A stretch of DNA of 64,000 nucleotides from contig CACIKF010000002.1 in NCBI GenBank assembly GCA_902587165.1, positions 1 to 64,000 on the forward strand, in the 5' to 3' direction. Made by a program: the position numbers and the translations under genes. This DNA comes from Puniceicoccaceae bacterium (GTDB lineage Bacteria > Verrucomicrobiota > Verrucomicrobiia > Opitutales > Coraliomargaritaceae). Under the pieces are notes generated by a model. It saw only the letters and a list, made by a program, of their open reading frames with translations. It searched no databases and was not told the origin of the DNA. The stretch's first letter is position 1, and each line of letters opens with the position of its first letter. This document shows, in pieces, positions 1 through 64,000 of the stretch.

Positions 1-306
1 CTTTGGTTAGGTGTGCGGGAGGAAAACCCCTGCCCTTACTGCTGTCAAGGCACTATCATAGAGATTTGCACCTCTTTTCGGGGCGATAAAACCAAAAAAA
101 GTTAAATTTAAGTAAAAGCATCGTCGGTTGAGTTATGAATTTGCAATAGACAGGAAGATGTTTAGTTTGCCCATAGTTTCATATACCCCCTTTAAAACCC
201 CTATTTTCTTAGTCATGTGGGTGCTTTTACTACCTAATGCCAATAACCACAGTAAAACCCGCCATACCAAACAATTACCTGTAATTCTATGAGAGGTAAT
301 CTGTAT
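1..306. other. Non-coding region upstream of the DUF1800 operon
   Basis: I see no convincing gene here. On the minus strand a TTGACA hexamer (plus-strand positions 43-48) is followed by a G-rich stretch. Other genes in this window have a TTGACA about 37-48 nt before their start codon, so a divergent gene may begin just left of the window edge; this is inference. On the plus strand the only clear signal is AGAGG at 292-296, the probable ribosome binding site of the DUF1800 gene. Confidence 0.4.
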
Positions 307-3165
307 ATGTTTCGTTTATTTTTATTACTCCTAGCAAGCGTATCTACTTCACTTGGTGCTGACTTTATTAATTCTGCAACAGCTCCTCAAAGTGTTACTC
401 AAGATACCACAGTGTCTGTGGAGGTTTCATATCAGGCATCAACTAATCGCGATATCGTGGTTGTCTTCCAACTGAATAGCTCTCCGTGGACTAACTTTGG
501 ATTCGAGAGAATTTCGGTCAGTGCAGGTAGCTCTACGCTCAATATTCCACTAGCAATTGATGCTAATACACCAATTGCTAGTGGGATATATAAATTTGTA
601 GTCTACATAGCGCCTACTTCGGGCGCTTGGTATGATCGATTGGATACGAAGACACCACAGAACTCGGTTAGCTGTATTCCAGCATTAGAATCTTTTTCCA
701 TCACGCTAGATGGGGCCGAAGCTGAATTGCTGCTGCAGGATAAAATTGATCCGATTGAAATTATTGAGTTTTCTAGTGATTTAGCAATTTGGACCCCAGT
801 AGCAAGGAACTATGGAGATCAGTGGGAGACCGTTTTTCCTCATGCATATGCCCTAAGCAAGGTGGCAGGAAGCACCGATCAAGCCATGGCCATGGCAATG
901 GGTGAAAAGGGTTTCTATCGGAAACGTTCAACTAGCACAATAAACGCAAGTTCCAATAGGGAATTAGCATCTCGTTTCTTAATGCAGGCAAGCTTCGGCC
1001 CATCACGCGCCGAGATAGATAGCTTCCCTAATATAAACTCAAATACCTTTGGGTCTGAAGGAGATGGCAGCTTTTTAAATTGGATAAACGCGCAAATTAC
1101 AATTAGCCCCACCTACCATCGAGCCCATTGGCGGGAACGTAGCGATCCAGATTATCAAAATTTATCAAACCAAACTTTATTAATAGTATCTGGGGGCACT
1201 GGCACTTTTGTGGAAGGTGAGAGTATATCACAAACCGTAGGAAATACTGTAGTGACTGGTACAATTTCTACCATTTTTATGGATTACCCTACCGAAAACA
1301 GCGAACAAGATCCTGTATTAGTGTCGATTGCCGTTTCTAATCAAACAGCCTCCGACGGAAGTAGTACAAATTTTTCCGCTACAACAAGTTCTGGACCTAG
1401 CAATATTGATACAAATAGAGCCGACGGAACATCGGCTTCTTATTCGGTCTATCGCATCGTCAACTGCCTACCTAACGAGGTGGGTCACAACTCTGACTAC
1501 GGGCAACAGTTCTCATTTAGTCGTGGGCAAACAGTTTATCATACAGACTGGAGGAATCCCCTACCAGGATACGGAGGCTTGTTCGATATTGATGGCGATC
1601 CTATCGACGAGAACCACCCCGACTGGATCTCAGCCACCCATTTTACAAACTTTCGAGGCGAACCAATACCAATGACAGGATTGCACTATGATAATTGTAT
1701 AGCTAACCCCTTTTATGCAGACCTCAATAGATTCGAAATTAGCTATCCAGTAAGTGATACGCGACAGATGGTCTGGTTTAAAGCCGCCATTGATGCTCCT
1801 GATCAACTACGACAGCGTGTCGCATGGGCACTCTCGCAATATTTTGTCGTCGGCGAGTTAGGAAATAATCAGTCACAAGCAGTGGAACGCTGGCTAAATT
1901 ACTATGATATTTTCACGCGGCACGCATTTGGTAATTTTAGAGACATACTCGATGAGGTGACGTGGAGCCCACATATGGGTTACTACCTATCCCACATTGA
2001 AAACAAAAAAGCGGATCCCGATAAAGAGACTTACCCAGACGAAAACTATGCACGCGAGGTTATGCAGCTTTTTACCATTGGACTTTGGGAGCTAAATGAA
2101 GATGGGACTTTAGAGTTAGATTCTAACGGCGATGCCATAGCCACCTACGACAATGATGATATTTTTGAGTTTGCCAAAGTTTTTACGGGCATGCGCAGGC
2201 CTTTAAGTCGAGGCCCGAATACTAACATAGAAGAACTTAGTAACAATTACATCGATCCCATGAGGGTGAGGGTTGACTGGCACGACTTTGACTCTAAGGA
2301 TCTCCTAGATGGTAGTACATTAGGTCCATTCAACCAAAATGAGAATGGAGTCAGGAGCGACGTCGCAGGCTTGTTAGATCATCTATTCAATCATAAAAAT
2401 GTGCCGCCCTTTTTTGCCCGATTTATGATCCAAAGATTCACCGTTTCTAACCCATCGCCTGCCTACATAGAAGCAGTCGCTCTGGCCTTCAAAAATGGTC
2501 TCTATGAAGGTTCTGGCTCGGGCAGTCGAGGCTGCATGGAAGCGACTATTAAAGCGGTTCTACTTCACCCAGAAGCTAGATCTGCTAGCCTTGCATACGA
2601 TCCGAGTCACGGCAAGTTAAGAGAGCCTCTAATTAGACTCATACATGTTGCCCGTGCCTTTGGGCTTACATCAAAACGAACCTACGGATGGTTTTATTTT
2701 AAGGATTTACACGACACAATCTTACAAGCTCCTTACGAATCACCATCAGTCTTTAACTATTATCGGCCTGACTATGCGCCTAATGGGGTAATTTCTGATG
2801 CGGCATTAAACGCTCCAGAATTTCAAATCCATAACGATGTCAGCGCTCTTCAATTATCAAATGCTCTAACCACACTAATCGTTCATGGTATCGCTGGCGG
2901 TGATGATGGAAATATTGGGGCTAAGAACTTCACCGATTCAGTGCTAGACTTTACTTATGAGGTTAACGAATTCCTACCTGATGATATTACAGATTTAGTT
3001 GATCATCTCGATTTGATACTCTGCGCAGGGAGACTGACTACTGAAAATCGAGCCGCCATTCTAGTAGCCGCCAACCATCCTGATTTAAATTTATCAGGCA
3101 TTGATAAAGTCAAATATTTAGCGGCGTTAATCGCACTGACACCCGAATTCAACACACTATACTAA
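307..3165 (+). CDS. DUF1800 domain secreted protein
   Basis: A secreted protein of about 952 residues. The N-terminus reads MFRLFLLLLASVSTSLGA, a clear Sec signal peptide. From about residue 225 it matches the DUF1800 family, with the characteristic segments SRFLMQASFGPSRAEID, LRQRVAWALSQYFVV, YAREVMQLFTIGLWEL and VFTGMRRP. The family has no established biochemical role but is common next to DUF1501 in Planctomycetota and Verrucomicrobiota. Before the family core lies a beta-rich region of about 200 residues, and a Gly/Ser/Thr-rich insertion of roughly 90 residues interrupts the start of the core. An upstream in-frame ATG at 289 exists, but AGAGG (292-296) sits 10 nt before the ATG at 307, so I chose 307. 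The next gene starts 2 nt after the stop, so the two are co-transcribed. Confidence 0.85.
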   Translation: MFRLFLLLLASVSTSLGADFINSATAPQSVTQDTTVSVEVSYQASTNRDIVVVFQLNSSPWTNFGFERISVSAGSSTLNIPLAIDANTPIASGIYKFVVYIAPTSGAWYDRLDTKTPQNSVSCIPALESFSITLDGAEAELLLQDKIDPIEIIEFSSDLAIWTPVARNYGDQWETVFPHAYALSKVAGSTDQAMAMAMGEKGFYRKRSTSTINASSNRELASRFLMQASFGPSRAEIDSFPNINSNTFGSEGDGSFLNWINAQITISPTYHRAHWRERSDPDYQNLSNQTLLIVSGGTGTFVEGESISQTVGNTVVTGTISTIFMDYPTENSEQDPVLVSIAVSNQTASDGSSTNFSATTSSGPSNIDTNRADGTSASYSVYRIVNCLPNEVGHNSDYGQQFSFSRGQTVYHTDWRNPLPGYGGLFDIDGDPIDENHPDWISATHFTNFRGEPIPMTGLHYDNCIANPFYADLNRFEISYPVSDTRQMVWFKAAIDAPDQLRQRVAWALSQYFVVGELGNNQSQAVERWLNYYDIFTRHAFGNFRDILDEVTWSPHMGYYLSHIENKKADPDKETYPDENYAREVMQLFTIGLWELNEDGTLELDSNGDAIATYDNDDIFEFAKVFTGMRRPLSRGPNTNIEELSNNYIDPMRVRVDWHDFDSKDLLDGSTLGPFNQNENGVRSDVAGLLDHLFNHKNVPPFFARFMIQRFTVSNPSPAYIEAVALAFKNGLYEGSGSGSRGCMEATIKAVLLHPEARSASLAYDPSHGKLREPLIRLIHVARAFGLTSKRTYGWFYFKDLHDTILQAPYESPSVFNYYRPDYAPNGVISDAALNAPEFQIHNDVSALQLSNALTTLIVHGIAGGDDGNIGAKNFTDSVLDFTYEVNEFLPDDITDLVDHLDLILCAGRLTTENRAAILVAANHPDLNLSGIDKVKYLAALIALTPEFNTLY

Positions 3166-3166
3166 A

Positions 3167-4711
3167 ATGGATCTTAAGAAGAAAATTTCGAGGCGGCAAT
3201 TCATCGGACAGGCAAATTGTGCCGCAGTAGGCACGGCCTCCCTTCTGTCTTCATTACTTTCACTGCGTTTGACTGCTGGTGCAGCATCAGCCTCTAACTT
3301 TACTGATTACAAAGCGCTCGTGTGCTTATTCCTGAATGGAGGTAATGATTCTTTTAACATGCTCGTACCTAGGCAACAAAATGCCTACAATGATTACGTA
3401 GATGTGCGCGGTGGCTTAGCCACTGTTAGTAATAATGGGGATTACGGTGGTGGCCTTGCCCTACACGAACCTGATCCTTCAGGTAACGATCCGCTAGCAT
3501 TACTTCCGATCACATCCTCACTCCAAGACTCTCCGAATGGAGCTGGATATAGTGACTTTGGAATTCACCCTGACCTACCCTATTTAAAAACGCTCTACGA
3601 CCAAGGAGATTTAGCTTTTGTTAGTAATGTAGGTTCACTCATTGAGCCTACTTCACTGGTGCAATACAACGACGGATCTAAGCCCAAACCAGAGGGACTA
3701 TTCTCCCACCCAGATCATCAAGTGCATTGGCAAACACTCGTACCCCAGGTTCGTGGGCCTTCACCTAAGGGCTGGGGAGGTCGGATGGCGGAGGTTATGT
3801 CTCATGCTAATCAGCAGAGTAACATAGCGATGAATATTTCACTCTCAGGGGCAAATGTACTTCAATCTGGAACTAGTACTGTGCCCTACATGACTGATCC
3901 TGGCGGGGTCGTAGAGTTAAGTAATTACGGAGAAGATACCTCGCTAGGGCAAGACCCCATCCTGTCCCTAGCAGTAGACGACATCTTAGGTCGCCATTAT
4001 AAAAGTATCTACTCCAAAACTCTGGCGCAGGCCAACCGTAATTCGATCGAAACTTCCATAGCTTTTAAATCTGCGTTAGATAGCTTAAGCACACCCTTTG
4101 ACCCAAGTGCTAGTTTTCTCAATGGTAAGAGCCAAACTTACAAACGCCTTAACATGGTCTCAAAAATAATAGAAGCTGGAATTGATCAAGGTCCACTGGG
4201 TTTAAAAATGGACCGGCAAATATTTTTTGTCGAACGTGGAGGTTGGGATCATCACAACGCATTATTAGGACCACAATCTAACCTATTTATTGAGCTTAAT
4301 GATGCTATACAAATTTTCTGGACTGCAATTCAATCTATGGGGCTACAAAACAATGTGGTGCTCTACACCGCATCCGATTTTGGACGCACACTAACTTCAA
4401 ACGGAAGTGGCTCTGATCATGCTTGGGGAGGTAACCACTTTATCATAAGTGGTAATAATAATAATGGTAATGGTAATATTAATGGCGGTGAAATCTATGG
4501 AAAATATCCAGATCTTGCTCTTAATAACAGCTCTACAGATCTAGGACGTGGACGCATTCTTCCAACTACCTCAGTAGATCAATATATGGCAGAACTCGCT
4601 TATTGGTATGGCGTTCCAAATTCTGAGATTAGCACAGTTATTCCGAATATTAATAACTTTAGCTCTAGCTTTGTTAGCGCAAATTCACCACTAGGTATAC
4701 TCAACAGTTGA
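3167..4711 (+). CDS. DUF1501 domain protein, Tat-exported
   Basis: A 514-residue protein of the DUF1501 family, which belongs to the alkaline phosphatase/sulfatase-like fold. The N-terminus carries a twin-arginine motif (SRRQFIG, Arg9-Arg10) followed by a hydrophobic stretch ending near AGAASA, so it is exported folded through Tat. Family motifs visible include LVCLFLNGGNDSFNML near residue 50, FVERGGWDHHN near 350 and TASDFGRT near 400. The start ATG lies one base after the stop of the DUF1800 gene, and the PEP-CTERM gene overlaps its stop codon, so all three form one transcript. Function is unknown; DUF1800 and DUF1501 are known to occur as pairs, which suggests a joint role at the cell surface or in the periplasm. 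Confidence 0.88.
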   Translation: MDLKKKISRRQFIGQANCAAVGTASLLSSLLSLRLTAGAASASNFTDYKALVCLFLNGGNDSFNMLVPRQQNAYNDYVDVRGGLATVSNNGDYGGGLALHEPDPSGNDPLALLPITSSLQDSPNGAGYSDFGIHPDLPYLKTLYDQGDLAFVSNVGSLIEPTSLVQYNDGSKPKPEGLFSHPDHQVHWQTLVPQVRGPSPKGWGGRMAEVMSHANQQSNIAMNISLSGANVLQSGTSTVPYMTDPGGVVELSNYGEDTSLGQDPILSLAVDDILGRHYKSIYSKTLAQANRNSIETSIAFKSALDSLSTPFDPSASFLNGKSQTYKRLNMVSKIIEAGIDQGPLGLKMDRQIFFVERGGWDHHNALLGPQSNLFIELNDAIQIFWTAIQSMGLQNNVVLYTASDFGRTLTSNGSGSDHAWGGNHFIISGNNNNGNGNINGGEIYGKYPDLALNNSSTDLGRGRILPTTSVDQYMAELAYWYGVPNSEISTVIPNINNFSSSFVSANSPLGILNS

Positions 4712-5451
4712 TGAAAGATTTGATTCTTATTAAAAGGTTTAATGTAACTGCGCTTTTTTGCCTCTTTGCATGCTCGTTCAGTTGCTTGTATGGGTCCTCT
4801 TACACAGTATTACTGAGCGATTTCACATCACAATTAGATGACTGGGGAGCCGGTGCTGCATATTTCCATAGCAAGCCAAAGGGTGGCAATTGGCATTTGC
4901 GTAGTGAAATCAATATGGAAGGGGGAGAAGCCAATAAAAACAAAATGGTGATACGTAGACCAGTCGAGTCCAATCTTATTGGAAGCGATCCTTGGTTAGG
5001 AAACTTTAATGCTAAAGGAATTCAAAGTGTTGAGTTAGACTTTAACAACTGGAGTGTTGATGAACCTGTCTATTTACGTTTAGCACTCTCAAATGTTGCA
5101 AAACCGATGATTTCAACGGGCACTTGGTGGGTGAGTAGAAGCTACGCGACATTCTTTCCAGGAAGTGGTTGGGGAAATGCTAGTTTTAATATTCTTGAGG
5201 CTGAAATGAAGCGTGTGGGAGCTTTTAATGGAGTCGTTGGACAAGACACTTTTGAAGAGACCTTATCAGACATACAGGGCTTCCGTTTCATCGCCTCTGC
5301 TACGGGAAATTCAGCATTGGGCGACGAGTTCTCTGGTGCCATAGGTGTGGATAACATACGGCTAATTTCTTCGATTCCAGAACCAAATAGATTCGCAGTA
5401 ATTATGGGCTTACTGGCGGCTATATCCCTACTGAGAAGGCGGCCTAGGTAA
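4711..5451 (+). CDS. PEP-CTERM sorting domain protein
   Basis: A 246-residue exported protein. It has an N-terminal signal peptide (hydrophobic stretch about residues 10-28) and a C-terminal PEP-CTERM signal: a Pro-Glu-Pro (SIPEPNRF), a hydrophobic segment of about 15 residues, then an arginine-rich tail (LLRRRPR). Such tails are recognised by the exosortase system for surface sorting. The central region is rich in Ser, Asn, Trp and Gly with no domain I recognise. I chose the ATG at 4711 rather than the in-frame TTG at 4708; it overlaps the preceding TGA as TGATG, typical of translational coupling. This links the DUF1800/DUF1501 pair to a sorted surface protein. Confidence 0.85.
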   Translation: MKDLILIKRFNVTALFCLFACSFSCLYGSSYTVLLSDFTSQLDDWGAGAAYFHSKPKGGNWHLRSEINMEGGEANKNKMVIRRPVESNLIGSDPWLGNFNAKGIQSVELDFNNWSVDEPVYLRLALSNVAKPMISTGTWWVSRSYATFFPGSGWGNASFNILEAEMKRVGAFNGVVGQDTFEETLSDIQGFRFIASATGNSALGDEFSGAIGVDNIRLISSIPEPNRFAVIMGLLAAISLLRRRPR

Positions 5452-5571
5452 GTCACGATTAATCACTAAGTCGCTGGGAATGTTCTATCACGCGCTTGAT
5501 TTAAGCCTTCTCCATTTCGCGAGCGTTTGAGTCATTTCACAGGAAAGTAGCTTTCCGAAATAAGTGCGAGA

Positions 5572-5605
5572 ATAGTCCTTCAGAATACCCTTTACCCAGG
5601 ACTAT
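5572..5605. other. Inverted repeat between PEP-CTERM gene and tRNA
   Basis: ATAGTCC at 5572-5578 pairs with GGACTAT at 5599-5605 around a 20-nt loop. It has no T-tract, so it is at best a weak terminator of the preceding operon. Nothing else is visible between 5452 and 5646. Confidence 0.25.
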
Positions 5606-5646
5606 GAAAACAAAAACCTTACCGATTGAAGATAAGGACGTTAAAG

Positions 5647-5722
<76 letters not shown>

Positions 5723-5778
5723 AGTTAGAATATTTTAACCAAAAGTATATTTGAGGCTGCGTCGAATACTTTCGCGCA

Positions 5779-6183
5779 TCAAAATAAGCCTAAGCCAAAA
5801 GTTACCGACCACAGAATAGTTCTGGGCCAATTCGTCATGATCAGTTTTTGGCGTGTTTCCCTGGTAATATCATTTTGTTCGATCTTTCGGTGTAGAGGCA
5901 CGGATACAAAAAAGGTGAGGATCCAGCAGACCAGAACAAATACAAAAGCAAGCCACTCTAGGATGCTAGGGTCTTCCATAACACTCAAAATTGCGAGCAC
6001 AAGCTGTCCGAACATCAGCGGTAGGATGACGAAGGAAACACGAAAGGTGTAGGCTTTGTGCCAAGCGAGTAAGTCGCTAGAATCAACCCTAAGAAAGCTA
6101 GGATAAATGACAAGCTGGACAAGCCAGAGCACGACACACATACCAAAATCGACGAGGCTGTGAATTTCAGGAATCGTTATCAT
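5779..6183 (-). CDS. Small four-helix membrane protein, unknown
   Basis: A 134-residue protein with four predicted membrane helices, about residues 10-30, 48-68, 75-97 and 115-134. Conserved-looking polar positions lie between them (HKAYTFR near 42, PLHRKIEQND near 96, TNWPRTILW near 117). The layout loosely recalls small integral membrane families such as DUF1772, but I cannot assign it with confidence. It lies on the same strand as asd, downstream with a gap of 58 nt, and may be read through from it. Confidence 0.6.
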   Translation of the reverse strand: MITIPEIHSLVDFGMCVVLWLVQLVIYPSFLRVDSSDLLAWHKAYTFRVSFVILPLMFGQLVLAILSVMEDPSILEWLAFVFVLVCWILTFFVSVPLHRKIEQNDITRETRQKLIMTNWPRTILWSVTFGLGLF

Positions 6184-6241
6184 CTATTTTAGACGGCGCA
6201 TCTGCGCGAGCTATGTTAGGCTTGTGACGAGGCACTCTTGA

Positions 6242-7252
6242 TTAAAGCTTATCCTTCTTATGCAATAATTCAGCGATCTGAATTGCATTGAGCGCAGCGC
6301 CCTTCCAAAGCTGGTCACCGGTCACCCAAAGAGCGAGGCCATTTTCAAATACAGAGTCCTTACGGATTCGGCCGACCCCACAAAGCACGACTTCTGAGTA
6401 ATTGAGCGGCATAGGATATTCCGCATTTTCGGGATTATCGACGAGTTCAGAGCCTTGAAAATGACGCACTGCTTCGCGGGCAGCTTCCACCGTGACTGAC
6501 TTTTCAAATTCAGCGCTGATTGAGATAGAGTGTGCGCGGAAGACGGGCACGCGGACGCAAGTGCAAGTGACCCGAAGATCATCAATACCCATAATCTTGC
6601 GGCCTTCGTTAAGCATCTTCATCTCTTCCTTGGTGTAGCCGTCGTCAAGGAAAGCATCCACATGTGGTAGCAAATTGAATGCAATCTGGTGCGGATAGAC
6701 CTCCTTCTTTATTTCGCCGTCCTCTGCCCAAGCGCGGGCCTGCTGTTCTAGTTCGACAATGCCCCCAGCACCACTGCCTGAAACAGCTTGGTAGGTGGAC
6801 GCGATAAAAGACTTCAGCCCGAAGGCCTTGTGTAGGGGATAAAGACCCATCAGAGAAATCGCAGTCGAGCAATTCGGGTTCGCTAGAATGCCCTTGTGGT
6901 CGTCGACTACGTCCGGATTAATCTCAGGGATGACGAGCGGCACATTTGGATCTTGGCGGAAGGCAGAGCTGTTGTCGACCACCACGCAACCACGCTTGAT
7001 GGCCTCATCAGCAAATAGCCTCGACTGATCGCTTCCTGCACTAAAGATACAAACATCAAGACCTTCAAAACTCTCAGGCGTGGCTTCTTGGATCGTCCAT
7101 GTCTTGCCACCGAAGGATTGCTCCTTGCCGGCCGAACGAGCCGACGCAAGGAGCCGGAGCTCCGCAATGGGGAACTCTCGCTCATGGATGAGACGAATGA
7201 TTTCTTGACCGACTGCACCAGTCGCTCCGAGGATACCTAGATTGTATGCCAT
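6242..7252 (-). CDS. asd: Aspartate-semialdehyde dehydrogenase
   Basis: 336 residues, the usual length. It reduces aspartyl phosphate to aspartate semialdehyde with NADPH, the branch point to lysine, diaminopimelate, threonine and methionine. The N-terminus has the Rossmann motif GATGAVGQE (residues 9-17), and the catalytic cysteine is Cys128 in ANPNCSTAI. A TTGACA at 7306-7301 (minus strand) lies 48 nt before the ATG, the same spacing seen at other housekeeping genes here. That promoter and the first codons overlap the start of the divergent L,D-transpeptidase reading frame. Confidence 0.95.
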   Translation of the reverse strand: MAYNLGILGATGAVGQEIIRLIHEREFPIAELRLLASARSAGKEQSFGGKTWTIQEATPESFEGLDVCIFSAGSDQSRLFADEAIKRGCVVVDNSSAFRQDPNVPLVIPEINPDVVDDHKGILANPNCSTAISLMGLYPLHKAFGLKSFIASTYQAVSGSGAGGIVELEQQARAWAEDGEIKKEVYPHQIAFNLLPHVDAFLDDGYTKEEMKMLNEGRKIMGIDDLRVTCTCVRVPVFRAHSISISAEFEKSVTVEAAREAVRHFQGSELVDNPENAEYPMPLNYSEVVLCGVGRIRKDSVFENGLALWVTGDQLWKGAALNAIQIAELLHKKDKL

Positions 7253-7791
7253 ATGATTTTATAAAGGAAAGTGCGCGTGTAAAACAAAGCTGCGCAGCCT
7301 TGTCAATCACGCCGACAGATCGCTTCATAGTCGTCTCGATCGAGAAACAGGAAATGGCGTTACTCGAAAAGGGAGAAATATCCGCCGTTTTCAGCATCTC
7401 CACCTCGAAAAATCCCCCTTCTTGCCTTACTGACTCTTACGGCACGCCGACAGGCCTCCACGCGATTGCCGATAAGTTCGGAGCCGGCGCGCCCGAGGGA
7501 ACAGTCTTCAAAGGCCGAGTGCCCACAGGACAAATCTACGACCAAGTCTCTATAGAAGAGGCAGAGCGTAATTTGATCACCAGCCGTATCCTCCGCCTAC
7601 GTGGCTTGGAGATCGGAAAAAATAGTGGAGAGGGTCGCGACTCTTACGACCGCTACATCTACATTCACGGCAGCAACCACGAGGACCGTATCGGCCAGCC
7701 TTTCAGCGGCGGTTGCGTGGAAATGTTAAATGCTGATGTGATCGAGCTATTTGAACAAGTCGATTTAGGTGATCTTATCTGGATATGCTGA
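7246..7791 (+). CDS. L,D-transpeptidase (YkuD domain)
   Basis: 181 residues at most. The catalytic YkuD motif is visible as HGS (His141) followed by SGGCVEM with Cys157, the nucleophile that makes 3-3 peptidoglycan cross-links or attaches proteins to peptidoglycan. No obvious signal peptide is present with any start. The ATG at 7246 overlaps the first 7 bases of divergent asd and places the asd promoter inside this gene; a TTG at 7300 is an alternative start that would remove the overlap. The C-terminal part is unambiguous, the start is not. Confidence 0.85.
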   Translation: MPYDFIKESARVKQSCAALSITPTDRFIVVSIEKQEMALLEKGEISAVFSISTSKNPPSCLTDSYGTPTGLHAIADKFGAGAPEGTVFKGRVPTGQIYDQVSIEEAERNLITSRILRLRGLEIGKNSGEGRDSYDRYIYIHGSNHEDRIGQPFSGGCVEMLNADVIELFEQVDLGDLIWIC

Positions 7792-7900
7792 TGATTGCCT
7801 GCTACATTGTCATGTGTCCGCACGACGGACGCATCTTTGGCAAAAGAAGTTCTAACACTTTAAGGTAACCAAGCGGACACAGCGCTAGTCATAAAAGAAT

Positions 7901-8206
7901 ATGAGCAGTGAAATCTACGATTGCGAAAATTGCGGTGCTTGCTGCCGCTGCTTTCCAATCTTTGCGAGTGAAGCCGACGCCGTTCGCGAACCAGCAATCC
8001 GTCGCGAGACCCGTAATGTAGAGCCGCACCTAGCAAGTGAACGCAAAGCTTATCTAATGCATCCACTACCTTTTTTGGAGCAATGTGCGTTTTTGAAAGA
8101 AGATCAGCTTTGCCGCATCTACGCAACACGACCAGCGGTCTGCCGCCGCTTTGAAGCAGGCAGTGATCAGTGCAAGGAAGCACGAATAAGGCTAGGAATT
8201 AAGTAG
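7901..8206 (+). CDS. YkgJ-type cysteine cluster protein
   Basis: 101 residues. The N-terminus carries a dense cysteine cluster (CENCGACCRCFP, Cys8-Cys17), with further cysteines in the second half (QCAF, LCRIYATRPAVCRRF, QCKE). This is the pattern of the YkgJ/UPF0153 family of presumed metal or iron-sulfur binding proteins of unknown function. It stands alone on the plus strand, 109 nt after the L,D-transpeptidase gene and converging with the beta-CASP gene. Confidence 0.88.
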   Translation: MSSEIYDCENCGACCRCFPIFASEADAVREPAIRRETRNVEPHLASERKAYLMHPLPFLEQCAFLKEDQLCRIYATRPAVCRRFEAGSDQCKEARIRLGIK

Positions 8207-8240
8207 GCTTAGTAATGAGTACATATAAATGCAGAATGCG

Positions 8241-9215
8241 CTAAAGGGTTAGCTCCAATTGATCATCGCCAGAAAGTGACCAGGCCTCGTAGCCTCGCTG
8301 GCGGAGTGTGGCGGCAAACTCTTTTTCATAGCCGTGAGTCGTATATACGGTCTTCGGTTTCACAGCTTCCACGAATTTTAACAAGTCGGGATAATCAGCG
8401 TGATCTGAGAGTGGGATGACCTCATCTACACCGTAGCGATACTTAGCGGAATCGTTCATTCCCCACCCGCTGACCATCGCTACGAGGCAGTCTTTGCGCG
8501 GCAACTTCTTTAGAACTGATGGCGGCATGACGACGAGACTTTCGCTCATATTAAGAAAGTCCAACGGGCGGGTTTGTGGCATAGAAACACCAAAGGAGGC
8601 ATAGACTTGATTGATTGGGGCGATCGTCTTGTAAACCATCAATGCCTGCGAGCGGCTCTCGACGATCTTCATTAGCTCCTGCGCTTTGCCTAAGCTATAG
8701 GCTAACAAAACGGGCGTTTTCTTCTCAGCTGTGGCGCGGTCGCAAAAGGCGTGGATCCGCTGACAAGTCTCCTCGAAATCGGGGAATACATAATCGGAGC
8801 GCCCAAAGGTGGTCTCCATCACGATCGTATCGGCCTGTGGAATATCGATCGCTTCTGCCGATAGGCCTCTGCGCGTTTTAAAGTCACCCGTGTAAAGGAA
8901 AGTCTCTCCCGAATCGGTCTCAACATGCGCCATGGCTGAGCCAAGCACGTGACCAGCGGGATAGAACTTTAGGCGATAGCCCTGGCCTTGATAAACTTCG
9001 CCATAAGGCAGTGCCTTTGCTCGTGAAGCCAGAGCGTTGCCATTACGCACACGGATGAGGGCAATGGTCTCGGGTGTGGAAAGATAGCAATCGTGCTTGG
9101 CAACATGGTCTCCATGCGCGTGCGAGACGACCGCAAAGGGCTTACGTTTGCGCGGGTCGAACCAAAGTTGGAGGCCTGCTAGGAGGATTCCACCTCGATC
9201 GATTGGCTTTAACAT
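8241..9215 (-). CDS. Metallo-beta-lactamase fold nuclease-like protein (beta-CASP type)
   Basis: About 324 residues. The metal-binding signature HAHGDH is in the first fifth, followed by a histidine in AGHVLGSAM, an aspartate in YTGDF and late histidines in LSDHADY and TTHGYE. This arrangement is that of the beta-CASP nucleases (YSH1/CPSF-like, also the ligase-associated DNA exonuclease group). No DNA ligase gene is next to it, so the exact substrate cannot be inferred. An upstream in-frame ATG at 9236 exists; I prefer the one at 9215 because the protein core begins directly after it (MLKPIDRGG). Confidence 0.82.
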   Translation of the reverse strand: MLKPIDRGGILLAGLQLWFDPRKRKPFAVVSHAHGDHVAKHDCYLSTPETIALIRVRNGNALASRAKALPYGEVYQGQGYRLKFYPAGHVLGSAMAHVETDSGETFLYTGDFKTRRGLSAEAIDIPQADTIVMETTFGRSDYVFPDFEETCQRIHAFCDRATAEKKTPVLLAYSLGKAQELMKIVESRSQALMVYKTIAPINQVYASFGVSMPQTRPLDFLNMSESLVVMPPSVLKKLPRKDCLVAMVSGWGMNDSAKYRYGVDEVIPLSDHADYPDLLKFVEAVKPKTVYTTHGYEKEFAATLRQRGYEAWSLSGDDQLELTL

Positions 9216-9314
9216 GCAGTGAGTATACTGACACAAAAAAAGCCAAATTCCGAGTGAATCTGACCTTTTATAAATGACTTTAATTTAAGCGCAGGCGAGA
9301 TATCTGCCTTAGGC

Positions 9315-10712
9315 TCAAATATGAATCGCTTCACCAAATACGGCAGCAGCAGCTTCCATCATTGCCTCACTCAGTGTGGGGTGCGCGTGGATGGTGTTAT
9401 GTATCTCCTCAGCGGTAGCTTCGAGCTTCATGCCTAGACCGTATTCAGCGATCAATTCAGTCGCGTCGGAACCAACGATGTGAGCACCGAGGATCTCGCC
9501 GTGCTTTGGATCGACCAGCATCTTAACGAAGCCTTCTGGCTGGTTCGAGGCAACAGCCTTACCTGAGGCTTGAAATGGGAATTTACCGACCTTGTAGTCG
9601 ATGCCCTCTGCCTTAAGCGCCTTCTCGGTCTTACCAATAGAGGCGACCTGCGGCAGACAATAAGTGCAACCAGGGAACTCGCGAACGCGCTCAGGCTTAC
9701 CATGGCCAAACATACCGTTGACGGCCTGAATAGCTTCAAAAGTGGCCACGTGTGCGAGCCAAGGTGGTCCAATGATGTCACCGGCAGCAAAAATGCCTTT
9801 GACGGAAGACTCATAGTTATCATCGACCTTTACGTAGCCGCGATCGAGTTTGAGCTTAACGCGCGGCGAAAGCAGGCCGTCGGTATTAGCGACGACTCCA
9901 ATAGCCAAAAGAATCGAATCAGCCGTAATGCTCTCAGTCTTATCCCCCTTGACCAGATCCATTTTCACGCTCTTGGCGTTAACCTTGATATTTTCGACGG
10001 CAGTCGATACCCGGCAGTCGATACCTTCCTGCTTAAAAGACTTTTCGACAACAGCTGCGGTCTCGTGATCTTCGACCGGCAAGACATGATCAAGCATCTC
10101 GACGAGTGTGACCTTAGTGCCGAAGGCATTTAGGAAGTAGGCAAACTCTGCACCGATTGCACCTGCACCGACGATAACAATAGACTTGGGTTGTTTTTTC
10201 ATCTCCAGCGCCTGACGGGAAGTCATGACGCGTTCGCCATCGACCTCAAGGTCAGGAAGACGGCGTGGCTTACAGCCACTTGCAATGAGGATGCGTTCTG
10301 TTGATAGGATTTGGCCCTTATCTTTACCGGCAGTGATCTCGACCATCCCAGGCACATTGATCGTGCCTGTGCCGATCACGTGATCGACTTTATTTTTCTT
10401 AAAAAGGAAGCCAATACCCTTGGCCATGGTGCCCGCGACATTGCGTGAACGACCAATAATCTTTGAAAAATCGTAATCGACTCCCTTGACCGTGATACCT
10501 AGATCCTCACTGTGCTGGATTTTATTAAAAAGCTCAGCGCTCTTGAGCAAAGCCTTGGAGGGGATGCAGCCCCAGTTCAAGCAAGTGCCGCCGGGGCGCT
10601 CTTGCTCCACACAGGCAACTTTTTTGCCTAGTTGACCGGCACGGATAGCTGCGGCGTAGCCAGCTGGGCCACCGCCGATGACGACGAGATCGTATTTTGT
10701 AGTCGATGACAT
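9315..10712 (-). CDS. lpdA: Dihydrolipoyl dehydrogenase
   Basis: 465 residues, typical for the E3 component of 2-oxoacid dehydrogenase complexes and the glycine cleavage system. It reoxidises dihydrolipoamide with FAD and NAD+. The FAD motif GGGPAGY lies at residues 13-19, the redox disulfide is Cys44/Cys49 in CLNWGCIPSK, the NAD-binding motif GAGAIGAEF is near residue 177, and the C-terminal active-site segment HAHPTLSEAMMEA is intact. No E1 or E2 gene is adjacent. A TTGACT at 10749-10744 on the minus strand, 37 nt from the ATG, is a plausible -35 element. Confidence 0.96.
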   Translation of the reverse strand: MSSTTKYDLVVIGGGPAGYAAAIRAGQLGKKVACVEQERPGGTCLNWGCIPSKALLKSAELFNKIQHSEDLGITVKGVDYDFSKIIGRSRNVAGTMAKGIGFLFKKNKVDHVIGTGTINVPGMVEITAGKDKGQILSTERILIASGCKPRRLPDLEVDGERVMTSRQALEMKKQPKSIVIVGAGAIGAEFAYFLNAFGTKVTLVEMLDHVLPVEDHETAAVVEKSFKQEGIDCRVSTAVENIKVNAKSVKMDLVKGDKTESITADSILLAIGVVANTDGLLSPRVKLKLDRGYVKVDDNYESSVKGIFAAGDIIGPPWLAHVATFEAIQAVNGMFGHGKPERVREFPGCTYCLPQVASIGKTEKALKAEGIDYKVGKFPFQASGKAVASNQPEGFVKMLVDPKHGEILGAHIVGSDATELIAEYGLGMKLEATAEEIHNTIHAHPTLSEAMMEAAAAVFGEAIHI

Positions 10713-10818
10713 AAACCAAACATAAGCTACAAGTTCTACCGATAGTCAATTCTTATCAAATATACGAATATATTTTCATGAATTTATAAGCATCATAATG
10801 TTAAACTATACTTAAGTT

Positions 10819-10920
10819 ATGCCCATATCGACGAATCGAGATGGTCTCAGAGGAGTCGGATCACGCAGGAGCGCGTTCCCATCAACAAGACCTCCGCGAT
10901 CGGAGTCACTACGCAATTAA
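10819..10920. other. GC-rich structured intergenic segment with a 33-codon frame
   Basis: This segment is GC-rich beside very AT-rich DNA. It contains a perfect hairpin CTCCG-CGAT-CGGAG (10892-10905) and paired GGTCT/AGACC and GATGG/CCATC arms. A plus-strand frame of 33 codons spans it, rich in Arg, Ser and Pro, and its stop overlaps the stop of the convergent holin-like gene. I regard it as a possible dispersed structured repeat or a terminator region, not as a gene. Confidence 0.3.
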
Positions 10921-11378
10921 ATATCAATCACATCGTCGTCTTTAATCGGCTTCTGAGCATTCGAGCGTTCTGGAGTATTCGCATCAGGATCCACACTTCG
11001 AGTGGAGCGCGAAGTCCGTACTTGCACTTTATTTTTACCAAATAGCAGATTGGCTACAACGCCAGTCAAGCTCACCACGAATGCCCCGGCGAGAGCATCG
11101 CCAAAGCTATCTACGGTGAAACCAACAACTAAATTACCGACAAGTAAAAACAACAGCGCATTGATCATCCAAATTCCTAAGCCAAAGGTCAAAATGATAA
11201 AGGGCAGCGCAAAGATCATGAGTAGTGGCTTTAAAAAGACGTTGCAAATACTCAGTAGAAGCACTGCTGAGACGAGTGCACTCGCGTCGGTATAGCGAAT
11301 ACCAGTAAAAATATGCGAGGCGATGAATACACCGACTGCTACGAGCAGCCAGCTTTTAAAAATTGATTTGTAATCCAT
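10917..11378 (-). CDS. Four-helix membrane protein of the PF04020 (holin-like) family
   Basis: 153 residues. Four hydrophobic segments (about 8-26, 32-50, 55-80 and 90-112) and the pattern NVFLKPLLMIFALPFIILTFGLG are typical of the PF04020 family, often labelled phage holin family IV although most members are chromosomal and of unknown function. The last 40 residues are charged and presumably cytoplasmic. No phage gene is near, so the phage label should not be taken as evidence of a prophage. Confidence 0.82.
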   Translation of the reverse strand: MDYKSIFKSWLLVAVGVFIASHIFTGIRYTDASALVSAVLLLSICNVFLKPLLMIFALPFIILTFGLGIWMINALLFLLVGNLVVGFTVDSFGDALAGAFVVSLTGVVANLLFGKNKVQVRTSRSTRSVDPDANTPERSNAQKPIKDDDVIDI

Positions 11379-11561
11379 AATTGAAATTAGGAGCCTGCTA
11401 TAGAATCGTCCTCAAAATTGATTCAAGGCGTGTGTAGCGGGAAATACGAAACGGGCGTTTGAAAACATAATAATAGATTCGACGCAAGCCTAGAGCCTTG
11501 CAAGTGCCAACAGATTTTGAAGCCTTAGAGACAATTATTTGCACTCAAAGCTTTGCAAAAC

Positions 11562-13208
11562 ATGCCTCGCCGCAACCAGATACCGACACGTGCGCCTGCC
11601 TTGTTTTTTTTAATGGGCATGGTTCTTGGACTGATCCTTGCACGCGAATTCACAGCGCCCATTGGATTCGTGCTGTGCGTGGCTGCCCTGATGGCAGGGT
11701 TGAGCTATGGTCTATCTAAGCAAAGCGGCAGGCTTTGGCTACTCAGCTTTATGACCGCCGCAACGCTCTCGGCTTGGGCTTACGGCACATTACGCTTCTC
11801 GGCGAAGCCAGAATCTTCGCAGTTGAAACTTCCAATCCGCGAGGTCCACTTGCACCTCGAGGTCGACCGAGTCATGCAAGCACGCAGTCAATTTGACAAT
11901 GCGAGCGGTATTGCGCGAATTATTGAGGCAAATGCCACAAGCCGCCTCAAACCTGGAGCCAAAGTCTTCTTTCGGATCAAACTCTCAGAGACGAGCGCTT
12001 TCACCTTACAAAACGGAAGTGAAATCAAGGCGACTGGCGTGCTCACACCGATTTCCCACGAGGTAGACCCCGATAGCTTTGAGGGCTATTTAAAAGACAC
12101 AGGTATTCACTATCGGTTTGAACGAACCAGCGCGTTAGAGTTATTAAGCCCGCCCTCACGCTTTGATCAATTTTGCCATGGGATGAATCTGCGCTTTCAG
12201 GAATACCTAAGCCTCCATGCGCCTGATGGAAAAAACCTTGATGGCATTTATACGGCAATGTTACTCGGGCGTAAAGCGGAACTGAGTGATGAGCAGTCCG
12301 ACCGCTTTCGGATGACAGGAACCATGCATTTCTTTGCGATCAGCGGTTTGCATATCGGAGTCATCGCAACGGTCATCGCGCAGTTTCTTATCCTTATTCG
12401 CGTACCGCGTAAATTAAGTCCCTTCATAGGACTACCCTTACTCTATCTCTATGTCGAGATCACGGGAGCGTCGCCCTCTGCAGTGAGGGCTTTTTTGATG
12501 GCGCTTTTTTTCTGGGCAAGCTTCGCCTTTATACGGCAGCGTTCACCACTGGCCGCATTAGCAGCCTCAGCCATCTTTGTCTTAATTTTTCAGCCAGCGC
12601 AGCTCTGGAGTATTGGTTTTCAACTATCCTACACAGTGGTATTGAGTATTTTACTCTTTGGTTTACCACTATACGAGACGGCTTCGGAAAAGTTGGCACC
12701 CTTCCGCTATTTGCCGAAGGCGAACTGGGCACCTTCGCAACATATATATGCGTGGATACAAGACGCCCTACTTCTACTCTTTTCCATCAGTTTCTCAGCA
12801 TGGTTGGCCAGCGCCCCGCTTAGTGCGGCATTTTTTGGCTATCTCTGTCCAGGGGCAATTTTACTAAATATGCTACTCGTTAATTTGGCGGCAGTCGTCA
12901 TTACAACCGGTGTGGTTTCGCTCTCGCTGGCACTTTTCGGACTACACAGTGCCGCGGGCTTCATTAACCATGCCGCGTGGATAAGTATTCAAATGATGGA
13001 TACCCTCGTCTTAGGAAGCACCAAGATCCCAGTAATGATTTTACACTGTGACGGCTTTGCCGAATGGATCGCCTACAGCATATTGACCGCTTACTTCACA
13101 CTGCTCTTTTGCATACATCGTACGCGATCCCAAAGGTCGGCAGTCATGTGGCTGTTAGCGCCCGCAATAATCATAGCGGGACTGCTGATTGGTTTAGCAA
13201 AAATCTGA
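11562..13208 (+). CDS. ComEC/Rec2 family DNA-uptake channel protein
   Basis: About 548 residues. The N-terminus has two or three membrane helices and a soluble OB-like region (DUF4131-like, about 70-190). The ComEC core follows, with the family motif MHFFAISGLHIGV near residue 255 and ITGASPSAVRAFLMA near 305, then about eight more membrane helices. ComEC transports single-stranded DNA across the inner membrane during transformation. The C-terminal metallo-beta-lactamase nuclease domain found in many full-length ComEC proteins (700-800 residues) is absent; the protein ends after the last helices. Start chosen at the ATG at 11562; a TTG lies three codons upstream. It ends just before a strong bidirectional terminator. 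Confidence 0.88.
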   Translation: MPRRNQIPTRAPALFFLMGMVLGLILAREFTAPIGFVLCVAALMAGLSYGLSKQSGRLWLLSFMTAATLSAWAYGTLRFSAKPESSQLKLPIREVHLHLEVDRVMQARSQFDNASGIARIIEANATSRLKPGAKVFFRIKLSETSAFTLQNGSEIKATGVLTPISHEVDPDSFEGYLKDTGIHYRFERTSALELLSPPSRFDQFCHGMNLRFQEYLSLHAPDGKNLDGIYTAMLLGRKAELSDEQSDRFRMTGTMHFFAISGLHIGVIATVIAQFLILIRVPRKLSPFIGLPLLYLYVEITGASPSAVRAFLMALFFWASFAFIRQRSPLAALAASAIFVLIFQPAQLWSIGFQLSYTVVLSILLFGLPLYETASEKLAPFRYLPKANWAPSQHIYAWIQDALLLLFSISFSAWLASAPLSAAFFGYLCPGAILLNMLLVNLAAVVITTGVVSLSLALFGLHSAAGFINHAAWISIQMMDTLVLGSTKIPVMILHCDGFAEWIAYSILTAYFTLLFCIHRTRSQRSAVMWLLAPAIIIAGLLIGLAKI

Positions 13209-13234
13209 ATGCTTTAGCGAAAGCGGTCGCAAAC

Positions 13235-13266
13235 AAAAAACCCCGCTCTATCGAGACGGGGTTTTT
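13235..13266. terminator. Bidirectional rho-independent terminator (comEC / rpmE)
   Basis: A run of A, then CCCCG, a short loop containing TCT/AGA pairing, then CGGGG and TTTTT. It is symmetric enough to stop transcription of the ComEC gene on the plus strand and of rpmJ-rpmE on the minus strand. Confidence 0.85.
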
Positions 13267-13297
13267 AAAATAAGAAGAATGTTAATCAACTGCTCAG

Positions 13298-13543
13298 CTA
13301 ACCGCGGCGACTGAACTTGTTCTGAAACTTCTCTACACGACCTGCTGTGTCGACGAAACGCTTCTCACCAGTGAAGGCAGGATGCGAGTCAGCAGTAATG
13401 TCGCAAATCACGACTTGATATTCATTACCGTCGATTGTTTCTGTCTTGCTGCCACGCATAGTGGACTGGGTCAGGAACTTGTGGCCTGTGGAAACGTCAA
13501 CGAATGCGACGGAGTTGAGTGCAGGATGGAGATCAGCTTTCAC
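13298..13543 (-). CDS. rpmE: 50S ribosomal protein bL31, type B
   Basis: 81 residues. Family features are visible: MKADLHPALNSVAFVD, the segment ICDITADSHPAFTGEKRFVDTAGRVEKF and a basic end. The four zinc-binding cysteines of the C+ form are missing, so this is the zinc-independent type B. It lies 44 nt after rpmJ on the same strand and ends at a terminator, so the two form a small operon. Confidence 0.94.
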   Translation of the reverse strand: MKADLHPALNSVAFVDVSTGHKFLTQSTMRGSKTETIDGNEYQVVICDITADSHPAFTGEKRFVDTAGRVEKFQNKFSRRG

Positions 13544-13587
13544 GGTGGTATGCCTTCTAATAAAATTAATGCAGCTTGAACCCTTCT

Positions 13588-13713
13588 TTAACCCTGACGG
13601 GCTTTGAAGCGAGGGTTAGACTTGCAGATTACGTAGACGCGACCCTTACGGCGAACGACTTGGCAGTCGGGGTGACGGTCTTTGAGAGATTTGAGTGAAG
13701 ATACGACTTTCAT
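13588..13713 (-). CDS. rpmJ: 50S ribosomal protein bL36, type B
   Basis: A 41-residue protein starting [20 protein letters not shown] and ending FKARQG. It matches bL36 and, like the neighbouring bL31, belongs to the form lacking the CxxC...C...H zinc ribbon; only two cysteines remain. The length and the KSLK insertion are those of the type B paralogue. Its promoter region (13765 downwards) shares a TTGACA-GGGGGGT element with that of rplM. Confidence 0.93.
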
Positions 13714-13752
13714 AGCGGAAAAATTAGGAATGGGAGAAAAAAGGCTCCGTCT

Positions 13753-13769
13753 ACCCCCCTGTCAATGGC
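13753..13769 (-). promoter_or_regulatory. Probable -35 element of rpmJ-rpmE with G-tract
   Basis: On the minus strand the sequence CCATTGACAGGGGGGT places a consensus TTGACA at 13765-13760, 47 nt before the rpmJ start, followed at once by six G and a T. The same string occurs upstream of rplM (24088-24103). I see no good TATAAT at the usual distance. Confidence 0.55.
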
Positions 13770-13825
13770 AAAGGCGGAAATAATCAAGTTAAGCTTATGC
13801 ATGTACTAACTTACATTGATAGAGC

Positions 13826-13844
13826 AAAACACGCTAAAAGCGTG
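13826..13844 (-). terminator. Terminator after the YqgE gene
   Basis: On the minus strand CACGC, a TTTTA loop and GCGTG are followed by TTTTG, 8 nt after the yqgE stop codon. The stem is short (5-6 bp), so confidence is moderate. Confidence 0.55.
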
Positions 13845-13851
13845 AACTAAT

Positions 13852-14427
13852 TCAATTCAGCGAGGTATCATCTGGAGCATTGGCCAAAAAGCCTAGTTCA
13901 GGCCGCTCCTGGCAAAGGAGATCGTACCAATTAATCTCACTGGGCTCGCCTTTAAGTGCAGCCAAACAACCAGAAAGCACCCACGAACCTTGATTGAGCT
14001 CAGCATCGAGTTGCCCCTCTGTCCATCCCGCATGCCCGAGGAAGCCACGGAACTGAAACGCTGTATCCTCTTCGAAGATGCTTTGCGCTTTTTCGTCATC
14101 GATACCAAAATACAGCTTAAAAGTGCCCTCTTCCGCTGACCACTTCCATGCGACGAGGATTAGTTGATCCGTCGCTACAGGGCCACCAAGAAAAAGTGGC
14201 ACGCTGGCAAGCGTTGATGTAGCCAAATCGGGATCGTATTCACCGAGTGTTTGCCCCATCGCACGGTTCAAGATGACACCGACAGAACCTTCCCTCTCCG
14301 AGTGAACCGACAATAAAGTCACAGTCCGGCAAAAGTTTGGGTCGAGTAGACGCGGATGCGCGAGAAGTAAACTACCAGCATGCGGCCCTTGCACTTCGCT
14401 GAAACTTTGCTCTCGATTTATGCGCAT
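13852..14427 (-). CDS. YqgE/AlgH family protein (UPF0301)
   Basis: 191 residues, normal for the family. Recognisable segments are AGSLLLAHPRLLDPNFCRTV near the start, GSVGVILNR near residue 50, LFLGGPV near 80, FRGFLGHAGWTEGQLDAEL near 130 and GSWVLS near 150. Members are soluble proteins of unknown function; AlgH was first described in connection with alginate regulation in Pseudomonas. It lies 21 nt after the deaminase gene on the same strand and is probably the last gene of that transcript. Confidence 0.93.
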   Translation of the reverse strand: MRINREQSFSEVQGPHAGSLLLAHPRLLDPNFCRTVTLLSVHSEREGSVGVILNRAMGQTLGEYDPDLATSTLASVPLFLGGPVATDQLILVAWKWSAEEGTFKLYFGIDDEKAQSIFEEDTAFQFRGFLGHAGWTEGQLDAELNQGSWVLSGCLAALKGEPSEINWYDLLCQERPELGFLANAPDDTSLN

Positions 14428-14448
14428 AAAATTAAAGAAGATTTGCTA

Positions 14449-14937
14449 TTAGAGTTGCTCTAGTGCCAGACCGCTTTCGGCGAGGATATCTTTGACCAAA
14501 TCATCGTTTCGATAATCACGGTGATACTTAATGCCTTTGATTCCTGCTGCGGCCAAAATTTTGGCACAATTGATACAAGGAAAATGGGTGATATATATAG
14601 TCGCACCTTCAAGCGAGACGCCCCGTCGTGCGGCATCACTGATCGCATTCTGTTCGGCGTGTACGGTGGCTTGTTCGTGACCGTCACGAATCCGAGATGT
14701 GTGGGATGCACCTGGCAAGAAGCCGTTATAACCAGCCGCGACGATACGATTTTTTTGCATCCCGCCTGAAACGATGACGCATCCAACATTGAGACGATCA
14801 CAACTGGAGCGCGATGCCATGAGCAAAGCCGTGGCCATAAAGTAGGCATCCCAAGAAGGGCGCTGCGACCAAGACCGGGTCAAGGCTTCTAATTGATCGA
14901 GCATCGCAGCGTCTTCGTTGGATTTATTTACACACAT
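14449..14937 (-). CDS. Deoxycytidylate (dCMP) deaminase family protein
   Basis: 162 residues. The zinc site is visible as VHAEQNA (His and catalytic Glu) and FPCINCAKI (two zinc cysteines), in a protein with the dCMP deaminase/ComEB layout (RDGHEQATVHAEQNAI, HRDYRNDD). The enzyme converts dCMP to dUMP for thymidylate synthesis. An internal ATG 11 codons later (14904) is a possible alternative start. It follows the TonB-like gene by 24 nt on the same strand, so it could be read from the ExbB/ExbD operon promoter. Confidence 0.9.
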   Translation of the reverse strand: MCVNKSNEDAAMLDQLEALTRSWSQRPSWDAYFMATALLMASRSSCDRLNVGCVIVSGGMQKNRIVAAGYNGFLPGASHTSRIRDGHEQATVHAEQNAISDAARRGVSLEGATIYITHFPCINCAKILAAAGIKGIKYHRDYRNDDLVKDILAESGLALEQL

Positions 14938-14961
14938 CAGATGCAGTCTGGTTCAATGACT

Positions 14962-15723
14962 CTAAGGGTAAACTCGAATTTCAAAAAAACCTGCAGGCAG
15001 CCCAGTAGTAAAGCCTGAGTCAACTAGCCAAGTGTAGGCGGCGGTGTCGAAAGCAGTATCCCCAGAACTCACTGAAAGCGTAGGTCGCCCGAGAGCACGA
15101 CCACCCGCTTCGACACCTAGGAAATAGGTCGTCGGTTGTATCGCCTGAATCGATAGCACTGCCAACTCGACTGGAACGGTTTGCACTACCCTACCCTCCA
15201 CCGTGCGCACTTCGACAAAAACTCCTGTGCCTTCTAACTGTTCGACAACAGGCGCAGTTTGGCCTATCTCGCCAAATAGGTCCCAATAACGCAAGGCCAG
15301 TAGGTCGACCGGTTCCGTCACCGCGAAATTGAGACCCAAGGGTAATCCTTTCGAAATTAAGCCCGAAGAGAAATCACTCCGAGGCTCGCCGTAAGGATCA
15401 AAGCTAAGAAGAGTCCTTTCACGTGATATCGGTCGCAGATTATGAGAAGCATTCCATTTCCCAGGGACAAAGAGTGGTGCGGAATCAAAGAGCGCTGCCT
15501 GCTCTTCCAGCGCTGCCCCAGAGAGAAGTGTGCCTGGAGAAACGTATTGAACGAAAGGCGGTATCGCCTCACGAGTCGGCAGAGGATTTGAAACCACACG
15601 AAAGGCGAGGAAACCAAGCAAGTGAACAAAGACCCCTATCGAAATTAAGATGCAGAAAAAAGGCGACAGTATTCTATGCGAAGTAACAACATCTGGTCTA
15701 GACTGGACGTCTCCGGCTTGCAT
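14962..15723 (-). CDS. Divergent TonB-like membrane-anchored protein
   Basis: 253 residues, not recognised as a named family. A single membrane helix lies at about residues 23-45 and the rest is predicted periplasmic, the topology of TonB. The last 40 residues (SVSSGDTAFDTAAYTWLVDS, then GFTTGLPAGFFEIRVYP) follow the pattern of a TonB C-terminal domain, where a Ser-Ser-Gly, a small residue-rich helix, an aromatic-x-phenylalanine and a final beta strand recur. The long proline-rich spacer of classical TonB is absent. The start ATG overlaps the exbD stop as TGATG. Position and topology support a role as the energy transducer of this ExbB/ExbD pair; the assignment is inference. Confidence 0.5.
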   Translation of the reverse strand: MQAGDVQSRPDVVTSHRILSPFFCILISIGVFVHLLGFLAFRVVSNPLPTREAIPPFVQYVSPGTLLSGAALEEQAALFDSAPLFVPGKWNASHNLRPISRERTLLSFDPYGEPRSDFSSGLISKGLPLGLNFAVTEPVDLLALRYWDLFGEIGQTAPVVEQLEGTGVFVEVRTVEGRVVQTVPVELAVLSIQAIQPTTYFLGVEAGGRALGRPTLSVSSGDTAFDTAAYTWLVDSGFTTGLPAGFFEIRVYP

Positions 15724-16265
15724 CACATTACAGACAGGAAGCCCGAGTCCAGGGCAGTTCCTGAACGATTGGCTGATGGAAGTGCCGACTCAGTACTAGG
15801 TAAGTGCTCGCCCGCGATTTGCACCTGTAAGAAGCCTGCATCTTGGGCCATCTCACAAAGCTCTAAAAAGAGCTGCAGATCCATGGAACCTTCAGTTTTA
15901 ACAAGCAGAACTACATCCTTAACTGGCAATTCTTCAACATACTTTTGAAAGCTGCGATCAATCGAATTGAGCTCGAAAACACCACCATCAAAAAAGAGCA
16001 TGCCACGGTTGCCAATTGTCAAAACAGCAACAGGCAGATTACTCTGCTGCATTTGCATACCTGAGTCGGGCAAGTCCACACGCACACCTGGCACCATGAC
16101 GAATCGCGTAAAAAGTAAACTAAAGAGTAAGGCAATAACCAGCAAGTCCAGCGCCGGCACCAGATCAAAGCTAATGGGTGGCCGCTTAGCCTGGGTCATT
16201 AAGCCGAGCGGTTCGGTGTAGCAGTGAATTGGTCTACTTTGAGCATCGTTTTTGTCAGCAATCAT
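15723..16265 (-). CDS. ExbD/TolR-like biopolymer transport protein
   Basis: About 180 residues with one N-terminal membrane helix (near residues 30-50, preceded by FDLVPALDLLVIALLFSLLF) and a periplasmic domain. The conserved membrane aspartate of ExbD/TolR appears as the Asp in PALDLLV. I chose the ATG at 16265, which leaves 4 nt after the exbB stop; an upstream ATG at 16286 would overlap it. The periplasmic part ends with a hydrophilic tail. With the preceding ExbB it should form a proton-driven stator in the inner membrane. Confidence 0.78.
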   Translation of the reverse strand: MIADKNDAQSRPIHCYTEPLGLMTQAKRPPISFDLVPALDLLVIALLFSLLFTRFVMVPGVRVDLPDSGMQMQQSNLPVAVLTIGNRGMLFFDGGVFELNSIDRSFQKYVEELPVKDVVLLVKTEGSMDLQLFLELCEMAQDAGFLQVQIAGEHLPSTESALPSANRSGTALDSGFLSVM

Positions 16266-16269
16266 ACTG

Positions 16270-16917
16270 TTACTCCGCGTCCTCACACTTGCTTAATTCA
16301 GCATCAGATTGCATACTTAGAAACTCGTGAATATCGTGTCCCACCCACTCAAAATCGTGCACTAACGCCCGAACGCGACCAGAAAGAAAGTGGTAGGCCA
16401 ACATCGCCATGACTGAGATCGCTAAACCCGATGCAGAAGTAATCAAAGCCTCAGCCAGTAAACGACTCAACACGCCACTGTCGCCATTAAAAGATTCTAA
16501 TGAATAGAGCGCCTGAAATGCTGCAATAAGAGTGCCTAAAAAACCAAGCAAAGGCGCCACTCTTGCGAGTGCTGCGATCGTGCCGATGCGTCGCTCTAAG
16601 GTAGGAATCTCGACAATGGCTGCCGACTGAATAGCTGAGCGAATCGTCTCTCTAGATTCACCATAGTTGAGTAAGGCGGACTTCATAATTCGGGCCATCG
16701 GTCCCGGTGTATCTTCGCAAAGTGTGAGCGCTTCGACCAAGCGTTTCTTGCGCACCAGATTCTTGATGCCACTAAGAAAGTCCTGCGTGCCAATCTGCCC
16801 TTTATGCAAAAAGAGTGAACGCTCAACAAAGAGCAAAAAACCCAGCAGACTGATAAAAAGGAGCGGATACATAACAGGCCCGCCTTGTGATATAAAGTTA
16901 TCTTGAAGGTAATCCAT
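16270..16917 (-). CDS. MotA/TolQ/ExbB family proton channel protein
   Basis: 215 residues with three membrane helices (about 15-33, 108-130 and 150-172). The family core is visible as LERRIGTIAALARVAPLLGFLGTL, FQALYSL and LAEALITSASGLAISVMAML. The protein forms the proton channel that powers a Ton-, Tol- or Mot-like machine together with ExbD. It follows the TPR gene by 31 nt and precedes exbD by 4 nt. Confidence 0.92.
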   Translation of the reverse strand: MDYLQDNFISQGGPVMYPLLFISLLGFLLFVERSLFLHKGQIGTQDFLSGIKNLVRKKRLVEALTLCEDTPGPMARIMKSALLNYGESRETIRSAIQSAAIVEIPTLERRIGTIAALARVAPLLGFLGTLIAAFQALYSLESFNGDSGVLSRLLAEALITSASGLAISVMAMLAYHFLSGRVRALVHDFEWVGHDIHEFLSMQSDAELSKCEDAE

Positions 16918-16948
16918 TTAATAAAACTAATTTATTTATTGTTTAAAA

Positions 16949-19621
16949 TTATTCAACATCTAGAATTTGATCAATGCGCGAGATCGCAATATGTCGACCG
17001 GGTAAATTGTAAGCGATTACCTGGCGATAGACCTTACGCGCTTCGACTAGTTTGTCTTGCTTCTCAAAAATCTCCCCCAGTTGTAGCATAGAACGTGCAA
17101 GCCAGTAACGACCCGCGGCTCCTAAGGCGGCTGCTTTTTCTCCATCTCCTATAAAGCGGTCAACGCTCAACCAGAGTACCTCTTTAGCCTTCTCGCTCGA
17201 CCCGCTTTTAATCAGAGCAAAAGCCCATTTTTGCGCCGCTTCTGCTTGAAAATCGAGCGGTAAATTCGGCAAGTCGAGTAAACGTTCGAGAATAATGACC
17301 GCATCAGCTAGGCCATCGGAATCATTACCCGCCAGAGCTAGCATGCAGTCTGCGCGTGAAAGCTCGGCAATATACCGCATCTCGTGAGCGGGAAAGCCGT
17401 TGATTAAATTTTCATAGACAATCTGAGCTCCTACGAAGTTATTCATTGAACGCAAAAGATTGCCCTGTTTTAAGCGGGCAAAATAGAAGAGCGGATCAGT
17501 CGCATACTGCGTCGCCAGATCATTGTGTAAAACAACAGCTTGAGGGTAAAACTCTGCACCTCGACGCTCACAGTAGAGAGCGGCCTCGAAAAGGGCTAGC
17601 GGCGCAAGTGGGTTCTCAGGATAAATTTCTGCCAACCTCGTCATCGTCGCTTGCGCGGAAACAAAATCACCAACCAAGCCGTGATAGGCGGCTTCGATCA
17701 AATAAGAACGTAACGCAGCAGTGGTTTCGCCATATTCATCACGAAGTTGAGTCATGACATCCATACCGGCATTGGCATCGCCCTCACGCATGTAAACGCT
17801 ACCTTGCAGCAGAAGAATCTCAGTCTTTAATAGACTAACTTCTTCTGGTGCGAGCGCATCGACCGCGCTTTCTTGCTCTGGTGGCATCGTCTCCAACCGT
17901 GCCAATAGAAGGGCGACTCGATTTGCCAACCCATCTAGCTCTTCAGCCTGTAGCGAGAGATAGGACTCTAACCATCGCAAGCGTATATCGAGCGAGGCTG
18001 GAACCGTCGAAGGCAAGGCATCCCCCAGAAACAAACGTACACGCTGCAAAGCAAGATCTAGCTCGCCCGAGGCTTGCAAGGCCTGGGCGACATTCCACTC
18101 AGCGCGCCAGCGGTCTGCCTGACTAATGCTGCCACTAGAATCCGCCTCATCAATCAGTTGCGAGGCTTGTTCGATCAAACCAGCACGCACCTGAGCCGAA
18201 ATCAATCGTAAGAATAGTTCACCGCCACGCGGCGAAGCAAGCCCTCGGTTTAGTGCGGCAGAATAGAAGTCTACAGCATTCGCAAAGTCTCGATTTAGAA
18301 AATAACAGTCTCCAATCAAGCTGTTGACCTCGACGAAGTCTTTGCTTTCTGGTGATTGGTCGCGCAACTGGATAAGAAAATCCGCTGCCGCGCGATACTG
18401 AGCGGGTTGACGCTCCAGAGCCGCATAAGCAAGTAAACGGTAAACATTAGTGATCTGACTCAGTCCGGGAAATTGATCTAACAATATACCTGCGTCGCTC
18501 TCCGCAATAGCCATCAGCCCCATACGCTCCTCGACCGATCCCTGCTGTGCCATCTTCATCGCCAACTGGCTGCGCAGATAATACATTTGTCCCTGTAGCA
18601 GGTGTGGCTCATTACGCGATAAAACGACCTTAAGAAAATTGAGCAAATCCGCATCTTGATTAGGCACACGGGCAAGCAATTGTAGCGCAATACCCATTGT
18701 TTCTCTGCCTCGTCCATTAAGGATCAGAGTTTTTAGCGCGACACGCCCAGTTTCTGAATTGGCTCCAAGGATGATACCTTTGAGTAGAGCTAATTGCTCA
18801 CGCTCTTCCGAGACATAGCCCGCTGAAGTGTTCTCCAACTCACGATCGATCGCATCAATTGCCTCGCCGATACGGCCCAGACTATAAAGCCCCACTGCGT
18901 ATTCCTGAACGAAAGGATACGCCGCCGCTTGACCGTCTAACTGATCAATCTTCACCCGCAGTTCGGCAACAAGAGCCTCGTCAGTAGAGGTTGCCAGTAA
19001 CTTCTGACGCATAATAAGCCCTTCGAAGTGCGAGCGCAACATGGGTTGATCAGTTAGTTCAAGTGCGCGCTGATAGGCAGCGGACGCTAACTCGGCTTTG
19101 CCTTCCAACTCAGCGGCAAGACCTTCAAGCATTGCTAACCAAGGCAGATCTTCAGCCTTCAAGTCAGCTAACGACGCTTTTCTTAAAGCCGCAAGGAAGG
19201 CCTCGGTATCGATCTGGCCGTCGCCTTCTCCATAAATTGAAAGTGCCAGATAGAGCAGATACTGTCCCTTATGAAATTCCTGTGGCACTGAATCCAGCTG
19301 TGCACGAGCTGCGACAAATCTTCCCTGCCCAATCAAGGATTTGGCCAGGCCTAATTTAAGCGAGGCCAGTTCACTTGAAGATAAATGATCACTTTTTTCT
19401 AGCAGCGAACGATAAATCGTCTCGGCCACACTGGAAAGGCCCGACTGCAGGGCACGAGCCGCGCTTCCCATACGCCATTCATACTTGATCTCGGCGCCCA
19501 TATCCACTGTCGCGAAACGATCTGCAGTAAGGGGTACCTGCGCAGGCAAATCCCCGCAAAAACAGAGCGAAAGACAAAGTGAAGCAACAAGCCGAAAATA
19601 AGTGGACTGGTTAAAAAACAT
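16949..19621 (-). CDS. Large secreted TPR protein linked to ExbB/ExbD
   Basis: 890 residues. A signal peptide (hydrophobic residues 8-26, ending near LPAQ) is followed by tetratricopeptide-like helical repeats along almost the whole length, visible as recurring A-x3-Y/L-x3-A patterns, for instance SAAYQRALELTDQP, NAVDFYSAALNRGL and VEARKVYRQVIAY. No catalytic motif is seen. Such repeats mediate protein contacts; being periplasmic and first in the operon, it may link the stator to the cell wall or outer membrane. It is much longer than the TPR protein of the second Ton operon in this window. Confidence 0.82.
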   Translation of the reverse strand: MFFNQSTYFRLVASLCLSLCFCGDLPAQVPLTADRFATVDMGAEIKYEWRMGSAARALQSGLSSVAETIYRSLLEKSDHLSSSELASLKLGLAKSLIGQGRFVAARAQLDSVPQEFHKGQYLLYLALSIYGEGDGQIDTEAFLAALRKASLADLKAEDLPWLAMLEGLAAELEGKAELASAAYQRALELTDQPMLRSHFEGLIMRQKLLATSTDEALVAELRVKIDQLDGQAAAYPFVQEYAVGLYSLGRIGEAIDAIDRELENTSAGYVSEEREQLALLKGIILGANSETGRVALKTLILNGRGRETMGIALQLLARVPNQDADLLNFLKVVLSRNEPHLLQGQMYYLRSQLAMKMAQQGSVEERMGLMAIAESDAGILLDQFPGLSQITNVYRLLAYAALERQPAQYRAAADFLIQLRDQSPESKDFVEVNSLIGDCYFLNRDFANAVDFYSAALNRGLASPRGGELFLRLISAQVRAGLIEQASQLIDEADSSGSISQADRWRAEWNVAQALQASGELDLALQRVRLFLGDALPSTVPASLDIRLRWLESYLSLQAEELDGLANRVALLLARLETMPPEQESAVDALAPEEVSLLKTEILLLQGSVYMREGDANAGMDVMTQLRDEYGETTAALRSYLIEAAYHGLVGDFVSAQATMTRLAEIYPENPLAPLALFEAALYCERRGAEFYPQAVVLHNDLATQYATDPLFYFARLKQGNLLRSMNNFVGAQIVYENLINGFPAHEMRYIAELSRADCMLALAGNDSDGLADAVIILERLLDLPNLPLDFQAEAAQKWAFALIKSGSSEKAKEVLWLSVDRFIGDGEKAAALGAAGRYWLARSMLQLGEIFEKQDKLVEARKVYRQVIAYNLPGRHIAISRIDQILDVE

Positions 19622-19674
19622 AGATTTGTATTAAATGACATCCACTCTCCCCCATTGTTGCAAAGGGAAAAATA

Positions 19675-19749
19675 TGGTGCCCCCTCTGGGAATCGAACCC
19701 AGATCGACTATTTAGGAAACAGTAGTTTTATCCATTAAACTAAGGGGAC
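19675..19749 (-). tRNA. tRNA-Arg (CCU)
   Basis: 75 nt on the minus strand with encoded CCA. The acceptor stem GTCCCCT pairs with AGGGGGC (one G-U), the D arm is GTTT/AAAC, the anticodon stem is ACTGT/ATAGT and the loop TTCCTAA gives anticodon CCT at 19714-19716. It decodes AGG. Confidence 0.95.
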
Positions 19750-19855
19750 ATCCAATAGACCGAAAGCTAGAAACCCACAGTTAGGGATCAAGCGTAGACT
19801 ACGCATAATTTATTTGGTCTTTAGCTTAAGCAAAAATGATTAATCAGGCATTCCC

Positions 19856-22435
19856 CTAAACTTGGGGACCAACGATGAGTTGAACGCGTTTGGACTCAAC
19901 GAAGTAATATTTCGCAAATCGTGCGAGTGCAACTGCGTCGACCTGGTCTAACTGGGCAGCGTGCTCGGCATCATCTTCGACCGGTAAACCATAGGTGACT
20001 TGGATGGCTGCGTGCATGGCGCGCGCGCCAATGGTTTGCTTACCCATGGGACGTGCGGCCTTGAGGCGTGAGCGGCAACGGGTGAGCTCGTCCTCGGTCA
20101 CTCCGCCAGCGGCGACGCGCTCAATCTCAATATTCATTTCACTCACAACGGCCTTGGCTTGGTCAGGGTGGGTGCCTGCGTAAAACACAAACATGCCCGT
20201 TTTTAAACCGATCACGCGGGTAGTGCCCACATAGTAGGCCATACCTTGGTCCTCACGAACGCGCTCGAAAAGTCGGCTAGACATTCCGCTGAAAAGTTCG
20301 TTGAGCATTTCGGCCACGACGAAGTCTTTGTCCTGAATACCTACATCGGGATAGGCTTGAAGGACGACAGCTTGCTCGCGATCCATCGCTTCGTGGCCTG
20401 AATAAATAGCGACCTCGACCGAGGCTGATGTGTCGGCGACCTCAAATGGCTGCGTGGAAATTTGGGCTTCGAGTAGCGGGCTAAGGCGCTCGATAATTAT
20501 TTCTCGCTGAAAGTCACCGGTCACCGCTAGCACGATGTTACTGGCTTTGACTAGTTTGCGGTAATGGGTAGCAAGGTCTCCCACAGTAAGTGCTTCGAGG
20601 TCCTCAATGCGACCGTCTGAGCCCACGGCGAAGGGATGCTGATCGAAGAAGCGTTCGCGCAGCTTGCGTAAGCCATAATCAAGAATCTCGTCGTCGTCCT
20701 CTTTTAATCCGGAAACTTGTGCTTCGCGCTCGGTCTCAAAGGTAGCTGGATCGAAGACTGGAGTGGTTAAGGCCTCGCTAAGTAAATCCAGCGCGATGTC
20801 GAGATCAGCAGGTAGGACTTCGATCGACAGACTGATTGTGTTGTTACCACCTGTAGCTGTAAAACTGCCGCCGATACTTTCGATCAGTTCGGCAATGACT
20901 TTGGCGCTACGACTCTCGGTGTCTTTAGTCAACAACTCGGCGAGTAAGGCAGAGACACCACGCTGATTGGCTAGCTCATAGAAGGGGCCACCCTGTAGGA
21001 CGCAGCGTAGATGCACCTTGGGCAAACGAGCATCAGGCTGGAGAAGGAGGCGAGCGCCGCTGGTAAGGTCGATCTGCTCAAAGGGATCGAGGGAGAGCTC
21101 CCCATCAAGCTTAGCCATCGACTCATTAACCTTGGGTGCACGGCCTAAAGTAACCACGGACATGCTTTCGTTGACTAGATAGCGCTGCGCAACAGCTTGC
21201 AGATCAGCAGAGCAGACGGCCTGTAGACCTTTAAAATAGCGGCGTCCATAATTAATATCGCCAATGACGACTTCGCCTAGGCCGAGGCGGGAGGCTTGTC
21301 CGCTCATAGTCTTACGCCCATTAATCTCGTAACTGAGCGCTTGGCGTAGCGCTTTTTCGACGACCGATTCTGGCAGACCATTACCTACAACCTCGGCAAG
21401 GAGATCAAGGATGGCCTTTTCCACTTCATGGCTCTTAGCCGAATCGCAAACGTAGGAAATCCAGAAGAGGCCGTTGCTCCCAGGGTTCCAGTTCCGACAA
21501 TCGATGCAGTTCACGAGATTCTGCTGATTGCGTAGTCGCTCCCAGAGCAAAGAACTTTCACCACCGCCGAGGGCGTGCGCAAGCGCATCTAGGCGAGGCG
21601 AATCGGGATGGCTCAAATGAGGCACCTTAAACCCGAGGCATCCGCGAAAAATATTGAATTCGCCCACGATTTCTTCGCGACGGGCAGCCAGTTGAACGGG
21701 CTCTTCTTCGATCTGAACAGGCGCTAAGCGACCGCGGGGGATCGCGCCAAAGCACTGGTCTACCTGAGCAAGACAGTCTTCGGGATCGATTGCGCCAACC
21801 ACAGTAACAACTATATTATTTGGGACATATCGGGCATGGTAATAGGCGCGTAACTCATCGGTAGTCACTTTTTCGTAAAGCGCACGATGACCAATCACTG
21901 GCTCGCGATAAGGGTGACGCTGATAGGCCGTTCGAAAGAGCGCTTGGCTAAGCTGGCGATCAGGGTCATCTAGGCCCATGTCGATCTCTCTTAAAATGAC
22001 GGCTCGCTCGCGCTCGACCTCTTCCTTGGGTAAGGTCGAATGCATAACAATGTCCGAGAGCACATCGAGGATTTGACTGAAAGCAGTCGAAGGCGCGTCA
22101 ATGTAATAGACAGTTCGGTCGAAAGTCGTATAGGCGTTAATCGAACCACCCATCGCGTGAACTTCGCGGCTGATCGATTTACCATCGCGGCGCGAGGTAC
22201 CCTTAAATAGCATGTGCTCCAAATAGTGCGATAACCCGGAGCCGACGAGTGCGTCTTCATGGATGCTGCCCGTCTTGACCCATATCTGGACGGAGACGAC
22301 CTCGCTAGAGAAGTCTGAGCGATGCACAAGAGTAAGCCCATTTGGCAACATATGCCGCTCCACGGGAGCACAAAAGAGACGCTCGATTAGATCACTAGAT
22401 TCGGCGACTGAGGACTGACTCGGGCTAATATCCAT
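19856..22435 (-). CDS. M16 family zinc metallopeptidase, two-domain
   Basis: About 859 residues, two fused M16 halves as in the pitrilysin-type single-chain form. The catalytic inverted zinc motif HYLEH (HxxEH, about residues 70-74 from this start) lies in GLSHYLEHMLFKGT, with the downstream Glu in EREVIL-type segment ERERAVILREIDM. The second half lacks the motif, as is usual. Frames extend to a TTG at 22468 and GTG at 22465, but these add only a short uncharged hydrophobic stretch; I chose the ATG at 22435, giving a protein without a clear signal peptide. Substrate unknown; these enzymes usually cleave small proteins or peptides. Confidence 0.9.
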   Translation of the reverse strand: MDISPSQSSVAESSDLIERLFCAPVERHMLPNGLTLVHRSDFSSEVVSVQIWVKTGSIHEDALVGSGLSHYLEHMLFKGTSRRDGKSISREVHAMGGSINAYTTFDRTVYYIDAPSTAFSQILDVLSDIVMHSTLPKEEVERERAVILREIDMGLDDPDRQLSQALFRTAYQRHPYREPVIGHRALYEKVTTDELRAYYHARYVPNNIVVTVVGAIDPEDCLAQVDQCFGAIPRGRLAPVQIEEEPVQLAARREEIVGEFNIFRGCLGFKVPHLSHPDSPRLDALAHALGGGESSLLWERLRNQQNLVNCIDCRNWNPGSNGLFWISYVCDSAKSHEVEKAILDLLAEVVGNGLPESVVEKALRQALSYEINGRKTMSGQASRLGLGEVVIGDINYGRRYFKGLQAVCSADLQAVAQRYLVNESMSVVTLGRAPKVNESMAKLDGELSLDPFEQIDLTSGARLLLQPDARLPKVHLRCVLQGGPFYELANQRGVSALLAELLTKDTESRSAKVIAELIESIGGSFTATGGNNTISLSIEVLPADLDIALDLLSEALTTPVFDPATFETEREAQVSGLKEDDDEILDYGLRKLRERFFDQHPFAVGSDGRIEDLEALTVGDLATHYRKLVKASNIVLAVTGDFQREIIIERLSPLLEAQISTQPFEVADTSASVEVAIYSGHEAMDREQAVVLQAYPDVGIQDKDFVVAEMLNELFSGMSSRLFERVREDQGMAYYVGTTRVIGLKTGMFVFYAGTHPDQAKAVVSEMNIEIERVAAGGVTEDELTRCRSRLKAARPMGKQTIGARAMHAAIQVTYGLPVEDDAEHAAQLDQVDAVALARFAKYYFVESKRVQLIVGPQV

Positions 22436-22650
22436 AAAAGAGCAGAGTAAGAACAGGGATATCACCAATTTCCATCTTTAGTTTAAGCTGAGAACGTCGG
22501 TGTTTACTACAACTTAGTAAGTGATAACTCTGACATTTGGGTATATTCGCGCGACTAGGGCTCTGAGGATCCACGCGCCCGCGTCTTGCGACTTAATCGT
22601 GTTGCATTCAAACATTCTATTTTAGGCAAACACACCTAGCAGATTGAACT

Positions 22651-23079
22651 TCAACTCATCCGCGGCTTCTTAATTGTCGGTATGATGCGTTCAGGGCGAA
22701 AGGGTTTGTCGAAAGCGGCGTTGAATTTGTAACCACCTGAAAAATCCTCGACGCTGTCTTGGTCAGTTTTGCCGAGCACCTTACACTCCACCAGATTGAA
22801 GACAATGTTACCGAAGTCACGACACTCACGGATACCCCAATGTGCCAAGACAGGTCGTGCCATGGGGCCGTATTGGTCGATCGCGTAGAGGCGAATGCCA
22901 TCCAGTAACTGTTGTCCAGTCAGATGATTCGACTTATCGAGGTCGCCGCTTTTATGGAGCTCCTTCAAACTAAAATCGAGCGCTTGACGCAAAAAGTAGT
23001 AAGCACCACGTGCGTAACGCGGATCGTCCTTACGGATCGTGCGGATCACTTCGTTGAAATCTCTAGTTGGGTCGTTCAC
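22651..23079 (-). CDS. Minf_1886 family protein (PVC-restricted)
   Basis: 142 residues. The pattern DPRYARGAYYFLRQALDF, HLTGQQLLDGIRLYAIDQYG, WGIRECRDFGNIVFNLVE and KTDQDSVEDF matches the Minf_1886 family, which is confined to Planctomycetota, Verrucomicrobiota and relatives. Its function is unknown. It supports the taxonomic reading of the window. It stands alone, 142 nt from smpB on the same strand. The region between it and the M16 gene (22469-22650) holds nothing I recognise. Confidence 0.9.
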   Translation of the reverse strand: MNDPTRDFNEVIRTIRKDDPRYARGAYYFLRQALDFSLKELHKSGDLDKSNHLTGQQLLDGIRLYAIDQYGPMARPVLAHWGIRECRDFGNIVFNLVECKVLGKTDQDSVEDFSGGYKFNAAFDKPFRPERIIPTIKKPRMS

Positions 23080-23220
23080 TAATAATAGATGAAGCGCAAA
23101 AATCTATAAGGTCAACTTGTGAAAGGTAGTGCTTGAGATCGCTTAGGCGTTACCGCACAGTTTTAAAGTAAGAGTAACCGAGTCAGTGTTTTCACGACTC
23201 AACTTTAACTCTCAACCGTC

Positions 23221-23245
23221 CATCGCTAAGCGAAAATTAGCGATG
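23221..23245 (-). terminator. Hairpin overlapping the smpB stop codon
   Basis: CATCGCTAA (23221-23229) and TTAGCGATG (23237-23245) form a perfect 9-bp stem with a 7-nt loop; the last codons and stop of smpB lie in the stem. No T-tract follows, so it may act as an RNA-stabilising 3' end more than as an intrinsic terminator. Confidence 0.45.
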
Positions 23246-23710
23246 ATCGCGCATATCGCGCTCAGCTTCGCGCATCGTAATTTTCTTTTTTAAAGTTTCG
23301 CGTTTATCGTGTAACTTTTTGCCCGTGCAAAGCGCAATCTCTATCTTAATTAAGCCATGCTTTAGATAGATACGTAGGGGGATGAGCGATTTACCGCCCG
23401 CTTCCATCGCACCGATGAATTTATGAATTTCACGGCGATGGAGTAGTAATTTTCGCTTACGGCGAGGTGGATGGTTCTGAATGTTACCGAATTTATACTC
23501 ACCAATGTGAGAATTATAGATCCATACTTGACCCTTCTCTACACGGCAAAACGCCTCGCTAATCTGGGCATCGCCCGCACGGATTGCTTTGACTTCAGTC
23601 CCTTGAAGCGCGATACCAGCCTCGAAACAGTCGCCCACAAAATAATTGTGGTGGGCTTTACTGTTGCGGATCTCACGTTGACGATCAGTCGACTTTTTTT
23701 TGGCGCACAC
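23237..23710 (-). CDS. smpB: SsrA-binding protein SmpB
   Basis: 157 residues. It binds tmRNA and delivers it to stalled ribosomes in trans-translation. Family segments are intact: SKAHHNYFVGDCFEAGIALQ, GTEVKAIRAGDAQISEAF, WIYNSHIGEYKFGN and the basic C-terminal tail. The start is a GTG at 23710 with AGAGGGA 10 nt upstream, one of the few clear ribosome binding sites in the window. The tmRNA gene itself is not in the window. Confidence 0.96.
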   Translation of the reverse strand: MCAKKKSTDRQREIRNSKAHHNYFVGDCFEAGIALQGTEVKAIRAGDAQISEAFCRVEKGQVWIYNSHIGEYKFGNIQNHPPRRKRKLLLHRREIHKFIGAMEAGGKSLIPLRIYLKHGLIKIEIALCTGKKLHDKRETLKKKITMREAERDMRDHR

Positions 23711-23767
23711 GTTGGTTCATTCCCTCTATTTGGGGAACGCAGAGGGTACGCTTTAAGTTAATGGAGG

Positions 23768-23980
23768 CTAAGCCTCGTCGTCAACCTCAGCCAACTGGTA
23801 AGTAATTTTACCTTCCATGACCTCACGTAGAGCCATATCTTCAGCAGACAGGCGCTCCAAAGATTCAATAAGGGGCTTGTAGCCACTCTTCAATTGTTTG
23901 GCACGGCGCGATATCACGTTGATCAGGATCATTGGATCTGTGATTTTCTTCTGGGCTTCTTTTAAATAGTCGTCTCTCAA
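23768..23980 (-). CDS. rpoZ: RNA polymerase omega subunit
   Basis: 70 residues. The core LKEAQKKITDPMILINVISR and RAKQLKSGYKPLIES is that of omega, which assists assembly of the beta' subunit. The open frame extends to 24109, but the added residues do not look like omega. I chose the TTG at 23980, which has AGAGGAA at 23994-23988, 7 nt before it. It is divergent from rplM, and smpB follows on the same strand after 57 nt. Confidence 0.88.
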   Translation of the reverse strand: MRDDYLKEAQKKITDPMILINVISRRAKQLKSGYKPLIESLERLSAEDMALREVMEGKITYQLAEVDDEA

Positions 23981-24087
23981 AGTGATATTCCTCTGGTAGT
24001 GTTGTAATTGGAAAAACAGCGCAAAATGACGTCCCCTTGCACCTTTGCAATAAAAAAGCAGAATTACTAAGGTTTTCGCCAAAATTC

Positions 24088-24112
24088 CCATTGACAGGGG
24101 GGTGCCCAATTC
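24088..24112 (+). promoter_or_regulatory. Probable promoter of rplM-rpsI
   Basis: A consensus TTGACA at 24091-24096 is followed by GGGGGGT and, after a 16-nt spacer in total, by TACTGT as a weak -10. It lies 42 nt before the rplM ATG, implying a very short leader. The string CCATTGACAGGGGGGT is identical to that upstream of rpmJ. Confidence 0.6.
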
Positions 24113-24137
24113 TACTGTTCACCGCTTTTCCAAAATC

Positions 24138-24563
24138 ATGAAAACGACTTTAGCCACAAAATCCGACCATACCAAAAACTGGTATATTGTCGACGCTGCC
24201 AATGAAACACTTGGTCGCGTATCCGTAAAAATTGCCAACGTGCTTCGTGGTCGCCACAAACCGACCTATACGCCGCATGCCGATACGGGTGATTTCGTTG
24301 TGGTCGTCAACGCCGAGAAGATCAAAGTCTCTGGCAAGAAGAACACCGATAAAAGCTACATGTTTTATTCGGGCTGGATGGGCGGCGAAAGCCACGTCAG
24401 CATGGAAAAAATGCGCGCCAAGAAACCTGAATTCATAATCGAGCACGCAGTCAAGGGCATGCTTCCACGCAACAAGCTTGGGCGCGCCATGATTAAAAAA
24501 CTTAAAATCCACTCAGGTGCCGAGCATCCTTACGAAGCTCAGCAACCCAAACCACTCGCCTAA
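24138..24563 (+). CDS. rplM: 50S ribosomal protein uL13
   Basis: 141 residues. Family segments are WYIVDAANETLGRVSVKIAN, GDFVVVVNAEKIKVSGKK, YFSG-like YSGWMGG and VKGMLPRNKLGRAM. I chose the ATG at 24138 (MKTTLATKS); the frame extends 12 codons further upstream into the promoter. rpsI follows after 32 nt, the usual L13-S9 pair. Confidence 0.97.
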   Translation: MKTTLATKSDHTKNWYIVDAANETLGRVSVKIANVLRGRHKPTYTPHADTGDFVVVVNAEKIKVSGKKNTDKSYMFYSGWMGGESHVSMEKMRAKKPEFIIEHAVKGMLPRNKLGRAMIKKLKIHSGAEHPYEAQQPKPLA

Positions 24564-24595
24564 GCGCTGGTTAAACCTAAGATACTTTATATACA

Positions 24596-24988
24596 ATGAG
24601 CAAAGAAACATTTGTAACCGTCGGTCGTCGCAAGACAGCCATTGCTCGCGTCCGACTCAAACGTGGCACTGGAAAAATAGTCGTCAACGGCTCGGAGCCT
24701 CGCGCCTACTTCAAAACCGATGAATTTGCTAACGCAGCGCTCTCGCCTTTAAAGACCGTGGAGATGGCCGACCAAGTCGACATCACAGTCAAAGCACAAG
24801 GTGGAGGCCTCAACGGTCAAGCAGGCGCAGTTCGCCTCGGCATCGCCCGTGCACTAGAAAAGCTCAACGCAGATCTCCGCGTGCCGCTCAAGCAAGACGG
24901 TCATATGAAGCGCGATCCTCGCTCTCGTGAGCGTCAAAAACCAGGTCTCGCGGGTGCTCGAAAGCGCTTCCAATTCTCGAAACGATAA
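24596..24988 (+). CDS. rpsI: 30S ribosomal protein uS9
   Basis: 130 residues with the S9 features VGRRKTAIARVRLKRG, GGGLNGQAGAVRLGIARAL, RDPRSRERQKPG and the typical C-terminal GARKRFQFSKR that reaches the P-site tRNA. All 16 arginine codons are CGT, CGC or CGA; none is CGG, in contrast to the arginine genes that follow. Confidence 0.97.
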   Translation: MSKETFVTVGRRKTAIARVRLKRGTGKIVVNGSEPRAYFKTDEFANAALSPLKTVEMADQVDITVKAQGGGLNGQAGAVRLGIARALEKLNADLRVPLKQDGHMKRDPRSRERQKPGLAGARKRFQFSKR

Positions 24989-25021
24989 ACCGCCAGCGGC
25001 GGCAACGGTCGCACATTCTGC

Positions 25022-25064
25022 AACCCTCCAAAGCCGCGAATGCGTGGCTTGGAGGGTTTTTTGT
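25022..25064 (+). terminator. Rho-independent terminator of rplM-rpsI
   Basis: AACCCTCCAAAGCC, a 10-nt loop, then GGCTTGGAGGGTT running into TTTTTTG. The stem is 13 bp with a single bulged A, a strong intrinsic terminator. It separates the ribosomal genes from the arginine cluster. Confidence 0.92.
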
Positions 25065-25194
25065 TTCCCAAGACCAAGCATTAAGCCTATTTTCACTCTT
25101 TTTATTCTTTCTACTATTAATCGCAAGGTCCAATCCTAATATCCTAATCGATTAAGAGTCAGTTTAAGGAAATCAGTCATCAGCAATTAAATCC

Positions 25195-26217
25195 ATGAAA
25201 GCAGCAATCATAGGCGCCTCTGGTTACTCCGGCGAAGAACTCGTCCGGCTTCTTTCGCGGCACCCAGATGTCACGCTCACCGCAGTCACCTCCCGGTCAC
25301 TGGCCGGCAAGCTTGTAGCCGACCAGATGCCTGCGCTCCAACACCTCGTTGGTGAGCTTCTATTTACGGCGTCTGATCCCGAAAAGCTAGCAGCCAATCC
25401 CGAAATCGATATTTTCTTCCTCGCTCTTCCCCACGGTGTGGCTTCTGAGTTTGCCGATCCTCTCTTTAAAGCTGGCAAGACTGTCATCGACCTAAGCGCC
25501 GACTTCCGGCTCAGCTCGACTCGGGTCTACGAAGATTATTACGGCCAGCCCCATCCCGCGCCACACCTACTCGAGGCGGCACCTTACGTCATTCCCGAAC
25601 TAGCTGACGATAAATGGAAGATCGCCTCACTCATCGCTTGTCCAGGTTGCTATCCGACGAGTGTGCAAATTCCGCTCGTCCCACTCCTCAAAGCCGGACT
25701 CATTGACAGCAAAGGTATCGTCATCAATAGCTACAGCGGCGTCAGCGGCGCGGGCAGGAAGATCGCGGAAGATTTCATCTACTGCGAACAAAACGAAAGT
25801 ATGAAAGCTTACGGCATGCCCAAGCACCGTCACCTCTCAGAGATCGAAGAGCAGCTCGAAAAAGCCGCTTTCGCCGACTGCGTCGTACAATTTAATCCAC
25901 ACCTCGCCCCCATGTCGCGGGGCATCTCTACCACGATTGTGGCCAAATCCAAGGCTTCACTGGAGAGCCTCTACTCTACATGGGCAAAAGCGTATGCAGA
26001 AAAGTCCTTCATCACTATTTTACCCAGTGGGACATATCCAGATACCAAGCACGTAACTAATACAAATCGGTGTGACATTTCTGCCGTCTATGATCCTCGT
26101 ACAGAAAATTTTGTCATCACCTCCGCGATCGATAACCTGCTTAAGGGAGCCAGTGGTCAAGCTATACAACTCATGAACCTAAAATTTGGCTTCAAAGAAT
26201 CTGCCGGCCTAGTCTAA
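25195..26217 (+). CDS. argC: N-acetyl-gamma-glutamyl-phosphate reductase
   Basis: 340 residues. It reduces N-acetylglutamyl phosphate with NADPH, step three of arginine synthesis. The Rossmann motif GASGYSGEEL is at residues 7-16 and the catalytic Cys152 lies in ACPGCYPT; HRHLSEIEEQL is the usual later motif. It opens the cluster argC-argJ-argB-argD-argF. By hand count 7 of its 10 arginine codons are CGG. Confidence 0.97.
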   Translation: MKAAIIGASGYSGEELVRLLSRHPDVTLTAVTSRSLAGKLVADQMPALQHLVGELLFTASDPEKLAANPEIDIFFLALPHGVASEFADPLFKAGKTVIDLSADFRLSSTRVYEDYYGQPHPAPHLLEAAPYVIPELADDKWKIASLIACPGCYPTSVQIPLVPLLKAGLIDSKGIVINSYSGVSGAGRKIAEDFIYCEQNESMKAYGMPKHRHLSEIEEQLEKAAFADCVVQFNPHLAPMSRGISTTIVAKSKASLESLYSTWAKAYAEKSFITILPSGTYPDTKHVTNTNRCDISAVYDPRTENFVITSAIDNLLKGASGQAIQLMNLKFGFKESAGLV

Positions 26218-26250
26218 ACATTTCAGTATTTTAAAATTTCAGTCTTCACC

Positions 26251-27480
26251 ATGAGCATACAAGTAAAGCTAATCGAAAGCCCAAACGGTATCGCCGACTG
26301 TCCTGGTTTCAAAACTTCTGGAGTGGCTTGTGACATCCGGGGAAAAGGTGACCTCGAATTGCTCGACCTTGCACTCGTTGCCTCTGAAGAACCGTGTCAT
26401 GCCGCCGGTGTTTTTACATTGAACGATGTCTGTGCCGCACCCGTTCTAGTTTGCAAAGAGATACTTACTTCACCCTCCGCAAAGGTCGCCGGCATCGTCG
26501 TCAATAGTGGCAACGCCAATGCCGCAACAGCGGAACAAGGTATGATCGACGCCAAAGAAATGTCGGCTATTGCTCAACTCGAAACTGGTATTGGTTCTCC
26601 CTTCCTCGTTTGCTCGACCGGTCGGATCGGCCGGAAGTTACCGATGCAAAATATTAAGACAGGCATCGCCGCCGCGGCTAAGGCACTCAGTGAGAAGTCG
26701 CAAAATTCGCTCGATGTAGCCGATGCCATCCTCACCTCCGACACAGGGCGTAAATGTGCGACTGCCCAGTTTACCTATGAAGGTAAGACACTCACCGTTT
26801 CTGGCATCGCGAAAGGTGCCGGCATGATCGAGCCAAACATGGCTACGATGTTAGCCTTTCTTGCGACCGACCTCGATGTCGATAACGCCGCACTCAAGAA
26901 CACTCTCGTTCAAGCCTGCAATAAAACCTTCAACCGGATCTCCATTGACGGTGACATGAGTACAAACGATACCGTACTTCTGCTTGCTAATGGAAAATCT
27001 GGCTTAGTTCCCGACGATTCGCCCGAATTACTCCAAGCATTCCGGGAAGCCGTCTTTATGGTCTGCGATACTTTAGCCGAAAAGATAGTCGGCGATGGTG
27101 AAAAGATCACCAAGTTAGTCGAACTTATCGTCGAAGGCTGCCAGACCGAGGATGACGCCGAAAAGGTGGCACGTTGCGTTGGTAACTCACTGCTAGTTAA
27201 GACTTCTTGGTATGGTTCTGACCCCAACTGGGGACGGCTCGCCGACGCAGCTGGCTATGCCCTGATTGGCCTTAAAGAGGCGTGCTTCGATATCCACTAT
27301 GACGAAGTACCCGCCCTCATCGGCGGCACGCCTCAGGACAGTAAACTATCCGAGTGGAAAGCAGTTGTTGCCAAAAAACGCTTCAGGATCACCATGAATT
27401 TAAATCAAGGTAGCGGCACCTTCCGGCTGCTCACCTCAGATCTAAGTGAAGCCTACGTAAACTTTAATAAGTCAGAGTAA
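26251..27480 (+). CDS. argJ: Glutamate N-acetyltransferase / amino-acid acetyltransferase (ArgJ)
   Basis: 409 residues. It transfers the acetyl group of N-acetylornithine to glutamate, closing the cyclic arginine pathway; bifunctional forms also use acetyl-CoA. The self-cleavage site is visible in KGAGMIEPNMATM, where Thr199 becomes the N-terminal nucleophile of the beta chain. Its stop codon overlaps the argB start as TAATG. Seven of 11 arginine codons are CGG. Confidence 0.96.
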   Translation: MSIQVKLIESPNGIADCPGFKTSGVACDIRGKGDLELLDLALVASEEPCHAAGVFTLNDVCAAPVLVCKEILTSPSAKVAGIVVNSGNANAATAEQGMIDAKEMSAIAQLETGIGSPFLVCSTGRIGRKLPMQNIKTGIAAAAKALSEKSQNSLDVADAILTSDTGRKCATAQFTYEGKTLTVSGIAKGAGMIEPNMATMLAFLATDLDVDNAALKNTLVQACNKTFNRISIDGDMSTNDTVLLLANGKSGLVPDDSPELLQAFREAVFMVCDTLAEKIVGDGEKITKLVELIVEGCQTEDDAEKVARCVGNSLLVKTSWYGSDPNWGRLADAAGYALIGLKEACFDIHYDEVPALIGGTPQDSKLSEWKAVVAKKRFRITMNLNQGSGTFRLLTSDLSEAYVNFNKSE

Positions 27481-28370
27481 TGTCTAATATCATAAACCTC
27501 GACGTCACTACTAAGGCAGCCGTGCTCTTGGAAGCACTGCCCTATATCCAACGGTTTCGGGATGCGATTTTCGTGGTCAAATACGGCGGTGCGTTCATGG
27601 ACGATGCCAACCCAGAAGCGCGGGCTCGAGTCGCGACTGATATCGCATTCCTCCACGCCGCGGGGATCAAAGTCGTCGTTGTACATGGCGGTGGCAAAGC
27701 CATCACGCGAGCACTCGCCAAATCGGATGTGGAGACACAGTTCGAGCAGGGCCTGCGGGTCACTGATGCTGAGTCGGTCAAAGTAGTCGATCACACGCTC
27801 AACAAAATTATCAACTTAGAGATCTGTGAACTCCTCCAAGCCATGCACGCCCGGCCGATTGCCTTACCTGGCAATAGCATCCTAGTTTGCGACAAGAAAG
27901 AGGTTATTGTAGGCGGTAAATCCATAGACCTCGGCTTCGTGGGCGAGACGCATACCGTGAAAACTAAGATTATCAAGAAAGCTCTCAGCGACGGCTACAT
28001 TCCTATCATCTCGCCCATAGCTTGTGACGATGACGGCCAGATCTACAACACGAACGCCGACGCCGCTGCGGGTCGCGTGGCTGCGGCGCTGCGCGCGCGT
28101 CGCCTCGTTTACCTCTGCGATGTGCCTGGCCTGATGCGTGACGTGAATGACCCCGAGTCGCTCATTTCGTCTCTCAAAGCTGACGAAGTCGAAGGATTCG
28201 TCAAAGACGGCACCATCAGCAAAGGTATGATCCCAAAAACTGACAGCGCGGTTAGCGCACTTAAAAACGGTGTTAACCGCGTCCACTTCATCGACGGGGA
28301 GCAAGCCCACAGTCTCCTACTAGAAATCTTCACCGACCAAGGCGTCGGTTCCGAGATCGTGAATGCTTGA
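27480..28370 (+). CDS. argB: Acetylglutamate kinase
   Basis: 296 residues. It phosphorylates N-acetylglutamate, the usual control point for arginine feedback inhibition. Motifs VVKYGGAFM near the start, VVVHGGGKAI near residue 65, YNTNADAAAGRVAAAL near 190 and GMIPKTDSAVSALKNGV near 250 are intact. The long N-terminal helix (about residues 7-25) resembles that of arginine-sensitive hexameric forms; this is inference. It overlaps argJ by one base. Five of 13 arginine codons are CGG. Confidence 0.97.
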   Translation: MSNIINLDVTTKAAVLLEALPYIQRFRDAIFVVKYGGAFMDDANPEARARVATDIAFLHAAGIKVVVVHGGGKAITRALAKSDVETQFEQGLRVTDAESVKVVDHTLNKIINLEICELLQAMHARPIALPGNSILVCDKKEVIVGGKSIDLGFVGETHTVKTKIIKKALSDGYIPIISPIACDDDGQIYNTNADAAAGRVAAALRARRLVYLCDVPGLMRDVNDPESLISSLKADEVEGFVKDGTISKGMIPKTDSAVSALKNGVNRVHFIDGEQAHSLLLEIFTDQGVGSEIVNA

Positions 28371-28397
28371 TCCTCAGTTTCCCGCGAATCCTATCCA

Positions 28398-29588
28398 ATG
28401 AAACATCATCCCACATTAGTCAAAAACTACGGTCCGCCCGCGTTCGTCGCTGCGCGGGGCGAAGGCGTGTATCTCTATGACGATTCAGGCAAGCAATACC
28501 TTGATTTTGGCAGTGGCATCGCGGTCACCTCTGTGGGGCACTCACACCCAAAATGGGTCGCCGCCCTGCAAACACAAGCCGCGACGCTTACTCATTGCAG
28601 TAATCTCTATGCTATCCCGCAGCAGCAACAGCTTGCCAATCGGCTCGTCGCTCAAACAGGCGCAGGTCGTTTACTCTTTTGCAACAGCGGCGCAGAATCC
28701 AATGATGCTCTGATTAAACTCGCACGGCTCCACGGCAAAAACATCTGTGGCGAAGAAGACAAACGCTTTACCGTGGTCGCTGCCCAAAACGCATTCCACG
28801 GTCGGACCTTCGGCGGGATGGCGGCCACTCCACAAGAGAAGATTCAAGGCGGCTTCCGGCCAATGCTGGAAGGCTTCAAGTTTGGCGAACTCAACAAAAT
28901 CGAAACTTTTGACAAGTTGGTCGACGACTCGGTTGCGGCGGTCTTCATCGAATCGATACAGGGTGAAGGCGGACTTTTCCCTGCCAATGCTAGCTTTCTA
29001 CAAGAGCTAAGGGCACTTTGCACTGAGCGGAACGCGCTACTCATGCTCGACGAAGTGCAATGTGGCATCGGACGGAGCGGGCACTTTTTCGCCTTTGAAG
29101 AGAGCGGTATCAAACCTGATGCCATCGGTATGGCCAAAGGACTCGGAGGGGGCTTTCCCATCGGTGCCATCTGGATCTCAGAGCCTTATGCAGAACTTTT
29201 TCAGCCTGGCTCACACGGTACTACATTCGGTGGAAGTCCACTCGCCAGTGCTGCGGCCAATGCGACTCTCGACATCATCGAAGAAGAAAATTTGATCGAG
29301 AATGTTGCGACCAACAGTCCCCAGTGGCACGCCGAACTACAAAAGTTAGCTGAAAAATATCCCGAACTAATTGCTGGCATACGGGGTGCTGGCTACATGG
29401 TGGGGCTCGCGCTCAAACCAGAAGGTCACAACATTAAGATCACTTCTGCCGCCCAAGAAAAAGGCCTCCTTACTGTTCCCGCCGCTTGCAATGTAATCCG
29501 GCTTCTACCTGCACTCATCGCCACAACCCAACAACTCAGCAAATCCGTCGCTATTCTGGACGAGGTTTTTTCTGAACAAATTTCGTAA
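28398..29588 (+). CDS. argD: Acetylornithine aminotransferase
   Basis: 396 residues, class III pyridoxal-phosphate aminotransferase. It converts N-acetylglutamate semialdehyde to N-acetylornithine. The cofactor lysine is Lys247 in GMAKGLGGGFPIGA; LFCNSGAESNDALIKLAR and LLMLDEVQCGIGRSG are the other cofactor-binding segments. It begins 27 nt after argB. Nine of 12 arginine codons are CGG, the highest share in the cluster. Confidence 0.95.
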   Translation: MKHHPTLVKNYGPPAFVAARGEGVYLYDDSGKQYLDFGSGIAVTSVGHSHPKWVAALQTQAATLTHCSNLYAIPQQQQLANRLVAQTGAGRLLFCNSGAESNDALIKLARLHGKNICGEEDKRFTVVAAQNAFHGRTFGGMAATPQEKIQGGFRPMLEGFKFGELNKIETFDKLVDDSVAAVFIESIQGEGGLFPANASFLQELRALCTERNALLMLDEVQCGIGRSGHFFAFEESGIKPDAIGMAKGLGGGFPIGAIWISEPYAELFQPGSHGTTFGGSPLASAAANATLDIIEEENLIENVATNSPQWHAELQKLAEKYPELIAGIRGAGYMVGLALKPEGHNIKITSAAQEKGLLTVPAACNVIRLLPALIATTQQLSKSVAILDEVFSEQIS

Positions 29589-29703
29589 TTTTTCATTATT
29601 CCTTAAGCGCCCTAGAGGGCACCCGCTTTACCCGCTCCTTTGGGATAAACCTTAAGCGGTTCATCTTCATCGCGCTTCTCACATTACATCCTATTTCAAC
29701 ACG

Positions 29704-30642
29704 ATGCACCATTTTTTAAAAGAAACTGATTTCACACCCGAACAAGCTCAGCATGTTTTCCTACTCGCCAAGCAATTCAAGGACGACAGGCTCAGTTGCC
29801 CGCAGAACCTTAAAAAACAATCCTGGGGTTTACTCTTTTATAAGAGTAGCACCCGGACACGGATCTCATTTGAAGTTGGCGTCAACGAACTTGGTGGCTT
29901 TCCCATCGTGCTTAACTCGCAAAACACACAAATCGGACGAGGCGAAACGATTGCAGATACCGCCAAGGTAATGTCCCAGTATCTGCATGGCCTCGTCATT
30001 CGGACTTACGGACATGAGATTGTAGAAGAATTTGCCAAGCATGCTACCATGCCCATTGTCAATGGACTGACTGATCTCAACCACCCCTGCCAGCTTTACA
30101 CAGATATATTCACGCTGCTAGAGCGCTACTCGCCCGAGGCGATGGACATCAAGGCACTCAAGGGTAAGAAAGTCGCTTTTTTCGGTGATTGCGCCAGCAA
30201 TATGGCCAACTCATGGATTCACGCTGCTGCCATGTTCGGTATGGAGATCACGCTCGCAGGTCCCGAAGGTTTTGCGCCAAATCATGAAATTGATACTGTA
30301 TTAGAAGCAGATGGATTAGCAAAAAAATATGTTTTCACTACCGATGCCAAGTCAGCGAGCGAAGGCGCGGACGTCCTTTGCACAGACGTATGGGTCTCGA
30401 TGGGTGACGAGGCAGAGGCTGTAAAACGCAAGTCTGCGATGACACCCTACCAAGTGAATGGCGATCTACTGGCATTGGCAAAATCGGACGCCTACTTCCT
30501 CCATTGTCTCCCCGCCCACGCCGGCGAAGAAGTTAGCCAGAAAGTGCTAGATAGCCCTCAAAGCATCATTTTCGACGAGGCCGAGAACCGGTTACATGCG
30601 CAAAAGGCTATTATGGCGAAGCTGGTCGAGTTGAATTCGTAG
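29704..30642 (+). CDS. argF: Ornithine carbamoyltransferase
   Basis: 312 residues. It forms citrulline from ornithine and carbamoyl phosphate. The carbamoyl-phosphate site STRTRISFE starts at Ser49, DLNHPCQLYTDI lies near residue 123, and the ornithine-binding HCLPAHAGEEV is near 266. It follows argD after 115 nt; that gap contains the hairpin GCCCTAGAGGGC and two direct copies of CCTTAAGCG. Four of 8 arginine codons are CGG. argG and argH are not in the window. Confidence 0.96.
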   Translation: MHHFLKETDFTPEQAQHVFLLAKQFKDDRLSCPQNLKKQSWGLLFYKSSTRTRISFEVGVNELGGFPIVLNSQNTQIGRGETIADTAKVMSQYLHGLVIRTYGHEIVEEFAKHATMPIVNGLTDLNHPCQLYTDIFTLLERYSPEAMDIKALKGKKVAFFGDCASNMANSWIHAAAMFGMEITLAGPEGFAPNHEIDTVLEADGLAKKYVFTTDAKSASEGADVLCTDVWVSMGDEAEAVKRKSAMTPYQVNGDLLALAKSDAYFLHCLPAHAGEEVSQKVLDSPQSIIFDEAENRLHAQKAIMAKLVELNS

Positions 30643-30737
30643 GCTAAATTCAATGCCTACCTGCATTTTATAAGTTTTCAGCATTGTTACGGCTAGGACC
30701 GCACGCCAATTTAGCTGTTTTTACGACTTTTCCAGCT

Positions 30738-34652
<3,915 letters not shown>

Positions 34653-34866
34653 GGCGAGGAAAGACCTAAGGCTCAAGCGAGCTAGTTCTCACAAATCGCG
34701 CAAAACGAAAAGCCCTTGCATCGCAATTTAATGCACACAAGGTGTCTCGCTCTGTAAGGAGAGTTAAATAATAGCTAGGCAGGTAGAGCGCTCCCTCTAA
34801 TGCCATTCTTGATAAAACAAATAACATTCATTCTGACTTAAGTTTACATGACTTAATCACCCGCAT

Positions 34867-36357
34867 ATGACAAAAAATACCACAGCCTCCTCATCGATTA
34901 GCCAAGGCTCAAAACTTAAATGGTTCGCAAATACTTTCTATCTAAAGCTAAGCCTCATTAGTATCCTTTCGCTTGGCGGTCTTAGCGCCAAGGAAGCGCC
35001 TAATTTCATCCTCGTCCTTACTGATGATCAAGGCTGGACAAGTCTTTCAGCAGCGATGGATCTAAGGCGCCCTAGCAGCAAAAGTGATTATCATAAAACG
35101 CCTAACATGGATGCCCTAGTTGAGCGCGGAATGCGCTTTAGCAATGGCTACGCAGCGGCACCAGTTTGCTCACCAACCCGCTATAGTATACAATTTGGCA
35201 AATCACCCGCACGGCTAAATTTTACAAGAGTCCTGGGGCGAAATGGTGCCGATCACAATCAAATGGGAATCCCACAGGCTTTGAAAGCCGCCAATCCAGA
35301 GTATTTTTGCGCTCACCTTGGCAAGTGGCACATTAGTGCAGATCCTAAACGCTACGGATACGATGTGCATGATGGCAAAACGACTAACCGAGAGGGAGGC
35401 TTTACAATGAAAAACCATATTCGCGAATGGGGGGGATACGCCGAGGACGACCCCAAGCGAGTGTTCTCTCTGACCAATCGGGCCATCGACTTCATGCAAA
35501 AATCAATCAATGAGGAGCGGCCTTTCTTCATTCAGATCTCCCACTATGCGGTGCACTCGGATCTTGTTTACAACGAAGAAGCTTTCGAAGAAGTGGGTAA
35601 TTGGCCCGCTGGCGAAGTTCACCAAAACCGTGCCTACGCAGCCATGGTTCACAATCTGGATGAGTCGATTGGTCTGCTACTAGAAGCCTATGACGCAATG
35701 GGCCTCGCGGAAAACACCTACCTAATCTTCACCTCAGACAATGGAGGCATGCCTACTTTGCCAATCCAAGTCAACAAAGGCGAACCCTACTCAGCGGGGC
35801 TAAATTCGCCTCTGCTTCGAGGTAAATGGGATTTGACCGAAGGTGGCATACGCGTGCCATTTGCCGTCATGGGCCCTGGAGTTGAGGCTGGCTCACAAAG
35901 TAATGAACCTATCATTAGCTATGACCTCCTGCCTACTCTCGCAGATTTCGCCGGTGCGACCGATGCCCTCCCGAATAACTTAGATGGCCGAAGCATTCGC
36001 CCCGTGCTCAAAGATCCTGAAAGCAAAATTCAGCGCCCACCCGAGGGCTTAGTCTTTCACTTCCCACATTACAATGTTGTTGGCCTCAATGAACCGCATT
36101 CAGCAATCCGCATAGGCGACCACAAGCTACTGAAGTTTACCTCATCCAAGCGTGGATTGCTCTTTAACGTCGCCGATGATCCAAGCGAGAGTGAAGATCT
36201 TTATGAGGCAAACATCGCTCTGGCTGGTAAACTAAATGCTGAGCTCGAAACTTATCTTGATGCAGTTGATGCAGAAAAACCGGAAGATAGCAATAGCTGG
36301 AAGAATGGTCGTTCGGGTGCAACTAAGACACTCTTTCTCTCTCGATATCCGAAATGA
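34867..36357 (+). CDS. Sulfatase, formylglycine type, secreted
   Basis: 496 residues. A long N-terminus with a hydrophobic segment (about 24-38) is a probable signal peptide. The metal-binding LTDDQGW has Asp53-Asp54, and the formylglycine motif is CSPTR with Cys101, which a sulfatase-maturating enzyme must convert to be active. HLGKWH near residue 155 and TSDNGG near 290 are further active-site segments. It hydrolyses sulfate esters, here probably on a polysaccharide. It opens the utilisation locus and is directly followed by a decayed sulfatase end. The specific sulfatase subfamily cannot be told by eye. Confidence 0.92.
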   Translation: MTKNTTASSSISQGSKLKWFANTFYLKLSLISILSLGGLSAKEAPNFILVLTDDQGWTSLSAAMDLRRPSSKSDYHKTPNMDALVERGMRFSNGYAAAPVCSPTRYSIQFGKSPARLNFTRVLGRNGADHNQMGIPQALKAANPEYFCAHLGKWHISADPKRYGYDVHDGKTTNREGGFTMKNHIREWGGYAEDDPKRVFSLTNRAIDFMQKSINEERPFFIQISHYAVHSDLVYNEEAFEEVGNWPAGEVHQNRAYAAMVHNLDESIGLLLEAYDAMGLAENTYLIFTSDNGGMPTLPIQVNKGEPYSAGLNSPLLRGKWDLTEGGIRVPFAVMGPGVEAGSQSNEPIISYDLLPTLADFAGATDALPNNLDGRSIRPVLKDPESKIQRPPEGLVFHFPHYNVVGLNEPHSAIRIGDHKLLKFTSSKRGLLFNVADDPSESEDLYEANIALAGKLNAELETYLDAVDAEKPEDSNSWKNGRSGATKTLFLSRYPK

Positions 36358-36538
36358 TGGGAAACAAGTCTTCGACCTGAAGAAAGACCCCGCCGAAAGT
36401 CAGGACCGCTGACAGCAATAGCCGGAAATCGCCCACCAAATGAACCTTACGCTTCAACAATTGCAGGCGAAAGTCCAAAGAAACTATCGTACCAAGAAAA
36501 TCTCGCTAGCTTCAAAAAGCGCGCAGTGCCATTCTTAA
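36344..36538 (+). pseudogene. Decayed C-terminus of a further sulfatase
   Basis: In the frame beginning at 36344 (shifted relative to the intact sulfatase), the translation reads DIRNDGKQVFDLKKDPAESQ, then DR, stop, QQ, stop, then PEIAHQMNLTLQQLQAKVQR and NYRTKK. The string (Y/F)DL-x-x-DP-x-E-x-x-(D/N) followed by a helix with PEI is the standard end of S1 sulfatases. Two in-frame stops (36410, 36419) and the absence of any N-terminal part mark it as a remnant. The intact sulfatase just upstream has its own version of this motif (NVADDPSESEDL), so this is a second copy and not its displaced end. Confidence 0.7.
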
Positions 36539-37995
36539 TACTGTCCAGAGTGGCGATAATCTCCCCAACGGTGCTTGATCGTTCGTTTGAGTGGTATTTG
36601 CATACCGCCTGAGCTTTCTAGCCAGTCATAAATCTCACCAGCGAGTTCGCGAATAAGATCCTGGTGCTCAGGATGCTCGATTAGATTATACATTTCGTGC
36701 GAGTCGTTCTGCAAATCGTAGAGTTCGTTGCGTTCCCAAAGCCCATGATAGCGGATGTATTTGTAACGATCCGTGCGAACGCCAAAAACGGATGGGGTCA
36801 TCGGAAAATCATACTCCCAATAATATTCGTAAAAGACTTTGTCACGCCAGGGCACCTCTTTACCGACGAGCAATGGCAAAAAAGAATCCCCGTGCATCTC
36901 AGGTTTTTTTTCAAGTCCTGCCATCTCCATAATTGTGGGTGCAATATCAATGTTTTGCACAAGGCTGTGTGAAGTTCCGCTAGCTACAAATAGATCAGGA
37001 CAAGTCACTAAGAGCGGCACCTTCGCGGATTCCTCATAGAAATGCCGCTTGTCGATCAAGCCGTGCTCACCCCAGCTGAAACCATTGTCGCCCATATAGA
37101 TCACGACGGTTTCATCTGCAATGCCGCGCGCTTCTAGATACGCCATCACCGTGCCAATACTTTCATCGACGCCCATAAGGGTTTCGCAATAATCGATGAC
37201 CAAATCACCCACTGCTCCCTTGGCATGATACATGTAATCCACCCCATGCCAACTATGCCGCTGCTGCTTAACCCACTCCGGCCAGAGCAACTCTTTATAG
37301 CTTTCATCTTGGGTCTGCGAATAGGTCGCTGGTAATTCGTAATCGACTCCCGCATACATCCCCGCATGACGCGCTGCCTGCTTGAATTCTGAGTGTACAG
37401 CCTTGTGCGATAGATACACGAAAAAGGGCTGATCCGATTCTAGTTGCTCCATCCATTCGACGGCATGCTCCGTCAGTAGATCAGAAGTATAGACGGTATC
37501 CTCATAACTTGTATGCTCCCCATTGATGTTGAGCGTCACCCCAGTGTAGACGCCTTGCCCTTTAAAAGATTCCCAATGATGGAAGCCAGGCTGTGGATCG
37601 TCTGAATCGTCACCCATGTGCCACTTCCCGAAGAAAGCAGTTTGGTAGCCCGCTTCTTGCAAATATTCTGGGAAATAAGTCAAGTTGCCAGGATTTGGAG
37701 CCTGATTGTCGACAATGGTGTGCGTATGGGCGTAGAGGCCCGTTAAAATAGAGGCACGACTCGGTGAACAAAGCGAGGTGGTCACGTAAGCTTGGTCGAA
37801 ATAAACTCCCCGCTCCGCCATATTATCCATATGGGGAGTCTTCAACCAAGGCAACTTCCCCGTGAAACCCATGAAATCGAAACGGTGATCATCACTTAGG
37901 ATGAACACGACATTACGCTTCTCTGTTTGAGTGGCACTTGCGTAGCTAGGTAATAAGATTACTAATATTAGTAGGTAAATAAACTGAGCCTTCAT
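36535..37995 (-). CDS. Sulfatase, formylglycine type, secreted
   Basis: 486 residues from the chosen start. Signal peptide MKAQFIYLLILVILLPSYAS. The metal site LSDDHRF and formylglycine motif SLCSPSR (Cys76) are intact; HTIVDNQ, GKWHMGD and MGDNGFSWGEHG follow in the usual order, and the C-terminus has LYDLQNDSHEMYNL. An upstream in-frame ATG at 38037 lies inside the terminator hairpin of the LacI gene and would add residues without signal character, so I chose 37995. It lies downstream of the LacI regulator on the same strand and converges with the upstream sulfatase. Confidence 0.92.
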   Translation of the reverse strand: MKAQFIYLLILVILLPSYASATQTEKRNVVFILSDDHRFDFMGFTGKLPWLKTPHMDNMAERGVYFDQAYVTTSLCSPSRASILTGLYAHTHTIVDNQAPNPGNLTYFPEYLQEAGYQTAFFGKWHMGDDSDDPQPGFHHWESFKGQGVYTGVTLNINGEHTSYEDTVYTSDLLTEHAVEWMEQLESDQPFFVYLSHKAVHSEFKQAARHAGMYAGVDYELPATYSQTQDESYKELLWPEWVKQQRHSWHGVDYMYHAKGAVGDLVIDYCETLMGVDESIGTVMAYLEARGIADETVVIYMGDNGFSWGEHGLIDKRHFYEESAKVPLLVTCPDLFVASGTSHSLVQNIDIAPTIMEMAGLEKKPEMHGDSFLPLLVGKEVPWRDKVFYEYYWEYDFPMTPSVFGVRTDRYKYIRYHGLWERNELYDLQNDSHEMYNLIEHPEHQDLIRELAGEIYDWLESSGGMQIPLKRTIKHRWGDYRHSGQY

Positions 37996-38026
37996 TGGTT
38001 GGTTAATTTCAAAAAATATTTTAAGA

Positions 38027-38050
38027 AAAGCCTTCATCTATGAAGGCTTT
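38027..38050 (-). terminator. Rho-independent terminator of the LacI gene
   Basis: AAAGCCTTCA and TGAAGGCTTT pair perfectly over 10 bp around the loop TAGA on the minus strand, followed by TCTTAAAA. It lies 104 nt after the regulator stop and before the sulfatase start at 37995. Confidence 0.82.
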
Positions 38051-38153
38051 CTTACTTATCTAAAACACTAGCTTGGTAAAATTCAAAGCACCGAGTCTTA
38101 TTTAATCGTTACAATCTCAAGCACAATCCTTACTTTCCTAGTATAAAGACTTA

Positions 38154-39215
38154 CTACGCTACGCTTGCAATTTGAGCATCGCTGTTACCTGCTAGGATCT
38201 TCCCATTCAAATAGACGTGCTGGGTCGCACTAAAACGACTCTCTAACAAATCATTTAGCCGTCTGGCAGCTTGGAAACCAATTTCACGATAGGGTATTTG
38301 AATAGTGGTCAAATCGAATTGGCTAGCTTTATTTGAAATACCATCGAAGCCCGTAATTGAATAATCTTTGCCAGCAATTAGCCCGTATTGATTAAATACA
38401 GACATAAAGTCATAGGCAATATGATCAGCTGGGCAGATCCATGCAGTCACTCCATTCTTGGTCTGCTGAATCGCCTTTTGGTAGCTTTCCTCCAATGTAT
38501 AAGTATCATCTTTATAAAGGTTTAAAACATCTTCTGGACGATATTGAAGTCCTGAGCGGGTAACTTTTTCAACAAAAGCACTAAAACGGCGATAGACCCA
38601 GAGCGGCTCGACTGAATAACGCCTAGAGAAAAAACCAATTCGGCGATGGCCCTCATCGATCAGTCTTTGTATCAGATGAGATACCCCTCGGTTATGATCC
38701 ACATCAATACAGTCCAAATCTTGGGCACCAAATTGTTCGACTAAAGACACACAAGGGAATTTGCGCATGAGCCCCTGAATGACCTCAGCTGGGAATGGAT
38801 AAACAAAAAGAACACCGTCCCAAAGCGATTTCTTATCCTTAAGAAGCTTTTTATAGGTACCCTTATCCAGATTATCTTCCCTTGGATCAATAATGTGTAT
38901 ATCGAGCTGCAACTTTTTCAGCTGGGCATATTCAGAAATCCCGGGCAGTAGCTGAAAACCAGGACTTTCATAATCGCTCCGATTATACTCCTCTACAGCG
39001 CTACAGATCAGGACTGCTATAGTTTTCCGGTTTGGTCTGCTACCTTGTTTACCGTTACTCCTCGGTTCTAAATAATTGTAGCCTAACTTTGATGCTAGAG
39101 AAAAGACCGCAGCTCGGGTGTCTGGATTGATCCCTGGGTGGTTTGTGAAGCACCGAGATACAGTGGTCCTAGAGATACCAAGTTTGTCTGCGATTAGTTG
39201 TTGATTCACTTCCAT
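38154..39215 (-). CDS. LacI family transcriptional regulator
   Basis: 353 residues. The N-terminal helix-turn-helix NQQLIADKLGISRTTVSRCF (residues 4-23) and the hinge region up to LGYNYLEPRSNG are typical, followed by a periplasmic-binding-protein-like effector domain (AVLICSAVEEY, SLVEQFGAQDLDCIDVDH, RIGFFSRR, ITGFDGIS). It presumably senses a sugar released from the polysaccharide and controls the surrounding genes. Its effector and operators cannot be deduced directly; the shared element at 44741 and 53006 is a candidate site. Confidence 0.93.
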   Translation of the reverse strand: MEVNQQLIADKLGISRTTVSRCFTNHPGINPDTRAAVFSLASKLGYNYLEPRSNGKQGSRPNRKTIAVLICSAVEEYNRSDYESPGFQLLPGISEYAQLKKLQLDIHIIDPREDNLDKGTYKKLLKDKKSLWDGVLFVYPFPAEVIQGLMRKFPCVSLVEQFGAQDLDCIDVDHNRGVSHLIQRLIDEGHRRIGFFSRRYSVEPLWVYRRFSAFVEKVTRSGLQYRPEDVLNLYKDDTYTLEESYQKAIQQTKNGVTAWICPADHIAYDFMSVFNQYGLIAGKDYSITGFDGISNKASQFDLTTIQIPYREIGFQAARRLNDLLESRFSATQHVYLNGKILAGNSDAQIASVA

Positions 39216-39707
39216 AGTAAATTGTCTATTTTAGAAAACAAGTATGACGCCGTAATTACCATTATTTTAAATTTTTTTAATATTATACAATTTAATAAAA
39301 CTTTTAATAAACCATTTAAAAAAATTTAATATATTCGTTTAAAGCAGTCAGATAGTAGAAATTTTAGTATGACAGAAACTGGTACGCTTTGTCCATGAAT
39401 GAAGCATTTGTTTTGTTATTGAGCTAATATTTTTTAATCGTCAAGTGATGATGAACCTGTCATCTAGGACAGAATCTTGAGTCAGCTTTGATAAAATTTT
39501 TTGTATTACCCTAGCGGTCATAGCACCCCTTATGCCAAGTGATTAAATGGCTGGATTGCGCCCCAGACTAAGCATTAACCGCCAAACACGAAATTGTTAA
39601 ATAATTAAGCCGCACGCTACAGATCTGTAACGTACGGCTATCCCCATTTTCTGGTGTATTTGTTAATCCACCAAAAAGTAAAAATATTCGCTCAGTGATC
39701 AACTGCA
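39216..39707. other. AT-rich intergenic region in the utilisation locus
   Basis: Very AT-rich DNA between the start of the LacI gene and the end of a sulfatase, both on the minus strand. No frame of gene-like character is visible. It must hold the LacI promoter; TAAAAT near 39228 is a possible -10. At 39609-39638 lies a terminator hairpin listed separately. Confidence 0.6.
39609..39638 (-). terminator. Terminator hairpin after the third sulfatase
   Basis: On the minus strand GCCGTACGTTACAG pairs with CTGTAGCGTGCGGC; two positions are G-U wobbles that exist only in minus-strand RNA, followed by TTAATTATTT. It lies 70 nt after the sulfatase stop codon and therefore serves that gene. Confidence 0.72.
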
Positions 39708-41183
39708 CTAGTTGCCATAGAGTTGCTGATGAGTAATACCTCCTCCAGGAATCTTCTCAGGTTTAACATATTCAATGCTTGTAAGATATGCATCAAGCTT
39801 TGCGTTTAACTCAACTAGCTTTGCCGCATATTCCGGATTTTGGGCATGATTATAGAGTTCCTTTGGATCGGCCGAGATGTGGTAGAGCTCGCTCTTGTAA
39901 TCACCGTCTGGATAACGGACTAATTTCCAATCTTCCGTGCGATATGCATGGAGGGTCGGAGTTCCAGGAAAACCTCCACGGGGACGATAGTCCGATTCTT
40001 TGTAATACTCATACAAGAAACCTTCGCGTCCTTCGCCATCTGGCTGAAGAAGCGGTACCCAACTCTCACCTTGCATGTGCTCCGGAATCGGTGCACCCAC
40101 AATATCGAGTAAACTAGGTGCGAGGTCTATGTTTAGAACTAATTCATCCACCTTTTGAGGATTCTTAAGGCCTGGTTTCCACATAATTAATGGAATGCGG
40201 ATGGATGGATCATACGCCTTGCGCTTATCATGTAAGCCACCGTGCTCACTCATAAAGTATCCATTATCACCTGCGAATATGATTATGGTGTTATCCAATT
40301 GTCCTTTTTCTTCAAGGGCTTTAACGATCAATCCCACCCCATCGTCGACTGCTGTGACCGTGCGCATTTTATCTGGTATGCGTGGATGTAAAGGGGCTTT
40401 GCCTCCGGTAATTCGCCTCCGCTTTAATGCTGACTCAGAAATGTAAACAGGCTTAGCCTCTAAATTATCGTCTAAGTCATCCTGTGACGGAATTTTGATG
40501 TTGCGATAAAGCTTACTATGCCGAGGCGCTGGTGTAAATGGTTGATGCAAGGCCTTATGGCTGAGATAAAGCATAAATGGCTGGTCACCACGCTCTTGAT
40601 TGATGAATTCCACCGCCATATCGTTCAACTCATCCGTCAAATATTTCCCTTTAGGGACTTCACGAGTTGCACCGTCGTGCATGAGAAATTTATCACCAAA
40701 ATACTTTCCTTGCCCCCAAAAACATGCCCAGTAGTCAAAACCAGGACGTGGGCGGTTGTGCATCGCTTGATGCCATTTTCCCATGAAGCCAGTGTTGTAA
40801 CCAGCCTCTTGCAATAACAGAGGGAATGTCGGCAGAGTCATATCGTAGTCAACATGCTCATTTACGATGACTCCGTGGGTAGTGGCATAGACACCTGTCA
40901 AAAAGGAGGCACGAGAAGGGCCACAAAGAGACGTCGTAGTGAAGGCATTCTCGAAGGTAACTCCATTATTAACCAAGAAATCTAAATTTGGCGTCTCGAG
41001 CCATGGGAAATTTCCAATGGCTGCAATTTCATCGTAGCGCTGATCATCTGTAAGAATGAAAACAATATTAGGCCTCTCATCTACAACTGTTCCATTGCCT
41101 TGCAAAGTAAATGACGATAACATCAGGACATATAGGGATAAAGTGGAGCCTGATAAGAAAAATACAGATTTTAGATTAGACAT
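39708..41183 (-). CDS. Sulfatase, formylglycine type, secreted
   Basis: 491 residues from the chosen start MSNLKSVFFLSGSTLSLYVL, a signal peptide. The metal-binding LTDDQRYDE, the formylglycine motif SLCGPSR (Cys87), GKWHQAMH and AGDNGYFMSEHGG are intact. The C-terminal part ends with LYHISADPKELYNHAQNPEY. It is similar in layout to the sulfatase at 36535. An earlier in-frame ATG at 41219 would overlap the divergent GH94-like gene. About 50 nt separate the two divergent genes, so their promoters overlap. Confidence 0.92.
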   Translation of the reverse strand: MSNLKSVFFLSGSTLSLYVLMLSSFTLQGNGTVVDERPNIVFILTDDQRYDEIAAIGNFPWLETPNLDFLVNNGVTFENAFTTTSLCGPSRASFLTGVYATTHGVIVNEHVDYDMTLPTFPLLLQEAGYNTGFMGKWHQAMHNRPRPGFDYWACFWGQGKYFGDKFLMHDGATREVPKGKYLTDELNDMAVEFINQERGDQPFMLYLSHKALHQPFTPAPRHSKLYRNIKIPSQDDLDDNLEAKPVYISESALKRRRITGGKAPLHPRIPDKMRTVTAVDDGVGLIVKALEEKGQLDNTIIIFAGDNGYFMSEHGGLHDKRKAYDPSIRIPLIMWKPGLKNPQKVDELVLNIDLAPSLLDIVGAPIPEHMQGESWVPLLQPDGEGREGFLYEYYKESDYRPRGGFPGTPTLHAYRTEDWKLVRYPDGDYKSELYHISADPKELYNHAQNPEYAAKLVELNAKLDAYLTSIEYVKPEKIPGGGITHQQLYGN

Positions 41184-41236
41184 AGATTTGGAACGTGTGC
41201 ATTGAAGTGCATAATTCAAGGGAAAATAAAATCAAG

Positions 41237-44200
41237 ATGCAAATTAAAGACAAAACTGCTACTGAATGCAAAGATTCTCAAAAGGATTCACCCCTTGTAA
41301 TTCAAGACTACGATGAAATGCCTCCGTTCTTTATGTCACTGATTAGTCGGGACAACTTGTGGGCTTTTATCTCCAGTCGCGGATCACTTACTGCCGGCAG
41401 AGAAAGTGAGGAAAAATCAATTTTTCCTTATGTTACGGTCGACAAAATCCATGACAGTTACGGAACAACAGGCCCACGCACAATGATTCGCCTACAAGAC
41501 AATAAACTATGGGAACCATTCACTCCACATACAGTTAAAGAGCCAGACATTGAGCGTAATTTATCGAAGGGAGTATTGGGCAACTCGATCTGCTTTGAAG
41601 AAATGCGAGTTCGGGACGGTTTATCTTTTAAATATCGCTGGCAACCCGCCGGGCGTTTTGGCTTAACCCGTACAGCCTGCATAGAAAACTGTAGTAATCA
41701 GACAGTCAAACTAGATGTTTTAGACGGCATAGCCAATATATTACCCCCTGGCCTAGATTCGCGCATGCAAGCGAACAGTAGTGTCTTGACCGACGCTTAC
41801 AAACAGAGCGAGTTGCAATCCAACTCTCGCATGGCGTTATATTCTACTGCATCAGGCATTACGGATCGTCCTGAGCCGATGGAAAATCTTCGTGCGAACT
41901 GCGTCTGGTCTTCTGGACTTGATGAAGCCGTAGTTACCCTGGCTACAAAATTACCTGATGCGATGATTCAAGCTAAAGCAATTGATCCGTGCGTTCTAAA
42001 CTGCGGGCAACGCGGTGCCTACTGGTTGCACGGTGAAGTCACCGTAGAGCCTGGTCAAAAAAAAGAATGGGTGATCGTGCTCGATACAGATTTAGATGCG
42101 GCAGGAATTGCTCAACGTATCAAAGAATTAGATACACAAGACGGGCTGAAACTCGTAAAGGATGCGATCGATAGCAATGCGGCAGAACTTGCTAGATTGT
42201 TAGCCAGTGCGGATGCATTTCAATCTGGTAACGACTCAATGTCGCAAATACACCACACCGCCAATGTTCTCTTTAACTCAATGCGTGGAGGAGTCTTCAT
42301 CAACGGGTATAATATCAAGGGAGAACACCTGCAGGCACACGTCAAGCAAGCTAACCATAGACTCTATGATTTACATGAGACTGCCCTCTCAAGCTTGAAT
42401 GGCTGGTTGAACTACAAGGAATGTCGTAGCCAAATTGAAGCGCTTAATGACCTAGATTTACTCCGGCTATTCTTAGAATACTTACCCCTCACCTTCAGTC
42501 GACGACATGGTGACCCTAGCCGACCATGGAACAAGTTTATCATAAAAACTCACGATTCAGACGGCAGTCCGTGCATGTCTTATCAAGGTAATTGGCGGGA
42601 TATTTTTCAAAATTGGGAATCTTTATGCCTAAGCTACCCACTCTTCCTAGAACACGTAGTCACAAAGTTCCTGAACACATCGACTATGGACGGCTACAAC
42701 CCGTATCGTATATTCGACAGCGGATTCGATTGGGAGGAAATCGACGAAGAAGATCCCTTTTCCGGCATTGGCTATTGGGGAGATCATCAAATCGTATACT
42801 TACTACGCTTGATCGAAGCATTGCATGCCCATCAACCTAAAGTATTGAACAGATGGCTAGATGAAAAGGCATTTGTTTTTGCTAATGTACCCTACCGAAT
42901 AAAGTCACTGGAAGCTATTTTCGATAATCCCAAATCAACTATCATTTTTGATTCCGACTTAAGTGCTAAACTCAGAGTACAAGCCAAAGACAAAGGCAGT
43001 GATAGTGCATTGCTGAGATCTACAGATGCATCAATTCATAAGGCCAACCTAACTGAAAAAATATTAATTCCATTACTTGTAAAATTGAGCAATTTCGTGC
43101 CAGGAGGTGGTGTTTGGATGAACACAGAACGACCTGAATGGAATGATGCAAATAATGCGCTTGTCGGGAATGGTTTGTCGATGGTGACGGCTGGTCACTT
43201 ATTGCGATACGTAAGATTTTGTCGTGATTGGTGGAGTCAGCTCGACCACGGCAAACAATTATCTTTAAGCGCTCCAGTCGCTGATTTTGTCGATTCTTTG
43301 CTAGCTATTTTTTCTAATAAGAATACTGATCCGCACGCCAGCACAGCAGATGGTATTCTGCGCGCTCAGGTGGTTCGTGAGTTAGGCCTCTCGGGGCAAT
43401 ATTATCGAGAGCATGTCTACGCTGGCAATTTCGAAACTCAACGAAAGTTAACATTAAAAACTGTGCTTCAACTACTAGAAAATGCTGACCATTGGCTACG
43501 AGCTAGCTTATTAACTGCCAAGCGTACAGACGGACTAATGAATAGCTATAACCTTCTTGATTATACCGCAGACCGCAGCTCGATGTCAGTCCTCGAACTC
43601 AATGAAATGCTCGAGGGACAGGTATCTGGGCTTAGCGCCGGTCACCTAAGCAGCGCCGAAGCAGTCGAGCTAGTCGATACAATGTTTGAAAGTCAGCTCT
43701 ATGTTGAAGATCGCAACAGCTTCTTGTTATACCCAGATCGCAAGTTACCAATGTTTATGGATAAGGGTCTAATTCGGGAGACTGATCTTCAATCCAGTAA
43801 ACTATTGCAACACATGATCAGCGTAGCTGACGCACGACTGGTAAGCAAAGACAGACAAGGTAAATTACGATTTGCATCTGAGTTAAATAACAAAGATGCA
43901 CTATTATTACTACTTAAGGAACTTTCCGCTGAAGTAAGGCTCAGGGATTTAGTAGAACAAGAATTCAGCTTAATCCTGAATATCTATGAAAATACATTTA
44001 ACCACCGAGCCTTCACTGGGCGCAGTGGTGGCATGTTTTCCTTCGAGGGCCTTGGTTGCATCTATTGGCACCAGGTTTCCAAGCTGCTGCTTGCGGTACA
44101 AGAATGTTTCTTCAATGAAGCAGAGAAAACGTCGCCGGACAATGAGCTACTCAATGCATTGGGTGTACGATACTACAAAATTCGAAAAGGCTTAGGATTT

Positions 44201-44680
44201 AACAAGACTGCTAAGGAATATGGCGCATTCCCCTCCGACCCCTATTCTCACACACCCGCGCACAGTGGTGCCCAGCAACCTGGAATGACTGGGCAAGTAA
44301 AAGAAGAAATAATAACGCGGTTTGGTGAGTTAGGTATTCGTATTAGCGGGGGCGCTCTCAACATTGATCCAAGACTGCTACAAACTTCTGAATTCACCCA
44401 CCAATTGCGCACCTTTGAAGCAAGGACTGTGGACGGTAAACATGAAAGCTTTGAGCTCAAAAGCGGCTCACTCGCTTTCACATACTGCCAGACGCCTTTC
44501 ATCTATAGCATAGGCACTGATGCGGCAAACATTCGTATAGAAATAGACTATCAGGGTGACAAAAAACAAGTATCAGAGGGCAGTCAATTACCAGCAGATG
44601 CCTACCAGGATGTAATTCGACGAACGGGGAACATTCGCAGCGTGAGGGTGATAATACCTGAACAAATACTCTTCCAGTAA
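41237..44680 (+). CDS. Large cytoplasmic GH94-like protein, putative phosphorylase or glycosidase
   Basis: 1147 residues, no signal peptide. I do not recognise a named family. The N-terminal 300 residues are beta-rich, with GRFGLTRTACIENCS like the beta-sandwich of GH94 enzymes. The middle (about 350-1000) is helical and reads as an (alpha/alpha)6 barrel, with NWRDIFQNWESLC, DPFSGIGYWGDHQIVYLL and RPEWNDANNALVGNG; the last recalls the GH94 segment carrying the catalytic Asp (WNDG). The C-terminus has SHTPAHSGAQQPG and GGALNIDPRLL, like the closing beta domain of GH94/GH65. GH149 and GH161 beta-1,3-glucan phosphorylases are similarly long. Together with GH16 laminarinase-like genes and a sugar symporter, an intracellular role in oligosaccharide breakdown is likely; the exact reaction is inference. 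An upstream ATG at 41195 would overlap the divergent sulfatase promoter. Confidence 0.5.
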   Translation: MQIKDKTATECKDSQKDSPLVIQDYDEMPPFFMSLISRDNLWAFISSRGSLTAGRESEEKSIFPYVTVDKIHDSYGTTGPRTMIRLQDNKLWEPFTPHTVKEPDIERNLSKGVLGNSICFEEMRVRDGLSFKYRWQPAGRFGLTRTACIENCSNQTVKLDVLDGIANILPPGLDSRMQANSSVLTDAYKQSELQSNSRMALYSTASGITDRPEPMENLRANCVWSSGLDEAVVTLATKLPDAMIQAKAIDPCVLNCGQRGAYWLHGEVTVEPGQKKEWVIVLDTDLDAAGIAQRIKELDTQDGLKLVKDAIDSNAAELARLLASADAFQSGNDSMSQIHHTANVLFNSMRGGVFINGYNIKGEHLQAHVKQANHRLYDLHETALSSLNGWLNYKECRSQIEALNDLDLLRLFLEYLPLTFSRRHGDPSRPWNKFIIKTHDSDGSPCMSYQGNWRDIFQNWESLCLSYPLFLEHVVTKFLNTSTMDGYNPYRIFDSGFDWEEIDEEDPFSGIGYWGDHQIVYLLRLIEALHAHQPKVLNRWLDEKAFVFANVPYRIKSLEAIFDNPKSTIIFDSDLSAKLRVQAKDKGSDSALLRSTDASIHKANLTEKILIPLLVKLSNFVPGGGVWMNTERPEWNDANNALVGNGLSMVTAGHLLRYVRFCRDWWSQLDHGKQLSLSAPVADFVDSLLAIFSNKNTDPHASTADGILRAQVVRELGLSGQYYREHVYAGNFETQRKLTLKTVLQLLENADHWLRASLLTAKRTDGLMNSYNLLDYTADRSSMSVLELNEMLEGQVSGLSAGHLSSAEAVELVDTMFESQLYVEDRNSFLLYPDRKLPMFMDKGLIRETDLQSSKLLQHMISVADARLVSKDRQGKLRFASELNNKDALLLLLKELSAEVRLRDLVEQEFSLILNIYENTFNHRAFTGRSGGMFSFEGLGCIYWHQVSKLLLAVQECFFNEAEKTSPDNELLNALGVRYYKIRKGLGFNKTAKEYGAFPSDPYSHTPAHSGAQQPGMTGQVKEEIITRFGELGIRISGGALNIDPRLLQTSEFTHQLRTFEARTVDGKHESFELKSGSLAFTYCQTPFIYSIGTDAANIRIEIDYQGDKKQVSEGSQLPADAYQDVIRRTGNIRSVRVIIPEQILFQ

Positions 44681-44740
44681 ACGACCCGTCAGCATTCTGC
44701 CGACTGCATAATATTTGATTCAATAAATTAACGCATTGGA

Positions 44741-44758
44741 GCGCTTATTGCATATAAT
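44741..44758 (+). promoter_or_regulatory. Candidate promoter/operator of the GH16 gene
   Basis: GCGCTTATTGCATATAAT, containing a perfect TATAAT at 44753-44758 but no TTGACA-like -35. It matches at 15 of 18 positions the minus-strand sequence at 53023-53006 upstream of the TonB receptor, in the same orientation toward its gene. Confidence 0.5.
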
Positions 44759-44794
44759 TCTTTAACTTATAAATACCCTAGATTCACTTTTCAC

Positions 44795-45688
44795 ATGAAC
44801 GTTCTTAGATTATCTAAAAATGCGAGGAGCATTTTACTAATAGTCCTATTTTCTGGATCAAGCGTGGTATGCGCTACGCCCAATGCTTCTCTCAACCCTG
44901 AGCGCTGGGTATTCTCTTGGTCGGATGAGTTCGACTACACAGGCAAACCGAATCCAGAGATTTGGGACTATGATTATGGCTACCTTGGCTTTAACGAAGA
45001 ACTGCAAAACTATACCGACCAGCCTGAGAATGTTCGTGTAGAAAATGGAGCCCTGGTTATTGAAGCTCGACTAGACGTAGTCAGTGCTAAGCGCTCTAAA
45101 GAAGTGGTGGAGGAATTAAAAGGCTCCAATGCAGATGTTTCAATACTTGGCAACAAAGAGTTCACTTCGGCAAGACTAGTCACACGGGGTAAGAAAGAAT
45201 TTTCTCATGCGCGGGTGGAAGCACGTGCACGCTTTACTCAAGGTCGTGGTTCTTGGCCAGCGATCTGGTTGCTTGGTGACCAGACCAAGAACCTGTGGCC
45301 TCTATGTGGTGAGATCGATATTATGGAACACGTCGGCTACGATCCAAACCACGTTCACTCGGCCGTCCACACTAAGCACTCAAATTTCATGAATCACATC
45401 AACGTTAAGGACAGCGTGATCCTGCCAGATGTCTGGGCTGAATTTCACACCTACGCAGTTGAATGGAGCGCAAGCGAGATCCGATTCTTCATTGACAACA
45501 TATGTTACCATGTGGTGCCGAAGGGCAAACGCACTGACGACGACTGGCCCTTCACTAAAGACGACCTCTATTACCTAATCCTTAACATTGCCGTAGGTGG
45601 AAGTTGGGGTGGTATCGAGGGCATCGACATGACTAGTTATCCGCAAAAAATGATAGTCGATTACGTGCGCGTTTTTGAGAGAAAATAA
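44795..45688 (+). CDS. GH16 endo-beta-glucanase, laminarinase-like, secreted
   Basis: 297 residues. Signal peptide (hydrophobic residues 11-27) then a single GH16 jelly-roll domain. The catalytic motif is GEIDIMEHVG with nucleophile Glu173, Asp175 and acid/base Glu178, the ExDxxE form with a beta bulge as in laminarinases and agarases. WPAIWLLG just before it and the disulfide-compatible WPLCGEID favour a laminarinase-type enzyme acting on beta-1,3-glucan, but specificity within GH16 cannot be fixed by eye. It follows the GH94-like gene by 114 nt and converges with a sulfatase. Confidence 0.9.
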   Translation: MNVLRLSKNARSILLIVLFSGSSVVCATPNASLNPERWVFSWSDEFDYTGKPNPEIWDYDYGYLGFNEELQNYTDQPENVRVENGALVIEARLDVVSAKRSKEVVEELKGSNADVSILGNKEFTSARLVTRGKKEFSHARVEARARFTQGRGSWPAIWLLGDQTKNLWPLCGEIDIMEHVGYDPNHVHSAVHTKHSNFMNHINVKDSVILPDVWAEFHTYAVEWSASEIRFFIDNICYHVVPKGKRTDDDWPFTKDDLYYLILNIAVGGSWGGIEGIDMTSYPQKMIVDYVRVFERK

Positions 45689-45755
45689 AATCTCCGCAGC
45701 CTTCGTTCTTCGGATCCAACAAGTAATTTAGCAGTTATCAGACTTCAGAGCGTAA

Positions 45756-47219
45756 CTATCTCGCCCACTCGGGGCGGTCTTGATATTCAAGTTTTTTGAC
45801 ATGACGGTTACGTCCTGGTTTAACTGCTTCGTCTTGCTTTTTCGCAAGAGCCATCAGTTCTTCAACTACATCCGCGTGTTTACCTGCTATGTTATAATTT
45901 TCGCTTGGATCATGGCCTAGGTGGAAAAGCAGAGGATTCTCATACTTAATTCTTGGTTCACCATCCTCCCATGCACCTTCAGTAATTAGATGGAGTTTCC
46001 AGGGGCCAGAACGAACCGCGTAGAGTTTCTCTTTTCGGTAAAAAAAGAATTCACTGCGTGGACTGTTACCGCCCTTGAGAGCGGGCATCAGGTTCAGACT
46101 ATCTTCGCCTACTGCAGTCCCTTGCCCGAGCGCCGCAAAAGTTGCGAAGAGATCGAGCGCGGAGCCAATATCTCGGCAAACGGAGCCAGCCTCGATCGTG
46201 CCAGGCCACCAGAACAGGGTCGGCTCGCGCATACCACCCTCCCAAGTGGTGCCCTTGCCGCTACGCAACAGTCCTGCGCTGCCACCACGTTCATCCATTA
46301 CGAGCCAGGGCCCGTTATCGGAGGTGAATACCACAAGGGTATTTTCGGCCAAACCTGACTTCCTCAAGGCATTGAGAATAGCTCCCACAGATGCATCTAA
46401 TTCTTCGACGACATCGCCATAAAGTCCGCGCCGACTTTTGTCGCGGAATTCAGCAGACGCATGGAGTGGTATGTGCGGAAAGCTAGAAGCATAGTAGAGG
46501 AAGAATGGCCGATCTTTGTTGTTCTGGATAAACTCAAGGCAGCGATCCGTACTACGACGAGTCAGAGTTGTTTGATCGCACGGATACTCAATCACTTTAT
46601 CGCCTTCCATCAACGGCACCCAGTCATTGATCTTGTTACCCCGAGCCTGCACGTGCTCCAGTGTCATTCCCTCGCGAAGTAAAACGTCTTCAGAGAACGG
46701 CATCCTAGGATCAATCCGCATATCGTTTGAATACGGAATGCCGAAATAGCTATCAAAGCCCTGATTAGTGGGTAGATACTGCGACTGGTGACCGAGATGC
46801 CATTTACCTACACAAGCAGTCACATAACCTGATTCCTTCAGTGCTTCGGCAATGGTGACCTCTGCTGGATCTAAGCCTTCGGCCGACCATTCAAAAAAAA
46901 CGGCCGATGCGGTGCCAGTCTTGACTGGATAGCGGCCGGTGAGTAGACCCGCGCGGCTGGCAGTACAGACGGGGGCAGGTGCGTAAAAATCAGTCCAGCG
47001 CTGCCCTTCGGCAGCCATTTGATCCAGATGGGGAGTGTCAATGGTCGGATGACCATAACATCCTAGGTCCCCGTAGCCGAGGTCATCGGTAAAAATCAGC
47101 ACAATATTTGGCGATTGTGCAGCTATACTCGAGGTAGAGAGCCCACAAAGAAAAGTGGTAATCAAGGAAATGCTTATTAGGCAGAAATTGGAGGGGCGGG
47201 GTCTAGTCTTCATTAGCAT
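45756..47219 (-). CDS. Sulfatase, arylsulfatase A-like, secreted
   Basis: 487 residues. Signal peptide in the first 34 residues. Metal site FTDDLGYGDLGCYG, formylglycine motif VCTASR with Cys85 (the C-x-A-x-R variant), GKWHLGH near residue 140 and TSDNGPW near 300 are intact. This variant and the GYGDLGCYG segment place it with the arylsulfatase A-like group, distinct from the other three sulfatases here. It is the last gene of the minus-strand series receptor, symporter, GH16, sulfatase. Confidence 0.92.
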   Translation of the reverse strand: MLMKTRPRPSNFCLISISLITTFLCGLSTSSIAAQSPNIVLIFTDDLGYGDLGCYGHPTIDTPHLDQMAAEGQRWTDFYAPAPVCTASRAGLLTGRYPVKTGTASAVFFEWSAEGLDPAEVTIAEALKESGYVTACVGKWHLGHQSQYLPTNQGFDSYFGIPYSNDMRIDPRMPFSEDVLLREGMTLEHVQARGNKINDWVPLMEGDKVIEYPCDQTTLTRRSTDRCLEFIQNNKDRPFFLYYASSFPHIPLHASAEFRDKSRRGLYGDVVEELDASVGAILNALRKSGLAENTLVVFTSDNGPWLVMDERGGSAGLLRSGKGTTWEGGMREPTLFWWPGTIEAGSVCRDIGSALDLFATFAALGQGTAVGEDSLNLMPALKGGNSPRSEFFFYRKEKLYAVRSGPWKLHLITEGAWEDGEPRIKYENPLLFHLGHDPSENYNIAGKHADVVEELMALAKKQDEAVKPGRNRHVKKLEYQDRPEWAR

Positions 47220-47346
47220 AAACTACATATAATTTAGAGTTAGTGAGTAGCCAACTGCTAATTCACTAGTTTCCAAAACTAGGCCTGTCCTATAATCAAG
47301 TTCAGTGAATAAACGATAAAGGGAAGCAACTTATCTGCATTGGCCT

Positions 47347-48498
47347 CTACTGCCGTCCGTATACTCGGATATACTCGACCTCCAAGCGCTCTGCAGTCAG
47401 CGTTGAATCTATCTCTCTGGCTCGTCCGCCGCCCATAGCCAAGTTCATTATTAGATTTTGAGGATCGTTAAATGGATATTCCAAGGCATTGGCAGTTTTG
47501 TCGTATGTGTAGACATGCTCACCGTTTAAAAAGATCAGTAGCGATTCTGGCGTCCATTCCAATGCATAAGTGTGGAACTTACCGGCCATTTGCTGGACAT
47601 GCTTTTTACTCGAGATGTGGTTGCCTTGTTTGAAGTAATAGGCGCGCGTGTGGCAAGAGAAATGGGTAAGGCCATCTCCAGTTTCATCATCTATTTCCCA
47701 GCCGTAATTTTCCAGAATATCCAACTCTCCGCAATAGGGCCAAGAAACTTCATCACGATAAGCATCCCCCAGCAACCATATGGCAGCCCAGCACCCGTCG
47801 CGTCCAGAAACCTTGGCACTGAACTCGATTTTTCCGTAGAGTAAGCTCATCCGTCCACGTGTGGTCAACCGAGCGGAGGTCCAGCCACCATCTTCGCGAT
47901 CCTTACGCGCTTCAATGATGAGCCGACCATTTTCACAGCGGGCATTTTCGAGACGATTTTCGGTATAGTAGTGGGACTCACGATTACCCCATCCCCAGTT
48001 ACCAATATCGTAAGCCCAAACCTTAGGGTCGGGCGCGCCATCCTCCTCAAATTCATCCGACCAAACGAGCGTCCATTCGTCACCCTCAAGGTTTTGTTTC
48101 AGGGTGTATGGAGTCAGTTCATGCTCCTTCAACAAGGTGAACCTGATCCACTCAATCGTAGCGGCACCATCGATATAATTGACCCTCATGTTATGCACGC
48201 CTGTGTTCAGCGGAGAACCATCTTTATGAACAACGATAAATTGGTCGGCCGAATTGACTGGCATTGCCGCAGTGATGTCGTAGGTGCGGCCATCCACATT
48301 GTGGATGTAGTCTTCGATAAATAAGGTCGCTTCACCCTTCGCCGACAGCTCGACGCGATAACGCCCAGCAATAGGTATCTCAACATCAAAAGTTGAATCT
48401 TTTATCTCAGACTTGTTGACTGTTACTTCCATGGACATAGCGGGTGACCCCATAAGTGTAATGAATCCTGCGACGAAAAATGATGATTTACTAAACAT
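47347..48498 (-). CDS. GH16 endo-glycanase with N-terminal carbohydrate-binding-like domain
   Basis: 383 residues. Signal peptide about 1-22; residues 24-123 form a beta-rich domain (YRVELSAKGEATLFIED, GVHNMRVNYIDGAATIEWI) like carbohydrate-binding modules of the CBM6/CBM35 fold; the GH16 domain follows from about 140. The catalytic motif is CGELDILENYG with Glu258, Asp260 and Glu263. WAAIWLLGD and WPYCGELD resemble the other GH16 enzyme of the locus, but the two are clearly different proteins, so they may cut different linkages or sulfation states. Gap to the sulfatase is 127 nt. Confidence 0.9.
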   Translation of the reverse strand: MFSKSSFFVAGFITLMGSPAMSMEVTVNKSEIKDSTFDVEIPIAGRYRVELSAKGEATLFIEDYIHNVDGRTYDITAAMPVNSADQFIVVHKDGSPLNTGVHNMRVNYIDGAATIEWIRFTLLKEHELTPYTLKQNLEGDEWTLVWSDEFEEDGAPDPKVWAYDIGNWGWGNRESHYYTENRLENARCENGRLIIEARKDREDGGWTSARLTTRGRMSLLYGKIEFSAKVSGRDGCWAAIWLLGDAYRDEVSWPYCGELDILENYGWEIDDETGDGLTHFSCHTRAYYFKQGNHISSKKHVQQMAGKFHTYALEWTPESLLIFLNGEHVYTYDKTANALEYPFNDPQNLIMNLAMGGGRAREIDSTLTAERLEVEYIRVYGRQ

Positions 48499-48595
48499 GA
48501 TTAACCTTAGCTAATTCAATGTTGATAGATTTTAATGTTAGCATTCTAAATGCCATCTATTGAAGCTTCTATAAATCCATAGACACAGTCCGCGC

Positions 48596-50041
48596 CTACG
48601 GGCTTGTAGGACCCGATTCTTCAGATTCCTCTGCCAGTGCCCTAGCCTCCGCCAACTCTGCTTGCATCTGTTTAATTGTCTTCTCGTCCAAGGCTAGAAA
48701 GAATAAGACAACTCCGTTGAGCAATGCGAGTATCCCAGGAATAATACTATACATTACACAAATGCCCATTAGTGCCCCGGGTGATTGTTCTTCATTGGGT
48801 TGGTAACCAAAGCCAGCAAGCATCCAACCTGAGGCAGCGCCACCAACGGTCAGCCCTAATTTTTGTGCGAACATGGCAGCAGACATCACCAATCCAGTCG
48901 CCCGTCGTCCGAACTTCCATTCTCCATAATCGGCCACGTCTGTGTAGAGCGCCCATACCAATGCGGGTGTGGGACCTGCTAGTAAGCTACCCAATAGGTT
49001 GACCGCGAACATCGTCCAGTAGGCGTGCGCTGGGATGAAGAAGAAGCCAATGACTGTCGCTGAATTTAGCAGGGTAAACAATATCAAGGCATTGCGTTTG
49101 CCCATAGCTCGACCGACCAAACCTGTGAGAGTCACTCCAGCGATAAACATGAGCGTCCCTGAAGATAAGAAAACTGTAAAGCGGTCAAACTCTAGGAAGA
49201 ACCACGAATCAGGATTACCAAGGGTGAACAATGGAAGAAATCCATCATCGACATAATACTTAAAAAAGTGTACGCCCACTGCGCCACGTACGGCGACATT
49301 CGACAAGGTGCATACCGCTGCGATTACCATGATCACCCATGGCCTGTTACGCATCAAAAAACGGATGTCATCACTTAGCTTGACGTGCTTCTTTGGCTGC
49401 GGCTTTACCCGTTCTTTAGTCGCAGCGTAAGTAATCAAAAACATTATGACTGATACGACCCCAAAGAGCGCCATAGTCGATTGAAAGCCTAACGCCTCAT
49501 CGTCTCCGCCAAACATCTTGACCAGCGGACGCACCAACAAGGAAACAACAAAGCCGCCACTGAATGCTCCCACAAAACGATAAGTGGACAGCGCCATTCG
49601 TTCCACTGCGTTCGGAGTGATGACACCCATCAATGCTGAGTATGGGACGTTAATCGCCGTATAAATCATCTTAAACCCAATAAAGGTAAGATAGGCATAA
49701 ATTAGTTTTCCTAAGTCCGCCAAATCTGGATTGGCAAATATCGCATAACCAAAGGCGCCATAGGGAATCGCAAACCAGAGTAAGAATGGACGGTATTTAC
49801 CTTTCTTGGTCTCCACCCTATCTGCGATCGCGCCCATAATGGGATCGTTCACAGCATCCCAAAAGTTAGCCAGCAAGTACATCGTACCGACCGCGCCAGC
49901 ACTTAAACCGAACACATCCGTATAATAATAAAACAGGAAAATATTAAAGAACTGAAAGTATAAATTAGACGCTGTGTCCCCAAGACCATAGCCTAATTTT
50001 TCAATTTGAGTTAGCGTTTCGCTATTTTTTTGTGTCTGCAC
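48596..50041 (-). CDS. GPH-family sugar:cation symporter (MFS)
   Basis: 481 residues with twelve predicted membrane helices. The N-terminal pattern EKLGYGLGDTASNLYFQF and DVFGLSAGAVGTMYLLANFW, then DAVNDPIMGAIADRVETKKG, is characteristic of the glycoside-pentoside-hexuronide:cation symporters. It would bring the di- or oligosaccharides of the pathway through the inner membrane. It lies between the TonB receptor (57 nt) and the GH16 gene (97 nt) on one strand. Confidence 0.93.
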   Translation of the reverse strand: MQTQKNSETLTQIEKLGYGLGDTASNLYFQFFNIFLFYYYTDVFGLSAGAVGTMYLLANFWDAVNDPIMGAIADRVETKKGKYRPFLLWFAIPYGAFGYAIFANPDLADLGKLIYAYLTFIGFKMIYTAINVPYSALMGVITPNAVERMALSTYRFVGAFSGGFVVSLLVRPLVKMFGGDDEALGFQSTMALFGVVSVIMFLITYAATKERVKPQPKKHVKLSDDIRFLMRNRPWVIMVIAAVCTLSNVAVRGAVGVHFFKYYVDDGFLPLFTLGNPDSWFFLEFDRFTVFLSSGTLMFIAGVTLTGLVGRAMGKRNALILFTLLNSATVIGFFFIPAHAYWTMFAVNLLGSLLAGPTPALVWALYTDVADYGEWKFGRRATGLVMSAAMFAQKLGLTVGGAASGWMLAGFGYQPNEEQSPGALMGICVMYSIIPGILALLNGVVLFFLALDEKTIKQMQAELAEARALAEESEESGPTSP

Positions 50042-50098
50042 GATTAGATATGGGGGAAATTTATTTCAGCGAAGAGCGCTAGCGGCAGGCTAACCAGT

Positions 50099-52927
50099 CT
50101 AGAATTGTATCTTCCCAGAGAGGTGGTAGGAGCGCGATTCGCGGTAGAATCCGTAATTTTCGCGACCAGAAAAATCAGTATCATCAAACAAATTGTTCAC
50201 CCGAAATGCCACAGTCAGCCTAGGATCACTGCGCCTAGTACCGAGCTTTTTCTCCCAGGTAGCAAATGCGCTGGTAGTGTGCTCGTCGCCAAAGTTCAGA
50301 TAGACGCGGTCGGTGCGACCGCCAGCAACCGATTCTCCGACAGCATTACCATCTCCATCATAGTGTAGGTCGAAGCGGGTCTGGTTTGATGCAGAGCGAT
50401 AGCGCTGAGATGCGCCTATCGCAAGCCCCTTTAGAAGGCCGTCCCTAAATTTATAACGCCCGGTAAAGGTCGCACGGTGATCGGGGCGGCCAAAAAGCTC
50501 GAAGTTCTCAGGGTTAGATACTAAAGGATGCAACTCCAAAATTTCATTGGTTAATGTAAAATTGTAGGAGCCTAGAAAGCTCAACCCGGGTAGCGGATTG
50601 TAAGTAAAGTCCAATTCTACACCTTCGGAGCGAGTCCTGTCTCCAACACCGCGTCTTCCAGCAAGATTCGCGGCATTCATATATCCATCGTTGTTTGCAC
50701 CGAAGTAATTTTCAGGAAACTCACCACCGTAAATCGATCCTGGATATATTTGATTGAGTAATGCGGTAGAATAGGCGAACTCGTTATCATTCTCCTTAGT
50801 TATGGAGTAGTAAGCAAATTGACCATCGAGCTTACCGCCGAACAAGTCGAAGCGCAGTCCAAACTCAATACCTTCGCCCAATTCTGGCGGTGCTATCTCT
50901 CCGATAGGCGTTCGTTCGGTGCCGGAGGGTGGTTCGATGGATTGTGCGTAGTTGGCAAAAATACCGATCTCGTCGTTTATCCAGAATAGCCCCCCGATAG
51001 TGGGATTGAACTGGTCGTAACTAACCGATGCATTGTTGTTCCGCCCATCGTCAGAACCTGGATCAAAACCGTCTATGGAGACCTTACGCAATGTGGACTT
51101 AATCTGGATGGAGTCATAACGAAGACCAATCAATGTATGAAGACGTCCGTTAAAGAACTCGCTTTGCTCGGCAAACCACTGGCTATTGGAATTAATCTTG
51201 GAAAAGGTGGTTTTGCTTAAGGCCCATTCCGCCAAGCCGCCATTGTTCAAGTTTCCAAGGACGGGATTACCATTATAAGGATCTACATAACCTACTAGAT
51301 CAGTCTCAATGATTTCATTGAATTGTAGAATGGAGCGATCAGCAGTAAAGGGTTGCGATAGCGAAATGTATTCAAAGGCTCTCTGGGCGTCTGTCACTTT
51401 ATTATTGCTAACGCGCCAGTCCTGTAGAAAAGCGCCAGGAGGTAGTGGATTACCGCCATATACAGCACCCACCGCACCCACAGGCACTTGGTCCCAGACC
51501 CGCTCTTTCTTGGTCTGCGAGTTGTAATCCCAACCGACGATGATGCGATTCTTGGCCTTGAACCAGTCGTTTTCAAATACCAAAGCGGTGCGTATACCAT
51601 TGCGATCGGTACTGATGTCGTTCTTCGTCCAATAAGTACGAATAAATTGTTCACCCACTTCGACGTTCTCGAGAGGGGTAGGCCTAAAGATTCTGGTGTC
51701 GTAGCTGTCTCGCACCCTTACCCCGCCTTCCATGTCACGCCCCAGGCTTTTCGCACTCAGCTCTTCGACATTCATCGACAGGTTAAAGTGCAATTTATCG
51801 TTAATTTCATGTTCGAAGTCAGCCATGGCAAACGTGCCGTCGCGGTCGTTGAATTTATCTGGTCCACTCACGGCTCCATAATTCGCGCTATTGATCAAGG
51901 CATAGTGATTGCGTAGATCCTCGCGGTTAGTTATGGGAGAAACGTTGTTCTGAGAATGGTCGATTATCCAATCCAAAGCTTGCTGCGACAAGTGCTCAAC
52001 CCAATCGGGGGAGAAGGGCACTTCGTAATTAGTTATGCTGCTGCTGTAGTCGGCTTGGCTTAATATTCCTTGATAGCCGTTTAATTGGTCGTTGTCATCG
52101 TCGATTTCGGTTTTGTCGCGCATAGCGCGGTTAGGAAAGCGGTTGGTCGCGCTCACACCCTCTAAGTGCAGGCGCAATTGCGTTTTGGGCGTCAGCTTCA
52201 TGGTAGTAGCTACTGTCACTGCATCCAGTTCGTTACTCTTCAGTGGATGATCATAACCATGCTCGCTGTGTACACCCATAACGCGTATCGCGAAATTGTC
52301 GTTGATGATCTGGTTAGCGTTAAAGGTAGTGCGCTGGAAGTCTTTGATGCCTACAGCCGCGTATATGGCCTTGGTATTTTCCCTAAAATTTGCTAACATA
52401 GGCGAGTTGCTTACTGAACCACCAGGTGAAGCTTGGCCGAAAATTAGGCTATTGGCACCTTTGATAATGTCCACCCGGGCAATGTTATAACTGTCCGTTG
52501 GAAGATTACGCTTAAAGAAGTTAAAACGTGGAAACGTATTGCGGAAGCCGCGAATCCGGATCCGGTCTAGCGAGTATCCACTGGGGTCCTCGTCAATGGC
52601 AGCACTCACCATCGCTAGATCTTGAGTACTGAGAATATTTAAATCATCCAACAACTGTTCGTTGACGATAGACATGGAGATCGGCGAATTTTTAACCAAT
52701 GTATTAGTTCGCGTAACTGAGGTGCTGTTAGCTGAGTAATAGCCTTCATCTTGATCATTGGAGACAACAAACTCGGGCAATACGTAGAGTTCTTCTTCAA
52801 CATCCCCTTGGTTAGCGCTGCGAATCGTACTCACAAGAGGCAGATCCGCATCAGGGGCTGTTTGACCGATTAAGCCTAGGGGAATAGCTAGCAATATTGC
52901 TAGCATGGGACGCAGCAGATACCTCAT
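50099..52927 (-). CDS. TonB-dependent outer-membrane receptor
   Basis: 942 residues. Signal peptide in the first 22 residues; a plug domain from about 55-200 (ISMSIVNEQLLDDLNI, LDRIRIRGFRN, VDIIKGANSLIFGQASPGGS); then a long beta barrel ending with the aromatic terminus YHLSGKIQF. A TonB-box-like segment (EEELYVLPEFVVS) lies between signal and plug. It has no SusC-type N-terminal carboxypeptidase-like domain and there is no SusD partner, so uptake differs from the Bacteroidetes scheme. Its place with GH16, sulfatase and symporter genes suggests a glycan substrate, though plug features resemble siderophore receptors. Confidence 0.92.
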   Translation of the reverse strand: MRYLLRPMLAILLAIPLGLIGQTAPDADLPLVSTIRSANQGDVEEELYVLPEFVVSNDQDEGYYSANSTSVTRTNTLVKNSPISMSIVNEQLLDDLNILSTQDLAMVSAAIDEDPSGYSLDRIRIRGFRNTFPRFNFFKRNLPTDSYNIARVDIIKGANSLIFGQASPGGSVSNSPMLANFRENTKAIYAAVGIKDFQRTTFNANQIINDNFAIRVMGVHSEHGYDHPLKSNELDAVTVATTMKLTPKTQLRLHLEGVSATNRFPNRAMRDKTEIDDDNDQLNGYQGILSQADYSSSITNYEVPFSPDWVEHLSQQALDWIIDHSQNNVSPITNREDLRNHYALINSANYGAVSGPDKFNDRDGTFAMADFEHEINDKLHFNLSMNVEELSAKSLGRDMEGGVRVRDSYDTRIFRPTPLENVEVGEQFIRTYWTKNDISTDRNGIRTALVFENDWFKAKNRIIVGWDYNSQTKKERVWDQVPVGAVGAVYGGNPLPPGAFLQDWRVSNNKVTDAQRAFEYISLSQPFTADRSILQFNEIIETDLVGYVDPYNGNPVLGNLNNGGLAEWALSKTTFSKINSNSQWFAEQSEFFNGRLHTLIGLRYDSIQIKSTLRKVSIDGFDPGSDDGRNNNASVSYDQFNPTIGGLFWINDEIGIFANYAQSIEPPSGTERTPIGEIAPPELGEGIEFGLRFDLFGGKLDGQFAYYSITKENDNEFAYSTALLNQIYPGSIYGGEFPENYFGANNDGYMNAANLAGRRGVGDRTRSEGVELDFTYNPLPGLSFLGSYNFTLTNEILELHPLVSNPENFELFGRPDHRATFTGRYKFRDGLLKGLAIGASQRYRSASNQTRFDLHYDGDGNAVGESVAGGRTDRVYLNFGDEHTTSAFATWEKKLGTRRSDPRLTVAFRVNNLFDDTDFSGRENYGFYRESRSYHLSGKIQF

Positions 52928-53002
52928 AATGAATAGTTAGGGAGGGGAAAAAGTTTAGGTTGCTTTTAAAATGCAATTAACACAGACAAAAGTTTGATAT
53001 TT

Positions 53003-53034
53003 GCAATTTTATGCACTATGCGCAAGACTATAAT
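53003..53034. promoter_or_regulatory. Candidate operator/promoter between TonB receptor and secreted protein
   Basis: Minus strand 53023-53006 reads GCGCATAGTGCATAAAAT, matching 15 of 18 positions of the element before the GH16 gene; TAAAAT could be the -10 of the receptor. The adjoining plus strand has a perfect TATAAT at 53029-53034 pointing to the gene at 53111. The segment GCAATTTTATGCAC (53003-53016) also matches 34723-34736, before the first sulfatase, at 13 of 14 positions. Confidence 0.45.
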
Positions 53035-53110
53035 ACTTTGCTGTTTGCCTAGCTAAATCAAAAATGTAATACAATAGTACCCTTCCTGACAAATTCACAC
53101 CATATATATT

Positions 53111-53980
53111 ATGAAAACTCCGATTACGATTTTTTTCACGATCATGCTAATATTTTTGCCTAAAGCGGCTTGCGCCGATATCTATGAAGGCTTCGATATG
53201 GCCGACCTAAACTCGGCTGCGCTCGCAAGTGATGATGCTACTCGTGCTGGTAATACAAGTAGTGGATGGAACAGCACTTGGCAGGTAACTGTTGGCAAGC
53301 ATTTTGTAGAGGCTGTCGATTTAGAAATCAAAGGATTTGATTCCGTTGAAGGCTCATTGGAAGTCAGGGGTGAGCGTAAACCAAATTCTATTGGTCAAGG
53401 CGTCGCCATGCGTCAGATCACTGAAAGCTTCATTGGTGATGTTTACGGTAGCTTTCGCTTCAATGCAAGAGCCCTCAGAATTGAATCTGCCCTAGGTTTA
53501 TTACTTTCAGTGCCAGGTCAAAACCCATTAAACCTAACCACAGCTACTTTTACTTTTTGCCCAAAGCGTTGGGGCTCAGAATATGGCATGATGGCAGCCG
53601 GTAAAGAACGTGTCACAAAAAGCGAGGCAGGCGAGGCCTGCATCCCAAACGTAAACTACTTAGTGGTTTGGCAACTCGAAAACCTACCAAAATTAGGTAA
53701 CAGGCAATCGATTATTTTAAATATGTGGGTGCTAGATGAAAACCAAGCATCTCATTTTGCTAGCAAAGAATCTTTTGAATCCGCATTGCGTTTAGCTGAA
53801 CTAGGCAGTGAGCCGGAACAAGTTGGCCAATATCTTCGCAGGGAAATAAAAAATTCAAAGCGTGGTTTGTTTGGCGGCATGGTCGCGTCGTGCTTTTCTG
53901 TTGGAATGCCTAAAGTCAACTTTGATGAAATCCGAATCTCGCGAAAAAGCCTTGCTGATGCTGTCGGACTAAGCCGCTAA
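53111..53980 (+). CDS. Secreted protein of unknown function, jelly-roll-like
   Basis: 289 residues. Signal peptide MKTPITIFFTIMLIFLPKAA, then DIYEGFDMADLNSAALASDD, an opening often seen in secreted beta-sandwich proteins of Verrucomicrobiota that carry PEP-CTERM tails; this one has no such tail. The central part alternates hydrophobic and polar residues in strands (SLEVRGERK, GSFRFNARAL), consistent with a concanavalin-like fold, possibly glycan-binding. No family is assigned. It lies between the TonB receptor (divergent) and the Ton operon (same strand, gap 149 nt). Confidence 0.65.
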   Translation: MKTPITIFFTIMLIFLPKAACADIYEGFDMADLNSAALASDDATRAGNTSSGWNSTWQVTVGKHFVEAVDLEIKGFDSVEGSLEVRGERKPNSIGQGVAMRQITESFIGDVYGSFRFNARALRIESALGLLLSVPGQNPLNLTTATFTFCPKRWGSEYGMMAAGKERVTKSEAGEACIPNVNYLVVWQLENLPKLGNRQSIILNMWVLDENQASHFASKESFESALRLAELGSEPEQVGQYLRREIKNSKRGLFGGMVASCFSVGMPKVNFDEIRISRKSLADAVGLSR

Positions 53981-54129
53981 TATTATTACGAATAGCTTGG
54001 GTAGCTAGAACAGCTTGCAGATTAGGTGAGCTTTCGCATCTGTAATCGAGCAATTTTCGGACAGCATGCTTTACTAATGGACAGTTGCTTTGGTTTTTAC
54101 ATTTTACCCCAATGATCACTTATTCTACT

Positions 54130-54894
54130 ATGAAAAGAATTCTGCTTCAAACATCCCTAGTTCTGCTGTGTGGCCTGATCGCAAATGGATCCGCTGAGGA
54201 AATTGCCATCACGCAAAAGAAAATAGATAAATGGATCGAAACGCGCCAAATCATCTCAGAAGAGCGTGCCAGCTGGTTGGGAGAAAGGGCCATGTTGGAA
54301 ACTTCTGAAGTCATACTAAGCAATGAACTGTCCGCATTGAAGCGTGCCGTTGAATTACTCTCTGAGTCTAGCACAATGGCAGATGTCGAACGTGAAAATT
54401 TGCAAGCGGAACGAGAAGAGATTGAGCATTCCAACGAGATGTTGGCAGTCAAAGTGCGCACCCTAGAAGTAGCTGTTCAAGGGCTATCAGCCCGCTTCCC
54501 CTCTCCCTTACTAGTCAAAATCACGCCCTTACTTCAAAACATCCCAGAAGATGTCTCCAGGACAAATAAAACACTGGGCCAACGCTTACTGACAGTGCTT
54601 GGCGTGCTTTCTCAGGCAGACAAGTTTAACGGAACACTCACTCTGCAAACCAACGCACGCGATGTCTCTGGCACTGGAGTCCAAGAGCGAGTCACCACCC
54701 TTTACTGGGGATTAGCCTTTGCGGTCTATGTGGACGACGCTGGCAAGTTTGCCGGTGTGGGATTACCTGGGCCAGAGGGCTGGGAATGGTCTACGCGCAA
54801 CGAGTCTGCATCTGATGTTCGTCGCTTTATCGCAAGCTACTCAGGCGAGACTGACCAGTTAGACTTCGTTAATATTCCTGTAGAGATCCGTTAA
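54130..54894 (+). CDS. DUF3450 family periplasmic coiled-coil protein
   Basis: 254 residues. Signal peptide MKRILLQTSLVLLCGLIANG, then a coiled coil (about 30-125; heptads in ASWLGERAMLETSEVILSNE and ENLQAEREEIEHSNEML), then a small globular domain (TLYWGLAFAVYVDDAGKFAG, ending DFVNIPVEIR). This is the DUF3450 layout, which is typically the first gene of TtpC-ExbB-ExbD-TonB operons. Upstream in-frame ATGs exist at 54085 and 54112 but the signal peptide starts at 54130. The next gene begins 19 nt later. Confidence 0.85.
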   Translation: MKRILLQTSLVLLCGLIANGSAEEIAITQKKIDKWIETRQIISEERASWLGERAMLETSEVILSNELSALKRAVELLSESSTMADVERENLQAEREEIEHSNEMLAVKVRTLEVAVQGLSARFPSPLLVKITPLLQNIPEDVSRTNKTLGQRLLTVLGVLSQADKFNGTLTLQTNARDVSGTGVQERVTTLYWGLAFAVYVDDAGKFAGVGLPGPEGWEWSTRNESASDVRRFIASYSGETDQLDFVNIPVEIR

Positions 54895-54913
54895 CCTCAA
54901 AGTGATCTGAACC

Positions 54914-56326
54914 ATGCAATCTTATAAAAAAATTAAAACTGGCAGTATCATCTTGGCCAGTATCTTGGTCGCTTATTGCGCACAAGCCCAAGCATTCAAC
55001 CAAGCTCAGACTCGGGCTGATACCGATTTACGGGAAGCAATTGAAACGCTAAGCCAAGTGCGTCAACAGATCGAAGAGGAAAAGCTGCCTTTATCCACAA
55101 AAATTGCCACCTTAGAGGCTGAGGTCATTGAGGTGCGAAGAGAACGAGATCGTTTACTTACGCAACGTGACAGCCGCACGCTCAACTTAGACAATCTGCG
55201 CGGTCGCGTGAGCAGCTTGAGAGACCAACAAAACTTCATCGTCAACCGCTTAAATGAATTTATCGGAGAATTTGAAGCACGCATTGATCTAAGCGAAATA
55301 CCATTTTATATGGAGCAGCTTGAACAAGCTAAGCTGGTGCAAGACGATGTAGATGTCAGTCAGCAGCAAAAGCGCTTGAAGCAAATCGAACTGGTCGAAG
55401 CGGCGATTAAACGAATCGATGCTGCCCTAGGAGGGCAAAGGTATGAGGGTAAAGCAATGACGCCCTCAGGTAAACTGGAAGCGGGAACCTTCCTATCCCT
55501 TGGACCACAAGTTTATTTTGCTTCACAGTTAAGCGAATCCGCCGGTATCGTGGAAAGAGAAGCCAATAATCCGGATGCAGTTGTGGCATCGGGCTTTACT
55601 CAGAAACAAACCGAAGCGATACAAGCAGTCGCTCAAAACGGCACTGGCCACTTACCATTAGATCCCACACTAGGGAAGGCCTTGAAAAAGGCCAAAGTCC
55701 GCAAATCTCTTGTCGGACACATACAAGACGGTGGTGTGGTTGGTTACTGCATCATTGCACTCGGCGGACTTTCGTTATTGCTAGCATTGTTCAAAATCCG
55801 AGAAGTCGCATCCTTCCAAACCGCCAAACCCGCGGTCGTGGATGAAGTCTTAAATGCTTTAATTGTAGGTGATGAAGCGAAGGCACTCACAACGGCCAAA
55901 TCGGTGCCTGGCGTCTGTTCGCAAATGCTACTGGTAGGGATTGAACGGGTAAATGAGCGACGTGAGATCATCGAAGAGCTTTTATTTCAAAAGATCCTAG
56001 AGGTGCGTCCAAATTTAGAGCGCTTCCTAGCTTTCCTCGCATTATCTGCTGCCGCCGCACCATTAATGGGCCTATTGGGAACAGTGATAGGCATGATTAA
56101 AACCTTTCAACTGATTACTATCTACGGCACTGGTGACCCCAAAGGCTTAGCTTCAGGAATTTCTGAAGCTTTGGTGACAACAGAGTTTGGTCTGATTGTC
56201 GCAATCCCCATACTCGTGGTGCACGGACTCCTCTCACGCATGGCTCGCCAAAAAATTGGACAGCTCGAGCAAGTCGCTATCTCATTCGTCAACGGCATAC
56301 ACGGTATTCAGAATAAAGACTCTTAG
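54914..56326 (+). CDS. TtpC-like protein: periplasmic coiled coil fused to MotA/TolQ/ExbB
   Basis: 470 residues. A signal peptide (about 11-27) is followed by a long coiled coil (about 35-165: VRQQIEEEKLPLSTKIATLE, EVRRERDRLLTQRD), a linker, and an ExbB-like domain from about 275 to the end with three membrane helices and the core FLAFLALSAAAAPLMGLLGT and EALVTTEFGLIVAIPILV. This matches the TtpC protein of Vibrio-type TonB2 systems, which couples the stator to periplasmic components. It is followed after 14 nt by a separate short ExbB. Confidence 0.9.
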   Translation: MQSYKKIKTGSIILASILVAYCAQAQAFNQAQTRADTDLREAIETLSQVRQQIEEEKLPLSTKIATLEAEVIEVRRERDRLLTQRDSRTLNLDNLRGRVSSLRDQQNFIVNRLNEFIGEFEARIDLSEIPFYMEQLEQAKLVQDDVDVSQQQKRLKQIELVEAAIKRIDAALGGQRYEGKAMTPSGKLEAGTFLSLGPQVYFASQLSESAGIVEREANNPDAVVASGFTQKQTEAIQAVAQNGTGHLPLDPTLGKALKKAKVRKSLVGHIQDGGVVGYCIIALGGLSLLLALFKIREVASFQTAKPAVVDEVLNALIVGDEAKALTTAKSVPGVCSQMLLVGIERVNERREIIEELLFQKILEVRPNLERFLAFLALSAAAAPLMGLLGTVIGMIKTFQLITIYGTGDPKGLASGISEALVTTEFGLIVAIPILVVHGLLSRMARQKIGQLEQVAISFVNGIHGIQNKDS

Positions 56327-56340
56327 GCAAGTAGCGTGCA

Positions 56341-56955
56341 ATGGAAGTCTCTCTACAAAAAATCTTTGAAATATGGCTGAGTGGCGGCTGGGTCATGATA
56401 CCCTTGTTTCTGCTATCGTTTTTGCTCTACACGCAGGCCTTTCGATTGGCGCTTTCCATAATGCACACGAAACTGCCTAGTGACGAAGAATTTGCCTGGC
56501 GCGAGTGGGTAATAACACCAGAAAAGGCTAAGGGGAAAATCAAGGAAATCATTTGCTACACTCAGTTGAACACTCGGTCGATTGAATACGTGCGTAAGCG
56601 ATTCGATGAAATCCGTATCAACCAATTGGCAATTATTGAACAACAGTTAAAATTTGTAAAATGTCTAGTTGCAGCAGCTCCTTTGCTCGGACTACTCGGA
56701 ACCGTACTCGGAATGCTACAAACCTTTTTCGGCATTGCTACCAGCGGCGGCGTTGAAACGGCGGCCGTAGTCGCCTCAGGAATCTCTGAAGCGCTGGTGA
56801 CTACAGAGACTGGATTGGCCATCGCATTACCTGCTTTGTTTATGGTGATGTTTATTCAACGTCAAACTCACCAAGAAGAGGCCAAGCTCGCACGACTCGA
56901 AAGTCTCACACTAACTTGCCTAAATCTGGGGGCGAAGAATTCGACCCCCACTTAG
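56341..56955 (+). CDS. exbB: ExbB/TolQ proton channel protein
   Basis: 204 residues, three membrane helices (about 13-33, 104-126, 145-170). The core VKCLVAAAPLLGLLGTVLGM and SEALVTTETGLAIALPALF is intact. It shares a transcript with the TtpC-like gene before it and the two ExbD genes after it (4 nt gap). The system thus has two ExbB-type subunits, one short and one fused. Confidence 0.93.
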   Translation: MEVSLQKIFEIWLSGGWVMIPLFLLSFLLYTQAFRLALSIMHTKLPSDEEFAWREWVITPEKAKGKIKEIICYTQLNTRSIEYVRKRFDEIRINQLAIIEQQLKFVKCLVAAAPLLGLLGTVLGMLQTFFGIATSGGVETAAVVASGISEALVTTETGLAIALPALFMVMFIQRQTHQEEAKLARLESLTLTCLNLGAKNSTPT

Positions 56956-56959
56956 CACG

Positions 56960-57364
56960 ATGCCACGACGAAGTTTGCTTGATGAATCAGAAAATGAGTT
57001 GGAGATCAATCTCTCACCTATGATCGATTGTATCTTCATACTACTCATTTTTTTCGTCGTAACCACCGTCTTCGTCGAAGAAGCCGGCATTCAATTGAAT
57101 AAGCCCGACAGCACGGTGCTATCCTCAGACCAAGAGAGCGATGACTTGTCATTCACAATTACTGCAAACAATAAGCTACTTTATAAGGGGCAAGAGATTG
57201 CCCTAGCACAAGTAAAGGAAATTGTCCGCAATGGACTCAATGGCAAGGACACGCCTGTCAGCATCAAGACGAGCGGGAAATCTCGTCACGGCTTACTGGT
57301 CGCGGTCTGGGACAGAGCAAAGCAAGCTGGCGCAGTAAAACTTAGCTTTAACAGCGTAAATTGA
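56960..57364 (+). CDS. exbD: ExbD proton channel protein, first copy
   Basis: 134 residues, one membrane helix (about 20-40) with the conserved aspartate in LSPMIDCIFILLIFFVV, then a periplasmic domain ending in LSFNSVN. It is followed after a single base by a second ExbD, from which it differs mostly in the periplasmic half. Confidence 0.93.
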   Translation: MPRRSLLDESENELEINLSPMIDCIFILLIFFVVTTVFVEEAGIQLNKPDSTVLSSDQESDDLSFTITANNKLLYKGQEIALAQVKEIVRNGLNGKDTPVSIKTSGKSRHGLLVAVWDRAKQAGAVKLSFNSVN

Positions 57365-57365
57365 T

Positions 57366-57773
57366 ATGGCATACCGCAGATCCATCTATGCCAAAGAAGA
57401 CGAAACGGCAGAAATCAACCTTTCCCCGATGATCGATTGTATCTTCATCCTCCTAATCTTTTTTATAGTCACGACTGTATTTGTTGAAAAGCCAGATGCA
57501 ACGATTGAGAAGCCCTTCGCTCTAACCGACTCAAACTTAGAAAAAAATAGCCTTATTCTAGCAATCACGGCAGATAATAGAATCATCTACGGCAGCCGAG
57601 AAATCAGCTTGGCCGGTGTGAGCCTCCACGTGAAGCAGAACATTTTGAAAAATGAAATGCCGGTGATCATTCAGGCGGATGTGAATGCCGATCACAATGT
57701 ATTCTCAAAAGTCTGGAGCGAATGCAAACGTGCTGGGGCTAAGAAGATTAACATATCCACTCTCAAGGACTAG
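57366..57773 (+). CDS. exbD: ExbD proton channel protein, second copy
   Basis: 135 residues, paralogous to the gene before it. The membrane segment is almost identical (LSPMIDCIFILLIFFIV) and 19 bases around the Asp codon are the same in both genes, while the periplasmic domains have diverged. This is a tandem duplication; the stator could contain an ExbD heterodimer. The tonB gene starts 6 nt after its stop. Confidence 0.93.
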   Translation: MAYRRSIYAKEDETAEINLSPMIDCIFILLIFFIVTTVFVEKPDATIEKPFALTDSNLEKNSLILAITADNRIIYGSREISLAGVSLHVKQNILKNEMPVIIQADVNADHNVFSKVWSECKRAGAKKINISTLKD

Positions 57774-57779
57774 GCACGG

Positions 57780-58445
57780 ATGAAATCCCACACATATAGC
57801 ACCCAGTCCTCTCAAAGGGATATGCCCATCGCTATGGTTTTAGGCTTCTCGGTCTCTATCATTATTTTCATAGTGATGGCCCTTGCCCAAATACTCGGGG
57901 ATGTCCAAAAGCCAGCACAATCTTACGACGAGCAGTTGGTCGCATATACCCCTCCTGCAATCGAGGATATTGAAGAAGATATTCAAGAGGATGAGCCTGA
58001 ACCTGAACCGATGGACACCATCGAAAAAGAGCCGCCTAAACTTAGTTTAGATCAACTCGATGTAGCTTTAAATCCTGGAACAGGGGGCAACCTTGCCAGC
58101 TCCGACCTCTCCGTCCCTGACTTTAGTGTCGGGGCTCAAGCATTATCCATGAACTTTATCAATTTTCGTGACTTAGATAACAAGCCCCGCCCAACACGAC
58201 AAATTACACCGATTTACCCACCCGCTTTGAAAAGCCAGGGTATCGAAGGACGTGTCTTAATCCGCTTCGATATTGACAAGCAAGGCAATGTGGTCGATGC
58301 CACTGCAAAAAAGTCTGACCACCCAGCCTTTGCAGCCTATGCTGTTGATGCGGTTCGAAAGTGGAAATTTGAGCCTGGCATGCAGAACGGTGAGCCGGTG
58401 CCCTTCACAATGATCGCCCCGATTGTCTTCTCCCTCAGTAATTAA
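57780..58445 (+). CDS. tonB: TonB energy transducer
   Basis: 221 residues. A membrane helix at about 19-38, an acidic spacer with Glu-Pro repeats (EDEPEPEPMDTIEKEPP), unusual compared with the Pro-Lys spacer of enteric TonB, and a classical C-terminal domain (about 145-221): PIYPPALKSQGIEGRVLIRF, then DAVRKWKFEPG and a final strand IAPIVFSL. It transmits the proton-motive force to outer-membrane receptors, most likely including the one encoded 5 kb away. Confidence 0.95.
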   Translation: MKSHTYSTQSSQRDMPIAMVLGFSVSIIIFIVMALAQILGDVQKPAQSYDEQLVAYTPPAIEDIEEDIQEDEPEPEPMDTIEKEPPKLSLDQLDVALNPGTGGNLASSDLSVPDFSVGAQALSMNFINFRDLDNKPRPTRQITPIYPPALKSQGIEGRVLIRFDIDKQGNVVDATAKKSDHPAFAAYAVDAVRKWKFEPGMQNGEPVPFTMIAPIVFSLSN

Positions 58446-58450
58446 TTATT

Positions 58451-59881
58451 ATGAAACGCAACCTGATCCATAACCTCCTACTTCTACTGGTCCTCGCGTA
58501 TACAACATCCGCCCAATTAGCGACTTCACCGGAGATACTTAAACGCACTTTTAGTGAGACAGCATTCATTGACCGATTCATTGGATCCTACGCAGCACTG
58601 GCACAAAGAGAGCCAAGCCCGAAGCCTGAGGAGATTAAGCTACTCAAGGAGTTAGTGGAACTTATTCCGAAAAACCCAGCTAAAGCCACAGAATTACTTG
58701 AGGCTCAGGTTAACAGCGGTAGTAGTGGCATGATGCAGATGGTCCTGGCCAATCTATACTTTCAAGCGGGACGCCTACCAGAGGCAGCCGATGCCTACCA
58801 AAAATGCGTACTTGACTACCCCGAATTCCTACGAGCACATAAGAACCTAGGGTTACTCTATCTACAACAAGGTGAATTGGACAAAGCCCTCACAGCACTT
58901 TCCCGTTCGGTTGAACTGGGTGATAACGACGGTCGTACTTACGGACTTATCGGCTACTGCCTACTAAATAAAGGTAAATTTCTCCCCGCTGAAACTGCCT
59001 ACCGCCAAGCAGTACTAAACAGCCCTAAGAATCTCGACTGGACCGCGGGACTTGCTCAAACGCTCTACAACCTTGCCAAATACGAGGAGGCACTCGCGCT
59101 CTTCAAGGATCTCGCTGCAGAAGATCCAGATGAACAAGAATACTGGAGCCTCATGGTCAACGTATATCTTAATCTAGGCGAAGACACGAAGGCAGCATCT
59201 ACTCTCGAAATCATCCGTCGCATGGGTCAGGCCAGCCCTGAAAACCTTGCTTTGCTCGGCGATATATACTTGAATCAACAAGCCTTCTCTCTCGCCTTAG
59301 AAGCTTATCAAGAAGCACTCAAGACCGGAGACGGACTACCAGCAGAAACACCGCTAAGAACCGTAGATATTCTCTACACATACGGCTCCTACCAGCTTGC
59401 GGAACAACTCATCGAGGATGTGCGAGTTCGCTATGGTGACAGCTTAGATAAAGAGCAATCAATGAAACTTCTGACGATTGAAGCTGGGCTAGCCAGTGCA
59501 CGCGGTGATGAAGATGCTGCCCGCCAATCATTGGAGCAAATAGTCGAACAAGATGCGACCCAAGCGGGTGCACTCATCGAACTTGCTCGTATTTATTATA
59601 AGCAAGCTCGTAAGCTGCGTATCGAAATGGCCCCGGGTGATACAGATGCAGAAATAGAAATCAGCGAACTCGTGCAACGTGCAATTCTAAAGCTTGAGCA
59701 AGCCGCGAGGCATCAAGACTTTCGACTCGAAGCACTCACTGAACATGGACAGCTTCTTGTCAACGAGACCCAATACGCCAAAGCCTTACCCCTACTCAGA
59801 CGTGCCTATGACATTAAACCTGGGACAAACTTGCAAAGCTACATCAAACGTGTTGAAGGCGCCGTTGATGCACAGCTTTAG
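58451..59881 (+). CDS. Secreted TPR protein of the Ton operon
   Basis: 476 residues. Signal peptide MKRNLIHNLLLLLVLAYTTS, followed by tetratricopeptide repeats from about residue 95 (LANLYFQAGRLPEAADAYQK, AHKNLGLLYLQQGELDKAL, IGYCLLNKGKFLPAETAYRQ). TPR lipoproteins or periplasmic proteins close TonB2-type operons in Vibrio and others. It is the last gene, starting 5 nt after tonB; about 200 nt of non-coding DNA follow before rpsR. Confidence 0.88.
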   Translation: MKRNLIHNLLLLLVLAYTTSAQLATSPEILKRTFSETAFIDRFIGSYAALAQREPSPKPEEIKLLKELVELIPKNPAKATELLEAQVNSGSSGMMQMVLANLYFQAGRLPEAADAYQKCVLDYPEFLRAHKNLGLLYLQQGELDKALTALSRSVELGDNDGRTYGLIGYCLLNKGKFLPAETAYRQAVLNSPKNLDWTAGLAQTLYNLAKYEEALALFKDLAAEDPDEQEYWSLMVNVYLNLGEDTKAASTLEIIRRMGQASPENLALLGDIYLNQQAFSLALEAYQEALKTGDGLPAETPLRTVDILYTYGSYQLAEQLIEDVRVRYGDSLDKEQSMKLLTIEAGLASARGDEDAARQSLEQIVEQDATQAGALIELARIYYKQARKLRIEMAPGDTDAEIEISELVQRAILKLEQAARHQDFRLEALTEHGQLLVNETQYAKALPLLRRAYDIKPGTNLQSYIKRVEGAVDAQL

Positions 59882-60077
59882 ATTGCGTAAATTGACGCAC
59901 TGCATACATCCACAATCTTGAGTCGTAGATTAACTGATAACCAGAAATCTAGCCTCGTTACTGTGAATTCGCAACAATGCGTTAAATGGGTAAGCTACAA
60001 TGCACGAGATTAGTGTTCAAAAAGCTCAAAAATAATACTTGCACAGTGGACACATGCCCCTACCTTCCTGCGCTTCT

Positions 60078-60275
60078 ATGAGCACCGACAAAAAAGCACT
60101 TAACCGCTCCCGCAACCCGATGGACTACACATTCCACGATACGGAGCTACTCTCCCGTTTCGTCACTGAGACAGGTAAGATCCTTCCTAGAAAAGACACA
60201 GGGCTTTCCGCAAAGCATCAGCGTCGGATCACGAACCGAATCAAGCAGGCTCGTAACATGCTGACTATGCAGTAA
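60078..60275 (+). CDS. rpsR: 30S ribosomal protein bS18
   Basis: 65 residues. The family core is [20 protein letters not shown] then [21 protein letters not shown] chose the ATG at 60078 ([17 protein letters not shown]); the frame extends upstream to 60039 without family resemblance. TTGCAC at 60039-60044 and TACCTT at 60061-60066, 16 nt apart, may be its promoter, 39 nt before the start codon. rpsF is not adjacent, unlike in many bacteria. Confidence 0.93.
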
Positions 60276-60303
60276 GCGATCACCTACTGATACAGGACTT
60301 TCC

Positions 60304-60338
60304 AAAATCCTTCTCCCGAAACGGGGAAGGATTTTTTA
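60304..60338 (+). terminator. Rho-independent terminator of rpsR
   Basis: AATCCTTCTCCCG, loop AAA, CGGGGAAGGATT running into TTTT. The stem has one bulge. It isolates rpsR as a single-gene unit. Confidence 0.88.
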
Positions 60339-60434
60339 TAGCTAGATTTCGAATACCAACTGTAACACAGTGATGCTTGCCACAGTAAACTGATACAACT
60401 AGCTGTCCCCCAGCATTCTTAACTAAGCCACACA

Positions 60435-61409
60435 ATGTCCCAGGCCTGCAAAATCCTCCAAGCTTCTGCCAAAAATATTGATCTCTGCGTAGATTTGCTA
60501 CGCGACGAGGCGGTGGTTGGTGTGCCGACGGAGACCGTCTATGGCTTGGCTGGCAATGCGCTTAACGATGTGAGTCTACAGAAAATCTTTGAGGTCAAAG
60601 GTCGCCCCATGCTAGACCCGCTAATCGTGCACTTCAGTTCAATTGAACAGGCAGAAATACATGCCGAATTTAACGAGCGCGCTCGTGCACTAGCGGCGCA
60701 ATTTTGGCCTGGCGCACTGACACTTGTGCTACCGAAGAAGGATACAATCTCAGATCTCGTCACCGCAGCTTTGCCCAGTGTAGCTGTGCGTGTCCCCGAA
60801 CACCTAATCTTTCGCAGTCTGCTAGAAAGGCTCGACTTCCCTCTGGCCGCACCTAGCGCAAATCCCTTCGGCTACGTTAGCCCGACGCTGGCCGAGCACG
60901 TGGTAGCGACACTAGGCGATCGTATACTCGCCGTGATCGATGGGGGCGCGTGCAAACATGGAGTGGAATCTACCATTGTGGATCTACGCGATCCGGACGC
61001 GCCGAAGATCCTGCGCCCGGGTCCCCTCTCAGCAGAACAATTGGGTATACAAGACGCGAAGATGGAGCTAAAGCAAAGCTCAAATAAATTAGCGCAGGCC
61101 GCACCAGGGATGCTAACCCAGCACTACAGCCCAAATACACCAATTACTCTTTTTGGGCACGACGAGCAGCCAAGCAATGTGCAGAAATCAGAAGCTGTTC
61201 TGTATAACACGAAGCCGGCGGGCAAGGTAGCTGAGAATACTTTTTGGCTCTCCGAAGGCGGTGACCTCACGGAGATCGCACACAATTTGTTTATGCTCAT
61301 CCAGAAGCTAGACGTAAGAGACTACACTCAGCTCAAAGTCGAACGCGCAGAGCATGTTGATATTGGAATTGCGGTGAACGACCGACTAAGCCGCGCAGCG
61401 GCAAAGTAA
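60435..61409 (+). CDS. L-threonylcarbamoyladenylate synthase (Sua5/YrdC type)
   Basis: 324 residues. It forms threonylcarbamoyl-AMP from threonine, bicarbonate and ATP, the first step of t6A37 modification of ANN-decoding tRNAs. The YrdC core is visible as VVGVPTETVYGLAGNAL (KxR pocket with KGRPMLDPL), LVLPKK, AVRVPEH and APSANPFGYVSPT. The extra C-terminal 120 residues (about 205-324, starting near PGMLTQHYSPNTP) are the Sua5 domain, so it is the longer Sua5 form. Confidence 0.94.
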   Translation: MSQACKILQASAKNIDLCVDLLRDEAVVGVPTETVYGLAGNALNDVSLQKIFEVKGRPMLDPLIVHFSSIEQAEIHAEFNERARALAAQFWPGALTLVLPKKDTISDLVTAALPSVAVRVPEHLIFRSLLERLDFPLAAPSANPFGYVSPTLAEHVVATLGDRILAVIDGGACKHGVESTIVDLRDPDAPKILRPGPLSAEQLGIQDAKMELKQSSNKLAQAAPGMLTQHYSPNTPITLFGHDEQPSNVQKSEAVLYNTKPAGKVAENTFWLSEGGDLTEIAHNLFMLIQKLDVRDYTQLKVERAEHVDIGIAVNDRLSRAAAK

Positions 61410-61445
61410 TGAGTTTATTGGATTAGTGCCTACAAACCATTACCC

Positions 61446-61477
61446 AAAAAAGCCCCGCTCGTAAGAACGGGGCTTTT
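61446..61477. terminator. Bidirectional terminator between the Sua5 gene and rpsA
   Basis: AAAAAAGCCCCG, a 10-nt loop, then CGGGGCTTTT. It serves the Sua5-type gene on the plus strand and rpsA on the minus strand. Confidence 0.92.
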
Positions 61478-61501
61478 GTAGATTGTTTGCGTAAACGAAG
61501 T

Positions 61502-63160
<1,659 letters not shown>

Positions 63161-63355
63161 ATGATTTGTATTTATTATACTGCGCGTCGGAGCGGCAGTT
63201 GGTTGGTGGTTAGAATTATGGGGTGATTTCCACCCGCAAATGCGGTATCGACGGTCCCAATCGTCGTAGAGGAACGCGGGAAAGTAGATAGTATAAAATA
63301 CCGTGCAAGGCTAAAATCCAGTGTAAAGAAACTTGCCAAGCGTCCCGGAGAAGGC

Positions 63356-63384
63356 TTTTTTCGGCGATTCTTTGCCGAAAAAAA
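63356..63384 (+). terminator. Orphan hairpin immediately before tRNA-Leu
   Basis: TTTTTTCGGC (63356-63365) and GCCGAAAAAA (63374-63383) form a perfect 10-bp stem with an 8-nt loop, 5 nt before the tRNA. No recognised gene on either strand ends here, so its partner is unclear: it could close a small RNA encoded in 63200-63355 or define a processing site of the tRNA precursor. Confidence 0.4.
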
Positions 63385-63388
63385 TAAT

Positions 63389-63472
63389 GGCTGGGTGGCG
63401 GAATTGGCAGACGCTGGGGACTTAAAATCCCTTGCCAGAAATGGCGTGCGGGTTCGAGCCCCGCCCTAGCTA
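63389..63472 (+). tRNA. tRNA-Leu (UAA)
   Basis: 84 nt with the long variable arm of class II tRNA (TTGCCAGAAATGGCGT), D-arm GGCGGAATTGGCAGACGC and T-arm GCGGGTTCGAGCCCCGC. The anticodon loop CTTAAAA gives TAA at 63423-63425. Unlike the other two tRNAs in the window, the CCA end is not encoded (CTA follows the discriminator A). Confidence 0.95.
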
Positions 63473-63592
63473 CTATTTTTAAAAACAATCAATCAGGAGC
63501 GGGGTATTCACCTTCGATACTCCAGTCCACTGCCCGTTCGGTCTTGGCGTTTAGCAGTCAAGCGAACCTCCAAGAAATTTGATGAAAACTAA

Positions 63593-63859
63593 ATGAAAGA
63601 CGACGAATCGCTAGACTCCTTCCGCTCCTCTCTGGATGCGAACTATGACTGGCCTTGCCTTTTTCCTTTTAAGTTTATCGTGCCCAAAGACCAGAGCCAA
63701 ACGGTGCTCGATCTCTTTGCGGATGATCCCGTCAAATCTAACGAGTCCTCAAGCGGCCGTTTTATCGGCTATACGATGGAAATGAACATGCACTCCAGCG
63801 ACGAAGTGATCGCTATCTACCAGCGTGTTGCTCAGGTGCCCGGTGTTATTTCGCTCTAA
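63593..63859 (+). CDS. DUF493 family protein
   Basis: 88 residues. The pattern YDWPCLFPFKFIVPKD, followed by SSSGRFIGYTMEMNMHSSDE and IYQRVAQVPGVISL, matches the DUF493 (YbeD-like) family of small ferredoxin-like-fold proteins, suspected to be regulatory ACT-like domains. Function is unknown. It lies alone between tRNA-Leu and the gene cut by the window end. Confidence 0.85.
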   Translation: MKDDESLDSFRSSLDANYDWPCLFPFKFIVPKDQSQTVLDLFADDPVKSNESSSGRFIGYTMEMNMHSSDEVIAIYQRVAQVPGVISL

Positions 63860-63961
63860 TGTGGCGTGTACGCTTGTCGGATCTGCTAATTTATTTAACC
63901 TAGGTTAATTGAGCATCCAAAAGGATAGCAAGTTGCAAGCTACTCACATAACAAACGTATT

Positions 63962-64000
63962 ATGAACACAATCCTCTCTATCGCGACTTTCGGCGCCGGT
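63962..64000 (+). CDS. Start of a gene cut by the window end
   Basis: Thirteen codons are visible: MNTILSIATFGAG. The gene runs out of the window. The short hydrophobic start would fit a TatA-type translocase protein, which would be of interest beside a Tat-exported DUF1501 protein elsewhere in the window, but so few residues cannot support that. Confidence 0.4.
   Translation, partial: MNTILSIATFGAG

Follow-up and report, generated by a model that had tools for sequence, protein, structure and literature searches.

A predicted GH149 β-1,3-glucan phosphorylase in a laminarin-type locus of a verrucomicrobial genome

Introduction

Pro_7066, a crystallized and biochemically characterized β-1,3-glucan phosphorylase of family GH149 (PDB 6HQ6, 6HQ8), has an active site made up of the Trp651-Asn652-Asp653 loop, in which Asp653 is catalytic, together with Arg470-Asp471, Glu951, and His959 (PMC6771811). 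GH149 genes are known from clusters with GH16/GH17 genes and transporters (PMC5827456) and, in bloom bacteria, from loci for laminarin use (PMC10108472). For BACL24 (Ca. Fucivorax) and related Verrucomicrobiota, one study reported that its genomes lacked laminarin loci (PMC8857213). Here, we describe the family, fold, active-site residues, and gene context of a 1147-residue protein encoded in the window, a stretch of 64,000 nucleotides from a Puniceicoccaceae bacterium.

Results

Judged by its sequence and its predicted structure, the protein is an ordinary member of GH149 and not the representative of a new family. The NCBIfam model NF058639 ("1,3-beta-D-glucan phosphorylase, GH149 family"), an equivalog model with a curated cut-off of 1150 bits, matches residues 12–1140 with 1372.1 bits over profile positions 10–1133 of 1134. 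The best sequence match in the PDB is Pro_7066 (6HQ6/6HQ8; for 6hq6_A, E 1.1e-281 and 940 bits over residues 22–1142), with ∼41% identity over 1120 residues. Identity to GH149 sequences outside its own clade is only 40–45%, and the protein sits on a long branch.

The initial annotation had described a 1147-residue protein beside a GH16 gene, and both the open reading frame and the motifs that it quoted are confirmed (YWGDHQ at residue 513, EWNDANN at 634, NIDPRLL at 1042); the GH149 gene lies directly upstream of the first GH16 gene. The frame opens with an ATG at 41237 and stops at 44680 on the forward strand. An in-frame GTG at 41195, 42 bases upstream, is a possible start, but the ATG is preferred because alignments with close relatives begin at residue 1 of the ATG-initiated protein. 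By eye, no hydrophobic stretch is apparent at the N-terminus (MQIKDKTATECKDSQKDSPL...), in agreement with the annotated lack of a signal peptide.

Relatives of the protein are encoded in 24 of the 91 related genomes around the window's own. Across the genome collection, 589 confirmed stretches encode relatives, an occurrence far beyond chance, and the best 80 of these 589 come from Bacteroidota, Gammaproteobacteria, Verrucomicrobiota, and other groups. One copy, in a BACL24 assembly (G011; L002:10001-13443; L109), is broken into three frames and would contain 77 stops if read in one. Decay of this copy was considered. Neighboring genes of the same contig are likewise split by frame shifts, however, and the shifts in the GH149 gene and several neighbors are therefore probably sequencing indels.

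The coordinates of the locus and of the predicted active-site residues are given in Table 1. For both GH16 enzymes the best solved relative is the laminarinase 3iln, and a genome-wide search found these two GH16 enzymes only, both in this locus (the genome is 79% complete). No GH3 enzyme was found in the same 79% complete genome, which encodes two PGM-domain proteins. Four sulfatases are among the neighbors of the GH149 gene; for the one divergent from it, the open reading frame end is as listed, and the true start is probably nearer 41183. The gene content agrees with the published GH149 clusters and with the laminarin loci of bloom bacteria, and two GH16 enzymes, a GPH symporter, and a TonB-dependent receptor fit the use of laminari-oligosaccharides. 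The annotated link between the phosphorylase and import of such oligosaccharides by the GPH symporter is likewise in keeping with what the locus contains.

Table 1. Features of the locus and predicted active-site residues of the GH149 protein
Feature	Coordinates	Strand	Evidence
LacI-family regulator, candidate regulator of the locus	38154..39215	-	PF13377 8.9e-19; PF00356 just under cut-off
S1-type sulfatase with an intact CGPSR motif, divergent from GH149	39708..41219	-	PF00884 6.5e-60; syntenic in relatives
GH149 β-1,3-glucan phosphorylase gene (predicted), 1147 aa	41237..44680	+	NF058639 profile match, 6hq6_A sequence match, fold match
R454-D455, predicted sugar 1-phosphate recognition (Pro_7066 R470-D471)	42596..42601	+	6HQ6 alignment, PMC6771811, invariance
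W635-N636-D637 catalytic loop; D637, predicted catalytic Asp (Pro_7066 D653)	43139..43147	+	6HQ6 alignment, PMC6771811, invariance
E937, predicted donor-site contact (Pro_7066 E951)	44045..44047	+	Alignment, PMC6771811, invariance
H945, predicted phosphate recognition (Pro_7066 H959)	44069..44071	+	Alignment, PMC6771811, invariance
GH16, laminarinase-like endo-β-1,3-glucanase, probably secreted (motif GEIDIMEHVG)	44795..45688	+	PF00722 4.9e-23; 3iln laminarinase E 1.4e-64
Second GH16 laminarinase-like enzyme	47347..48498	-	PF00722 1.7e-17; 3iln E 1.1e-51
GPH-type sugar:cation symporter	48596..50041	-	PF13347 3.9e-91; TIGR00792 370.6 bits, cut-off 231.35
TonB-dependent receptor	50099..52927	-	PF00593 and PF07715; conserved beside GPH in clade members

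Two further observations concern the region adjoining the TonB-dependent receptor. A 289-residue protein with an apparent signal peptide (53111-53980, +) is conserved in this position in relatives and has no match in Pfam or the PDB. It is followed at 54085-56955 (+) by a gene for a DUF3450 protein and then one for a MotA/TolQ/ExbB-type proton channel, a pair that looks like an energizing system for TonB transport.

A structure model of the GH149 protein, derived from 39 aligned homologues, has a mean pLDDT of 87.5 and a pTM of 0.89, with pLDDT under 50 in the catalytic loop (residues 635–638). The model superposes on 6HQ6 with a TM score of 0.94 and an rmsd of 2.3 Å, whereas GH161 reaches a TM score of 0.66 and GH94 laminaribiose phosphorylase one of 0.60. 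With VIA-align, the match to 6HQ6 has a Z score of 48.1 (1117 residues, 2.1 Å), compared with 36.1 for GH161 and 28.1 for GH94 laminaribiose phosphorylase; these fold searches bear on the families that they matched and were not taken as evidence against others. The domain order and fold are those of Pro_7066, including the insert regions of Dom 1 and Dom 2 as judged within the whole model, and in sequence these regions align to 6HQ6 without a large gap. The model predicts the β-sandwich N-terminus and (α/α)6 core that had been proposed from the sequence, together with a closing β domain. Profile search and structure prediction, the checks put forward by the initial annotation, returned the anticipated (α/α)6 barrel with the WNDA aspartate in the active site but placed it within the known family GH149.

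All seven residues named in the active site of Pro_7066 have identical counterparts (Arg454, Asp455, Trp635, Asn636, Asp637, Glu937, and His945), each invariant in 39 of 39 homologues. The suggestion that the aspartate of the WNDA segment is catalytic thus holds at the level of the alignment, in which Asp637 corresponds to Asp653. Most of the surface site at which Pro_7066 binds laminarihexaose is absent; of its eight residues, only Glu824 (Glu838 in Pro_7066) and Tyr980 (Tyr993) are kept, and the replacements include Y841 to N827, E990 to V977, E994 to K981, and R1062 to Q1049. Because conservation of this site falls off in GH149 members that share less identity with Pro_7066 (PMC6771811), we do not regard it as family-defining.

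Discussion

The gene very probably encodes a cytoplasmic GH149 β-1,3-glucan phosphorylase acting on laminari-oligosaccharides, with substrate, reaction, specificity, localization, and pathway inferred by analogy with characterized members of the family. Secreted GH16 enzymes of the locus would cut laminarin into oligosaccharides, and these would be taken up through the TonB-dependent receptor and the GPH symporter. In the cytoplasm, inorganic phosphate would attack at the non-reducing end of the chain, giving α-glucose 1-phosphate and a chain one glucose shorter. Asp637 would serve as the general acid, the donor sugar and phosphate would be held by Arg454/Asp455, Glu937, and His945, and the reaction, as expected for clan GH-Q, would invert the configuration. 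The glucose 1-phosphate could then enter glycolysis via phosphoglucomutase. A cytoplasmic role on β-1,3-glucan had been anticipated from a comparison with GH149 and GH161, and the GH149 match upholds it. The points against so plain a reading are the long branch, the clade-specific substitutions, the largely missing surface site, the low pLDDT of the catalytic loop, and the neighboring sulfatases, which would be superfluous for plain laminarin.

It is possible, if unlikely, that the enzyme has kept the GH149 fold and phosphorylase chemistry while its acceptor preference has moved within the clade, for example toward short, branched, mixed-linkage, or desulfated glucans, in line with its constant sulfatase neighbor. 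In the tree, the protein falls in a clade of six sampled sequences whose stem is long (1.37 changes per column, support 100/100), and at 18 positions the clade departs from a residue that is nearly invariant outside it. Some of these substitutions lie near active-site residues in the sequence, such as W508F, Q631E immediately ahead of the catalytic loop, and M946Q adjoining His945. The donor-site residues, however, are all unchanged, and the GH16 partners resemble ordinary laminarinases. The divergent S1 sulfatase is kept in every clade relative in which that flank is covered, down to 56% GH149 identity, but such a neighbor is less telling in a genome with a very high density of sulfatases (62 sulfatase-domain matches in 1.85 Mb).

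Plain laminarin is without sulfate. A stronger form of the sulfatase argument, which we consider distinctly improbable, would make the phosphorylase and the S1 sulfatase a conserved functional pair on a sulfated or sulfate-bearing β-1,3-glucan, with the acceptor site of the phosphorylase adapted to the product. The divergent arrangement recurs in each of the seven clade relatives whose GH149 frame is full-length (L001, L082-L084, L086, L087, and L089) and also beside the partial GH149 of L085 and the frame-shifted one of L002, and the clade sulfatases are 67–91% identical to that of the window. Downstream of GH149, GH16 is found wherever that flank is covered, with the GPH symporter and TonB-dependent receptor beyond it in longer stretches. 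At the other GH149 loci compared, the search (E 1e-15) detected no such sulfatase next to the phosphorylase gene. Because the linkage may reflect common descent, and because sulfatase domains are so numerous in the genome, we treat the pairing as a lead and not as a finding.

That the protein founds a new phosphorylase or glycosidase family of clan GH-Q, distinct from GH94, GH149, and GH161, is very hard to sustain. The initial annotation had left the protein as possibly such a family, and a Pfam search with it found no matching model, only one sub-threshold, unrelated match; taken alone, this result would mislead, and it was the NCBIfam library that decided the family. The protein shares only about 41% identity with the solved GH149 enzyme, but EgP1 and Pro_7066 are themselves 45% identical (PMC5827456), so a value of this order is normal within GH149. 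The protein passes the NF058639 cut-off, and its best full-length match in both sequence and fold is GH149; unless CAZy were to divide GH149, these results refute a separate family. Assignment to GH161 or GH94, despite the shared clan fold and motifs, is ruled out by the gap in scores, as the GH161 chains match only in pieces (E about 1e-9, 39 bits, against 1e-281 for GH149) and have lower fold scores, as does GH94, no GH94 chain found by fold matched in the PDB sequence search, and neither Pfam nor NCBIfam gave a match to a GH94 profile. The entry 9h8v, named a cellobiose phosphorylase, is nearly identical to a GH161 chain and gives an equally weak sequence match.

The enzyme itself adds little, as GH149 is an already described family with a solved structure and is common among marine bacteria. 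Its small added value is ecological, namely a compact laminarin-type locus (GH149 and GH16) linked to sulfatases in a marine verrucomicrobial lineage. Whereas the BACL24 study cited above reported no such loci (PMC8857213), a GH149/GH16 locus of laminarin type is present in the window genome and in several relatives, including one under the name BACL24.

Among known enzymes, the GH94 laminaribiose phosphorylase PsLBP (6GGY, 6GH3) has the clan fold and donor-site chemistry in common with the window protein but is about 900 residues long, is disaccharide specific, and has 14% structural identity to it. The GH161 β-1,3-glucan phosphorylases (9GY9, 9QQK) have in common the clan GH-Q fold, the catalytic aspartate, and a β-1,3-glucan substrate but are shorter, with about 17% structural identity. 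EgP1 of Euglena gracilis, the eukaryotic founding member of GH149 (PMC5827456), is likened to the protein by family membership, and Pro_7066 has the same length, domain order, fold, and named active-site residues.
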